This document shows positions 1 through 64,000 of a DNA stretch of 64,000 nt, piece by piece. The stretch's first letter is position 1, and the number at the start of each line of letters is the position of its first letter. The notes beneath the pieces are model-generated. The model was not told the DNA's origin and did no database searches. It saw only the letters and a program-made list of their open reading frames with translations. A program made the position numbers and the translations under genes. Source of the stretch: Asterella californica (lineage: Eukaryota; Streptophyta; Marchantiopsida; Marchantiales; Aytoniaceae); assembly GCA_036924285.1 (NCBI GenBank), contig JAYKYS010000006.1:29672001-29736000 (forward strand), given 5' to 3'.

Positions 1-2
1 GT

Positions 3-335
3 GCTTGCCCCAACATCAAGGTAACTGTGGGTGACATCAGTGATGTTCAGAATTTCTTTGTGCAGGACATGTCAACCTATCCTATCATTCTAGGGCAGCC
101 TTACATTACAGCTGTTAGAATGGAGACACGAGTTATGGATGATGGTTCAGCTTATGCTAGGATACGTAGTAGAGATGGCAAAAGAGCTGTTCAGTTTTTG
201 ACCGTTGCTGCAGAACATGAGAGGAATCGTGATAGCTTGAGAGACCGTCCACTACCTAAGATTACTCAGGAGTTTAGAGAGTCTAGGGGTTTTGGCAGAG
301 TACCATTGAAGAGCGAGACTTCAACGGTACAGTAG
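3..335 (+). CDS. Retrotransposon aspartic protease, C-terminal end (partial)
   Basis: The frame is open from the left edge to a stop at 333-335. It carries the late aspartic-protease signature PIILGQPY, comparable to the ILGxxFL motif that closes retroelement proteases; the catalytic DTG/DSG triad must lie upstream of the window. The polymerase frame begins in another phase (open from 287) and overlaps this one by about 49 bases, so reaching pol needs a -1 shift, or a one-base indel has split a once continuous gag-pol. No initiation codon is expected because this is the middle of a polyprotein. Confidence 0.7.
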   Translation, partial: ACPNIKVTVGDISDVQNFFVQDMSTYPIILGQPYITAVRMETRVMDDGSAYARIRSRDGKRAVQFLTVAAEHERNRDSLRDRPLPKITQEFRESRGFGRVPLKSETSTVQ

Positions 336-394
336 AGATAGGATTCTCGCCTGATCCAGTAGAGCAGGAAGCTTTATCCACTAGCTTCTTAGGG

Positions 395-3300
395 TTGACA
401 TCATGTGGATCAGTGTGTTATAGGAAGGTTGAGAATCTGAAGAGGTTTGAGAGGCAACATGTGAAGAATGTACAACAATCTTTGTGGGATAGTGGAGAGT
501 TAGCAGGAGATGAATACATATCTGGGGTGTTTGAAGAACAGTATTTGATAGATACTATAGGGGAGTTGAAATCTATAGTAGAAAGTTCTATAGATGATGT
601 AGATAGAGTGGTGAGAGTGAGCTCCAAGGAGCTTTATGATGTAATTGATAAGTTTATAGATCGGCAAGAGGTGTATGTGGAGACCAAGTACAAGTCAGTG
701 GCAAAGAAAGTCAAACCAGTGGCTTTGCCTTTACCACTCGATTACAATCAGAAGATGGAGCAAGCTGCACGAGAGCCGACGCTCAGAGGACCGAGAAGAA
801 TTGGGCACCAGTTCACAGAAACAACACTGAAGGAGCTGAAGATTGGAGGTGATGGATTTCTTACCGAGCAAGAGAAGAAGAGCTTCAGGGAGATGCTATC
901 TAGGCATGGTAAGGCGTTTGCATTTGAGTCACATGAAGTAGGATGTGTAGATCCAAGTGTAGTTGCACCTATGGTAATCTTTACTATACCGCATGTGCCT
1001 TGGAATCTACGTCCTATCCCTGTGCCTAGAGCTCATCTGCCAAAGCTGATAGACTTGCTCAATGAGAGGATTAGGATGGGTATCTTGGAACCGTCTATAG
1101 CTCCCTATTCTAGCAGATGGTTTACTGTTCCGAAGAAGAGTGGAGCTTTGAGGTTTATCCAAGATATGCAGCCAGTTAACAAGGTGACTATCAGGAATAT
1201 GGGTATAGGACCTATTGTAGACGAGTTTGCAGAGGCTTTTGCTGGTCGTGCTATCTATTCCATGGGAGACTTATATTCAGGTTATGACCAGTTTCAATTA
1301 TCCTCTGAGAGTAGAGACTTGACTACAATGAGGACACCTTTAGGGTTACTAAGGATGTGCACCTTACCGCAAGGTGCTACCAATTCGGTAGCACATATGA
1401 TGAATGGCATGAACAAAGTTTTGAGGGACTTCATTCCTGAAAAAACTATGCCATTCCTTGATGATGTGCCGATCAAAGGGTGTGCTGAGGAGGAGAAGAA
1501 TGAGGTAAAAGATCAGAGGGGGTGCCGTAAGTTTGTAGCAGATCACATAGCTGATTGTGATAAGATACTGAGTCGATTGGAAGAGGTTCATTTGACTTTA
1601 TCAGGAGCCAAGTCTGTGTTTGGAGTACAAGAGGTGTTAATAGTGGGACATCTGTGTGGATCTTATGGTCGGAAACCTTGTCCAAACAAGGTTGATGCCA
1701 TCCGAAGGATGAAGGAGACATGTGGATCGGTTACTGAGGTGAGAAGGTTTCTAGGAGCATGTGTGTTTTATCATATATGGATTCCACACTTTGCACATGT
1801 AGCAGATCCGTTGTACAAGTTGCTGAGGAAGGGGCAGAGATTTCAGTGGCAAGAGGAGCAAAGCGAGTCTATGAAGAAGTTGAAGGATCTGTTGTCTTCA
1901 CCACCAACTCTACGGAAGGTAACATATGAGTCGGGCAGATCTGTTATCCTTACTGTTGATACTAGTCCTATTGGCATTGGATGGGCTGTAGGACAAGACG
2001 ATGAGGATGGAAATAGATATGTGGTGCGTTTTGGAGCTAAGGTCTTAAGTTCACGACAGAGAGACTACCCTCAGGTCAAGAGAGAGCTATGGGGAGTAGT
2101 TACTGCGATGAAGAGTGATAAGGAATACTTGATAGGAGCACCTGTGGTTGTGGAGACAGATTGTTTACCTCTCTTGGGAATGATCACTAGTTGTACAACT
2201 CCAGATATTGCTATGTTGAGGTGGATAGCATATATCAAGTCCTTGAACCCAGAGTTTAGACATATTGCAAGGAAGGACAATCCTGTGGCAGATATGTTAT
2301 CAAGGGCTAGGTATTACGATGAGAAAGAAATGATAGATGATCAGGAGGATGTGGGAACAGAGTTCTATTCTAGTGCTCTTGCTAGAAGGGATAGAAGCTG
2401 TTTTGCAGCCTCGTTGGAGTTTTTTGAGAAAACTATGTATGATGGCGAGTGGTTGGATCTTGGGCGCTATTTGAGTTCACTGGAAAGGCAAGAAGGCTGG
2501 TCTGATGCAGATTTCAAGAGGATCCGTAGAATAGCTTATGGATACTTTTTACATGGAGGGCATCTATGGAAGCGCCCTAAGCTACAAGGAGGTATACCGC
2601 AACGGGTAGTATGTGACTTGGAATTGCAGCAGAAGCTGATCAAGGAGTTCCATGAGAGTTTATGGGCTGGTCATAGAGGAGTTTGGGCTACATTTGCCAA
2701 GATGAAGGAAAAGTATTGGTGGAAGGGTATGTATAAGGATGTAGTACAGTTTGTTTCATCTTGTATACCTTGCCAGATGTATTCCAACGTACGTCATCGT
2801 GATGGATTGCATCCTACTTATCCTTTAGCCATTCATTACAAATGGGTAGTTGATCTGGTAACTATGCCATTTGGACTTGGACAAATGAGGTATCTAGTCT
2901 TGGCTAGAGAAGATCTATCTAACCAAGTCGAAGGCCGTGCCCTGAGGACGAAGACCACTGCTAGTGTCTGCCGCTTTCTACTTGAAGATGTTATTTGTAG
3001 GTATGGGTGTGTGGGAAAGATCACTGCAGATAGGGGTGAGCTGGATGCACAAGAAGCTGTTGAGTTCTTCAAGCGATTGGGAATCAAGTTGGCGTTAACC
3101 ACTGCTTACAATCCTGAAGGGAATGGCAAGAGCGAAAGAGGTCATCCGCCAATCATCAAAGCTTTGGTAAAAGCTTGCAAGGGTAAGATCCGTGAATGGC
3201 CTAGACTGCTACCATTTGCTTTGTGGGCAGATCGTACAACTCATAGTACCGTTACAGGTTACATGCCAGCAGAGTTGATACTAGGGCAAAAACCTGTGAT

Positions 3301-3799
3301 GCCGATTGAGGAGGTTGTGCCTACTTGGAATGTTTTGCCATGGGAAGATGGTAGAAGTACGGAGGATCTTCTTGCGCTAAGGATCCAGCAGTTAAAACGA
3401 AGACCTGAAGATGTTGCCAAAGCTGTGGAAAGGTTAAAGACTGCTAGAGAGAGAAACAAAGGCAGATTTGATAGGACGCATAGATTACGGCCCAAACCAG
3501 TTAAGGAAGGTGATTGGGTGTTAGTCTATGATAGTAGTCTTGATAATCAGCATAGCGCTATCAGAAAGTTTTCCAAGAGATGGTTTGGACCTTATGTGGT
3601 GTTAGAAGTTTATGATAATGCCACATATTCTTTGAGAGAGTTAGATGGTGCAGTGCTCAAGATACCAGTCGCAGGGAAGAGAATCAAGCTCTTTAGAAGG
3701 AGAGAGGACGACCAGAACATTGCAGAGCTTACTGAGGATGAAGCTGAAGACTCAATGGAGGTTGAAGATGAATTTGAAGCTGAAGCTGAAGAGTCTTGA
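395..3799 (+). CDS. Ty3/gypsy pol: reverse transcriptase, RNase H, integrase
   Basis: An open frame of about 1,134 codons; it is open from 287 and has no convincing ATG, so it is probably made as part of a polyprotein. The reverse transcriptase has its first catalytic Asp in MGDLYSGYD (about residue 292) and an FLDD box (Asp 356-357), a variant of YxDD. RNase H follows with LTVDTS (about Asp 522), KRELWG and ETDCLPL as candidate catalytic residues. Integrase has an HHCC zinc module (FHESLWAGH ... CIPCQ), a D-D-E core (DLVTMPF, ITADRGEL, GKSERG, about residues 820-914) and a GPY motif in RWFGPYVVLEV. All catalytic residues seem intact, so the copy could be young. It copies the element's RNA and inserts the DNA product in the nucleus. 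Confidence 0.9.
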   Translation: MTSCGSVCYRKVENLKRFERQHVKNVQQSLWDSGELAGDEYISGVFEEQYLIDTIGELKSIVESSIDDVDRVVRVSSKELYDVIDKFIDRQEVYVETKYKSVAKKVKPVALPLPLDYNQKMEQAAREPTLRGPRRIGHQFTETTLKELKIGGDGFLTEQEKKSFREMLSRHGKAFAFESHEVGCVDPSVVAPMVIFTIPHVPWNLRPIPVPRAHLPKLIDLLNERIRMGILEPSIAPYSSRWFTVPKKSGALRFIQDMQPVNKVTIRNMGIGPIVDEFAEAFAGRAIYSMGDLYSGYDQFQLSSESRDLTTMRTPLGLLRMCTLPQGATNSVAHMMNGMNKVLRDFIPEKTMPFLDDVPIKGCAEEEKNEVKDQRGCRKFVADHIADCDKILSRLEEVHLTLSGAKSVFGVQEVLIVGHLCGSYGRKPCPNKVDAIRRMKETCGSVTEVRRFLGACVFYHIWIPHFAHVADPLYKLLRKGQRFQWQEEQSESMKKLKDLLSSPPTLRKVTYESGRSVILTVDTSPIGIGWAVGQDDEDGNRYVVRFGAKVLSSRQRDYPQVKRELWGVVTAMKSDKEYLIGAPVVVETDCLPLLGMITSCTTPDIAMLRWIAYIKSLNPEFRHIARKDNPVADMLSRARYYDEKEMIDDQEDVGTEFYSSALARRDRSCFAASLEFFEKTMYDGEWLDLGRYLSSLERQEGWSDADFKRIRRIAYGYFLHGGHLWKRPKLQGGIPQRVVCDLELQQKLIKEFHESLWAGHRGVWATFAKMKEKYWWKGMYKDVVQFVSSCIPCQMYSNVRHRDGLHPTYPLAIHYKWVVDLVTMPFGLGQMRYLVLAREDLSNQVEGRALRTKTTASVCRFLLEDVICRYGCVGKITADRGELDAQEAVEFFKRLGIKLALTTAYNPEGNGKSERGHPPIIKALVKACKGKIREWPRLLPFALWADRTTHSTVTGYMPAELILGQKPVMPIEEVVPTWNVLPWEDGRSTEDLLALRIQQLKRRPEDVAKAVERLKTARERNKGRFDRTHRLRPKPVKEGDWVLVYDSSLDNQHSAIRKFSKRWFGPYVVLEVYDNATYSLRELDGAVLKIPVAGKRIKLFRRREDDQNIAELTEDEAEDSMEVEDEFEAEAEES

Positions 3800-5057
3800 T
3801 CTGGTCTGGCACATACCGGAGGATGTGCAGGTTCAGAGGGGGGTGGATGTCGCGCCATTTGGCGGCTACATGCTTGACTTCTACTCCGACGCTTAGGTTT
3901 GGTAGTTCTAGAAGTTAGCTCATATTACTTCTAGTCCTTTATGTATATGTTTGACACCTTTGCATATGGTGTTAACACTATTTTGAGTCCTAGCAGGCTG
4001 ATAGTATGTTAGTTGTCTTGTTCAAGCATTTGTGCGCTTGTGCAAGTGACTTCTTACTTGTCTATGACGTTCAATGTACATAACTTAGGGTTTCCATGCT
4101 GATGGGGGTTTGAGCTCATGGGTTGTACTTACTTGTCACCCGTGCACGCTTTCTAGCTAATTTAAGTTATTTTTCGGGGCTATGTGTCATTTTAGGTAGT
4201 TTAAGTTTTACGCTGGCACTCTAGGGGGCTTGACGTGGTAGCCTATGAGTGTAGAAAAGTTACCAGGTAGTTTAAGGCACAAAAGGACAGTCAAGTGGAG
4301 CTATGAACTCCCATTGGTCCATTTTTGTCTTTTGTAAAACTCTAAGTTTAGAAACAGAGCTCTAGAGGAGAGTTCGAGCAATTGGTGAGGGATCTTCGAA
4401 ATCTGAGAGCACAGGAAGGGAGAGCTCGTCGTGCCAAGCACTGTCAGTGAAATTTTTGCTCGATTTGGATCAATAAACAAGGAGTTATGCCCAATTGAAG
4501 TTCGGATTGTGTCAAAACTGCGTCACTTTTGTTGATTTTGGGGTTTTCGGTGCCAATTGCAGCAGAATTGAGGAAATCGCTTCAAAACTTCGTGGTTGCG
4601 TTCACTGTCAGGAGGGCTACGACTGTCCAAAAAGTTTTGAATCATTTGAGTAACTGAGTAATTCAGGGCGGCCGCTGAAGCAGAGGGGGTCTGAAAAGCT
4701 CTTAATCTAGAGCAGCGACTTTAGAGAAGGAGATCTGGAGTTCTACAAACATTCAGGAGTCCCAACTTCACAGGGATGTTCAGCATCCTGTAGACTTCAA
4801 ATACTGTGAGAAGATTTGAAATTCATCGAGCCAATTCTCTGTTCTATGTCTGAATAGCTATCTAGGTACCAGAAATTGCCATAATTCTCTTATTCAGAAC
4901 TTTTCTGTTCATATCTCCGTGTCAGAATTTGATCTCAGGTTGAAACTTCGTCTGTGAGTTCAGTAGTACCTCATTTGCATGTAGGGGAAGTTTAGAGGTC
5001 TAAACCTTCATAGTTTTCCTCTCTTTGAGTGTCAAAGTTCACCGCTTAAGCCTATTA
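3800..5057 (+). other. Retrotransposon 3' untranslated region and probable 3' LTR
   Basis: There is no coding frame here. The sequence is typical non-coding 3' element DNA with a purine-rich run just after the pol stop (about 3834-3845). The LTR itself cannot be delimited because its partner lies outside the window. A NotI-type GC-rich octamer near 4670 is the only distinctive site. Confidence 0.45.
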
Positions 5058-6617
5058 CTACCAGTGAGACCTAAATTTCGCTTTTGAGCATATCAGAGGA
5101 TCATACACTCCTGTGTGAGTGTTTATAGCTCCTGTCGTGACCTGAAAGCCAACCTCTTGAGTAAACAACCACAGCCAGAAGCCCAGCGCTTTCCTAGGTA
5201 GACGGATCACACTCCGACACCGTACATTCATTTGGATGTGTTGTCCACAATGCCCGTGGACAACTTCAGGGAATACATCTGAAACAGCTCTTTCTAAGCC
5301 CTTCTGTCTATCGCTGATTATCACAGTCTGAGGAGAAATAATACCATGTATAGAGTTGCGGAGATGTTGACAGAACCATGTCCAGTTTGCAGTGTCTTCT
5401 TGTGGTGCAACTGCGAAGCCTAAAATGATTGCTTCATTTGCACCATCCAACACTGAAGCTAGAAATATTTGGCATGGAAACTTTCTGGACTTGCTATGAC
5501 AAGCATCCAAACATATCACTTTCTGACACAAAGGAAATATATCACGAGTGGCACTAGGACACACATAATATCTACTAAATATTGTTGTGTTACATTCCCA
5601 AGTACCCCAATCCACGACTGCCATGGGATCTACTTCAAGTATACGTCTACATACAGAAGGAATGTAATAGAAGGATGATGCTTGATTACCCTCCAACCAG
5701 TCCCGAGAATGCTCTCGACTCCTCCACACCTGATAGTAAGGAGCCCTCTTATTGAATGTAGTCCGAAGATCTTCCATGAGATTTTGTATGGGAGTGTTGG
5801 GGTCAATGGCGACTCTGTTACACATGACTGCAGCAAGGAATTTCGAGTTCGATGCAGGTCCACGCCAGTATCCGATCTGACTAAGACAACTGTGCTCTAA
5901 ATCACAAATAGTAATAGTAATTCGTCTTGTGAACTTGCCCTTCTGTGCTCTAACTCTCCATTTGCATGGATGCTCCATATCACTATCTCGAGCATTAGCC
6001 CCATAAAAGGTAGTTCTCCCAGCGGATTGATATCGAAATCTTTCACCACAATGACCGTTAACTGATTCTCTTCTTGATTGACCTTGTGGAGGTTCTGACC
6101 GACCAGCTGCAAGCTGCCTTACTGAGGCTCTACGTCTTTGTGTATATTCGTGGAAGCTACGAGGCTGACTGTTTCTGTGACTCGTTTCAGCACTATTTGA
6201 TGTTACAGATCTATCTTCGAATAATTTTCTACAACGAGCCTTCGCTCCATACCTGCACACTCTAACTCTATAGTTTTGAGAGTTTTTCAATTTATGACTC
6301 GCTCGGCTATTCAAAAAACACCAACAGTCAACGGCGAAATCGAACTCCTTAAAGGATTCAAATTCTGATCCGAGACACACTTTGCATGCAAGAGCTCTCA
6401 AGGACTCCAAAGTCTTGCCTTGGAGTAACCGATTCACTCTTCTCGCATCGGTCATTTCTCGTCGCCATCTTTCTAGCACGCTCTCCTCAATAAGACCCTC
6501 AGAACGTACATCCATAGTGAAGCTCCTTTCTTCATCTTCGAAATGCAATCCGTCTAAACAATCATCATTGTCGCTCTCAATATCGAGATTCATAACATTG
6601 TATCGTTCAGTCGGCAT
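5058..6617 (-). CDS. MuDR/MULE-family transposase, C-terminally incomplete
   Basis: A frame of about 519 codons from an ATG at 6617; it can be extended to 6707 only through a GTG. The C-terminal half matches the MULE transposase domain: VICLDACHSK carries the first catalytic Asp (about residue 370) and VIISDRQKGLERAV the second (about 435), followed by the Cys/His cluster VHGHCGQHIQMNV. The N-terminal half holds an acidic stretch and a Cys/His region (MEHPCKWRVRA ... DLEHSC) like the FLYWCH/MuDR zinc-binding domain. MURA-type proteins normally continue through a helical insertion, the catalytic Glu and a CCHC SWIM finger; here the frame ends soon after the second Asp, so it is truncated or its end is spliced on. 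Convincing terminal inverted repeats were not found. Confidence 0.75.
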   Translation of the reverse strand: MPTERYNVMNLDIESDNDDCLDGLHFEDEERSFTMDVRSEGLIEESVLERWRREMTDARRVNRLLQGKTLESLRALACKVCLGSEFESFKEFDFAVDCWCFLNSRASHKLKNSQNYRVRVCRYGAKARCRKLFEDRSVTSNSAETSHRNSQPRSFHEYTQRRRASVRQLAAGRSEPPQGQSRRESVNGHCGERFRYQSAGRTTFYGANARDSDMEHPCKWRVRAQKGKFTRRITITICDLEHSCLSQIGYWRGPASNSKFLAAVMCNRVAIDPNTPIQNLMEDLRTTFNKRAPYYQVWRSREHSRDWLEGNQASSFYYIPSVCRRILEVDPMAVVDWGTWECNTTIFSRYYVCPSATRDIFPLCQKVICLDACHSKSRKFPCQIFLASVLDGANEAIILGFAVAPQEDTANWTWFCQHLRNSIHGIISPQTVIISDRQKGLERAVSDVFPEVVHGHCGQHIQMNVRCRSVIRLPRKALGFWLWLFTQEVGFQVTTGAINTHTGVYDPLICSKAKFRSHW

Positions 6618-6903
6618 ATCGTTATCTCTGAATCTGTCCTTCTTATCACTCTCCACCGCCCCGTACTTCTGATCACTCTCCACTCTCCACCGCCCCGCCC
6701 TCTCCACTTCGCTTCGCTCTGATCAATACTCTCGGATTTTTTCAGTTCTATGTGATCTTCGTCATTGTTAATGTGCGGGAACTGTTATGATCTATTTCAA
6801 ATGTGTTATGATCTCTTTTACGCATAAAATTTGTCACTGTCTTGTTCCGATTCTTTCTCGCGAAACACACCCACTCGTCAGACGGTACATTTGCATGTCC
6901 CAA

Positions 6904-7046
6904 GTCAGACATTGCCACATCACCATGTGAACACACCACGTCAGACTACCCAACTGTGACGTGGCGATTTCACCACGTCAGACTGTCAATATGACATGGC
7001 GCACGCTCCACGTCGAACTGTCGTTATGACCTGGCATAACGGCTTG
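6904..7046. repeat. Four imperfect 36 bp tandem repeats upstream of the MULE transposase
   Basis: Units begin near 6904, 6939, 6976 and 7011 (spacing 35-37 bases). Each starts with CGTCAGACT or a close variant and contains a GACNTGGC-like core. They lie 290-430 bases upstream of the transposase start codon, where MULE subterminal repeats and promoter sites are usually found. Confidence 0.6.
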
Positions 7047-7090
7047 ATCTACATGGCGCGGTCGACCGGCATGACGGACGATGGGAGGTT

Positions 7091-7167
7091 GGGGGTGTGA
7101 TCAAGCAACCAAACGTTAAGAGGGGTGTGATCGAGCGCAGCGATCGTATTGGGGGTGTGATCAAGCC
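7091..7167. repeat. Three 30 bp direct repeats with core GGGGTGTGATCAAGC
   Basis: Copies begin near 7091, 7122 and 7151. The first and third share GGGGGTGTGATCAAGC; the middle one differs by one base (CGAGC). The sequence between the copies is not conserved. This could be a MULE terminal or subterminal repeat array, but no inverted partner was found on the far side of the transposase. Confidence 0.55.
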
Positions 7168-7169
7168 AA

Positions 7170-9540
7170 TTCTTGCCTTCGTGAGCCGTGAACGTACACA
7201 TCTATATACAAGTGTGAAATCAGTTTCGTCAAAAGGTGCGCTCCTATCGGTCTCCGGGTTGTGCTGCTCTCCTTTTGGGACTCCAGAGTATTCAAATGAG
7301 AGAACAGTGAGCTCGGCGCTATGTGAACAAGCAGGACATGCATCCACAAAGTCTCAGATACGACAAAATATGCATACTTCCTGAGCTTTGCATCGGAAAG
7401 AAAGAAGAGGACAAGCGTTGATAAAGTTATAAAATTATAACAAGTGGTTGAATCTAAATCATCATTGACTTTATAAATTATTATTTTCTGTACATATAAT
7501 AAATTCAGTTCAGTCATAACTGCAATATGTATTTGACCACTTCAATCCATTACAGAAATTAACATTCTCCTCCTTGTCCTTTGAAAGGAGCATGTTAAAA
7601 TTAATTTACCCTCCTTCAACATATATTCAATGTTTGAGTATATATACAACTAGGTCTTTTAAAGACCTCTAAGAGTGACCACTTTGAAATCGAATATAGC
7701 AGTAGTTTGAACCTTGAGTTGGGTTTTATCTTCAACCTATAATAACCTATTCTCCAAACACAACGGAGAAAATAGCAGCAATAACAATAATGACAAGCGG
7801 AGCAAAAAGACTAGCAGTGATAGCGATGTCGATGGTACGATAACGAGTGAAGAGCGGAAACGATGTGAATTGATGAATAGCAAAAGCACGAAGCGGCAAC
7901 ACATGCACAAGAACGACAACATAAATCTTATCTTGAATGAGGTCCAAATGAACGAGGGGCAACAACATAAACCTTATACATATCGTGAATGAGTGAGAAT
8001 AGAACCTCGTCAATAAATGGATGCACGATAATGCATGAAACCTGGAGAACGTGAGATCATAATGTAGCGCGACGAGAAAACATACAGTCTTATTCGAAAA
8101 CAACCGGTTGCTGCAATAGCAATAATAAGCAGAAGTGGCGAGCGACTAGACGAGAACGGTCAATTATGAAGATAACTTATAAGTGAACACGAGCGACAAT
8201 TCATAGCCCATGAATAGACTACTTCATGCTTGGCAAAAATGATGTCACAAGGCAAGGTCAAGTTGAGGACTTCTAGGTAGGTTGCATGTCTTCCGTCTTT
8301 GGTATACTCGTGGACTTTCCCAAGCCTTCTTTTATATAGAGATGGGTGTTTAACAAATATTTAAACCCAATCTAAGACAAGAACCACCGAGACGTAACTC
8401 AATACAAGAAAAAACTCTTTTGCTAATAAAAAAAACTCTTTTATCACATGTTCCAAACTGAGATTAAAAAAACATCCAATACAAACCACTAGCAAAAGTT
8501 AGATATCACAAGCCACACATAATCTACTAGAACTCAAGTGGGTCCAAAATGATATAAATTATAACGAACTCATCGACCACGAAGAACAAAGCACCTTTAG
8601 CTCGCAAGTGAATCAAACCAACTAGTCTCAATTCTTCAGAGATCACTTTATCCTATTTTCTTCTTCATCAACCGACTTCATCAGTGTAAAGCATGCACAG
8701 ATCTGAACATATTGATACATTGTGTACATCTATAAGATTTCTCAGTCCTCCAAAACATCTATCTACATATCGCAAGTATAAACTAACTCTTGAAACCACC
8801 CTTTTATGTCAGTGCTAGTACATACAACACTGATGATCGTTAATATTCAGTATTGACAAGCTAAAATCTAACTTGATTCTTCATCTCTTGAATCTCATAT
8901 TGTCATTAAACATCCAAACAAAGCAAATGAAATGTCTATGGAAAGCTTATAATCTATCACTTGGGGCAATGGAGATTTAAAAATGACATAAAAGGTTCAT
9001 TTTTTATCTGTTAACGTCTGTAGGATGATAATGCATAACCTTTGAATTTGAATTTTCATGTAGAAATCTGTCCATGACACAACACTATACTTCTCTCCCT
9101 TTAATCGTCTGACAATAGGACAAAATACACATCGCTACAACAAATTCCTCTCCCTTTTTGGTTTTCATTATGCTAATGCACAGCAACAAACATTTGGATG
9201 ATGAGCCATAATGACCGGAGAATATGATTTATAACTCCAAGAACAAGAGTTGTTCTGATTTTAGGATATTATTTTCATGTTTTTTTTGGGGAAATAAATT
9301 ACTTGACTTTATTTTCTAGAAATATCTCCGTGGTGGTAGAGAGAAAATGATATGGTAGCAATGAAACGCATGTGATATTTCATTGGTACATTTTTATAAT
9401 ATTTATACATTCTTCGATAAAAGCAAACGAAATTCACTGTACAAGGCCGTGGGAAGGATATTATTCACTTCGATCTAACTTCAGCAAGGTGATAATAATC
9501 ACTGATTAGCTTGATGATTATACAGTCCTTTTATTTCGTG
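7170..9540. other. AT-rich intergenic DNA, no gene seen
   Basis: Frames are short and overlap on both strands, for example 7714-7992 plus and 7747-8103 minus, with low-complexity composition and no recognisable domain. Nothing further was supported. Confidence 0.6.
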
Positions 9541-9571
9541 AGTGAGCCGTGGAACTCTTATTCTATTCGAG

Positions 9572-9621
9572 TGGAAACTGTGGAATGGCAATATTCCACA
9601 GTTGCCATTCCACAGTTTCCA
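9572..9621. repeat. Perfect 20 bp foldback with 10 base loop
   Basis: Arms 9572-9591 and 9602-9621 are perfect reverse complements. The 10 base spacer repeats most of the arm motif ATTCCACAG, so the motif occurs three times in 50 bases. It lies about 380 bases upstream of the PIG-S start codon. Confidence 0.85.
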
Positions 9622-9969
9622 GGGCGTCAGTTCACAGGTGCGAGAGTGTAAGCCACTCTCCAGTCAACCGTTTCATGGATGGTAAACGTAACGACCTGAA
9701 GAGAGCGGTCAGAATAAGAACGCGACCTTCTGTAGCAAGTGAGCTGCAACCGGACACGGAACGAAGATTTGAGCATGAGTTCCACACTCCGACATTTCAT
9801 GCGATCGAGATTTCGAATTTGATCCTCTTGTCTGAACCAGCAGCAGGGCGGAGGGAATTTTCAATGTTGGAGTTGAGATGTGTCCCGAAGATCAATTCAT
9901 CCGTGTAGTTGTGAGTTTGGGTCATGTAATTGGTTGGTCGGAAAGACTCGATAGATTATGAAATAGGTG

Positions 9970-10005
9970 ATGAAAGAAGGAGTTCTTTGGAGGAAAAATG
10001 GCTGA
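9970..10005 (+). promoter_or_regulatory. Overlapping upstream ORF of PIG-S (candidate)
   Basis: An ATG at 9970 opens an 11-codon frame whose TGA lies at 10003-10005, past the PIG-S ATG at 9998 and in another phase. If transcription starts upstream of 9970, ribosomes using this ATG would bypass the main start. The transcript start is unknown. Confidence 0.3.
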
Positions 10006-13000
10006 TTGGAGGAGTACGAAGCCCGGCAGCAAACGCCTGTGGATAACATTCGCCACATTCTTACCTTTCGTCTTAGGTATTGTGGACCGTGTTTGTATTT
10101 GCATTGAACTTACTGGTAGCTACTAATTTGAGCATACTCAGGAGGCTTGCAGAAGCGTGAGCCTTTACCCGGGAATGACCTTTCGAACTTTCTGTACGTG
10201 CAATGCTTAATCTCTTGTTTAGAGTGACAGAGTAGCAGGGAGAAAATAGAAATGGTCTGAGTTGAATGTTGGATTTGCACAAATATCTGTGTCCTTAACT
10301 GTGTGATCGTTAGAAGTCCCTGAGAGTCTCAGTGGGGAAGGTTATAGACTTAAATTTGCTTGTGCAGGAATCCCTCTCTGGCTGAAGTCTACACAAGTGT
10401 ACAGAGCATCTCTTCCTTTCAGGGAGATTGATGAATTTCAGAGTTGGGCTTCTGCCAACTCCTTACAACTTCCCTGCCGCTTGGATATTATCTTTGCTAG
10501 TCCGGATGAGGTATTCACGAAACCCCAGTTAGATTCTGTAGCTTCAAGTATCATTCGCCATCTGCGGAGTTCAATAGGCGGAAACTCGTCCGATCAAGAA
10601 AGCTGTCATAGCGGATTTGATGTACAGGTGACATACGATTCCGGGGAGGTTTGTTTGACTTGGAAGGAGACACCTGGGTCACTGAGTTGGCCATGTGGCC
10701 TTGTGAAGTATGGATTTTCTAGTGTAGCTCAACTTTCAGATGATATGTTGGATAATTCGCTGTGGAATTATGCCAATAAAGAGGAACACTCTTCCACTGA
10801 TAATACGAGTGACTCCAGAACAGAGACTGAAGGGGGTCTGTACACAGTTGTTGTCTTTCACAAGCGTCAGTTCGGGAACAGGGACTCTTTTAGCACAGTT
10901 GCAGATGATGTCAGTAGAGGCCGTTGTGGAGACAACGACCGAAGTACCACATGCAGGGTTGGAACTGGGTGGAGGACAGTGGTGGGGAAGTATCGCCACG
11001 GGTGGATCATTGGGGAGTTCGATTCTTCTTCTGTGGAATCCGAAGTGGTGCCAAGAATTGGGGAGATTGCGCTTACTTTTCTCAGAGGTTCAAGCAGCGG
11101 TTCAGGAAGAAGCAAATCAAGAAATTTACCTCTTTCAGCGAATGGTGAAGCAGTCTTGTCCTTCACTCTTCTGAATGCTGAGCCGAAGGATTGGAGTTTT
11201 GATTGGTAAGTTTAGCTTAGCTTAGAGAGGGCTGACGAGACACAGTACAAAGCATAGCTCAAGTGAAGGTTGTTAGCTTTCAAAATTTGGAAGACTGAAG
11301 CTTCTGGTCGGGGGTTTGGAAGGGATTTTGAAAAGTTGAAGAGGCAATTCTTCCAGCCAGTTTTGGAGGCTCTTAAAGGAACTGCTCGACTTTCTATCGA
11401 GAGTCAGGTTCGTTATCTCATCCGGTCATGTCAAGCAACTGCACCTAGGGATTAGGCCTGTAATTTTTAACGGACTTTGGAAGTCTTATTTCTAAGTAGC
11501 GTCACAAACCGGTTGACGTTTACTCAAGCCAGTAGGTATTTTGCAAAGCTTTCCAGTGTCCACTCGCGGCGAGAAGCATGTATTGTCCAAGGTTTACTGC
11601 TTTTACACCCTTCTCAATATCGGCATACTTGGTCACGTACCGGAGAAGTTAGCTACATGCTCATAGGATGCTTCCTAAGATTGCTAGCTTATTATGCCGT
11701 TTCTAGAACTTAGTAGGTGGTTAGTTATATCGGTCACTTGTGCATTTAGGGGAAATTGGAGGTCATGTCATTGAAGTCGATTACGTAATCGTCGAGCGAC
11801 TGGATGTATCCTCACCTGTTCAACCATAAACGACTAAAGTTCTCATGATGCAGGTGCTGTACTATACCCCAAAAGCAGTACAGTCACAGTGGGACGCATC
11901 TCATAATGCATATGTAGTGGCCGTTAAACAGCTGCCTTTCTTTGTAAGTACCGAAAGATGTCCGTTGTTCAGTTGTTTCCTATGTGCTTAGATTTCAAAA
12001 CTTCCGCAACCATGTGAGTTTACAGTATAACCGGCATATCGTTCACTCATCAGCAAGTATAGCTTGACGATATCCGTGACAGTATTACCAAAGTCAGACC
12101 GACAGGTTGTTTTGTATTTGGCAGGGTTGTATTCGTCGTTTTGCATGTAAATATTGCAGTTTCGATCAGTATCTTGATACAAAAGCCTCTGGTGGATGTT
12201 AGGCAATGTCCCAACATAACTGGATAATTAGTATGCAGATAACTGGATCACACCGTGAGGATCTGTACTTGAGGTAAACAGTGACGTCCAAAATGAGGAG
12301 ACGATTTTGGCATTTGAGATTTCGGTTCAACAGTGTACTTATAAAGTTCGACGCCCGTCTGCAATCGCAGGTCAATTCAAATGAATGGCATTTAGATTCA
12401 TCAACTGCGGCAGCTGGACGATCGAAGCTTCTTCACTTCGCGATGTACAGTAATTTTTGTTTTTATTGCAACGCTGATTCAGCTTAGACAGTTAGCCAAG
12501 ATAATTATTCAGATGCAATTAGTTTGCTGTTATTTTGGTGACTCTCATTCTAGTTTCAGGTAGAATAAGGTGCTATAAGGTTCATGTAACATTAGTGTGA
12601 GGTCAATGTTTTATTACTCCAGTCACAAGTTAATCGTTCCATAGATTATTAGCTTTCGCTTCATAAGTACCCCACTCAGGTTCATACTCGAGTTATCCTA
12701 TTTTACAAGTTTGACTGATTTGTACTGAGGTGAAGCAGTGAACGATGTGTCTTGTAGTTATGTACCGGGAGCCAAAGAATACCCTCTTCATTTTCTGCGG
12801 AAAAATGGGCAGCTCTCTCCAACTGATGGTTTCACTTCTCCTGTGAGTCCTGAACATGCTATTTCCACCCTTATGATCCTTTGAGGACGGATTATAGTAT
12901 TTTTGACTTGACCCGGTTTCGAATATATCGTCGTCATATATCTTTGATCCTTCATTCTGACCTGGATTACTCGACACTGCTTTTTGTCGTTTGGAACTAG

Positions 13001-16000
13001 TCAGACAATTGCAGCCGTGTTACGTATAGGGATCTTCGACTTTGCTATTGTCTGTAGGCCAGTGGTAACTCCAGACTCTTGGTAGTCGTTGGCTTCTATT
13101 CAGTTAATACATGAAGAAATGAGTTAGAAATCTTTTCACAGTCGTTTCCACCTATTCTGAGAGCGCTCGTAAGGGTGCCAGTGCTGTGTACCTAGGTCGT
13201 CAGTCCTAACAAAGTTGAACTCTCCAGTAACCTGACTACTCAGAGTTGTCCACGAGTTGTCTTTACCTAGAGCCAAACTCTGAGTCGTTTCACCGACATC
13301 GAGTGAGATGTTTCTAGCTTGTGGACTTGTTCTTCTCGAACTTCATCCAGCGATGTTTGGCTCAGTGCTTACTACCTCCGAAAGTCAAGAGGTAGGTCGC
13401 AAGTTCAAACTCTGCCCAGACGGAGGATGGAGCACCGCCGGAGAGTGTCACTAGGGGGGATGTGCCCGGGGTCTGCGGTACCCCGGGAGGCTGTTAGACA
13501 CAAGCACTTTACTTGCGGTGCGCGGTACTCTGCGAGGTTGCGGTGTTTAGTGTTGTAGTGGAGAAGTGACAAATGAAGTTACCTAAATTGTCACTTTACA
13601 GTGCCGTACTTGAAATTTTCATTTCATACTGCTTCTCATTCATTTTTTGCGTGTATAGTTTATAACATTTAGCTCGTAAGTTCAGTCAATTATTTTTGTT
13701 TCCTCTGTCTATCTCTTTTTCACATGAAAATTGGACGGGTTAATCTCATTCCGAATGAACTCTCTATATGGTCCCAAGGCTACGGCACGCCAACGTAAGG
13801 AGTGCTCCCTCTGTTACTTTAATAAACTTGATGGCTGTCTAAGGTTCTATGCATTCTGGGCTCGCTAATACGAGATGTGCTGTTGTGGGTACCTTTTGGT
13901 TCACCTGCATATTTACACGCTCTGCGTTATATCGGAAGTCTAGAATTGATTTCATTATAGGTCTCTACGGATTATTTCGGATTATTTCTTAAATAATCCG
14001 TAGAGACCTTTGCCCGGTTTAAATCGTTCAGAGTACTAAAAGTTGTCGCTTTAGTGCGTCTCTTTTTCTCTCAACAGGACTATACATTCATAAGTACATC
14101 TAATTAGAGAACGCCTACTCATTGTCTACTGCGGCGTTAGTGAATTTTGAACTGAAGGCTGATCGACTAGGTTCTGGAAACGTGGACTTATGCTTGTGCT
14201 TGCTCTGTGCGCCAGCGCCCGTAGTTTACTTTTATATCTAAAACGCACATTCTATTCTCTTTACTACATTATTTTTTGAAATTCTTTTGCGCACTCCTGG
14301 TGTACCTAAACGTACATTGGATACTTTATGATTTAATCCTGCTCTGCTTCTGTACTATTCGCCATTCATTCTGAAGTTTTCGTTACGTTGTTCTAGACCT
14401 CTTTTGCCTGGTCCCTACGTTTCCAAACGGACACCTTACAGGGCAGGGCAATCATAATGTCAGAGTGGGACTAAACAATAGTGAGAACTAGGATCTAGTA
14501 AGCTAGTTCAGCTCTGCACTCTACACCCCCGGATGTTCTTTCTATTATATACCTTTCAACTGATCTAACGTAATTACTCAGTTTCGACCTCCAAACAGGT
14601 TCTTCTCCGACCTTCTACCACCCTTTTCCGCTGCGTGGAACACGTTACTGTCGTCGTTCTGCTTCCATTATGCTGCTTGCTTCGTAACTCGTAGGTAGAG
14701 CGACGAAAGATTTTGGACATAAATATGTTTAGACGCAGTGTTCTGCCAAGCTCACTGATCTAGCACTACGCAAAGACAAAGACGGGAGTTACCCAGAGAC
14801 GTACCGGAACAGAACAGTCCACCTTGTTCGATGGGGCCCTGCTGAGTAGGAAATGTCTCGAAAATCGCGATGATAGTTTATGACACAAGGAGCACTCTCT
14901 CCTCTCTTTTCTGGTTTGTTCTTAAGGTTACTGGATCATTCGCTCTATACCGCTTAAAAGTCTGTTTCAATCCCTTCGCACTTCTAGACCTCAGTTTCTC
15001 TTATGAAACATCATTGGAAACATCATACAAATGTGTCTGCATTCCATTTTCTACGAGTCATTTATGCTGTTGGCTTTCACTCCAGGAGGCCCAGTCTCTG
15101 GAAATGTGGTTTGTGCTACACACTCCCGTTTGTCTATCTTCTGGTCAGAAATATTCGCTCACAAGATGCTTAAAGTTAGTGTACATTCAACCCCCACTAC
15201 GCTACTTACTCTGTACTTTTCTGGGTATCATATTTTCGGGTTATCTCAAGTACGTGTGGGTAGCATTGTATTACGCTGCTATCCTCGTCGACCGAAATAT
15301 ATTATCTTTGAGGTTCTACACTTCATTCATTCTCTTCGTCTCATTCGCTCAATGTATGCTCCTTCTTTCACCGCACCTCTGTTCTAGCTCGATTTGTGGT
15401 AGCTTTCAAATACTATGGAATCGAGCAAGATCCATTACAGTCACTCGACCGACGAGGCCGCTTTTGAGAAGTCCTCAATTCGATTGATCACTTCCCTACT
15501 CATCTAGAGCCTAACCTCTGTGCTGGGTGCTGATGAGGTCAGGAGACCAGGTTGTGGTGCATGCAGCGGGATGTGTGTTCTACCTGCATGCTCTGCGTGT
15601 AACGGTAGTTAAGTTCTCTCAGTGTACACTTACTCATCACCTACAGCTGTGTCAGTGATCTTTGTGCAGAAAACTGGTCGGAGAATGTACTGCTGGACAA
15701 CCATCTGCCGTGGTCAACTGCTTTTGTTTATTTTCTGGTTGCTATCTGGTTGCTTCAACAGATGCACACTATCCCATTCTTCATTCTTTACTTCTTGTAG
15801 TCTCCTACATAACTCGCTCTCTCGGCACTTTAGGCATTACTTGCGGTTCTGCATTACAATAATCATATACTTACATCTGTACCACTTTTTACACCACTCT
15901 TTGTACTTCCATGGGTTCAGAACTATTTGGGGGTTACTTAAGTGTGCGCGGGGTGTACTTAACTGTTTTCTCCGGAAACTGCTTTACCCGTGTACCATTA

Positions 16001-19000
16001 TATACGTACATCTGTTCACACTGCATCTTGTACATGTCGGGCTATATTGCACTCTATACTTGGGGGAGCCGTCTCTGGGGATGTGCTTCCCGATACACAT
16101 TCCCATTGGTCGGTCCTTTGGTTACAAACATTGGCTAACTCCAGACTTCCTGTGGAGTTAGCTAGGACTAGGACGACTAGGAAGTCTAGGCCATTCTAAC
16201 GTCTGTTCTAAATTTCGCTTGTTCACTGCTACTGACAAGATATCTATATCCTAGATCTACGACCTTCGTTAGTACTTTTCCTCCACTTACTGGACTTACT
16301 GTCTTTCTAAATAGTCAGAGTAAAAAACCGTTGTTCTAAGCCAACTTCTACTCTCGTTATGGTTCTCTAGTTAGAGTTCTTTAAAGTCTAACTTGCAGGT
16401 TCAAGTTTAAGTTCAGGAACTATGGCGGCTCCTAAATCTTACTGTTTCGCACATAACCCTAATTATCTATATATAAACAACAGGGTACACACCATACAGG
16501 CACTACCCCCTCCACCTCTGCTGCTCTAGGTGGGACTCACACACAGGCTACTTTCCAGTATGACACTTTCAATTCTTTTGCTCCTCTTTCATTCTCTCCT
16601 ACACTACATCGCTGTTTGCAGTCTCTCTGCCAACCTCACTGATCTACCACCGCACAAAGACTGGGAGTTTGCCCTCAGATGTCCCGGAACTGAACAGAAA
16701 CTCCTGGACCGATAAGGCCCTGATGAGAGTACATAGTAAGAAGCAATTAGGGGCCGAATGTGCTAACAATGCAGACTGGAGTTAGCGTATTCTTTTATAA
16801 CCGGAGGGTGTGCCGACAGTAATGTGTAGTGCGAAGCACATTTCCAGTAAGGTTCCCCTTGGTAAGTCGAATGCGACAGGGCAATGACAAGAGAACAAAT
16901 GCAATATCTACTGATGCACTCTGATCGCTTCTAATGTAAGAACCAAATTTAACCCCCATGCTGAAATGAAGAGAAACTAGCTTTGTGTAATACAATCTTG
17001 AGAAAAGCGAAGGCTATCAAGGCAAAACGTAGATACAGATATCCAGAAAAAATTCCAGCGCACTGATTTAGAGAGTCAATACAGGGAGAAGCCAGACAGA
17101 GGTATTAACTGAAGACCGTATTTTTGCCAGTCCATCACTGATGCATTTAGGTACTGAATAGGTGTACACTCAAGAACCTAATTACCACAATATACACTCG
17201 GAGCATGCAGCAGAACATACTCCCGTTGCATGCACTGCTAATTGCATGTTACCTCTATACCACAGACGTATGAATATAACTCCAGAATTCAAGTTAGCTT
17301 CCGCCCCTGTCTGGTATTTAGTATGTACTTCGCCGGGTTCTTGCGGGCTACTCAAGTGCGTGAGCGTGGTTCTTAATTCTATCTGCTGTTCTCTTGTACG
17401 AATATATTCATTTTTGTCATACATTCATTCGGTCTGTTCTGTTGTAGCTCCCTTGGATTCACAGCTCACCTACTCACTTCGATGACTATGTTGTGTTCTA
17501 GACCTCGGTTTTTCTGAGCATTAAGAGGATCATACGCATAGAACTTGTGCACTCTATCTGGTACAGGTCATCTGTATTGCTCTTCCATACCAGGGAGGGG
17601 GCCCTGATCTTTGAAATTTGCTGGTTGCTACATATTTTCAATCTCCGTCCCAGGCTATACAACTTTTCCGTTCAAAGACTGCAAAATTTTAGCGTACTCA
17701 ACTCCTTCATTCTTCTTGCTATGCACTTCTGTGAGCTCTGCATTCAGGGGCTACCTTAAGTGTATGTGCGTAATTTTTGCATAGCGCTGCTATCCTCATA
17801 GACGGAAACATAGTCTAGTTAGAATGCTAGCGTCCCATTGAGGGTTGACTTCTGTCTATCCGTTTGTGAAATAGGGCTGGGGAGGCGTTGTTATTTTTAA
17901 TCCAGAAAATGTATCAACAGTCTCTAGTGATGATCAGTTACCACTACAGAAAATCACTGCCGCGGTAGGCCTCTTCAGCATGGTCCCGTACTTGTGGCTT
18001 TCGCTTTTTGTTGTCTTTTGTCTTTTTTAAATGCTGACAATAAGTTAATAGGGTCAGATGGTGATTCACGTTTCGTGTTCAACAGGACTTTGAGTCAATC
18101 GCGGGGGTGATCATTTCACAGCTCCGCACTCTTTTTGGCCTTCCTCCTGTCCTTTTGGATGACCAGGAAAGGGGCTTTTTCAGTTTGTCAGCGGCTAGGA
18201 CAGGATTCCCTGAATGGTAAGGGATCTTCTTTACTCCAACACACAAATTTTGAGCTGGTTGGAAGTATGACTGTAATCATGGACAAGGTTCAGATGAGAC
18301 ACAATTGTGTTATTCGGATTTGATGTGAGTGTCGTTCATCAGGGAACTGGACTTGCTTCTGAGACGACGAGTTATTAATGATATGGCTGCTGCTGCTTCG
18401 ACTTTAACGTCATTATCTCGCTTGGTAAGTCAGTACGAGCTCTGAGTTCTGGGCTGCAGGGTTAATGGCACTAACACTGTGTAGGTCTGAGTCTCTCATT
18501 CGGCTGTATTTAGTGTTCCTCATCTCCTGTCGTTTGTCACTTGGTTGTCACTAAACTCTTAGTTCCAGGCTGTAGGGCTGCTGGCACTAATACTGTGTAG
18601 GTCTCAGACTCTCGTTCTGCTTTAGTATTTATTGTTCGTCGTCTCCTACCGTTTGTCACTTGATTGTTACTGAAGACCTAGACAAGGTTCGGGTATCACT
18701 CATGTTGATTTGTTCAGGTTCGCAAGCTTCCCAACATGGTGATAAAGGATGAAATCGGCTATCAGGTACCTTGATTCCTTTCTTTTCCTCACTTCAAATG
18801 GAACTCCAGGAATCAGGATTTTCTGCTTGTCTGACCGCAGTCGTCAGATGGAAATAAAGCTATCTTTGTTTAAGGCTTATTGTCTGTACTATTCTTCAAC
18901 TTTGTAGCTGTTTGTTAAGGAAGTGGATCATGTAGCATTTGCGACATAGAGTTGAAGTTTGTTAGTGGCAGGTAAAAAGTTCTCTATTAGCGGCAGCAGC

Positions 19001-19944
19001 TGCTCGTAGTCATGCGGCGCGTGGAGCGTACCTAAACACAGCAGGTACAGTAAACTGTCCAGTACTATCCTTCCTGCTGCTGTTTGTCATTTAATGCTAC
19101 TTGTGGATTACGAACTTGTTCCTTATGCTGCATTTGGACCGTAGATGAGGAAGGAAGAGGTAATTCCATTTATTTTGTTCTAACAGACACTTTGAGCTTT
19201 TATTATTGCGCAAGCGTGATAATATGGAGATCTAACGCATAACTCGATTTAAGATCTTGTGTTTATTCGTGTTTATCGGTTGTTTGTCCCTTGCATTTAC
19301 AACCTTTCGGAACGCTAACTTGTTTAGTCCTTGTGAAAGTTTAAGCTGTGACTCATAAACCCGTGATGAATTTTTGGTTTTGCAGAAGCTGCATGTAAAG
19401 CTGCATCGCGTGCGGAGGAAGCCTTCTTTCACCCATCAATCATGTCTGTGCTCTACAATCCCACAGAACATCATCTTGCTATCTACACAGTAAGGAACTA
19501 CTCATTACTTCATGCTGTAGTTCGAGTTTACTTGAGTGCTAGGAAATGAACGGCAGAAAGTATCGTCTTAGCGACAGTGACAGCTTCATGCTACTTCTTC
19601 TTCCCTAACTATGATCTATATATAGGGTAGTCGTAAGTTGCATTGTGTGAGCAGAGTGAGAAACTTTGAAACCAAGCGTATCTAGCAGTGTGCAGCTCAT
19701 TTGTGTTGGTCCGTGCAAACTCGATAGGTGCAGTATTGACCTTGCGTCATGAGTAGAACTTCAGTAAATTTTGCTGTAGCCGGTTTTATGCTAGAGGTGC
19801 CAGTGGATTCCTAATGATTGTTGGTTGAATGTTTCTCAACAGCCCTTTTTCGTTCCAGTACTGCTTCATGCGGTGCTCGCGGTGATCAAGGAGGCCTCAC
19901 GTTATCGCCGCGAGTGGATAAGGTTCAAACAAAAACACGAGTAG
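9998..19944 (+). CDS. PIGS: GPI transamidase subunit PIG-S, 13 exons
   Basis: PIG-S is a subunit of the ER-membrane GPI transamidase that attaches GPI anchors to proteins. Exons I infer: 9998-10076, 10368-11205, 11323-11407, 11854-11943, 12371-12444, 12758-12842, 17875-17910, 18086-18216, 18343-18424, 18718-18765, 18972-19044, 19386-19489, 19843-19944. All junctions are GT-AG and phases agree, giving 608 codons. Family landmarks are IPLWLKSTQVYRASLPF, FTLLNAEPKDWSFDW, VNSNEWHLDSS, GWGGVVIFNPEN, RAEEAFFHPSIMS and PFFVPVLLHAVLAV. A membrane segment sits near residues 14-32 and another at the C-terminus, as in the family. The donor of exon 5 is the least certain: 12445 is the choice that keeps frame. 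Intron 6 is about 5 kb, the others mostly 100-600 bases. Confidence 0.9.
13340..13560 (+). mobile_element. tRNA-derived SINE-like element (candidate)
   Basis: TGGCTCAGTGC near 13357 resembles an RNA polymerase III A box, and AAGTTCAAACTCTGC near 13400 resembles a B box, with usual A-to-B spacing. Between them CTACCTC and GAGGTAG can form a 7 bp stem like an anticodon arm. About 150 bases of GC-rich unrelated tail follow. It does not fold into a complete tRNA. No second copy was recognised in the window. Confidence 0.4.
13959..14009. repeat. Perfect 19 bp foldback with 13 base loop
   Basis: Arms 13959-13977 and 13991-14009 are perfect reverse complements. The loop begins CGGATTATTT, a direct copy of the inner end of the left arm. 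It lies in PIG-S intron 6. Confidence 0.88.
14760..14855 (+). repeat. Intron 6 dispersed repeat, copy A
   Basis: This segment (CTCACTGATCTA ... CGGAAC.GAACAG ... GGCCCTG.TGAG) matches 16637-16735 at many positions, about 1.9 kb downstream in the same intron. The copies are clearly degenerate, so the duplication is old. Confidence 0.55.
15080..15310 (+). repeat. Dispersed repeat family, intron copy 1
   Basis: Recognised by CTCTGGAAATGTG near 15098, GGGTTATCTCAAGTACGTGTG near 15238 and GCTGCTATCCTCGTCGACCG near 15277. The same ordered motifs, degenerate, recur near 17590-17820 and parts of them near 15900-16140, 17320-17400 and 26700-26980. Confidence 0.5.
15900..16165 (+). repeat. Dispersed repeat family, intron copy 2, with foldback
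   Basis: It contains the motif order GGGGTTACTTAAGTGTGCG, CCGGAAACTGCTTTACCCGT, then CTCTGGGGATGTGCTTCCC and a GGTTACA element. The two halves are in the opposite order to the 26.7 kb copy, suggesting a tandem array sampled at different phases. It ends in a foldback with 10 bp arms, 16134-16143 and 16153-16162. Confidence 0.5.
16637..16735 (+). repeat. Intron 6 dispersed repeat, copy B
   Basis: Degenerate partner of the segment at 14760-14855: same CTCACTGATCTA start, GGAACTGAACAG core and GGCCCTGATGAG end. Confidence 0.55.
17590..17825 (+). repeat. Dispersed repeat family, intron copy 3
   Basis: It shares with 15080-15310 a GGGGCC/TTTGAAAT start, GGGGCTACCTTAAGTGTATGTG and the end GCGCTGCTATCCTCATAGACGG written here in two parts: GCGCTGCTATCCTC then ATAGACGG. 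PIG-S exon 7 starts 50 bases further on. Confidence 0.5.
18440..18672 (+). repeat. Two-copy 116 bp tandem duplication in PIG-S intron 9
   Basis: Copies start near 18440 and 18556 and share CACTGTGTAGGTCT, the CTCCT.(C)GTTTGTCACTTG block and the CAGG start, with scattered substitutions. It is non-coding. Confidence 0.7.
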
Positions 19945-21769
19945 CCGGACACAGGTCATGCTGTTTCCGCGACTGATCCATGACGTCATCAAATTTAGAT
20001 TAGACAATTTAGTGGTGGTCATCTCCTTTATGAGAGAGTTACCGCAGAATATCTCAGTAAAGGTCCACCTCTCCGGAGCTATGCCAAGCAAAGCCTGTTT
20101 TCCCAGCTTCTATGTTGTAAGCAGCACTGCTGTTCCTGGTGGTTGAGAAAAGGTTGCACGTTTACTTCAGTTCTTGATCGCTGGCGTTCTCCGTACCAGC
20201 TTGATTGCTGGGAGTTATTTGGAATAATCATGCGTCTTCTCCGAGGTGAAGTTGGGGGTTTTCCTGCTCCTGGTCTAAAGCTCAAACATCCCAGAACTAG
20301 CGCCTGAACCGTGGCGCACGACTGGCAGTTGTTAATGCGTGACCCTCCAGCTAGCGCGCAAGGCAGCACGTAAATCGCCGCCCCGAGAATATGGAATTTG
20401 AAGCATTCTGAGCAAAAGACCTGGCCAGAAGGGATGAAATTGATCTTGGCTCTTATAAACATGTTCGGAAGGACTATTTTCTTAACAGGTGCTGGTGGCA
20501 GTGTACAGTATCTGGAACAATAGTTGGCTCCTACAGTGGATGGACGAGATAGTCTTCATCGTCTCGGGGTGCGCAGGATTAGGACAAATCGTCTTCTCGA
20601 TGAGGATCATCAAATCGTGCGTGGTTCATCCCACAGGTGAAGGAACACTACTGTATCGAACCTACATAGTCAGCAGTGCAACGCAATGAGCAGAGCTGGT
20701 TATAACCGTAGGACCGAAGTAATCGTATTGGTTATCGTTTGGTTACCCGGCTAGAAGGTAAACGAGGTGAGGTTTATAAACGGTATGTACCGGAACTGCC
20801 ATTCTGTAGCAGCTTACATGCCAAGAACCCGGCTGCTGTTTCCAATCAGCGGACCGCAACTGTAAAGTACTTTGAAGCGGATATCCAGTTTTGACTTTTG
20901 GCATCTCTTCGTCCAGTTCTGCCGAGGTCCCCAAGTTACGGCAGCTGGATCCTTTTTCCACTGGCAGGAAATTACAACACTGAAAATGTAGGAGCCCAAG
21001 CTGATACTCGAAGCAGAGTCTATATATTTGACCAGACGGTAAATACCATGTTTACATTGAATGGAGTTGCGGTGGTTAAGGGTCTCGATTATTAGAAGGT
21101 GACTTGAAGAAATTACGATTACTCGTTCGCGACAGTGTTCTACTGGTATTGTCTGTATTCGTTATCCAGTATGGTTGGATAACTGGCGTAAACCTTGGTC
21201 CAATGGGGGCTTATGCAGCTTCATCCCAGCTAGTATAGAAATGTGGGCACATTTGCCTGACTAGGCAGTCCTTTAACTTTCATATCTCGATTGTCTCGAT
21301 TTTTGTTCTTCGTGTACCGGAGCACTTGCGTCGTGTGTCATGTGTCTCATGCTTCGATCGGCATCTGTTATAATCCTTCATCGTGATGTCGTGCATGCGT
21401 TTGAACCCAATACTTCCTTTTCGAAGAGGAACGAGGTCAGTCCTTCCGCCAACCCTAAGGAGGACTATGTCCCTACGCCGTTGTTCCTCCGTGTATTTTG
21501 AGGTAAATGGGTCGGAAGATGGAATCTCATCATTGAGGGCGCAGTCGAGGGTGGGAGTGTTTGAGGTAAAGGCACCAAGGTCTAGTGCTTGGTACGGTAT
21601 TCTGTACAGTCGGTCCGAGCAGATTTCATTGTGGTCAAGTTAGTCAACGGTGTCAAATGTATTGGACCGTAGTTGGCCTACTTTACTACTTCATTAAATA
21701 TTGAGCTGGATATGCCCAGCTCCATTCCGTTGGACCGAGTTTCAGTTCACGTATTGTGGAATTGAATGT
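19945..21769. other. Downstream of PIG-S, no gene recognised
   Basis: The 3' untranslated region of PIG-S must start here. The frames seen (for example 20079-20462 minus and 21383-21643 plus) have no recognisable domain and no supporting splice context. Confidence 0.5.
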
Positions 21770-22027
21770 TTAGTTCGACTGAGTACTTTCACCTTCTTTT
21801 TTGTCTGTCGGTCGACTAGCAGCATCAGAACTTGCACCAGGGTGTAACCGTTCAAAACATGTGAGGGTTTTCTTAGTACTGTACCCATCCATTATCTGTT
21901 CTCGCACTTGGAAGGGAGTATACTCATCGTAAGGAGCTGAGGCTGTCCGCATGATCTGGTCCACCATCTTCATTAGCATTGGAAGCGTTCCTACAAAGTC
22001 CATCACAGGATGTTGAGAAACATACAT
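21770..22027 (-). CDS. Small hypothetical protein (85 aa), unrecognised
   Basis: The frame runs ATG to stop. Unlike nearby shadow frames it looks protein-like: a Met-rich start with MDFVGTLPMLMKMVDQIM, then DEYTPFQVREQIMDG, then a hydrophilic tail rich in Ser, Asp and Lys. The tail resembles the C-terminus of a longer protein, so this could be a last exon or a decayed fragment. I do not recognise the family, and no upstream exon was found on the minus strand. Confidence 0.3.
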   Translation of the reverse strand: MYVSQHPVMDFVGTLPMLMKMVDQIMRTASAPYDEYTPFQVREQIMDGYSTKKTLTCFERLHPGASSDAASRPTDKKEGESTQSN

Positions 22028-22362
22028 TCATTCTCTTTAAATCACCACTCAAGGACGTCATCCCTAAACCAGCGCATAAGAACTGAAAAAGTGAACTACT
22101 TGATGTGGTTTGAGCCTCCTATAAACAGCGAGAGAGATTAGTGGTATAGCATATTCTGGATAGATTCCTATCATGAGGTACGTAGGGCAAACTATTCTAT
22201 CCGTCGTTCACTGTCGTCTACGTTCGCCAAAAAGAGAGACGGCAAAAGTGTGAAGGTATGTAGGACAATCCACCATCTGTCCATATTTGTCTATTTTACT
22301 TCTGAATCCACTAATGCATCGTCAGCAAGTAGGTATTCCTATGCACAGACTGATGTCGAGAA

Positions 22363-22567
22363 GAAGTCAGTACCTTCGATATGGTTGCATAACGTATAGA
22401 AACCGTTGTTACGATAGAGCTTTTATCATCCTGTAAGTTTGTATAAAACGAGCGCCACAAAAAGAAATACTGAAAAGAAGTCGGTACATTGGATATGGTT
22501 GCATAACGTATAGAAACCCTTGCCTTTTATCATCCTGTAAGTTTGTATAAAGCGAGCGCCACAGAAA
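22363..22567 (+). repeat. Two-copy tandem repeat of about 105 bp
   Basis: Both copies contain GGTTGCATAACGTATAGAAACC and CTTTTATCATCCTGTAAGTT, here quoted in part, and end in GAGCGCCACA. The first carries an extra 15 bases (TTGTTACGATAGAG region). It is non-coding. Confidence 0.8.
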
Positions 22568-24028
22568 AGTATACTGCTTTCGTATTAATAGCAATGTTGC
22601 CGTTGTTTGGGTCATATAGATGGTTACTGCATTTTACTGCATTCCCAAGAGAGGTCCCACTTTGTCCTTACGTAAACACTACTTCAACAACCTGCGGAAG
22701 GCTGGATGCTCAACCTTTACAAACGAGAATGCCCTGCCTAACAAACACGTTGCTCTCAGTTGTAGCCCTAAAAGTACTGATAAACCACTCACTGCAGGCG
22801 CCACGTCTATAAACATCGGAATACTGTTATTCCCACAGCGTTTTGGTGATTGCAGGTATGATCATGAACAAACATCTCTTTTGGCTTCAAGTACTTTGAG
22901 ACTACATGCTTGGCAAAATAGCTCAAAGAACAGATTTTCTGCAATAAGCGATATGTAGTCCTGAAAATGATCTATTGTTTGATGAAGTGTATATTTGCAG
23001 AAACGTATACAGCTATCACTCCAAACTGAAGTCTATATACGTTAGACTTTACAGAAATTTATCCTAGTGGGAGGCCCTTGTCTGTTGCAGCACACTGATA
23101 TGACAACGGACAGAAAGCAGTAAATCAGGTACGGACAATGTGAGGCATTTTACCTGAGGTTTTCTTCGCTTCCTTCCCGTTTATGCACGAGGATGACAAG
23201 ACTTTTTTAAGGTGGGTACATGAATTTTGAAGCTGGAGAGACAGTGGGGCTCATAACAACATGCACTTTCAAACCTAACATCTTAGAAATCACGTTAGTG
23301 CTGCCAAAGGACGATACGTTTGAAATGATTATCTTGCACTTCTGAACGCTTCCTTGTAGGCCAAACCACTTCAGCTGTTACCAATAGGAAACTTGACATA
23401 TGATCAGATTAGAATAGCTCTTCTTCACATTCCACAGCTTAGGTACACTAAAGCGATCGAACGAGGGAGTTAGTTTCACTCGACCTGTGTATAAAAACCC
23501 AACAGCCCGCTCCCTGTTGTACTTGACTAGAATCTTCCCACTACGTGAATTCTAAAACACCTAGTCTGCAGTCAGATACACGCGTCCGGATAGGGATTGT
23601 GCCAGAAACATCACAAGTTCACAACCCCGTGCAAAAACCGTTAGAAGATCAGTTAGAAGGTTAGAGGTTCAGACTGCACATGAATCTGAGAATAATCCAA
23701 AACCCAAAGAGTAATGGGTGGGGACGAGTTCCAAGAAACAGTGACTTTCGTTTCTACGATCTCATCCATCTGTCGTCCTCAGAGAAGGGCTGTCCTCTCC
23801 ATGATCTCTTAGTGATTCTCCCGATGAAGGAGGGCATTTGATTCATGTAAGAACTGTAGCCCTTTATCCTTCATGTGCACTGGCCGGTGCGCTCTTATTG
23901 TGCACCCAGTGTACAGTTTACTGTCCTCTCTGTTCTTTACCCATTGACACTCTCCTTAACATAAAGCAAAGGGAGAAGGAACTTTTTTGATCCAGTGGAA
24001 GGTAGAATATGTAGGATGATGTGATCCA

Positions 24029-24060
24029 GTAGAATAGAGTCTTATAAGACTCTATTCTAC
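24029..24060. repeat. Perfect 32 bp palindrome without spacer
   Basis: Arms 24029-24044 and 24045-24060 are exact reverse complements with no loop (centre TTA|TAA). No gene is next to it. Confidence 0.92.
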
Positions 24061-24314
24061 GATTTCTTCTGATGTAAACCTGACGATTTTATCTGATACA
24101 AGGATGAAGTATCATTTTAACAGTCTGAAATAAAGGAACAAATTTAAGTTCAGGTATAAAACCTATAACTTCCTGTGAAACCTAGAAGTTAAGAACTTGC
24201 AGTGGGAAAGAAACTAGTATTGATTGAACGGTTAGTGTCGCGTACAGATACAAATGGACGAGATGGATGTTATGAATTTGGATAGTTGTCATCGTCTTTC
24301 TTGAAAGATAACGT

Positions 24315-24816
24315 TGTATGTTACTGTAGCTCCGTTTCCTACACCCCTTGCCGTCCCATGCAGTGTCTATTCTACGATGCTTAAACTTTCTGACTGCACT
24401 AAAGCCTACGAGCTCACATTCTCTTTGATCGAGGGGACTACAGCGGACCACAGAACAGTACCCAGACTCCAGACTCCAGAGGTAGTGAGGGGAAGGACCA
24501 TTCGAAGGACATGTCTCGTACCTTTTCTTCCGAAGTTTGAACGGAAAGATCTGCAAAAGTACCTTCCGTGTATGTTACTGTAGCTCCGTTTCCTACACCC
24601 CTTGGCGTCCCATGCAGTGTCTATTCTACGATGCTTAAACTTTCTGACTGCACTAAAGCCTACGAGCTCACATTCTCTTTCATCGAGGGGACTACAGCGG
24701 ACCACAGAACATTACCCAGACTCCAGACTCCAGAGGTAGTGAGGGGAAGGACCATTCGAAGGACATGTCTCGTACCTTTTCTTCCGAAGTTTGAACGGAA
24801 AGATCTGCAAAAGTAC
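24315..24816. repeat. 254 bp recent tandem duplication
   Basis: TGTATGTTACTGTAGCTCC starts at 24315 and again at 24569, a shift of exactly 254 bases, and nearly every base is conserved to about 24816. Only a handful of substitutions separate the copies. Frames on both strands (for example 24314-24583 and 24568-24828) are open in both copies, but 254 is not a multiple of three and no domain is recognised. Confidence 0.93.
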
Positions 24817-26344
24817 ACGAAGGTGTAAGAAGATTTTACTCGATGCCTGCCTTCTTGACGGACAGTACTCCGCTGTGATCTTGGGGCTTGTATATACGGC
24901 CACGACTGCTCATGATTCCACTGTTGTTCGATTGACGTCGTCCCATCATCTCACATGTACGTGGACTCGTGTACTGAATCTTGAGACAGACTGATTTCTA
25001 GTTGAACTGACCATGGATATTCGTAGTTGTAACCTGCTTCATAAATCTCGACTGTCCCGTCCTGAACAGTGACGTCGACTGCGTTTCAGGATCTTCCTAC
25101 TCGAATCTTATGTGCTTGCATTCTGACTTATGGCAACCTGTAAGCATGTTCCACAGAGTCCTGTAAAGAAAGGGTCAACGAGCTTCTAAGAAATACCTCT
25201 GCGTTAGAACTGCTTGATGATGTTTGTGTCGCGTGTTTCCCTTCGAGCATACCATGCACAAGGTAATCACGACCAGGATCTTCTTACCTGAGCTCGACTT
25301 CTAAATAGGGTATATTCCTTACATTTCAGGACATTCCCCTGCGACTACGAATATAGCGGACACGAACCCTTTATTATCTCAGCTTTTTCTAGATCGTCAT
25401 GAAATCCAGTGAAATTACATGGTCATCACGGAGGTGTATCGACCTCCTCCTCTGGGAACAGACGCTGCCTTGTATCTTCCGGTAGTGGCTGTTTCCCTTA
25501 TCCACCGTTCCCTGCATTCCATTTTACTGCCGATATGCATTACCATATGTGAACTGCCCTCACCATGTGCATGCCACACGAGTATCTCCGTATACTCATA
25601 CACATTCAACGAGAAGAGATTTAGATTTCCCTTAGCTACTACGATATGCTAGTAACACCACGACTTGCTCAGGTAGTCAAGAATCTAACATCAATTTTCT
25701 CTCATTAGTCTTGGCGTTTTGCATAATTCAAGAGCTTGAAGAGTGCAGAATCCAGATCTTAGAAGTGCAGAGTATTCCAAGTGTTGCTGAAGTAGTCACC
25801 GATCCAAGATCTCTTGACCAGTCAATAATGCGCGCGAAACTTTTTCAGCTCGCCCCTTACCAGAACCCTAAAGGACAGATGTTCAAGAAGCAGTAGTTAT
25901 AACTAAAACAAGACACTTTAGACAGGAATGAATAAAAGTACGGGAGAACTGTAGAACACATAGACGGAACCCTAGGAACCAGAGCTGATCAAGATAAGCA
26001 CAAAACCCCTGAGAGAAGTAAGATTCCCATGTTGCAAATACCTCACTGGCCGACTTCGGTAGATATGGCCAGTGACCACAGTCGCTACTTCGCAATCTTT
26101 TTTGTCTTCGCACCCTTCTTCGCCCGGACTGCTGTTGACCTCACCGTGACCTCGAACAATCATGATCACTCATACATCGACCGATTCCCTTGCGTTCCTT
26201 GTTCACACGTTCTTTCTTATCCCCCAAGGTACACTCCGTCCTGCCTTCATCACTCGCTTAAAATGCATTTTCCTTGTTGCACTAAGAGCTTACAGCAGAC
26301 CTGAACCGGTAATATGATACTTGTTAGTTAATATTTCCACTATA

Positions 26345-26980
26345 TGTGGATGAGAAGTCAGAGGGCTGGTTGAGGTGCACACGGCAGGAGAGTGCTCTGT
26401 TGCATGCTCTGAGTGTGTATCTTGTGGTAGTTAGGTGATTTTAGTGTACACCTACTCATCACCTACAGCTGTGTCGAGAGACTTTTGTCGAGGGAACTGC
26501 CACTAACCTTCTTCTTTTGTGCAATTCAGTGTTGCGAATTGCTATTTCGATTATTCCCGGTTGCAGCTGCATTGTTCTTCTGTTATCATCTTCTTAAGTC
26601 GTCCCCCTTGCTCTTTGGTTTTGGTTTGCGGCTCCATTCTGAAGCTTTAGCTGCTCCCCTGCACCTTCACTTGCTCGTAAAGAATCGCCTATTGTACCGG
26701 ACATCTATCATTCACCTACTTACCAGGGGGTACCATCTTGGAAATGTGCTTTCCCTACACATATCTTTTTGGACCATCCTCGGTTACACATATTTATGCT
26801 AACTTGGTTTGTGCTAACTTCTCAAACCAAGTTAGCATACATGTTCAGTACTATTTGTTACTCACCTTGTACTTGCACGAACTGAAAACTATTTGGGGTT
26901 ACCTTAAGTGTGCGGGTGGGAGAAGTCACTGTTTTCACCGGAAACTGCTTTACCCGTGTGCCACTGTATATGTGGATGAG
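26345..26980 (+). repeat. Dispersed repeat family, copy outside PIG-S
   Basis: The first part (26345-26490) matches 15520-15670 through GCATGCTCTG, GTGGTAGTTAGGTG and ACTCATCACCTACAGCTGTG. The last part matches intron copies through GGGGTTACCTTAAGTGTGCG and CCGGAAACTGCTTTACCCGT. The identity of the element is unknown; no coding domain was seen. Confidence 0.55.
26795..26839. repeat. Perfect 16 bp foldback with 13 base loop
   Basis: Arms 26795-26810 and 26824-26839 are perfect reverse complements. The loop contains TGCTAACTT, a direct copy of part of the left arm. Confidence 0.88.
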
Positions 26981-26989
26981 AGACGAGAA

Positions 26990-28626
26990 CTTCTTTTCGT
27001 ATTTTCGCGACGAAGGATACTTCTTCGTGCAAGTCCGATGTACTCCTTTCAAGGTTCAACTACAACCACGTACACGTCAACCTTCACCAAAATGATGACT
27101 CGCTCATTGAACTACGAGCCTAAACTACAGGAACCGCAACCTCAACCATGCAATATGATCATTCGTGAACATCGCCATGATCGCCTGCGTCACTTCATTT
27201 ATCCGCTAACTTAGTTTACTTCAGGATACTTTTGCATCCGAAATATTGTTGTATTTGTGAAATTATGGAGTCATCCCGAGTTCGTCAAGTATTTTCTTGT
27301 GTAGTGATAAGAGATTTGCTACCTTTTCACTGGATATAAGGTTATAATGTGCCTACTGGAGGTACAATTTCTGTAAAAGGCAAAAATGACAACAAGAAGG
27401 TCATTTGTGCATTGTCTCTGTAAATGAACAAGGTTAAAAGTATTCTTCAACTTCTGAATCTTAGTAATAAAATATGAGACTAGTATATGAGTTTGAATAA
27501 TCACCACGCGTTCTAGTCACACCTCTCGATACACGAAGGAAAGTCTAACTGTGCATAAAATATCTGGGGGAAAAAATGGAAGCTCCTCTGGCTTCTGCTA
27601 ATTGGCGTAACCCTAACCAGTTTTCTCTCTGCCCCAATTTACAGACGGATGTGGGACCGCTAATCGAACGGGGACCCCGTAATCTTGATCCGATACCCCG
27701 CCCAGCTCAGCCCAGCCCAGGCCATCACCTTACCCCACCCACTAGTCGACCCACTCTGCTTCGACGAGTTCGTCCTCGTTGGCCGGGCTTAACCTAAACG
27801 GGCGGTGCAGTGACTATGTCGATGTCGATCGGACGGTGACACCGCGGCGGCCGTGCTTTGCGGGGGATAATCCTCGGCACGGGTAGGACTCCGGGTGTGT
27901 GAGATCTGCCTTGTGTCCATAGCTCGTGAAATATATTGCAGAAACAGTAAATATGGAATGATGGACACTGTTGAAGAGTACGAGATCGCGCGTCCGTGTA
28001 ACCGTGAAAACTTTGAGTTTCTAAACTTCGATGGGTACGGTTCAGTGGCTACCGTAGTATAGTACACGTCTGTTTCTGGACGCCGGAATTTGCATACGGT
28101 TGAACCTGACTGCCCTTTGGCAATGGGCGCCGTGGACTGAGATCCGACGGACACAAGTGAAAAATGCTCTGGAAGATTCCACTCCGAGACAAATACTTCG
28201 ATGTACTACTGCGTCAAGACCGGACCCTCGCTGTAGGGTAGGACTGCCGAACCGCGAAGACGGTAGGGCAACTCACAAGGCGGAGTGCGAATCCTCTGGC
28301 TCGCTCTCCTTGGTCTGGCGTGGCCCTCTTGTGCGTGGGGAAGACACCGAGCTCGGCTTCTGTCTCAGTCTCTTCGCAGGTTGAGGACCATTGCCAGAGC
28401 TTCAAGTGGAGCACAAGGGTTTTCTTTCCATTGCTGCGGCGCCTCCTCATTCTCTCGGTTTCCAGCGGTAGTGGAGGAATAGCAACAGCGGCAGGCTGTT
28501 GTTTTTTTGTCTGAGGTTTGCTGATTGCTCTGAGGTTGTTCCGCCCCGCTCTGCCCCGTTTCGCTCTTCAGTTTTCTTAGTGGTACGAGGCTCGGGCGAG
28601 CGGTTGAGCAAGCGTTTTCTATCACC
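26990..28626. other. Region upstream of eIF5A: promoter and leader
   Basis: No separate gene was found. The 150 bases before the eIF5A ATG are GC- and T-rich and probably transcribed leader; a leader intron is possible but not proven. A TAACCCTAACC sequence at 27608-27618 is similar to a plant telo-box, a site common in promoters of translation genes, but it is 1 kb away. Confidence 0.45.
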
Positions 28627-29951
28627 ATGTCTGATGATGATCATCACTTCGATTCCAAGGCCGATGCTGGTGCCTCCAAGACATACCCCCAGCAGGCCGG
28701 TACAATTCGGAAGAATGCCTACATTGTGATCAAGCAGAGGCCCTGCAAGGTGAGTTCCCGTCGCCTTGGCTTGGTGCTTTTTCTATCATGACTGTCCGAT
28801 GTTGTTTGCCGGTGAATCGCGGGCACGGTGTCTCTCCTCGCTCAGCGGCCCTCTGAGAGGATGTAACATTCGACTCGGATCGGTGACCTGAATTGAAACT
28901 GTGGGATACCTGATCGTTGCATGCACTCGACATGGAAGGGCATAAGGGTTTCGCGCTCGAAGATGTTAGTTTGTCCACCAACTAGGGGCTTCAGACCTAG
29001 AGGTCAGGGACTTGGTTAGTCGTCTTGTCGCGTGCTGGTGTCACTCCTCTCGGACTGAAGTTGGTTTTCTGCGCAGGTCGTCGAGGTTTCCACCTCCAAG
29101 ACCGGAAAGCACGGTCACGCCAAGTGTCACTTTGTTGGTATTGATATTTTCACTGGCAAGAAGCTCGAGGATATTGTTCCTTCCTCCCACAATTGTGACG
29201 TAAGTGGTTTCGCAGTGAAACTCATTACCATAGGAGTTGGGTTTTCATTTGCATTCGTATCCTACTTCCGAAGCAGGAACCTTGATGTGACAGTTCGTAA
29301 CTTTGTCTTCCCTGTGAAGTTCTCTTACCAGATCATCTCTTATTCGCCTGGTGTACCTATATCTAGGATCGTTCGCTGATTTTGCTTCTTCTGTTTGTTA
29401 CTCGACACTGCAGGTCCCGGAGGTTGTCCGTACTGATTACCAGCTGATCGACATATCTGAGGATGGATTCGTAAGTCTTGCAGAGCATGGACCTATCTAG
29501 ATTCCCTGATCACCCAGTTCCCTGCTCCCTGTTCTTTCCGATTCCTTCTGTAATCTGCGAAGCCTGTGATGTTCTACTAGCTGTAGTCATACGTCCTTTG
29601 CATCCTGATAACAGTATGTTGTTTTCTTCGGATCAGTTTTGAGTTGAGCCCCTAAATTTGTACAGGTTTCCCTTCTGACCGAGTCTGGTGACACGAAGGA
29701 TGACCTTCGTCTCCCGACTGACGATCAGCTTCTCAGTCAGGTATGATATGTCTAGTAGTCCTGAGCACGACCGGATTTGAAGATGTTTTGATTGTTTTAA
29801 TAGAGGTGGTGGTCGTTATCGCCTAATTGGCTCGTTTACGTCACAGATTAAGGAGGGATTTGGCGAAGGAAAGGACCTTGTCGTGACTGTGATGTCCGCC
29901 ATGGGAGAGGAGCAGATCTGCGCCCTCAAGGATATCGGCCCCAAGAACTAG
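28627..29951 (+). CDS. eIF5A: Eukaryotic translation initiation factor 5A, five exons
   Basis: Exons are 28627-28749, 29077-29199, 29414-29470, 29666-29740 and 29847-29951, all GT-AG, giving 160 residues, the normal plant length (158-161). eIF5A binds the ribosome near the peptidyl site and helps elongation through difficult peptides and termination. The modification loop [12 protein letters not shown] is intact; the Lys in TGKHGH (residue 52) is the one converted to hypusine. The start [15 protein letters not shown] and the end [16 protein letters not shown] are typical of plant eIF5A. All four introns fall between codons (phase 0). Confidence 0.97.
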
Positions 29952-30699
29952 AGGGGACAACATACTTGCTCTTGGTTATTTCATGAGGTGTAAGGTGGTA
30001 CTTGTTCTTGTACACGGCGTCAGTCATGATCTTTGCAACTTACTGTTGGCTTCAAGTCGTAGGGTTAAGTTTTTCCCTTAGGATAACCCCTATCCTCCTC
30101 GAGGCTCGCTATCTCCAGTCGGCTACGCTGGCTGCATGACAGGAGGATATTCTGGGACTAATCTGTAGGCCGAGGTAATTTCTGAAGTGGAAAGAGATGT
30201 GCTCCACGCCCGGACTTGCTCTTACAGGCTTTACCCGAAGGCTCTGAATCTAAAGTTGCTAGTAGAACGTGCAACTAGATTGTAAAAAAAATCAATGTTT
30301 ATCTCTGAGCGCCAGGATGAACGACGGAATCCCTAGGTTTCCCTTACTATTGTAGTCAGTAGCCTTCCAGGGTGGTTCGCTGATCACCTTCATGGCGTGG
30401 GCTAACGCTTTGTATGCTTTATGTTTTGGGATGGTTATCTACGAGGACGAATCTCTTGGAACTTTTCACGAACTGTTGTAACCAGCCGTCCTTGATCATT
30501 CATTCTTGAAGTGTACACCTGTTCTTTGACTTCGCCGCACGAAGGTGTACAGTAAATGGGCGACCCGTAAAGTACTGTTAACTTAATTGCTCTGTCCCGT
30601 ACGATGTGAACTGTGTATTCCGTCGTACGGTTGTACGAAGTCGTTTTGCCTGGTCTAGTTCTTACCGGGAAGCTTCAACTTTCAAGCTTCAACTGGTGC
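29952..30699 (+). other. eIF5A 3' untranslated region and downstream DNA
   Basis: No frame of note. The 3' end of the transcript cannot be fixed from sequence alone. Confidence 0.5.
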
Positions 30700-30945
30700 G
30701 TTGACCTCAAGCTGGACGCGAGGTTATTTTGATGTGGGATAGATACCATATTTGGCTTCTGGTAATGGATGAATCAATCTTTTGAGTACAGTGCCCACCA
30801 GTATTTTGCTAATCGGTGTGATGTCGACCTCAGCTGGGCACGAGGTTATTCTGTATGTTGGGTAAAGACCTGATTTAAGTTCCGGATGGATGGATGAATA
30901 ATCTACCTTATACGTACTGTGGACTATCAATATTTACTCAATTTG
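30700..30945. repeat. Two-copy imperfect repeat, period 123 bp
   Basis: GTTGACCTCAAGCTGG at 30700 and GTCGACCTCAGCTGG at 30823 begin the two copies; GCACGAGGTTATT and GGATGAAT segments follow in the same order in both. Confidence 0.65.
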
Positions 30946-31642
30946 TAGTACAGTCTGAAGCCACGACAATTACTGAATAATCTTGATCTTATTTATATCG
31001 AAGGTGAGGCAGACGTGTGATTGGGGATGTAGTGACTAGTTAGTTTAGATTTTCACCACACGGTGAATGTAGTGACTAGAAGGGTTTAGTAATTTGTACT
31101 GACCGCAAACGGTTGGGAGTCAGAGGACAATTAGGAGTAAGCAGAACGAAGAGACACATAGCGAAGGTGATAAGTGGGAGTTGAACTTTCTGTACCTTTC
31201 TGTACCCGTCACATTTTTGGGGTGTGGTGTTCATTGTGAATAGTGACTGGTGAATGCCGGGGAGAGGGCGACAGCAGGCGAACAAGCGATTGTGGATAAT
31301 TGGAGTGAACCAATTAGAGGGTAAAATTAATTATTCAGCTACTGCCGCGGCAGATGTAAGTTCAGCATTTCTATGGCATCAAACTCTTGGAAGTAGTCTT
31401 CCAATTCCGATATATATATTCACCATCGTGAAGAGTTTAAATGTCACGGCGGCTGAATTTTCTTCCGCGGCGGAATCACGGGTTCCTCACTGCAAGGTTA
31501 GTCCCGTCTCCGTCCGAACCTAGGCGGCCGGAGGTAACATGTCCGTTTAGGTAGATTTCGACACCCTCTATTGTCTATGGAGGGCTATGGAGGGCTTGTG
31601 GTCAAAAGTTGTGACGATTGAAATGTCGAGTAGAGGGAAGAG

Positions 31643-31990
31643 GTGACTTAAGGGAGAAGAGTCAAAGGGACAGGATTGATTATCCCGTCAAATACGAGAG
31701 GGTCCTAAACTCCAGAGTGCGAAGAATTTAAGTGAAAGAAGACGAGAGTAGTTATAACGAAGAAGTGACTAAAGGGCGAAGAGTGAATGTGACAGGATTG
31801 ATCATCCCGTCAAGAGGATTGATACGAGAAAATGCCTAAACTGTTGAGTGCGAAGAAGTTATAACGAGGAAGTGACTAAAGGGAGAAGAGTGGATGTGAC
31901 AGGATTGATCATCCCGTGAAGAGGATTGATACGAGAGGGTGTCTAAACTCCTAAGTGCGAAGAATTTAAGTCAAAGACACAAGACGCAGA
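31643..31990. repeat. Three-copy tandem repeat, 107-122 bp units
   Basis: Units start at 31643, 31765 and 31872. Each contains GTGACT.AAGGG.GAAGAGT, GACAGGATTGAT.ATCCCGT, GATACGAGA-like and AGTGCGAAGAA blocks. The second and third also share CAAGAGGATTGATACGAG-type sequence. It is non-coding. Confidence 0.85.
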
Positions 31991-32439
31991 GAAAGTTATA
32001 ACGGCGGTAATGGAAGGACCATGAAACTTATATTGTGCGTGAAACTTACCCCAAATGGGAGTGAATAATCCCATCTACAATGAAATATGGTCTGAATGGG
32101 AGCATAAACATATCCACACGCTAGAGAATCAAAATCAAGGCAATAACGCAACATTGTATATTCGGAAGCAGTGCAATTACTAATTGCAATGAACTTAAAT
32201 GTATCGAGCATAAGGATATAATATAGTAAACAGCTATCGACTGTGGAACATCGCGTAGGTATAGTCCCTCACTTTGCAACAAGAGGCACGGACAATTTTA
32301 ACCACTTCTAAGGCACCTTTAACCGCTTTTATATAACGAAAGAAAACGAGGGCACTACACATCCATAAGAACTATTGAACCATCCGCACAGATAAAACAT
32401 CAATAAGATGAATATTTTATCAGAAAATCGTACAACGAA

Positions 32440-32800
32440 AATGAAAATAATAGTCATGTGGTATTGGTTGTTTTATTGACCAAAGAAGTTGAATTAAGAT
32501 AATTTTTAAATTTTTATTTAAAAATCTTAGAAAAATTACGACAGAATTATATTCTCTCTTACAGAAACATGTCGTGCATATACACATCATTGTACAACAT
32601 ACATTGATGTCTAAACTACAAACTACATATACATAACAAGCAAGAGTGTCATACACATACACAAGTATACCACAATAAGTTAAGAACAGAGCATAAACAT
32701 TTACCAACTGATAAGATATAACTCACGAATCAATCCAAACCCACTCTGTGCTTGCAAAGAATGCAAGTTCTACTCACTAAGCACATCTATCATAGCTAGG
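32440..32800 (-). repeat. Decayed inverted copy of the 33.5 kb LTR-like unit
   Basis: CATACACATACACAAGTATA, ACAACATACAT and CTAGGAGCTTGAAG here are reverse complements of sequence between 33640 and 33850. A direct partial copy lies at 32985-33110. The copies are degenerate. Confidence 0.6.
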
Positions 32801-32865
32801 AGCTTGAAGACTCAACTCGAGAAAAGTGAGAGACTACAAGCTCCAACTCGAAATATACTCCTTGG

Positions 32866-32981
32866 TGATCTCAATCCAAAAAACTCCACTAGCGGTACTA
32901 ACGACACTACCAGAACTATCGGCATTAATGACGTATATCACTTCACACTCGACCGAACTAGCAACTAGCGAAAATGACGTG
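32866..32981. repeat. Direct repeat of 34661-34793
   Basis: CTCCTTGGTGATCTCAA, CACTTCACACTCG and GAAAATGACGTGA occur in the same order in both places. The 34.7 kb copy adjoins the integrase relic, so both are probably pieces of one retrotransposon family. Confidence 0.75.
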
Positions 32982-33465
32982 ATAGATGTCGTGTGCATAC
33001 ATATTGTTACACAACATACATCACTATTGAAACTACAAACTACAAACTACAAACTACATACACATAACAAACAGAGAATGTCATACACATACACAAGTAT
33101 ATCAGAATCGTCCTCTTAGCTAGCGGTTTGATGCCTTGAACTCAAGATAGTCATCTGATCCAACTACGTGATATGCACCTTCTTCGGTGTGAAGATCAAG
33201 AGACCTGCTCAATCGTCTCATCGTTAGTCGCTTGTCTACAATCCATACCACGTGAAGGTCGAGTGAGCTACTCCACTAACTGCAACGAGGACATATCCAC
33301 CGCCCTTGAGGAACTATAGTGAGAAGCGATGTCAAACATGCCGTGTATCATCCTCTCGAACAACCATCACATAACAATATAGTGACCGCTCCACTAGCAG
33401 ATCCATATAACATACACCTAAAGCTGCACATACGATAGCCAAGCTTGGATCTATAGTACCGTCGA

Positions 33466-33883
33466 TGTTAGGAAAATGACATGGCGTGTGTCACGTCAGT
33501 TTGGCACCTCGGTTAGGTTGACCGAGTGCGAAGTGCTGAATCCCGATAAGCCCGTTATTGCCGTTAGGACGAGTTGGTGGGAGAACCCACTAGGGGTATA
33601 CTTAGTAGGTAAGGCTTGGAGGCCTTAGTTCTTCAAGTTGAGCCTTCAAGCTCCTAGCTATGGTGGATAGTCTTGATGAGTGCAATCTGGATTCTCTGCG
33701 AGCACAGAGTGGATTTGGCTCGACTTTAGTGATTGTTACTGCCCGTTGGAGTAATACACTTGTGTATGTGTATGTGTGGTGTACCTCTGACAGCGATGTA
33801 TGTTGTGTAGTGATGTGTATGCGCACGACACGTGCAATTACGCACATGATCCTTCCAACTTACACCATCACGGTCCTCTAACA
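33466..33883 (+). mobile_element. Solo LTR-like unit of 418 bp
   Basis: It starts TGTTAG and ends CTAACA, the paired 5'-TG..CA-3' termini typical of LTRs, with a GTGTATGTGTATGTGTGG stretch inside. No primer-binding site follows and no clear target-site duplication flanks it, so a truncated or solo LTR is likeliest. Confidence 0.5.
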
Positions 33884-34269
33884 CGAGAACATCAAACGGT
33901 AACACCTCACACACGTAAGATAGTGCATCTTGCAGTTACATCCAATGTCGTCGGTGTTGTTTGCTGCAAATATAAGTAATCATCAAGATGGATGGTCGAT
34001 AACCTCCTCCTCGAAAATCCACCTATAGTAACGTATCTCTATGCTGAGCAATCGACAAGTTCTCAAATATCATCGGCATAACTTGTTGAAACATCTCAGC
34101 TTGTTGAGAACATACTCTCACTCACATATCCGTTCAGAACCTCAGCAGAATCACGACGAATGACTGCAAGTGGATCTGGTTCTCGACCGTATAGCAAAAA
34201 GTATGCTGAGAAGGATGTCAAGGATGCTTGTCGACTGAAACGATAACCCATAGTCAATCATGGTAACTG

Positions 34270-34800
34270 AAGATCACAGTGTCCATGATGATCTTTCTAC
34301 AAATCATACTTGCGCAATCCTCTCATCATCGTCTGAACAACTCTTTTTACCAAGCCATCAACCTCAAGGTGATCTCGAGACGTAGTACGGTGATCAATCA
34401 ATGCCTGGTCAAACAAGACATAAAACTCATCATGAAATTCTATACCTTGGTCAGTGAATACTCGGTTGGTGCAGCAAAATGATTCAACACTTGATCTAGG
34501 AAAACATAGACTACATCCTCACTTTCTTTATCGAGAAGTGTCATCAACTCAATCCACTTGGAGAAGTGTTTCATCATCACGATCATACCGGTTGTGTCAT
34601 ATGATCAACTTTAAGATTTCTAAAAGTCCAAAGTTCAAATCCAACCACATAATCGATAAGTACTCCTTGGTGATCTCAACCCAAGAAACTCCGCTAACAA
34701 TACTATTGAAACTACCAGCACTAACGACACTACCGGCGTGCATCACTTCACACTCGGTCGAATTAGCAACTGACGAAAATGACGTGACAAATACAATGAA
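34270..34800 (-). pseudogene. Decayed gypsy-type integrase
   Basis: The minus strand reads as a broken integrase core with recognisable segments such as FLDQVLNHFAAP and, after a shift, a decayed HRTTSxxHxxxDGL-like stretch corresponding to the usual NPQADGLVER box. Stops and shifts occur throughout. It differs from the left-edge family, so a second gypsy lineage is represented. Confidence 0.5.
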
Positions 34801-35600
34801 CAACAAGTACTTCAAGAAGATAAGAAACGTTTGAAACTGAAATGGGGGTATCAAGTGACCGTGGTTTTGAAGCTATGATCTCTCGAACAAATCCGGAAGT
34901 GTTTTTTGAACCCGCATCCAGACTGGAAAAAGAAGAAACAAAGAAGTTTCAACATAGAGGCTTACTCATACCAAAGTCAAGACAAGAGACCGGAAGTAAC
35001 TTCGAGATTAAGTGATGTCAAAGAGTTTAGGGTTTAGTTTAGAGTTTTTAGAAAAAAAAAGACACCATCGAGCACAAAAGCTAAAATATCGTTACGATCA
35101 CCTTCCTCAATCCTTTCTCTAACAATAGCACCTACCTCTCTCATTAAACCAAGTACTTTCTGCAGACTAACACTATTCAAAAAATCTCATCAATCAGTCA
35201 AACAACACCCGTGACCAATCCATCAATTATTCCTCTATCTCCAAATACTGCAACTGAAAATACACAAATGTTCTCATCACAATCCATCCCTAGTCTTAAT
35301 CCTCCAACCAATCCAAAACCTACTACCGATCCAATTCTTATTATCAAATTTAGTCCGGTGCTAATTGCAAATCCAGTCGGAATAGCATCACGACTTTGAA
35401 TGCCCATGTCACTATTCAAAGAGAAACCACATGAGGACACGTATCTACATATAACAGCTTTCGAGCACAATATGACTCTACACAAAAAAGACCCAACTGA
35501 TACAATAGTTTTGTTTTCAAATACATTGAAGAAGTAAACATTTGGATGATACACTCAAAGCAGAATCGATGATATCACACCTTGAGATCAAGTTCAAACA

Positions 35601-35876
35601 TTGTTTCTAAATGAATTCAGGGTAGTCAAAGAGGATGCAGACATCATGTTCAAACTTTGTAACATGAAACAAGAAGAAAGAAAAAATATAAGTGATTTCT
35701 TAACATGTTTTTGGATAGTATCATCACATCTAACCACACATGTCCTGGATTATCTCTGTATCACTGGGTTACGAAGTGCAGTATGATCTAAATACTTATA
35801 TCCAATGGAGGATAGAGGTTATGTAAATATAGATGAACTAGAAGTTGGACTAGCTCAACAACAAAGAGCCTTTCGC
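35601..35876 (+). pseudogene. Decayed retrotransposon gag fragment
   Basis: The segments FKLCNMKQEERKNISDFLT and, in another frame, DELEVGLAQQQRAF resemble retrotransposon gag proteins, where a similar block follows the conserved F..LR helix. It is interrupted by at least one stop and one shift. It breaks off exactly where the LTR-like arm begins at 35877, consistent with insertion of that LTR into this gag. Confidence 0.5.
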
Positions 35877-36952
35877 GCACCTACAGCCTTGTTGTGGCCA
35901 GCGAAAGCTCTGGTCAATAGATCACAGAACTCACAATGATAACTTACAAACCACAATCACACGTTAGCATTCATGCATCACTTATTTTTATTCAATTCGG
36001 TTCGGATCGGAGTCGGACCGTCTCCCTAACTCTCAAGTTCAGCATTCACTAAGTCTCGACTTAGACCCGACTAGTCGATCTCAAAACATGACTTGGGACG
36101 GACTTCCGGTCGCAAGGTCCTAAACGATGTCTCCAGCACATCTAACCGTCCAACCGTCTGTGATGTCCATCTGAGTCTAGACTCTCGAACACAATGATCA
36201 AACCAGCCGTCCCGTTTCCTAGTCTTGCTCCAGCTCTTGGGTTGTTCCCAAGTCCAAACATCTACGTCTAGATCGAAACGCATCTTGGTACTGATCCAGT
36301 CATCATCGCATGTCTTGGAGTCTGTTCGTCGAACTTGGGATCGAATGACTTAAATTGATCTATCCAGGCATCGAGTCTCTCTCATATATACTTCTAGGGA
36401 TGGATGATCGCACTCTCCTTTTTGATCCTTGAAAATTATACCACAATCTGATTATGAAATCGGTCATAATTCTCAGCTTCGATGTTAGTTCGAGGAGTCC
36501 TTAGTATCATTAGAAAGCTCCCGCCAAGAATTTTGCAATGATACCCCGTCTCGAGATCTTACTTGAAGCTCTGTCTGTGATCCAGAATGTCACTAGAGCT
36601 CCAACACTTAGCATTTTTCTGGAGAACCATGGTCCAGTGCTAGACTAGGACATTGTGGTTCGGACCAACATCTGATTGTGCTCTATCCATGTCTCGGATC
36701 CAAGTCTCAGACTTGCATTTCAGTTCATTTTCGGACTCGCTCTCTTAGGTCAGCATTTGTTTGAGATCCTCTTGGGATAGACCTCTACGTTCTAATCGAA
36801 CGTTCAAACTCTGGTTCAGAGAACCACTTAGGATTCATCTGTTCTCAACTTCCCAGTCAAGCTGTTAAGTCCTACTCGTAGCGTTCACAACTTAACACAA
36901 GTCCTTAGGATTCTATTGTTCACGTCTATGCTCAATCTTGAGATTGAAGATC
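35877..36952 (-). repeat. LTR-like arm, left copy (inverted relative to 41342-42392)
   Basis: The reverse complement of this stretch aligns with 41342-42392 from GTAGGTGC at one end to CTTGAGATTGA at the other, through many shared blocks such as CTCCAGCTCTTGG near 36230 and GGTTCAGAGAACCACTTAGG near 36815. The copies are decayed with substitutions and small indels. It probably represents one LTR of a minus-strand insertion. Confidence 0.7.
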
Positions 36953-39400
36953 ACGACATTTCTCGTATTTTGGAGGTTGATTTCTCATCAACAATGATCC
37001 TTAACGCCAAGTTCAAAATGGATATCCAACCTCGTGGCATCATAATTGCATTCTTGTAGCTAATACGTAATTCTCTTCTTGACTTGAGTCTTAAGTTGTC
37101 GCTAAAACACTTAGAAAATTCCAACTAGTCTCGAGAAGCCTAACCTCTTTAACCATCCGTAAACAAAACTAGTTGACAAAAGACTAAATATTCTACTTAA
37201 GACTCTAACTTGCTAACGTATAAGTATTCACACATTTTGGGTTAAACTCTTTCTAGGGTGCCAAGTAGGAGATAAAGTGATCTCCAATCTCTTTTCTCAT
37301 TGGTCTATTTCAGACCAATCAAGTTCATCCAAGTTTCAAAGATAATTTTGGGATTTCGGTGATCTTCCCGAGGTGTCACGAAATGTGAGGTCTCGTTGGA
37401 AAGCTCTCGAGCAAAGACTACAATCTGGAAGTAAAGATCGATCGATTTGGAGCTATGATCGAGGTGTTATTATCGTTCAAAGTTAGGGGGCTCGAATCGG
37501 TATCTCGAGTCACGTTTTTTAGTATCTCGAGAGTTTGAGAGATGATCTTTTGGTGTTGTCAAGGGGACTGGATTTTTTACGCCGTGCTGGTTGCACCGAT
37601 GTAAAATAGTCCTACATTCACACATTGGATTAGACCTCGAAATTCGACTGAAGTTGGCTGTGACAGTTGAGAGATAGAAGTTAAACCATTTTTCTTAGAT
37701 TCAAGAAGGCCTAACTCTTTGATGAAGAGGTTTGGCTGCGCTCAGCTCCACCTGGGGTAACACAAGACCTCGGAGATGCATAGTAGGCACATCAAAGCTC
37801 CTGGTGCACTATACAACACATGACTGTGGTGAGTCTAAAGCTTCATCCTTACCAGACCCTCATAGTTCAATTTTCACTCTCAGAAGACGAGTTCAGTCTT
37901 CCAGAAGACAACTGTTCTGTCTTCTAGAATTCTAAGACTACTTTCTGATTGCTTCACGTCTTCTAATCTGTATCCACGCAATTCTAACTAAACAAGAAAT
38001 AACATGGATTCCTAAGAAGACAATCCATTTTGCAATTCATCCTACTTCCTAGCAGAAGATGAAGAGATACTCGAGAAGAGAGTCCTACGAAATGATCAGA
38101 AGAAGTTTGAGGACTCCTGCGGTGACAGTGACCTCCAAGAAGATCCGGGACAACTTCTGGATAATTGACTTCTTCAGAAGACTTCTCGCATCTAGGCTTC
38201 TTATCTCTGATCTCATCTATCTTTTGACTTCTTGCACGCAATTCTATCCTTACCACAGACACTGAACACTCGCACTCTATCTTTTGACTCCTCGTCCCGT
38301 CAAGAATCAAACTTTGTCATCTTGAGTGTAGAAATCGACAATCAAAGATGACGTCATCATAACGTAGACCCCTATAGTATTTTTTGCATCTAGTATATCT
38401 CCCAAAACAATACTGACATCACACCGAATGTTTTTCAGCCAGTTGTTACTAACAAGATTCAAGATAAATATAAGTACTGTTCTTGGATGCAACTAGACAA
38501 AAAAAAACACAATTTATCACATTATAGGTTCATATCTAAACTTCAGCTTTTTCTCAAACTTTCCACGTATGTATAATCCTAAGATTTCTACTTACAAGTC
38601 AAATTTTAGAAAGATCTTATGGCTAGATCTCCTCTCACAATTAATACAGTATCATAGGATTTTACACGCTATGAGCTCATGAAATCTGACTTCAATCAGA
38701 CGTTGCACTCACTCAATGTCACAAATCTTTCACTCTTTATAGAAAGTTAAGTAATTCTCTCACTCCATGAACTTCAAATGGTCATAACGCATGCCTTGGA
38801 CTTAAGATTCGAGCAGAATTTGGAGTCAGGTTGCTCCTCCCGTCAAGAGCTCTCCGCCCATGTCTTCAAATCTCCCAAGTTTTTCATAAAAAACCCCCGT
38901 TCCTCTCGAAGCGCTCTCTTAGGTAGATGACAACTTATCCTCATTTTTTGGTGGACCAATAAGAATTTAAAGGACTCAACCTTATCTTTTTTACACATCT
39001 TGGAGACCTCTAGCAAAAATCAGAGCATTCTAAGCTCATATAAGCAAGGCTTTTCATCTCATTATCTTACAAATTATACACATGTGCACAAAATATATTT
39101 ATACACGTCATTTACATACCTAATGTTTGCGCAACAAGACATTCATCCCCTCCAAACCTGCACATTCTATGGTATGTGCCAACTTGTTATCCATTTTCAT
39201 CCTCGTATCTCTCGTCATGCTCTGAACTGTCACGTTCTTCATCATCTCTCTCGCATAAGGTCGAAAAAGATCAAAATCAGAATCAAGAAATCTTTCACGC
39301 CTTCAGAAAACTTTGACTCTTTTACTAACAATGACTAACTTCAAACGTGTACCATCCAGCTCTCGTTAACCATATGTGGCGTTGTCATGACCTGTAACAA
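36953..39400. other. Repeat-derived non-coding DNA
   Basis: No gene was recognised. Between 37850 and 38200 the motif AGAAGAC/GTCTTC is over-represented (about ten times), giving a purine/pyrimidine strand bias. The frames at 37984-38310 and 39000-39338 have no domain. Confidence 0.5.
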
Positions 39401-41200
39401 CAACTTAAGGACCGAACTAACGTCGTGCAAATTTCTTGATAGTGCTGTGTTGGTTATCCAAACTGGTCACCTTCTCATATCAGCTTCTTTCGTAACGGAT
39501 GTGTCTTCTCGAATCGCTCCTTGTTCTTCAATCTCATCTCTTTAAGTTTGACCAATGCTCTTTCTATGTCCTCCTCACGTCGCTCAAGTTGCTGAATCCG
39601 TAGTGCCAATAGTCCTTCTCTATCAATATCATCCTCTCACGACAGACACATCCAAGTAAGAACATCTCCTTCTGTTGGAATGATAGGTTTTTGCCCGGTC
39701 ATTAATTTTGTAGACATGTAACTTATGACAGTACTATGAGTAATTCTATCAACCCACAACGCGAAAGGAAGAAGTCTAGGGCAATCACCATGATGTCCCT
39801 ACTCGTTCACTTCTCCCCTTTGCTTTCGGGTTCATTGAAGTTGTCAACTTCAATCGTATCTTATATCTGTTGAAGAACTCATGTGCTTCATCTGCATTCA
39901 ACTCTCTTCTATCTGCACGAATTCTCCTCACGCTTCCATATCGAGAAATGATATCTTTCAGTATGAATCGACAAACAAGTTCAGTAGCTTTGGTGGGTAA
40001 AGCTCTCCCTTCTACAAAGTCGAATAACTCTTCCCGAGTCAAAACTAAATGACGCATGTCTCAAAACGTTGATGGCATGGTAACCAAATCCAAAACCCAT
40101 TGGAAATGAATAGACAAAGGATATGTTGGTCTTAGTCCATCCCTGTACTGAATCTTGGATTGAAATTGACATTTAATGCATGACTCAATAATTTCTCTAC
40201 ATCTCGATACAATCTTTTCCACCAGTAGCTCTCCTTGATCTTGATAAAGATCACCCATGTACCTCGATGTACTACCCATAAGATATCATGGAACTATTTG
40301 AGTATTTATTTCTTGATCATCTTCATCCATATCTTCTTCTTGAGAGTACCTAGCTCTAGACAACATGTCTGCCACTGAATTCATCTTCCCTACTATGTGT
40401 TCCAATTGTGGATTCAACGATCTAATGTAAACTATCTAACGTAACATAGCAATGTTAAGAGTTGTGCAATTTGCTATCATCTCCAACAAAGATAAGTAAT
40501 CAGTTTCAAGTAACGCATGTGCTCCGGTGAGATACTCCTTCTCAGCTTTAATTGCAGTTACAACGTCCAGAGCTCCCGTTTGACTTGAGGGTATCTCTTT
40601 TTCCGATCCGTAAGTATGCGAGCACCAAAATCTTGTTGCAAACCTCTTTCTCTCATCGTCATCTTGCCTTATTGTCCAACCTATAGCGATAAGACTAGTA
40701 TTGTACTTCATTTGTTCTCTATCTTATGAAGGAGAGTTAGATCTGGATGAGTTTCTATTTTCGAAATTTTATCTTTTCATTTTCTTGGTCATGACCTTAC
40801 ATTCTTGTACCTCTTTTTCTTGTACATAAATGACGACAGTTCTATCATTCTATCTTTCTTCTCTTCAACCCGTCGTCTGTCTTGTTGATGTTTAGTAAAC
40901 AATAGACATTGCAGATTTCTGATGTATCCTTTCTTGTAACAATATAAGCATGTTATGTTTTTCATATAAGGTAACGAGGTGTTTGGATCGTTGCGTCCAC
41001 CACCTTGTCCTCTATCTCGTCCTCTTCCTCCTTGAGGATGATGTTCGATGCGTTGATCAGAACATACATCTGTTCGTTTCTAGGATCAAATTGAGTGCTC
41101 GTATTACATAAGTGACAATACTTTTTGGTGTCGTTTGTTCTCTTTGTTTATTCTCCATCGTTCCTCATAAGCTTTTTAAGCTTAAGTAATAATATCTCTT
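39400..41200 (-). pseudogene. Decayed Ty3/gypsy gag-pol, same family as the left-edge element
   Basis: Read on the minus strand, from high to low coordinates: a zinc knuckle near 40905-40950 (CLYCYKKGYIRNLQC, with Tyr for the His), RNase H (40436-40711, e.g. EYLTGAHALLETDYLSLLEM), integrase zinc module and core (39785-40279, e.g. VLDLVTMP, EGRALPTKA, RSERVG) and the integrase tail to about 39450 (LLALRIQQLERR). Each matches the corresponding part of the pol at 395-3799. Much of the reverse transcriptase is missing, and stops and shifts abound, so it is inactive. Confidence 0.8.
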
Positions 41201-41341
41201 TTTTCTTTTTATCTGTAGTTTTTTATTTCTTCTTCTTTGTATCATGACTGTCGTCACTATCCGTTTCTTCTTTTCTGGCTTCTTTATACTTGTATTTGTC
41301 TTCATCTACATATCCGTCTCGTAATGCAAGAGCTCTATCGC

Positions 41342-42392
41342 GATCCTCAATCTCAAGATCGGACGTAGATGCGAACAACAAAACTCTAAGAACTTGCACT
41401 AGGTTGTGAACGCTGCAAGTAAGACTTAATGACTTGATCAAGAAGTTGAGAACAGTTGAACCTTAAGTGGTTCTCTGAACCAAAGTTAGAACATAGAGGT
41501 CTATCTCAAGACCACCCCAGACGAATGCTGACATAAGAGGACGAGTCTGAAAACAGATCATAACGCAAGTCTGAGATGTAGGTCTGAGACAAAAGTCTCA
41601 GACTTGGGTCCAAGCGGACCGGACATAGATCCGGCATAGACGGACGCTGGTCGGATGCTGGTCGGACGCTGATCCGAACCACAAGGTCTCAGTTTGGCAC
41701 CGGACCATGATTCCTCAAAAAAATACTAAGTGTTGGAGCTACAGCGATGTTTTGGATCACAGACAGAGCTCCAAGTAAGATCTTGAGGCGAGTAAGGTAT
41801 CATTAGAAAGATCAGAGCTGAGAATTATGACCGATCCTTTGTGGTATAATTTTCAAGGATAAAAAAAGAAGACGGGACCGTCGATCCTAAGAAGTATTTA
41901 TGAAGGAGACTCGATGCTTGGATATGTCAAGACGAGTCATCCAAACGGGTGGATGAACTCTAGGGGCATGAGGTGATGGATGGACTAGTACCACGATGCA
42001 TTCAATCCAAACGTGGACGTCTGGAGTTGGAAACAATCTAAGGACTGGAGCAAGACTAGGAACGAAATGACGGGTTCGATCAGTGTTCAGGTGCTTGGAC
42101 TCAAACAGATATCACAGGCGGTGGACCGCTAGATGGGTTGGTGATATTGTTTAGGACCTTGGACTTTATGAGAAGTCTGCCAAAATCACGTTGTGACTTG
42201 CTCATGTTTTGAGACTGGCCTAGCGAGGTCTAGGGCATGTTGAACTTGAGACTTAAGGAGATAATTCGACTCCGATCTAGATCAAATGAGATGCATGAAC
42301 GCTAACGTGTGATTGTGGTTTGTAGGTTAGCATTGTGAGTTTTGTGACCTACTGAGCAAGAGTTTCTGTTGGCACAACAAGACGGTAGGTGC
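41342..42392 (+). repeat. LTR-like arm, right copy, followed by a primer-binding site
   Basis: This is the inverted partner of 35877-36952. It ends GTAGGTGCA, and nine bases on comes a canonical initiator-Met tRNA primer-binding site. It therefore reads as the 5' LTR of a plus-strand element. Confidence 0.7.
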
Positions 42393-42400
42393 ATGAAAAG

Positions 42401-42412
42401 TGGTATCAGAGC
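42401..42412 (+). other. Primer-binding site for initiator-Met tRNA
   Basis: TGGTATCAGAGC is the standard plant LTR-retrotransposon primer-binding site, complementary to the 3' end of initiator tRNA-Met. The interior expected downstream on the plus strand does not follow intact: minus-strand protease and gag of another element begin near 42650. Confidence 0.85.
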
Positions 42413-42649
42413 TAGAGGTAGAGGTTGAAGGATGGACATTTGAGGAGGGATGCGAGATACGAAGTGGATCAATGTTTCTAGGTGAATGCTTGGAGCAATG
42501 GGTGACATGGGATAAAGTTTCAATGGGAAGTCTAAGAAACGAGTGATGAAGGATACCAGGATCAGATCGACTCGAGCTAGCCCCGAGGTACACAGTCAGA
42601 AATATCATCAATTTTTTGCGCTTTTCAGACTAGCCTTACTCCCAACTTC

Positions 42650-44160
42650 CGTCCTTTAACTTTGACGCTAACCTCAAAGGTTTTCATCTAAGTTCCACTT
42701 CGAACGTAACCAAGAAAGTATTTCCTAAAATTGCATGGATGTCATTCATCTCGCACATCGTGAAGTTCTTTGTGAACTCCAACTTCCCACATGCAAAGAG
42801 TACATCCAATTCCAACTCAGAAGTTTGATATAACTTGCCCTTGACAAAGTGCACCTGAATATGTTTGTCTGTCTTGGAGGTGGACAAGCCCAACTTCTTC
42901 ATCAACTTTGGACTTATGAAGGAGTGGGTTGCTCCTATGTCTACAAAGAAGATAACATCATGGTTAGCAACTTTGGCTTGTAGAAACATTAGTTATGAAG
43001 TCTTCTTCGTGGTTCCTAAGGCCACAGTCATATGGTCCTCCAACAAGTCTTTTGCAGCAAACACATTCATGCTGCAGTTACTAATCTTAGGCTTCGTACA
43101 CCTCTTAACAATGGACCATATTGCTAAGAGATGTACGAAGTACACTCACAATTGTCACAAGTAAACTTAGAACCATTATCCTTTTGAGATGTTTGTCTCT
43201 TTCGTTTCGACCTTGTCTCTGTCGTTTGCTACCGGGACAGAAGAGTCCTTCTGATCCTTCTCACCCCCATCTCATTGTCGCTTGAAGTCCTTGTTCTTCT
43301 TATGAACCTTGTGCATGTTGTGCGGTTCAAAAGGTTTCTGTTGTTGAACTTCATCGTTCAAAAATTCAGCATATGTCTCAATTAGCTTCGGCATCCAAAC
43401 GAGAGCTTTCTCCGAGAAATAAATAAGCTGTAATAAATATACATATCTTGGTCTCCTCAGTCCATTTGGGGAACAAATCCAGCTTGACACTAAACTCACG
43501 CACATGAGCACTTAAGATCCCCGTATGCTTCAACCTAACTAAGTCGACATCATCTCGAATCCTTTGTTACTTTATAGTGAATCGTTCCATGAGCAACTCC
43601 TTGAACTCTTTCCAATCAAACGTCGAGATGGTCAAGATATGCTCGTTTCTATATACAGTTCACTAGAGAAGCGCATGATCTTTTAGGAACGTAATTGCAG
43701 CTCTCATCTTATCAGACTCCTTAGCATGTTGCGTCTCAAAGTATAAGTCTAACTCAGTTAAGAAATCCTTAATGTTACGATTTTGTCCTATGCTTGAAAA
43801 TGACATCGATAGAGTTGTCTTATAAAGCTTTCGAGTAGACGAGGAACTCTCTTGGCTTGCTTCGAACTTGACGATACGTTTATCTCTAGAAATCATGCCC
43901 TCTTGCATGATCTTCATCATCTTGATGAGCTCTATACACAAAGCTCCTTGACTTTCTATGCCTGAATTATTGAGCACCGTTGGCATACTCCATCTTGTTG
44001 CACAGGTGTCGTAGTTGATACAAGACTTTTTCGACGTTGGGGCGAAGGTTGCCGAGGAGACTGTCTCGAACAAAAGTAACCTCAACACAGATAGTTCAAG
44101 GAGAACAAGAAGAAAATGCAATCTAGACGTTAAAAATATCATTTCAACATCAACCAAAAA
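42650..44160 (-). pseudogene. Decayed gag-protease of another Ty3/gypsy element
   Basis: On the minus strand, gag comes first (43663-44157, with LTELDLYFETQHAKESDKM and AAITFLKDHALL) and continues in broken frames through 43272-43511. Then comes an aspartic protease (42684-42989) with VDIGATHSFISPKLMKKLGL and HAILGNTFL. The catalytic DTG triad is DIG, so the protease is probably dead. The protease type differs from the left-edge family. Confidence 0.75.
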
Positions 44161-44469
44161 GTGTACCCGCGATACGACAAAAGCGACAATTCAAACGAAA
44201 CCGGATAAACTTGCAAGTTGGAAAGGCATAGCAAAGCACGCAGCAAATTGTATCATGCAGCAAGAAGCGGATGTAAGCATAGGAGAACTCCTTCAAGTTA
44301 CACCATAATGCATGTAAGTAGAAATGAATCACTTCACCGCAGTTCAGACCAAACGAGCTTCAAGCTCAAAAGAACATCCAAAACTAGAGATACGAGACAA
44401 GGTGGACGTGTCTATCTCATCACTCCAACGATCATCTTTGAAGGACTAGTCCTTCAAATTACAATAAAG

Positions 44470-44830
44470 GGAGTCTATTGAGGAACGTTTTACTTGATGG
44501 AGGATCTGGTGCAAATGTCTTGAGTGAAGAATTATACAAAAGACTTAAGAACGTAGAGTTACACCCATCACCGTTTAATGTTAAAATGACAAATCAAAAG
44601 AAAGTCCTTCCAGCCGGTATAGTCAAAGGATTAACTTTAAGATTGCCAATATGAATTTTAAGATTGATGTTGTAGTGATGAAAATGCCAGATGAACATGA
44701 GGCTGTTCTCATGATACTGGGGTACAACAAAACTGGACACCTAATTGAGACAACATTGAACTAACTTGGAAAGAAAACAACACCGAATAAGCACCAAATC
44801 CTAGTGACAAGACACAAGACTCTACTCAGA
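44470..44830 (+). pseudogene. Decayed retroelement aspartic protease
   Basis: The plus strand reads LLDGGSGANVLSEELYKRL, where DGGSGANV matches the DxGSxxN active-site region of RVP-type proteases (DGG in place of DTG or DSG). A stop follows and then, in another frame, a DVVVMKMPDEHEAVLMILG stretch like the ILG end of the domain. This is the opposite strand and another lineage from the 42.7 kb protease. Confidence 0.55.
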
Positions 44831-45984
44831 GAAGTCAACATCTGTCATTTAGATTAGACAGAAAGAATGATGGACGAAGAAGAAAAAATGTTGTTATGGA
44901 CACAACCAAACCTAGTGCTGACAGGAGAACTCAAACTTGAACCAATCTGGATAGAACAACCACAAACTACATCAAAGATGTCAATGAGTGAACATGATGG
45001 AGCAAATGGACCTAGATGTACAACTCCATAAGCTCTATCATGAACTCCGCTTGATCGTAATCTTCTTCTGTACCTTCAACTTTCGTCTTCATGAATAAGA
45101 TCAACTGTCCATGCACCTCTTTTGATCTCCTCCATGTCAGCGTAATACAATTTATCAATTGCATCACATGTCTCCATTCCTCGTGTATGCACATCCACAA
45201 TAGATATCTCTTGTCTTTTTATCAAGACGTTGAGGAAAAAATGATTCTAAAAGTGATCTCCGCACCTGTAAAGGTCGCACTCCTGAACCAACAAGAAGCA
45301 CGAATGCATCTCTGACCAGCTCCGCATCAAGTACAACCTCTTGATCATGAATGCTCGCACAGTGAGTATCAACATCATACGACTGTATAGATTGTCGGCA
45401 ATATAGAACCTAAGAAAATACGTAACGAAACATCAAGTATAACTCAATAAAGTTCACCATCAATCTACACATAAAACATATAGCAACCAACGTGCAACAT
45501 ATATCTTATCACATAGTTCAATGACTCACCTCTGGTCTAGTAAAATTGAAGGAAAATGTTATCAATAACCCCAACCGCTCTAAGTCGTCCTCTTCTATGA
45601 TGCTAAGAGTTACATCAATGTCAGATCTTTAGATCCATCCCCACTTGAGCTTATCACATGCATCATCTTCCATTGTAAAGGGAATAAGTGAAGGACCCTC
45701 AAAAATCTTCTCATTAAGCTTAAGAGACGATCTCTTTACATAAGATACATTAAAAAAGATGGTTTAAGATATTCATGTTTTTTTTTTGTTTAGATTTGTT
45801 TTTAGGCCACTTTTCGCTGTGGGGCTTTCTGCTTTAAGATATTCATGTTGAAACCTCCCTAAGTCATTAAAGAAACAAGACGGATCATGATGATTGAACC
45901 TAACTTTAGTTAGTTAAGGAAAAAAAAGGTCTTCAAGCAAAAAAGATCATGTTTCTTAACATAACAGAATCGCGATTATGTAGA

Positions 45985-46380
45985 GAGTTGTACAATGCAA
46001 TTCAACATGATTCGCACTGTCGAATGCCACTACATGAGGATAATGTTGAATCGTCTTGTAGGACCTTTGTACAATGGAGTTTGTTATGAACTGCGTTGTA
46101 GAACTAAACTACAGGGCAATTCAATATGAATCACATTGTGTTTTACGAGTACATGATGATTCACTATGAATCGCCTTGTAATCACTACGTACGTAATCAC
46201 CCTACGAAGATGAACCACCCTATGATATATCAATTAGGGCTTGTTGAAGATGAACCGTCCTAAATGCAAGGTGATTCACAATAAATTGTCTTGGAATGAA
46301 CATTGTTCAAGGCAGTTCAAGCATGAACCACCTTGAACTTAACAACATTAAGACAGTTCGTGTTGAACCGCCCTACTACG
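45985..46380. repeat. Array of about eight degenerate 28 bp palindromes
   Basis: Imperfect inverted repeats lie near 45992-46020, 46032-46060, 46071-46100, 46111-46140, 46152-46180, 46236-46263, 46266-46294, 46306-46337 and 46349-46376. The approximate consensus is ACAAGGCGATTCA, 2-4 bases, TGAATCGCCTTGT. No gene domain overlaps. Confidence 0.65.
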
Positions 46381-46619
46381 AACAAATGTTCCAACAAATC
46401 ATGCAACACAAACATTCCAACGAATCATGCATTCTAACAACAATAGCAACAACAATTTCTAACAACATTCAGAAAAAAATGATATCCATTCACTTCGAGT
46501 CCGTCGACTGGAGCTAGCATCATCTCTGGAAGGCTTCTTCGCATGAGTCTTTTTTGTCATTCTCCTCCCTTATGATCTCCAACGTTGTTGCTCCTATGAA
46601 ATATTTCGTTCCTTGCAAA

Positions 46620-46855
46620 TTAATCTTTCCCTCCTCTCCCTCCCCGCTCCTTCTCCTCTCACTCTCCTCTCCTTAACTCTCTTCTCACATCTCTCCCTCC
46701 TCGCTCTTTCAACTCTCTCTCCTCAAGTCACATCTCTCTTTTTCTTCTCTATTCCTCTCCTCTCCAAACTCTCCTCTCTTCTCCTCCTCTCTCCTCCTTC
46801 GACTCTTCTCTCTCATCCTTCTCTTCTCCTTCAACTCCTCTCTCTTCTTCGCTTC
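46620..46855 (+). repeat. Long CT-rich (polypyrimidine) tract
   Basis: About 235 bases almost entirely C and T, built of CTCTCC and TTCTCC words. The apparent 154-codon frame at 46613-47077 comes from this composition. Confidence 0.9.
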
Positions 46856-46859
46856 TTGC

Positions 46860-49800
46860 AAAAGACTCAACTAACACAAGAACTTGCAAAAAGCAACATA
46901 GCAAACTCGCATTTCGACAAATCAACGCACAATTATATTTCACTTGAAAAAGAATGTATACAAAAATATTTAGCTTTTTATTTACTGAATATGAGTACAT
47001 TTTACACATTATCTATTAACTCAAACGCAGTTTTAGTATCCTTGATAGATTTCTCTACTCTAATCATCTCAATCTAGAGAGCTTTTTTTCTTTTCTTTAT
47101 TTCTTCTTTTTCTACTTTCTCTTTCTACTTTCTCTTCTCTTCTAAGGATGCTATCCAATAATCCACAAGGATTTTTCTATATTCTGATTTTTCTTTCAGA
47201 CTGTCTTATAAGAATGTTCATTCTCTCTCTTGATCTTGTTGATGATTTGCATCTAGTGACCTCCAAATTGCATTGATTAACTTAAGCATGATCTGAAACA
47301 TACTATCAAGCTGATCTTCGTTTTGTGTATACTCTTTTGGACTAACACCTCTAAGTTTCACGAATGGTCTAGGTATCATGTACCAAATCTTCATCAAGTT
47401 CTCTCGATTCTTCAACTTGTTCAAAATTTTCCTCTTTATCCAAATGCCTTCTTCGGATCTGCATTGAAAATCAAAATCCACCACATTTTCTCTGAAATAG
47501 ATCTAAACGTGATATCACAAGAGGCTCGATGTTAACTCTTGATCCAAAAATCACATTCATAGACTCAAAATAAAAACATCTAGCATTCAACTTGACTTCT
47601 AAAATGATATTAGTATTCATCTTGGCTTCATACATTCCTTCGGTTAAATTATCTTATAATTATTTGGTTTATTTATACATATCTTACCTTATCGCTCAAA
47701 ACATTTCCTCAATTTCTCACCAATGACCAGAAAAACCCCTTCTCATCTTGAAAACTGAACCGCTATGATGTTAAACTCAACCGCTTTAATCAAACATCGA
47801 CCATATTATTTTCGTCTTCTTTTTTGCTTCATAAGACAAAATTCACCTTTTGCTTCATAGAGACAAAATTCTCAAGTCATCGAGTCAAACGTAACAGCGA
47901 GTCAAACGCAACAGCCATTAAACGAATTTTCACGAATGTAAAATTTTAAATATATATATTTTTTTCTATCTTTGTTTCAATAAGAACTCGCTGAAGTCTC
48001 ATTCATGCACAGAAATTCAAAGTCGATTATGACAAAAAAGAATGTGTAATCTCATAACGTGAAGATATAACATTGAATCTAAATGTTAAATTCTAAAAAT
48101 TCTAAAAACTTACGAATGCATACGAATAATCCCCCTCAAAATCCCCACATACATGAATTACGATGCATGAACAGAATTACCAGTCTTTTATCATCGAATT
48201 TCAGTTAATGACCTGCGGGAGGAAACCATCCAGACCGAGGGGGTATCTTACACCTTAGCATTGACACCCCTTATTATACCAAAATGGTTGAAACGAGCAT
48301 GCAGAGTCTAGTGGAATAGCGCCAACAAAAGCACACATGTCACTGCGTAGTTACTTGAGATGACACTGCCAACTCCTTCCCCGTTCGCAGAGAGCTTTCT
48401 CACAATGCACTGCCTTCAAGACTTTTGGCTCGCTAGCACATGGCCCTCGCACTCTTGCAGATCGACTCCTACACCACTTCTCACAAGGGAAGAAAGTCTT
48501 CATGAACCTCACTGAAATTTGCTTACGAACAATTTCAGACCTGTGGTAATTTAACCTACTACAATGTCCTTTCATCAGGAAAATTCGACTTATTGTACGA
48601 TACACAGAAGTTTAAACTTCAAATTTAATTTCGGAAGACCTATAACTAAACGTATAACGTGCCCTATTTTCCCCCATTTCCTCATTAAGTGCTGATATCT
48701 AAAATGAACTTCCTCTGTTTCTGAGGGGCGAAGTTAATATTAAAAAATTACCTTGGGAACTAAACCCTGTTTCTCATCTCTTGCAACGACGTCAAGTCTT
48801 ACATGCAGAGGTGAACGTCAACATGCAAGACTGTCTTACCCGAAGGCAGATGAGGAGTAAACTGTGATTTCCATATGTACCGTATCTACTCTGCACTCGA
48901 TCCGCATTAACGCCGTTCGTACGAGAACTGGTCACAAACGTTCGTCCGAGGGTTTCAGTCCTCAATGTTATACTCTCCAGGCCTGCCTGTCTGGACCTGG
49001 ACATCCCGCTCGCAGAAGGATGTGTATGTCTCGCACAACAAACTCTGTCAGGGCGTTCACATTATTCTAGTTTCAGGAAGCCACGTTAACAAAAGCAGAG
49101 TGCCAATAACTAATACTTAAAAATACGGAATGGTCGGTCAGGTAGCCGCAGTCGCACACTCACTTGCGATACGCTTCTTTGCTCTATGCAGTTCGTAATT
49201 CATACTTGCTTCGGACGTATATAACACCATTCCGCGCATGAAATCCTGCCCATTCACAACTCCCAACTCTCCGCCAACATATATGCACACAAGACTACGT
49301 GACATGTTCTAAGCACGCAAGTACGTTCTCCAGACGTTATCATAGAAACCGAATAAAATCATGTGGACTCCTTGAGAAATCAACTTCCTCAAGAAGTTCC
49401 ACTCACAGTTCCCCGTACCATGTACAGAGCCTCTTAACTGCCTAGTCACTGCGAATTCTGGAACTTCCTTTAGCTACATAAAAGCTGTTCGTTTGCATGA
49501 CTATCAAAAGAAGTTGATCACCAAGCAAAGCCCCAATTCAGAAGCTATGCGGCTTCGTCATCTATCAGGTGACTTTCTACAATGCAATAGAAGCCTTATC
49601 AGCCTGGAAAAGGTATGTTTATGTCTTAGACTCTAAACTGAAGTGGAACTAAGTCAACAACTGGTGTAAAAAGCCAATTGGTGGAGGGATACTCAAGAAC
49701 TTCCACCAAATTTCCGTACACGGATGACCACTTCAAGCCCATTAGTCCTGGCTGCCTGTAACGAATTTGAGGAAGTACAGAAACAGAGGTCTAATCTCAA

Positions 49801-50343
49801 AAGCAATATGTCGGTTATACTATCTCTCTACGTATCATCTACTAATGTCGTCTCATCCGTAGATGAGAGTGTGATATCTGTCTGTCTCACCTAAAGATAT
49901 TAACGCAATCTCTTAAAACTAATGTACAAGGATCACACAGTGTCCTGTATTCAACTATACGAACAGAGACTCTCTTTTCTTTTGAAGACACTCCTGATCC
50001 AGCTTCTAAAGCTACACATCGCTCGGTCACTGTGTTCTATTAGGCATGCCGCATACATGAATGGCATAAAAGTTGTGTCTGCATACATGAAGACTGGAAG
50101 TAAAAGCGAGATTCAAAAATCATGGTTACGTTAACCATCAAACATGAGCCACAACAGTAGACAGTGGTTGCATAGACTTAACAAGAAAGCAGGTATAGAT
50201 CAGTTCTAGCTTTTTTAGCTTTGAGTCGGCGTTCAGATAGAAGTTCTTTTGCGTGCACCTCCTCCGGTACAAAAATGCTCAGACTCACTCAAGTGTCAGT
50301 GTGTCGTACAAGCGAATCTAAAGACGGATTTCATCAAAGTAAC
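46860..50343. other. Intergenic DNA, no gene recognised
   Basis: AT-rich to about 48.2 kb, then more balanced. A minus frame at 47218-47484 has a plausible amino-acid mix but no recognised family. RPL27's 3' untranslated region must lie just below 50344. Confidence 0.5.
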
Positions 50344-51190
50344 CTAAAATCTAAGCTTGGAGAAAAACCACCTGTTCTTTCCAGTCTTGAATCTGTCCTC
50401 AAGGATAGCTTTGGTTTCCTGCTCCAGACCAACAACTCGTATTAGAGAGACTATCAAGTCCACCCAGGGAGCTGTCAAGAGTATACATGGTATCCAGAAT
50501 CTTGATGTCATTAACCTTACACGAAAAGATTCAAGCGCAAGATATGACACTGGCAATCCCCAGGTGATTGTACCTTGCGGGCTTCAATCTTCTTTGAAGT
50601 TCCCTCCAACTTATCGTTGGTAACCACGCTCTTCAAATCGACGTCAAGGGTGTACCTAGAGCGTAATTCACAAAGTGAGGCTAAATTGCATATAGTCATC
50701 GCGACACACTAAGCAAATTGCAACAGCAGAGCACGCAAAGAATCATTTACAGCGAAAAAGAGATGCAAGGCCATTGTAATATAATGAACACGCCGGTTCT
50801 CGTGTACTCATGGTAAAAAGCTTCAGTGGTGATACATTCAAATCAGAGTAAACAACGCCCGCCTGCTTCACATCAGATCTCACTGACAGCGCAAGTGTCC
50901 TTAACGAAACAATTCCCGAGACAGGCTTCGAAAAAATACCTGGTGGGCATGATGTGATTGTAGTTGACGATCTTGATAAAGGCTTTCAGGCGAGACCTCT
51001 TGGCGATGGTCTTCGCAGACGCTCTCTTGATCACCTTGCGAGGGTACTTCGCAATTCCTGCGACAAGGGCGTGACCGTACGGTCTGTCCTTAGTTCCCTC
51101 CTCGAAACTCTTAACAATCACAGCCTTGCGACCAGCATACCGGCCCTGCAGAAGGACAACCACCTTGTTTGGCTTCAAAAACTTCACCAT
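50344..51190 (-). CDS. RPL27: 60S ribosomal protein L27 (eL27), three exons
   Basis: Exons on the minus strand are 50940-51190, 50574-50655 and 50344-50418 (or to 50421 if the acceptor three bases earlier is used), all GT-AG. They give 135 residues, exactly the usual plant length. The start is [20 protein letters not shown], the KOW-type fold, then [12 protein letters not shown] and [16 protein letters not shown], and the end is [16 protein letters not shown]. The protein is part of the large cytosolic ribosomal subunit. The frame extends upstream of the ATG only through a non-ATG codon. The exon-3 acceptor is the only ambiguity (an optional extra Gln). Confidence 0.95.
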
Positions 51191-51200
51191 TGTGGCCAAC

Positions 51201-51357
51201 AGTCTCGTGCTCTGCAGCAAGAACGATTAACCCCGCCCAGCAGCAGCAACAAGCAGAAACGCAGAAGGCGAGAAAAAAAGAGTCTCGTGCTGTGCAGCAA
51301 AAACGCTAAAACCCTGCCCGGCAGCAGCAACAAGCAGATTCACTAGGGGCGAAAGAA
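51201..51357 (-). repeat. 80 bp tandem duplication in the RPL27 leader
   Basis: AGTCTCGTGCT.TGCAGCAA begins at 51201 and again at 51281. Both copies hold CGCC(C/G)AGCAGCAGCAACAAG-type sequence followed by a purine-rich run. They start 11 bases upstream of the ATG, so the first lies in the leader and the second in the leader or core promoter. Confidence 0.85.
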
Positions 51358-51662
51358 AGGGAGAGTTCGCGATCACATGGCTATAGTATGCCACTTCTGT
51401 CTCAAGCCCTAACGCCACGTACTATTTCTCCACCCTAAAAGCAACGGCCCTGATCTCCTCTTTCTGGAATAATGTCTATACTGGACGGCAGCTATTTCCT
51501 AAGGGTCGCCCCGCACCACCCTTCAAGGCGGTGTTAGAACTCACGCCCACTTCGGGCCACGTAGGCTCGAATAAACACGCCACGCCCGCATCACCAATTC
51601 ACGAAGGTTTCGGAGGCTACTTTGGGTGCGTCTTGTAATCTTTGTGAAACGAATGGGGAGTC

Positions 51663-52074
51663 TAAGGGCATCTCCACCACACAGGCGCTAACTGTATATT
51701 TAGTGTTAACGTTATATCATATGATGTCTGGAAACGTAGAATTCCCCACCGCACTTACTCTAACCAAGAAAAATACCATAGTGCTCATCAAGGTTCCCGA
51801 CCGCGATAGATCATTTACTTTTACTTTCATTACAGCAATTAGTTAATTTCAACACAAGCAGCATATTGTAATTTCGGATCAAATTAACCTCAAAAAGTTT
51901 CAGGACACATCGCACAACGGCTGTATTGAATAATTTCTCAACGTATATTTTACACTACAACGCTAATGAAAATGCTAATTCATAGTCTAAGGTTGAGTTA
52001 ACGTCCCCACCGGTGGGGTATCTACCTGTTTTTTAACATTATAATAGCGTTGAAGGTCGGTGGAGATTCCCTTA
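51663..52074. mobile_element. MITE-like element of 412 bp
   Basis: The left end TAAGGGCATCTCCACC and the right end (reverse complement) TAAGGGAATCTCCACC form terminal inverted repeats of about 20 bases with few mismatches; the next 15-20 bases are also loosely inverted. GGGCATCTCC termini recur in plant MITEs. It is AT-rich and has no frame. A further copy of the terminus starts at 52076 (AGCATCTCCACCGGG), so two elements may abut. The target duplication is unclear (TAA versus TTA). Confidence 0.7.
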
Positions 52075-55000
52075 AAGCATCTCCACCGGGAAGACTGTAA
52101 TAGCCGATTTGTTGATTTGGTGTTATAGAAATTACTGTTACTCTGTTTTGTAGATGTTCCACTTATAATTTATGTTTTTATAGTCTGCTCATTTTTAGAA
52201 TAGAGGAAGGTTCTCTATCACTTTGGGAAAACTTAATACATATCAGGTTCTTCTCTTCATTATCGTAACAGCGATGTAGAGATCTAGGTTTTAAAAACTC
52301 TATTAGTATAACGTGAACATTAGATTTACCGTTGACACTCTAGTTAGAGCTTGTGCGCTGGAGATATGGTTGTATCATCGACATTGTCGCTGATTTCCGA
52401 TGGAGTTCAGATCCTATAGTCTTTCCGTTATTGTAATTTTGGACTCCATAAAAAGACCAGTCAATACGATACATTTTCTTGGACAACTAGGAAGAAATTC
52501 TGCAATCGAGGATATGAGATCCTACTGTTGTAATTTGAATTAGTTTCCATACAGTAAAGGTTGATCTAGAGCTGTAGCTCAGTATGGTACATGCCTGCAA
52601 ACGATAAGTTACCCCATATCAGTTTGAAATGATATGCATGAGACCTCTTCATGTAAATGAATCTTATTATGCATGCAACATTAACTTCTGGAGAACTTTT
52701 GTCTGCTTTCTGTTATCGGAAAAGACCTTAAGTATTATATCAAAATTCTATACGAAACAGTTCTAAAAACAAACATTTAGTTATACATGCTAAATATTAA
52801 TCGCACTTAGAGTTGGGAGGCCGTCCAGGCATAACCTATAAGTGCATACAGACGCGCTTCCAAAACTATAATTGCGAGAGGTTAGTGACAAACACATATA
52901 ATTTAAACCAAGCATAGAGTTATTACCTAACCCTTTATATATATATAGGGATATCATGTCAAATATGCATATCAAATGTCGATATTTATCGATGATGTTC
53001 TTCTTAAAAGTCGAGAGGGTTAAGTAATAAATTTGCATATTTGACTTCTCCATCAAAAGATGGGAGTGAATATGCACGCCCAATATGTATCGAAGATATA
53101 ACTATTGCTCTGAAGGAATAAAGATACATCCGTCTAACTCGAAAATCCATGTGTGCAAAGAAAAAAGCCAGAAACCTTGTAGTACTTAGATTTTCAAAAT
53201 TAATGTTTTACATTGCCCATCCCACTTTTAGTGACTGAAGATAATCTCATACACGCCCCTTCAGTAAATCGAAACATATCGCTATCATGTTCGCAGCGAG
53301 ATCGACCCATGTGTAATTATTGCACATAAAAGTGAGAGAAAGACCATAGAAAATGTTATAAAAATGAAGAATAAAACTGTGCTTTATAGAATCTTACCTT
53401 GCTTTTCTTCCGTGCGTCCAAAGACTATAGGTATATTTCCCCTCAGAATTGCATCAATGATTCAATCTCAACGCTAGTCTAATTTACTCTTGATCTTGAA
53501 TTCTCTCCTTCGGACTCTCTTTCACTTCGAAAAGTATCGGAATCACTGTCCGAGAAATTTCCGTGTCTCTAGAAATTTTCACGCGTTTTTGCTTCACCTT
53601 TGTAGTTGAGTTGTGTTTTTATATAAAACTTTCATAAAGAATGATACGAAATCTAGAACCAAATGAGTGCTGACTGAAATCCATCCATCTTCAACCAAGA
53701 AACAGATCACAAACAAGCACTGATGGTAGAAAATTAAAGGTACTTGTTCTTATTGTTAGTTTTTCCAAAATTACTGCTAAAATGAATCTTTCCAAATGGT
53801 TTGATTACTGGAGGTAGATAGCAATAAGTCCGAAATAGTTTAGTGAGAATTAGCCTATCCAGCCTTGCTAATGACCAAAAAATACCTTTATTGTTTAGTG
53901 CTCTTCAAGGGCAAGTTATGAATCAAGATATGTAGATTCTGATCATGGGATCAGACACAACTAAGCATGGACCGCACCGAACTAAACATCGAGTCGCAGT
54001 AAAGCGAATCAATAAGACTATATGCATCAAACAGGCGCACCAGATGAATTCTATACTATGTCTACCGTGAGAAACTAAGAAACCTATGTTCCTCAAAGCC
54101 GGCCTGAGTAGAGGTTAGTGAGTCCTTTTCAGCACTAGTGGCTGGGAAGTTTCGTCTCGGGAACATTGCGTCGATTGCCGGATGTGCAAGTAAGTGCGAG
54201 GGTGGTCAACTTTAAGGAAATTCCACCACGTACTGTCCGCCATTTCCATCATCTGTTGTAAAAGTAGACTAGTGTCATAAGTTTAGACTTAAACACTTGA
54301 TATATTTTGGAAACTTATCTTCACTGCAGAAACGACCAAGAAGCCAACGAGTAAGAGTTAGATAAAGATTTATCTTAACATCTTCGTACCTAATGAGCAA
54401 GAACATATGATTTACTCTTTGTCCACAAAAATCGTCCGCTGACCTTAAACATTTCAAAACATTCACCCGACTACACGCTGACTCACTTTTTTTGTTACTT
54501 GGATAATACTGAAGTATAACTCTTCAAGCGCATCGAAGGTTTTGAAGAGTTTGTCATGGAGGGTAGAAGACAGTTTGTAATGTCATCCTATCACTTTATT
54601 TCACGGATTCCAACTGACGAAAGAAAATAGAGTCCAAAAACGTGAACCATTACACAACCAGTCATCACTAAAAGTGAGGCCGTTAAGAAGAGACGAACAT
54701 TCCAAGACTTACTTGATGAACGTGAAACTCTACCATGGACCTGGACCTACTCCTACACCTAAAGAGGCCATTCGCCTGAAATTGTCTGCTGGGCGTGCTG
54801 AACAAAATTTCCTTCTAAAATGGAACCGGTGGAGCTGGACTAACTCCAGACAGAGCTCGATAAGTTCGATGTCCTGTAATGTACAGACCTTGCTTTCTCC
54901 GATGTGCGACATACCCACTAACAGTTAAGCCTATTTTACGCTGACCCTGTGGTCTCCGAAACAGTGGGTGCAGATGGCGGAGTGACAGGAACTCACAGCG

Positions 55001-56594
55001 AACCGGTGCCGTCAACGGTGAGTCACTTCTAAACGGACAAGGTTAAGCTGACATACGATATCTCAGGAATCGCCCCTCAAGGTTTCCAAGGGTCCAACTC
55101 ATCGGCCAGTGATACTCCAACGTAACAGCAAAAGAATGATAGGTCATGAGCCTAGTACATGACTAAATACCTGTTTCCTCACAAGAATGTCGCGCCACGA
55201 GGTCAACAGGATCAAAACTGCGGAAACATTGTCTCTAAAAATGGGAATAACGACCTGATCCTGTACACTTTACGGTCCCTCAGCACTCCAGCGAAGGTCA
55301 GATTCCATAACTCTCATCGCTTGCACGTCAGCTTCGTCTAGAATGCAAAGGCACAGGGTTTTGCAGTGTTGCACTACAAAACCTGTGCTGCAACTGGAGG
55401 AACTGCAACTGCAAACTGCAAACTGCAAAACAGCTGGAGGAATAGGTAAAATTATGCCATCTACCAATACTCGGCGAATAACTGCAACTCACCCTAAAAT
55501 TTAGGGTGTGCTTGAGGGCTTGAGGATTTGATCAGCACATTCCCTACTTCCGAGAGGCTATTCTTGCTGGAACTGAACTTCGGCGATGGGAAGAAAATGC
55601 GCCAACCCACACCCCTTCTTCAAGCGTCACACAGGAAAACTTCTTGCTCATCTATGTGAAACTTGAATGTGTTCTCACAAAATTGATGGCTTTGCTCTCC
55701 ATGGTCACTAGGTACAGTGACGGGTGAGGTAAACAATTCGCTACAGTGACAAAAAATGATTGAGGGGCCCGTTCAGGAGGGCCCCAAGATCAACGACTTT
55801 GCTCTGCTTGGTTACTACGTACAAGTCAGCGAGCAAAACTAGTTGCCACCATGATAAGTTTATTGAATGGGCCGCAAGGAAGGGCAAGCCATTCCACTGT
55901 ATTGTGTACAAGTCTAGTAAGAGAGGCGATCCGATAGCCTTGACCGATGCTCGATAGAAACGGCAAACGAGAAAAAAGTCATTTCTCTCCCTCTAGTACA
56001 GGTTCTCCGCTCCAGAAACTGATTTTCCCAGATCGAGACTGCAACAAAATTATTGTTTGTCTTGCACTGAACCACGAGCGTATGATTCTGCCACTTTGAT
56101 ACTCCAGACTCACGGATATCATGTAGACGTGCCATCTCCATTCAATACACTCGTTCCTGTCGTGGGATTCTTTACATCTACCTGCACAAAAGGGGTCAAT
56201 CTACCTTCGTCGTTCACATTCTAAACTTGAAGAGAGAATGTGAGAGTGGTGGAGTGAACGTCGACTTCGCTGTTCTTCGCAGTCACTTTGATCCCCCCTG
56301 GCGTCTGCAAGAGTACAATAAAATGAGTAAAGTTCGATAAGGAGTGTGAAGTCATATATCTGGTATAAGACTTCGTTCGACGTATGGCAGAGGGCTAACA
56401 TGGAATACTTGGTTGTACCTACGATAGGAGTCAGCACAACTCGAACGTGTGCTTACTAGGTACCACATCATCAGAACATGTTAACTGGCATCCGGAAGGT
56501 AGGAAGGCGATATATATTCGTCCATCATAATGGCAGATACCCGGTGATACATAGGCAGTAGCAAAAAGGGGTTCAGGAAGGCAATATACCTCTA
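52075..56594. other. Intergenic DNA, no gene recognised
   Basis: It is AT-rich to about 54.5 kb and then more balanced. The frames at 54674-54928, 55760-55957 and 56201-56437 have no recognisable domain. A hairpin lies at 55351-55388. Confidence 0.5.
55351..55388. repeat. Imperfect 17 bp hairpin
   Basis: GCACAGGGTTTTGCAGTG and CACTACAAAACCTGTGC pair with one bulge and one mismatch across a 3 base loop. A CAAACTGCAAACTGCAAA microrepeat follows at about 55420. Confidence 0.75.
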
Positions 56595-58400
56595 TCAGTT
56601 CACGAGCTTCTTTTTCCTAGCGGCTTTGCCTGTACTCCTGAGCTTTGTATTCACATGATTACCCCAAAAGTCTAAGTATATCCTTTCCACTTTCTGTTTC
56701 TGCTTCCTCTTTTGAAGCTTTGTAAGTCGGTGAACAGCGGAAGGTCGTCTTCGCGAAGAATCACTGACCTGTTGGACAGACTTGGCGATCAACTTCCGGA
56801 TCTTACGGGGTCGTGAATCCTCCTCATCACCACTGCCCACACCTTGCTGTCTCTTCTTCTTCTTTCTCTTCTTCGATTTCTTCCTCCCACCTGGAGCCGA
56901 AGCTGGAGTGCGATCAACTCGATCTGGCTCATCCATCCACTTCGGCTCAGGAACAGGCTGAGATTTGTCAATGAGTTCGGACAGTATATCCTCGTCGTGC
57001 CAGTGTACCAGCAGAGCTGTCCTGGCTTTGAGGAAAACTTTTCTCACATCTAGGATTCTGTAGGTACCCTTAGCAATATCCGAAGTAGGATCTAACGGAT
57101 CTTCGCACGAGAGGAGTTCGGGGTTGCTGCCCTTCACCCACCCTCTAACGTGCTTGGGAGCACAATAACCAGGCCTCGTACATACCACGTCAGTACGGTA
57201 GTCGTGCATCATGCTGAAATGGTTCAAAAACGAAAGCAGAAGAACCCCAAGGTCATGACCTGATCCACTCACTCCAAGGTTCTGCAGATGACTGACTACC
57301 ATATTGATCAGGCAAAAACTTCCAATTCCACCTGTGAAAAGCTCGTTCAGTTTCTTCTGCCCCAAGAAGAACTTGAGAACTAGACAGAGAGGGCGAAGAG
57401 CCTCAAAGTGCTGCACGAAGTGTCGTATTACTGGTACTCCCCTGATACCGTTTGCCACATCAAAAGAAATGTCACATGCAAGACCTGAATTGAACACCAC
57501 TTTTAAGAGTGGCACCTTGGCAAAAGGTATTTGCCTGATTTTCCGGCACTGACCTTGACGCTTCAAGTGTCGACTCAAAGCTGAAAGCCATGACCTTGTC
57601 GAGGGTTTTTGCCAGGTACCATTCTGAACGGGTGATATGACGGCCACATCAATATCACTCGACGGGAGAGCCAAACCAGTGGCTGTGGAACCAAACAAAT
57701 GGACTTCAGCACAAGGCCAAATTTCATGGACCGCTTGTCTTACATACTCCAGCGCGAGTCTCCTCATGTCTATCTGTTCAGCAGTCAGCTCGTGAGTCTC
57801 GCAAAACCTGACAATGTTCCAGTGAAGGTTGGACAATTCAGGTCCTTGACAGATCCGTAAGCTGTGGCACCACTCTCGAGTGTTACTTCCCGTGACCAGC
57901 CTTTCCATATCAATAAAACCTAAACCAGTGGTGGGTGAAGGAACACCTCTCCATTGTGGCCCCTCGTCCACTCGTACTGGAACTTCACCTGATTTTAGCG
58001 GGATCTCGTCACCATTTCTTTCTCTCTCTTGACTGCGAAGAGCAGCTCGTTTTCTTTTCTGCTGCCGAGCTTCATTCTTCTTCCTTTGCTTCAGGGGGAC
58101 AACGGCAACATGCTGATTCGACGATTCCTTATAAGCAGCAAATCGGAACACCTCTGGGCAACCTGCTTTTGAAATCGAGTTATCTTGAAGTTGCATTCTG
58201 ACGAATTCGCCACCCTTCAGTTCCTCTGCGGGGTTCGCCACGTTTAGAATCTGCACGTCGTCATCTTCATCAAGACTGATATATTGTTCTACCTCTTTCA
58301 TGCCAGGAGCAACTCGGTTCGGCGGTCTGCTGTCATCCTCGGAGTCAGAGGAGAGTGCCACAACCCAAGGAGCAGCGTCTGCGACCATCGCAACGCCCAT
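56595..58400 (-). CDS. Non-canonical poly(A) polymerase, TRF4/PAPD5 type
   Basis: A 601-residue intronless frame from an ATG at 58400. Residues 1-180 are acidic then Lys/Arg-rich and poorly conserved. The nucleotidyltransferase domain has HLFGSTATGLALPSSDIDVA (GS 237-238, Asp 249 and 251) and a third Asp in LACDISFD (about 310). The PAP-associated domain has RPLCLVLKFFLGQKKLNELF, GGIGSFCLINMVV, LLLSFLNHFSMMHDY and EDPLDPTSDIAKGTYRI. The tail is strongly basic, like a nucleolar signal. TRF4-type enzymes add short A tails that mark nuclear RNAs for the exosome. All three metal-binding Asp are present, so the enzyme should be active. Which plant TRF4-like branch it belongs to is not resolved. 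Confidence 0.92.
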   Translation of the reverse strand: MGVAMVADAAPWVVALSSDSEDDSRPPNRVAPGMKEVEQYISLDEDDDVQILNVANPAEELKGGEFVRMQLQDNSISKAGCPEVFRFAAYKESSNQHVAVVPLKQRKKNEARQQKRKRAALRSQERERNGDEIPLKSGEVPVRVDEGPQWRGVPSPTTGLGFIDMERLVTGSNTREWCHSLRICQGPELSNLHWNIVRFCETHELTAEQIDMRRLALEYVRQAVHEIWPCAEVHLFGSTATGLALPSSDIDVAVISPVQNGTWQKPSTRSWLSALSRHLKRQGQCRKIRQIPFAKVPLLKVVFNSGLACDISFDVANGIRGVPVIRHFVQHFEALRPLCLVLKFFLGQKKLNELFTGGIGSFCLINMVVSHLQNLGVSGSGHDLGVLLLSFLNHFSMMHDYRTDVVCTRPGYCAPKHVRGWVKGSNPELLSCEDPLDPTSDIAKGTYRILDVRKVFLKARTALLVHWHDEDILSELIDKSQPVPEPKWMDEPDRVDRTPASAPGGRKKSKKRKKKKRQQGVGSGDEEDSRPRKIRKLIAKSVQQVSDSSRRRPSAVHRLTKLQKRKQKQKVERIYLDFWGNHVNTKLRSTGKAARKKKLVN

Positions 58401-61400
58401 GGGTCAGGTCCTCTCCCGCAACTTCGAAGGCCAGAACTACCAGCCCACGCAAGGATCTTCCTCAATCGTCGGTCCGAACATCACTCACTGGAAAACGAGA
58501 GTGGACACGAGGTATGAGTGCCACTCTGCTAAGTACAATGTCGTCCTCATCAAGGCCGTCTATAACGTACATAATATGCGCCATCCAGCAATACAAGGAA
58601 TCAGCAGATTGGATACTTACAAACGCAAGAAGAGATGAACACCAGGACTTATCCAGGAGGAGACGACTGCGGGTTCTCTAATCGGACTAATGATTGACCC
58701 GGGAGGAACGGAGAGAACTAATCAGAAAGGAACTAACAGTGTTGCTAATTTCATAAGAGGAGCACCCCATCTGATTCTTATCGACAAGCAAAGACCGCTT
58801 CGATAACAGGCGAAGGCAGATAGTATCCGGAATGCGTCTGGCCACCAGCAGCAACACTCGACTTTGACTGAGAAGACAGAATGTCGACTAAGCCCTAAAC
58901 TGACGCTCCCAGCTTAACAGACATAACGGACGCCACCAAGGACGCCAAACAAGTCTACGAATCTCCGAAACATTTCAATCGTGGCAACACCTCCGACATT
59001 ACACCAAAAAAGAAAGCCAGGCATTTCCGATCAAAGTCGCATTGACATGACCCGTTGCACAAATATAACCGAGAGACAATGCACGGATACAAGGAAAGGC
59101 TCCGTATAATCACTCCACGAAAGCCAAGAGTCAAGACGGCAGAAACGGAGTGATGTTGCAACGTATGGAGCCTAATGATCTTCAGTGGAGATAATTCTTC
59201 ATTCTGAATAGCGTAGCACCAAGCGGCGGATGAATAAAAGGAGATCACAGCTGAACGCCCCACAACGGAGCAACAGGACTTCCTTGGCCCACACAGATCT
59301 CCGACGCAGACACGGAACATTCTTGAAAAGAAAATTCATACGACTCCAAGCTCAAAGTTGGTATAGCAATGCATATCAAACCGAGAAACAGCGCGGAAGG
59401 CCTGCCATGATATCCTTGCCGATAAGGAGCGGCATATTTAGGGGCTACATCTCCCAACAAACAACATTTTGGAAACGCAGTTGCAAAGACATGGCCATCC
59501 TCATCGGAAACAGCCCCCTGAACGACTGATAACATCGCCAACAGCGTACGGAAAAGGGAGTGAGAGACTTACCATAGAAAATTCCGACAAGGAAGAAAGC
59601 TACCGTAGGGCTGGTCGCCGAATTAGAGGAACTGAAGGGGAGCAGACGGAGGGAAGCCCAATTACTGCACAGTGACGTGACAGGAACGTGTGAAGGATGT
59701 CTTCACTTTGAAAGCCACGGTAGTGCAGCGCAACACGGTGCAGTGGCCCGAAACCAGCATCCAACAGAATATGCTATATATACTACTGTATTTCCTGTGG
59801 CGGCGGTCTCGCTGTTTCTTCGAGAACGACATTTCTTGGAGTCTGCGACTCTGCATGACGAGTTTACTAGATAACGCACTTTCAGGACGAGACTAACTTC
59901 AAGCAATCTCTCGGATTCTCTCCATCGTTCAAGCTTTACACGAAGTATGCCGAGCGATAGTTGTGACTCACGATGAGGACGGAATTTCACCAATGAACGA
60001 CTTTTATACCCCTAAATCCAATCCTAATAGTTAGTTCTTTAGCTGTAATTAAATTTGGCACGCACCACTGGGAGTATTTAGACCCCCAGTCGCCACTGAA
60101 ATGACTCCGAGGAGCCGGATCGCGGTTCCGTTAGGAGCCACTCCATTTCCCATCGGGTCATAGCCTGGACGTGTACGCTTTTGGCTCCTCGTTGGAGAGC
60201 CCGTCGGAATTGCCCTCTTGATGTTAGTTCCCTCTGTCTAATGTAATAAGGGAATAGTAATATACTACAGGTGCAATAATCTAATAGTTATATATCCTCG
60301 GGGTGTAATGAGACAGTTTGGCACTTTTACGCCGAGATTGTTCACAGTGCCTCACGTTGGACGTTTCGTGTCCTCGCTTCTTGTGACGGACGGGAACTTA
60401 TCGAGAAAGTTCTCTCCAGTTCTCATTGGGACAGTCATGACCAAGATTAGCCCTGTTTGCATATTGTGGTGACTCTTTATATACGTACATTACGATTTTG
60501 CTCTCTGAAACGTTCGATGGCAAATAGTAAAATAGAATCTTCTTTTTGAATGTGAATTTCTTTGAAAACACTTGAATGTGAACTTCTTTGAAGATCGTTA
60601 ACTTTTTTTTGCCTTCTTGTACCATTTTTTCTTTAGTCAATAAATACATGAAGCTTGATAACCGCTTAACCGATTTAGAACAACTTACTAGTCTTTTGCG
60701 AATCTCTATTCTTAATTTGAAATTTTAGAACATAGATGAAGATGTGACTTCAGAATGAAAAATATTTAGACAACGTTTCCGCTATCGATGATCAAATCAA
60801 AACACAAAAGATCAATGGAAGATCAAGACGAGACTATAATCTCTAATGGATGTTTAAAATAAAAAAATAAAATAAATTTCACACCACACTCTTCCCATTC
60901 AACTTCAACATACAAATCTAAACTTTATTATCCCATTAACGAATCAAAAACTCATAAACATTACACAATGTTTGTTCTCTCACATAAAGAGTGAAAGACT
61001 CCTGAGCTGACAAATTGTCTTCTTCTACCCGTACTACTAGAATTTAGCTCTTGATTCTAAATCTCTCTCTGAAACAAACTGTCTTCCACGCTTTCTCAAT
61101 GCTCACTCAAAAATCATAGATTTCTCTTCAAACGTTACTACTAGAATTTTGCTCTCGTTCCTAAATCTCTCTGAAACAAACTATCTTTCAACGCTTTCTA
61201 ATTGAATAAATTGAAAATCAAAATCTAATTTCTCTCAAGAGCCTTTAGGACTAACAATCAGGCGACCAGATCTCTCCCTGATTCTAAGACTTCAGTTCTC
61301 AGCCTCTAGTCTCAATCTCTGTGCACTTTTCTCTCCTCCGGCTCCTGGCTTCCAGCTTCTCTCTCTCTAATGTCCGTTTTCCCCTTCCTTTGCCTTAGAT

Positions 61401-62604
61401 GGCAGCTTCCTCTCCCGACTTGCCGCCGCCGCGTGTTGTGTAATCACTGTCCGAGGGGATTGAGGCGATTAACAGTAAACGGCGTTACATCTCCGCAGTG
61501 AGTAACTAAACCCGTACTCGTAGAATGTAGATTCCCGGTCAAAGTCTTATTTAGATTTTCTCCGAAGTTCTGTTAAGTAACTGTACATGTCTGCAGTCCT
61601 GACTACTCCTGACTTCGCTCAGGTCTGACATCTTGTGTGAGCGATTCGAGAAGTAACGACTCGAGGTTCACTTCGAAAGACGTGATTAGGGAGAAGAAAA
61701 TGCGATCTAGTTGCGAAAAAATTAACCTCGTCTTCAATTCGAGATGAGGATCTGCATCTCATCGCGCAATAGATCTTCGCCGACTTTCAAGTGATGTGTC
61801 CAGCGCAATCTATCATTTTCTATCCGCCAGTCAGTTTATGTCCAGAAGTCGAATTGCCTTGCCGACAAAACTCGAAACGTAAATGTCAACCATACTGGTG
61901 TTCAAACCGTCGCCGAGAGGGCATTTTAATAAACCCCGGTAGAGTAAAATGAATGGGTTTAGGGTTAGGGACTCACTTCACATGAGTCTCCTTCCAATTC
62001 ACAAGTTAAGATGCGAAGCCGAGCTGGGCTGCGCTTCACCCCTGCGTTTCCCCAGCAGGTGGCATAATCCAGAACAGAGTCTTTGCTCTTGGGAATATTG
62101 ATAACTTTTCCGTGTTAGTAGTAGAGATAACTACGGTACTTTCTTAATTCCCATAGAATGCATCACCAAGTCATTCCAAAAGTAATCACAGAACCTGAAC
62201 GGAGAATCAGACAAAGTCCATCCCTATCAATTAAGTACACATAAAAGAGCACACCACCAACAGTCCTCCTTTCTCTGGACTATCCTGTGCATAAATTCTC
62301 CGATACAGAAACTCACTCGGACGCATAACCATGGCAAAACGGCCTTCAGGATATGGACCGCTATCAGTAAAACTGCGAAAAATTCTCGCTTAATCACCTT
62401 AACCAAGCAAATATGCCAAATGGCAAGGTGCAGAGGTGTCAACTGAGAATTCAATCGGTTTACTGACAATTTAAAGAACAATACGGTGCATCCAGCGTTC
62501 TACTAGCACTTGGTGATCTAGTACTTACGAGTCGCGTGAGTGCATTCCTGTTAAAACAGAAATAAGTGTGTACCCTGTCGAGAAAATCTTTATCCGTTGT
62601 CTCC
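58401..62604. other. Intergenic DNA between the poly(A) polymerase and TTM3
   Basis: It begins with the polymerase promoter and leader. Frames at 58300-58681, 58955-59320, 59230-59541 and 59677-59993 overlap on both strands and show no domain. 60.5-61.3 kb is AT-rich with two similar ACTACTAGAATTT.GCTCT segments near 61035 and 61137. GTTTAGGGTTAGGG at 61957-61970 resembles two telomere-type repeats or a telo-box. Confidence 0.5.
61399..61497 (+). pseudogene. Possible decayed first exon
   Basis: ATG at 61399 gives MAASSPDLPPPRVV, then a TAA at 61441. In the same frame the next codons read SLSEGIEAINSKRRYISA and stop at a consensus donor (CA|GTGAGT, 61498). Apart from the stop this looks like a real first exon. 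No following exon was identified and I do not recognise the family. It could also be chance. Confidence 0.25.
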
Positions 62605-63207
62605 TCAGGCTTTGCCCGCTTTGCCCGCTCTGAACACTGCGAACTTCGATTTCGTTGAGTAGATGTACTCGATTCCCTGAGATTTTAAAAAGTCTCCGAG
62701 TACCTGCCGAACTCCCTCGGGATCGGTGGACTCACATTCGACTTCGTAGGTGGTTCCGAAGTCATATTGCGTTTCATCCAGCTCGATCTTGAGCCCCTCC
62801 CAGCTGAACACATTTCGCACGTTCCGAAACCCCCCTAAACAGATAAATTCTTTACAGCCAAACTCAGCCACCACCTTGTTCAGCAAACTGCTATCAGTAG
62901 ATGCCAATCTCCACGGCTCTGCAACACAAGCTCGTCCTAGAGAAACGTCAATATCTTCTTCCAATTCCTCTCCCCGGCTAATCCCGTCTACAATCACAGC
63001 ATTCCCCTTGAATGTGACAACGCACTTGCTATCACCATTATAGAACCGCAACCTCAAAACAGCTCGCTTCGAACTAAGCTGTTTGTCGGCACCATCGAAG
63101 AAAACATTTTCTTGGATGTGAGTGACCTCGTGAAAGGCCTTCAGTGACGCCGCGACTTTCTCATGAGCTTCAGGACCTGGTAGCTTCAGCTTCACTTCTA
63201 CCTCCAT
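62605..63207 (-). CDS. TTM3: Triphosphate tunnel metalloenzyme (CYTH domain), TTM3-like
   Basis: 200 residues from the first ATG, at 63207; a longer frame to 63285 would need a GTG. It opens MEVEVKLKLPG, in which E-V-E-V-K is the ExExK signature of CYTH/TTM proteins whose beta-barrel tunnel binds triphosphate and metal. Later come the Arg/Lys strands AVLRLRFYN and CVVTFKGNA, the acidic RGEELEEDI and LKIELDETQYDFGTTYEVE, and the final YSTKSKFAVFR. Plant TTM3 hydrolyses tripolyphosphate. It starts 109 bases after the CDC26 stop on the same strand; in other plants these two are read from one bicistronic mRNA. No intron. Confidence 0.92.
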   Translation of the reverse strand: MEVEVKLKLPGPEAHEKVAASLKAFHEVTHIQENVFFDGADKQLSSKRAVLRLRFYNGDSKCVVTFKGNAVIVDGISRGEELEEDIDVSLGRACVAEPWRLASTDSSLLNKVVAEFGCKEFICLGGFRNVRNVFSWEGLKIELDETQYDFGTTYEVECESTDPEGVRQVLGDFLKSQGIEYIYSTKSKFAVFRAGKAGKA

Positions 63208-63316
63208 AGCGGAAAAGAAAGTAAGGACCAAGGCGAATTGCAATCCAAGTGAAGTTAAATCCGACCAATCCAATCTAAGAAACACACGAAGGAAGTGCTG
63301 GACCCACTCGCCTCTA

Positions 63317-63529
63317 CTACTTATTGAAGCCTATGCGTTGGGCAACGGAAAGTTTAGGGCGAGTTTCGGTGACTTGAGGGGTCGCTGAGCCACCCGCAGA
63401 ACCGGCAGACGAGGAAGACGCAGCAGCAGCAGCTTGCGATGATGCAGCAGCGCGACGTCGTGCTTGCTCTAAATCCTCTTTGTCATCTGCCTCCTTAAAT
63501 TCCAACCTCGTCGGTTTGCGCTTCAGCAT
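63317..63529 (-). CDS. CDC26: APC/C subunit CDC26 (small, 70 aa)
   Basis: ATG at 63529, stop at 63317. CDC26 is a small subunit of the anaphase-promoting complex, the ubiquitin ligase that drives exit from mitosis; its N-terminus lies in the TPR groove of CDC16 (APC6) and stabilises it. The frame opens MLKRKPTRLEF, matching the conserved CDC26 start (MLRRKPT type), followed by the acidic DDKEDLEQARRRAA helix, an Ala/Ser-rich linker and the end LSVAQRIGFNK, as in plant CDC26 proteins. TTM3 follows on the same strand, and CDC16, its binding partner, diverges on the other side. Confidence 0.9.
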   Translation of the reverse strand: MLKRKPTRLEFKEADDKEDLEQARRRAAASSQAAAAASSSSAGSAGGSATPQVTETRPKLSVAQRIGFNK

Positions 63530-63743
63530 CTTCCCTCCCTGCTCGTCAATTCTGCTTCCGCTTGTGAACTTCCTTCCTCTCTACTCACTCCCAGAACACC
63601 TTTAGCCACGAGAGTAGTCCCGTCATGGAATCTTCCAAAGATTCTTTCTGGACGTACGTGATCGATGGGCGCGCTGTATCCGACGGAGGAGGCTCTTTTG
63701 GGTCAGGAAGAGCGGGAAGAGGGGATTGCAAATTAACGAAGTT
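63530..63743. promoter_or_regulatory. Shared bidirectional promoter of CDC26-TTM3 and CDC16
   Basis: Only 301 bases separate the CDC26 ATG (minus) from the CDC16 ATG at 63831 (plus), so both promoters and leaders must sit in this interval or overlap. No TATA box was identified. This is inference from spacing. Confidence 0.6.
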
Positions 63744-63834
63744 ATGGGATCAGAGGAGCGAACCCTTCCCGAGCGGAAGAGGAAGAGAAACATTGACAAC
63801 GCGGTCGAGGTGGTCGAGGACGTTGTCGCGATGA
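63625..63834 (+). promoter_or_regulatory. 69-codon upstream ORF overlapping the CDC16 start by ATGA
   Basis: ATG at 63625 opens a frame that ends with a TGA at 63832-63834, inside the ATGA formed with the CDC16 ATG at 63831. If it lies in the CDC16 leader, stop and start codons are placed for termination-reinitiation. It has no recognisable domain. Confidence 0.35.
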
Positions 63835-64000
63835 GGGAAATGGACTTGGAGAAGCTGCGATCGGTGGTGCGCGATTGCCTGGGGAAGCACCTCTACTCGT
63901 CTGCGATTTTTTTTGCAGACAAATTAGCCACAATGGCTGGGAATACGCCCCAAGATTTATATATGCAGGCGCAGGCTCTGTACCTCGGGAAGGAGTATCG
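63831..64000 (+). CDS. CDC16: APC/C subunit CDC16/APC6, N-terminus (runs off the window)
   Basis: The visible 56 residues open MREMDLEKLRSVVRDCLGKH and contain YSSAIFFADKLATMAG and DLYMQAQALYLGKEY, closely matching the first TPR region of plant CDC16/APC6 (MREEx.EKLRGVVRDxxSKHLY..., MQAQALFLGR type). CDC16 is a TPR scaffold of the anaphase-promoting complex that holds CDC26. An in-frame ATG at 63744 would add 29 residues including a basic RKRKR stretch; I prefer 63831 because known homologues start there. The rest of the gene is outside the window. It is divergent from CDC26. Confidence 0.9.
   Translation, partial: MREMDLEKLRSVVRDCLGKHLYSSAIFFADKLATMAGNTPQDLYMQAQALYLGKEY

Follow-up and report, generated by a model that had tools for sequence, protein, structure and literature searches.

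The window analysed here is a stretch of 64,000 nucleotides from Asterella californica (C526:29672001-29736000). At its right-hand end lie three genes. Two of these, CDC26 and TTM3, are read on the minus strand. The third, CDC16 (also called APC6), faces CDC26 from the plus strand and runs out of the window (Table 1). This layout is real, and the three genes are whole.

Table 1. Features at the CDC26-CDC16 locus, in window coordinates
Feature	Position	Strand	Remarks
TTM3 ORF, CYTH/triphosphate tunnel metalloenzyme	62605..63207	-	200 aa; Pfam CYTH 86.8 bits
Intercistronic spacer	63208..63316	-	109 nt between CDC26 and TTM3
CDC26 ORF, upstream cistron of the CDC26-TTM3 pair	63317..63529	-	70 aa; Pfam and genome search
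Intergenic stretch, putative shared promoter	63530..63743		214 nt, from the CDC26 ATG to the first in-frame CDC16 ATG
CDC16/APC6, first 257 nt in the window	63744..64000	+	frame runs on to the stop at 65478-65480 (L002:744-2480)

Consider first the minus-strand arm. The initial annotation had placed CDC26 and TTM3 on this strand, 109 bases apart; the ORF coordinates and Pfam confirm this, with CDC26 directly upstream of TTM3. The CDC26 protein scores 31.1 bits against the Pfam family ANAPC_CDC26 (cut-off 24.5), and a second in-frame TAG follows its reading frame (63529-63317). Taken whole, it gives weak matches to the human CDC26 chains in the PDB (E 0.0092-0.048). Its N-terminal peptide is conserved: residues 1-12 read MLKRKPTRLEFK here and MLRRKPTRLELK in human CDC26, with 2 positions unlike. 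In human CDC26, this N-terminus is the part that is inserted into CDC16, and PDB entry 3hym contains chains of both proteins.

The second cistron encodes a protein that aligns across nearly its full length with PDB chains 3v85 and 5a5y (E 6e-51), which we take to be Arabidopsis TTM3. Enzymes of the CYTH class carry the signature ExExK. Here, the N-terminus is MEVEVK, the same as in chain 3v85 at that point.

That CDC26 and TTM3 form a bicistron in plants had been noted in the initial annotation as known, and it is indeed documented for land plants and green algae (PMC11291117, PMC7943633). In Arabidopsis the two proteins are translated from one mRNA (PMC7943633), and in Chlamydomonas the pair is listed among the high-confidence bicistronic loci (PMC11291117). 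PMC9768141 repeats the report of a bicistron, and PMC10324617 bears on TTM enzymes only.

How might TTM3 be translated from such an mRNA? The spacer between the cistrons is free of ATGs and also of AATAAA, AATGAA, ATTAAA and TGTA, the four words tested as polyadenylation-like. Between the two start codons lies 1 other ATG, which has C at -3 and opens a frame of five codons, and the TTM3 ATG has G at both -3 and +4. These contexts permit leaky scanning or re-initiation at TTM3. It is tempting, of course, to go further, and to take the depletion of ATGs as proof of leaky scanning. This argument was rejected, since the scarcity is not robust. It has P 0.044 under single-base shuffles, but loses significance under a first-order Markov model (1 ATG observed, 2.9 expected on average, P 0.20) and under synonymous redrawing of the CDC26 codons (1 observed, 0.94 expected, P 0.79).

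From 63618 on, the CDC16 frame of the other strand has no stop within the window, and it offers in-frame ATGs at 63744, 63831 and 63840; Met1 of human CDC16 aligns with the last of these. DNA read past the window, which overlaps the window exactly at the expected place, delivers an intact, intron-free frame of 578 codons (or 549, by the start chosen). In its 549-residue version the protein aligns with human CDC16 over residues 4-530 (E 5e-130) and with PDB chain 3hym_B over residues 237-530 (E 1.4e-95). It is, in other words, a full-length TPR protein: TPR families are matched, and the alignable part includes the half that was crystallised with CDC26. The initial annotation had allowed that CDC16 might prove, downstream of 64000, to be a truncated copy. 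This objection fails, because the frame is whole to its stop codon, ending at 65480, and is aligned with human CDC16 and 3hym_B.

A second ORF, of 69 codons and in another frame, overlaps the beginning of this one (63625..63834, plus strand); its TGA overlaps the CDC16 ATG at 63831 in the string ATGA. It would be an upstream ORF if the CDC16 mRNA starts before 63625. It may also be due to chance.

The distance between the start codons of CDC26 and CDC16 depends on which ATG is used, being 214, 301 or 310 nt for the ATG at 63744, 63831 or 63840. The separation of 301 bases first reported is correct for the second of these, but not as the sole value. With any of the three, the genes are adjacent and on opposite strands, and their start codons lie well within 1000 bp of each other. 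In a bidirectional gene pair, as defined in PMC2648788, two genes on opposite strands have transcript starts separated by no more than 1000 bp, and the layout of the start codons here agrees with this.

The intergenic stretch itself has a GC content of 0.52, compared with 0.43 for the window. A pattern scan of 63530-63860 found no match to a TATA box, an E2F site, the core MSA motif (AACGG), a site II element or a telo-box. Thus, the region gives no visible sign of the cell-cycle control one might have looked for, no core motif being matched between CDC26 and CDC16. One CCGACGG at 63680 fits a looser, MSA-like pattern, and ACGTACGT lies at 63652-63659; neither was given any weight. Rfam at gathering scores gave 0 matches, as did a search for tRNA genes. 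A scan for promoters of the sigma-70 type was set aside as inapplicable to plants.

Is the neighbourhood unique? Searches of the organism's own genome covered 516.7 Mb in 773 contigs. Those made with protein queries score the best candidates only and ignore introns. They gave 1 match for TTM3, 1 full-length and 1 partial match for CDC26, and 1 full match for CDC16 together with 1 partial match that has an internal stop; each of the three genes has, therefore, one full match. A search with the DNA of 63400-64000 gave 4 matches, these being the locus itself, two pieces of a single fragment on contig C419, and one fragment on contig C32. Because the CDC26 protein search missed the fragment on C32, the copy counts from protein searches are lower bounds, and strongly diverged extra copies could have been missed by them. 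Farther afield, patterns for TTM3 and CDC26 gave 21 and 600 matches in viral contigs, and a pattern for the CDC16 N-terminus gave 34 in prokaryote contigs; no relative was confirmed among any of these.

The fragment on C419 (C419:15317167-15317399; L006:4967-5199) preserves part of the divergent arrangement in a copy independent of the locus. Its 233 nt join window positions 63437-63513 to 63843-63999, with identities of 73/77 and 148/157 in the two pieces (which have one base in common) and 220/233 overall. A middle of ~330 nt is missing, and the starts of CDC26 and CDC16 are still divergent. It has, among other differences, amino-acid changes and, in CDC16, a stop codon, and is thus most likely a dead copy. 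Around it, no inverted-repeat pair lies close by; the single listed pair measures 17 nt, with 82% complementarity and 4.5 kb between its members.

This dead copy, if such it is, is nevertheless informative. It keeps the divergent order; therefore the neighbourhood is no assembly slip, and is older than that copy. An error of assembly or annotation that joined two unlinked genes has nothing in its favour; it is essentially refuted and has practically no probability left, given a continuous contig of 32.4 Mb, the absence of any N in the 20 kb examined, and a diverged fragment on another contig with the same divergent order.

The fragment on C32 (C32:2907265-2907511; L013:4965-5211) matches window 63452-63702 at 79%, and covers the CDC26 leader and the first codons. 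Its ungapped identity is 133/169 upstream and 67/77 within the coding sequence; 6 columns of the alignment are gapped. A patatin-like frame (PF11815, PF01734; L013:6954-8582) lies on the same strand ~1.7 kb downstream, and the 10 kb around the fragment hold no relative of TTM3 or CDC16 (best E 1.3 and 0.16). One might imagine that this fragment represents the site as it was before CDC16 arrived. The idea finds no support, because beyond the fragment only the segment 3979-5191 and one 36-nt hit link L013 to the extended window. The segment 3979-5191, which recurs near the C32 fragment at 82%, belongs to the far end of the window. There, a Ty3/gypsy-like pol frame (287-3796) adjoins a MULE transposase frame (5061-6722).

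Where CDC16 came from is a separate question. Introns are known from CDC16 genes of other plants. As a control for introns here, the RPL27 gene (ribosomal protein L27e, 50654-50947) has a GT-AG intron of ~285 nt; the PIG-S and eIF5A ORFs match parts of their profiles only. The window also holds a single-exon frame of 602 aa on the minus strand (56598-58403), poly(A)-polymerase-like and of the TRF4/Cid1 type.

Here, CDC16 is one exon of 578 codons in an intron-containing genome, and no other complete CDC16 emerged from the own-genome search. This is what one would see had CDC16 arisen as a retrogene, inserted upstream of CDC26, that came to use the CDC26 promoter in the opposite direction and displaced an intron-bearing parent. 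However, the other marks that such an event might leave were not found. The own-genome search gave no intron-bearing parent; the 2 kb downstream of the stop contain no A-rich tail, the richest 25 nt having 14 A; and within L002:500-4200 CDC16 has no flanking direct repeat of 12 nt or longer. Further, TTM3, CDC26 and the 602-aa polymerase-like ORF each consist of one unbroken frame as well. Retroposition is unlikely, and the single exon could come from either retroposition or intron loss. Retroposition concerns, in any case, only the origin of the gene, and is compatible with a promoter that CDC16 now shares with CDC26.

Such a shared promoter is the reading that we hold likely, if by no means secure: one short stretch may drive both CDC26-TTM3 and CDC16. 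It is held likely because divergent gene pairs in Arabidopsis offer an analogy. Pairs less than 400 bp apart there have a mean co-expression of 0.152, compared with 0.060 for those more than 400 bp apart and 0.014 for random pairs (PMC2851598). The spacing of 214-310 nt fits the closer class. According to an Arabidopsis survey, co-expression is frequent among bidirectional genes, which tend toward a common function (PMC2648788).

Several observations were counted against the reading of the locus as a whole. These are the lack of a match to any promoter motif scanned for, the scarcity of ATGs that proved not to be robust, the fact that the corresponding genes are unlinked in Arabidopsis, and a statement in the introduction of a human study that yeast and human have no bidirectional pairs encoding two subunits of one complex (PMC5572396).

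Much the same observations make it possible, though we would not ourselves favour it, that two housekeeping cell-cycle genes have come to lie head-to-head by chance, and that each relies on a core promoter of its own, the arrangement having no regulatory role. Arabidopsis APC6 and TTM3 lie apart, human CDC26 faces a splicing gene, the yeast and human sets reportedly contain no same-complex pairs, and no common cell-cycle motif was seen in 63530-63860. The case was, moreover, picked from a scan, so some adjacencies of partners are expected. Against chance neighbours stand the gap of 214-310 nt, in which space for two independent promoters is scarce, and the co-expression that is raised at such distances in Arabidopsis, though to a mean of only 0.152 (PMC2851598). 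One might add that, a priori, a partner as upstream neighbour of CDC26 is very improbable, because under random gene order the chance of it would be 1 divided by the number of genes. This a priori chance is not usable as a significance value, because the case was chosen after the fact.

Suppose, then, that the promoter is shared. A region of ~200-300 bp, presumably of open chromatin, would start transcription in both directions. Leftward, it would give a single bicistronic CDC26-TTM3 mRNA; rightward, it would give the mRNA for CDC16. On the bicistronic mRNA, which by analogy with other plants would be made and translated here as well, some ribosomes would translate CDC26 and others would bypass it to reach the start of TTM3. 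The N-terminus of CDC26 would then bind CDC16, a contact expected from relatives of the two proteins in other organisms. Two subunits that must pair would thereby be co-expressed from one switch. The shared promoter and matched dosage are, at this locus, things that we infer only.

A more elaborate version joins this with the origin of CDC16. Here, the locus would be a three-gene unit read in two directions, whose promoter of ~200 bp sets the dose of CDC16, CDC26 and the polyphosphatase, and into which an intron-free CDC16 moved, replacing its ancestor. CDC16 and its obligate small partner CDC26 would then be made in step. This compound reading we consider decidedly improbable.

As to novelty, the initial annotation knew of no description of CDC16 next to CDC26. 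None was found in the literature searched, which consisted mostly of papers outside subscription and included PMC3815023, PMC3095333, PMC7943633 and PMC13398982. The literature searched on mosses, liverworts and bidirectional promoters gave no gene-order data for a CDC26-CDC16 locus, and neither PMC9448001 nor PMC13237563 gave anything useful on liverwort or algal gene names. The CDC26-TTM3 bicistron is already known, while CDC16 facing CDC26 is new within the literature searched. If the shared promoter is true, the locus would join the few bidirectional pairs whose two products belong to one complex, and would allow a test of whether gene order is fitted to the assembly of a complex.

It is useful to compare the locus with systems already known. 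A bicistronic CDC26-TTM3 locus of plants and green algae was reportedly described by Lorenzo-Orts et al. in 2019, a paper cited in PMC11291117 and PMC7943633. The locus in Asterella is like it in that CDC26 precedes TTM3 on the same strand across a short spacer, and in having a conserved CDC26 N-terminus and an intact CYTH enzyme. It is unlike the locus in Arabidopsis, where APC6 (At1g78770; PMC3095333) and TTM3 (At2g11890; PMC6973038) are on different chromosomes; in Asterella, CDC16 lies opposite CDC26 at a distance of 214-310 nt. Human CDC26 is also head-to-head with a neighbour, PRPF4 (PMC3815023), but this partner is a splicing factor and no subunit of the APC/C.

Further parallels come from other complexes. 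Yeast histone gene pairs and human COL4A1-COL4A2 and HSPD1-HSPE1 are binding partners that face each other across a short promoter. In these the function of the promoter is established, whereas for CDC26-CDC16 it is only inferred, and none of them has a bicistronic arm. The histone and collagen IV pairs are exceptions to the statement about yeast and human noted above, and for this reason pairs of partners look rare, but not unknown.
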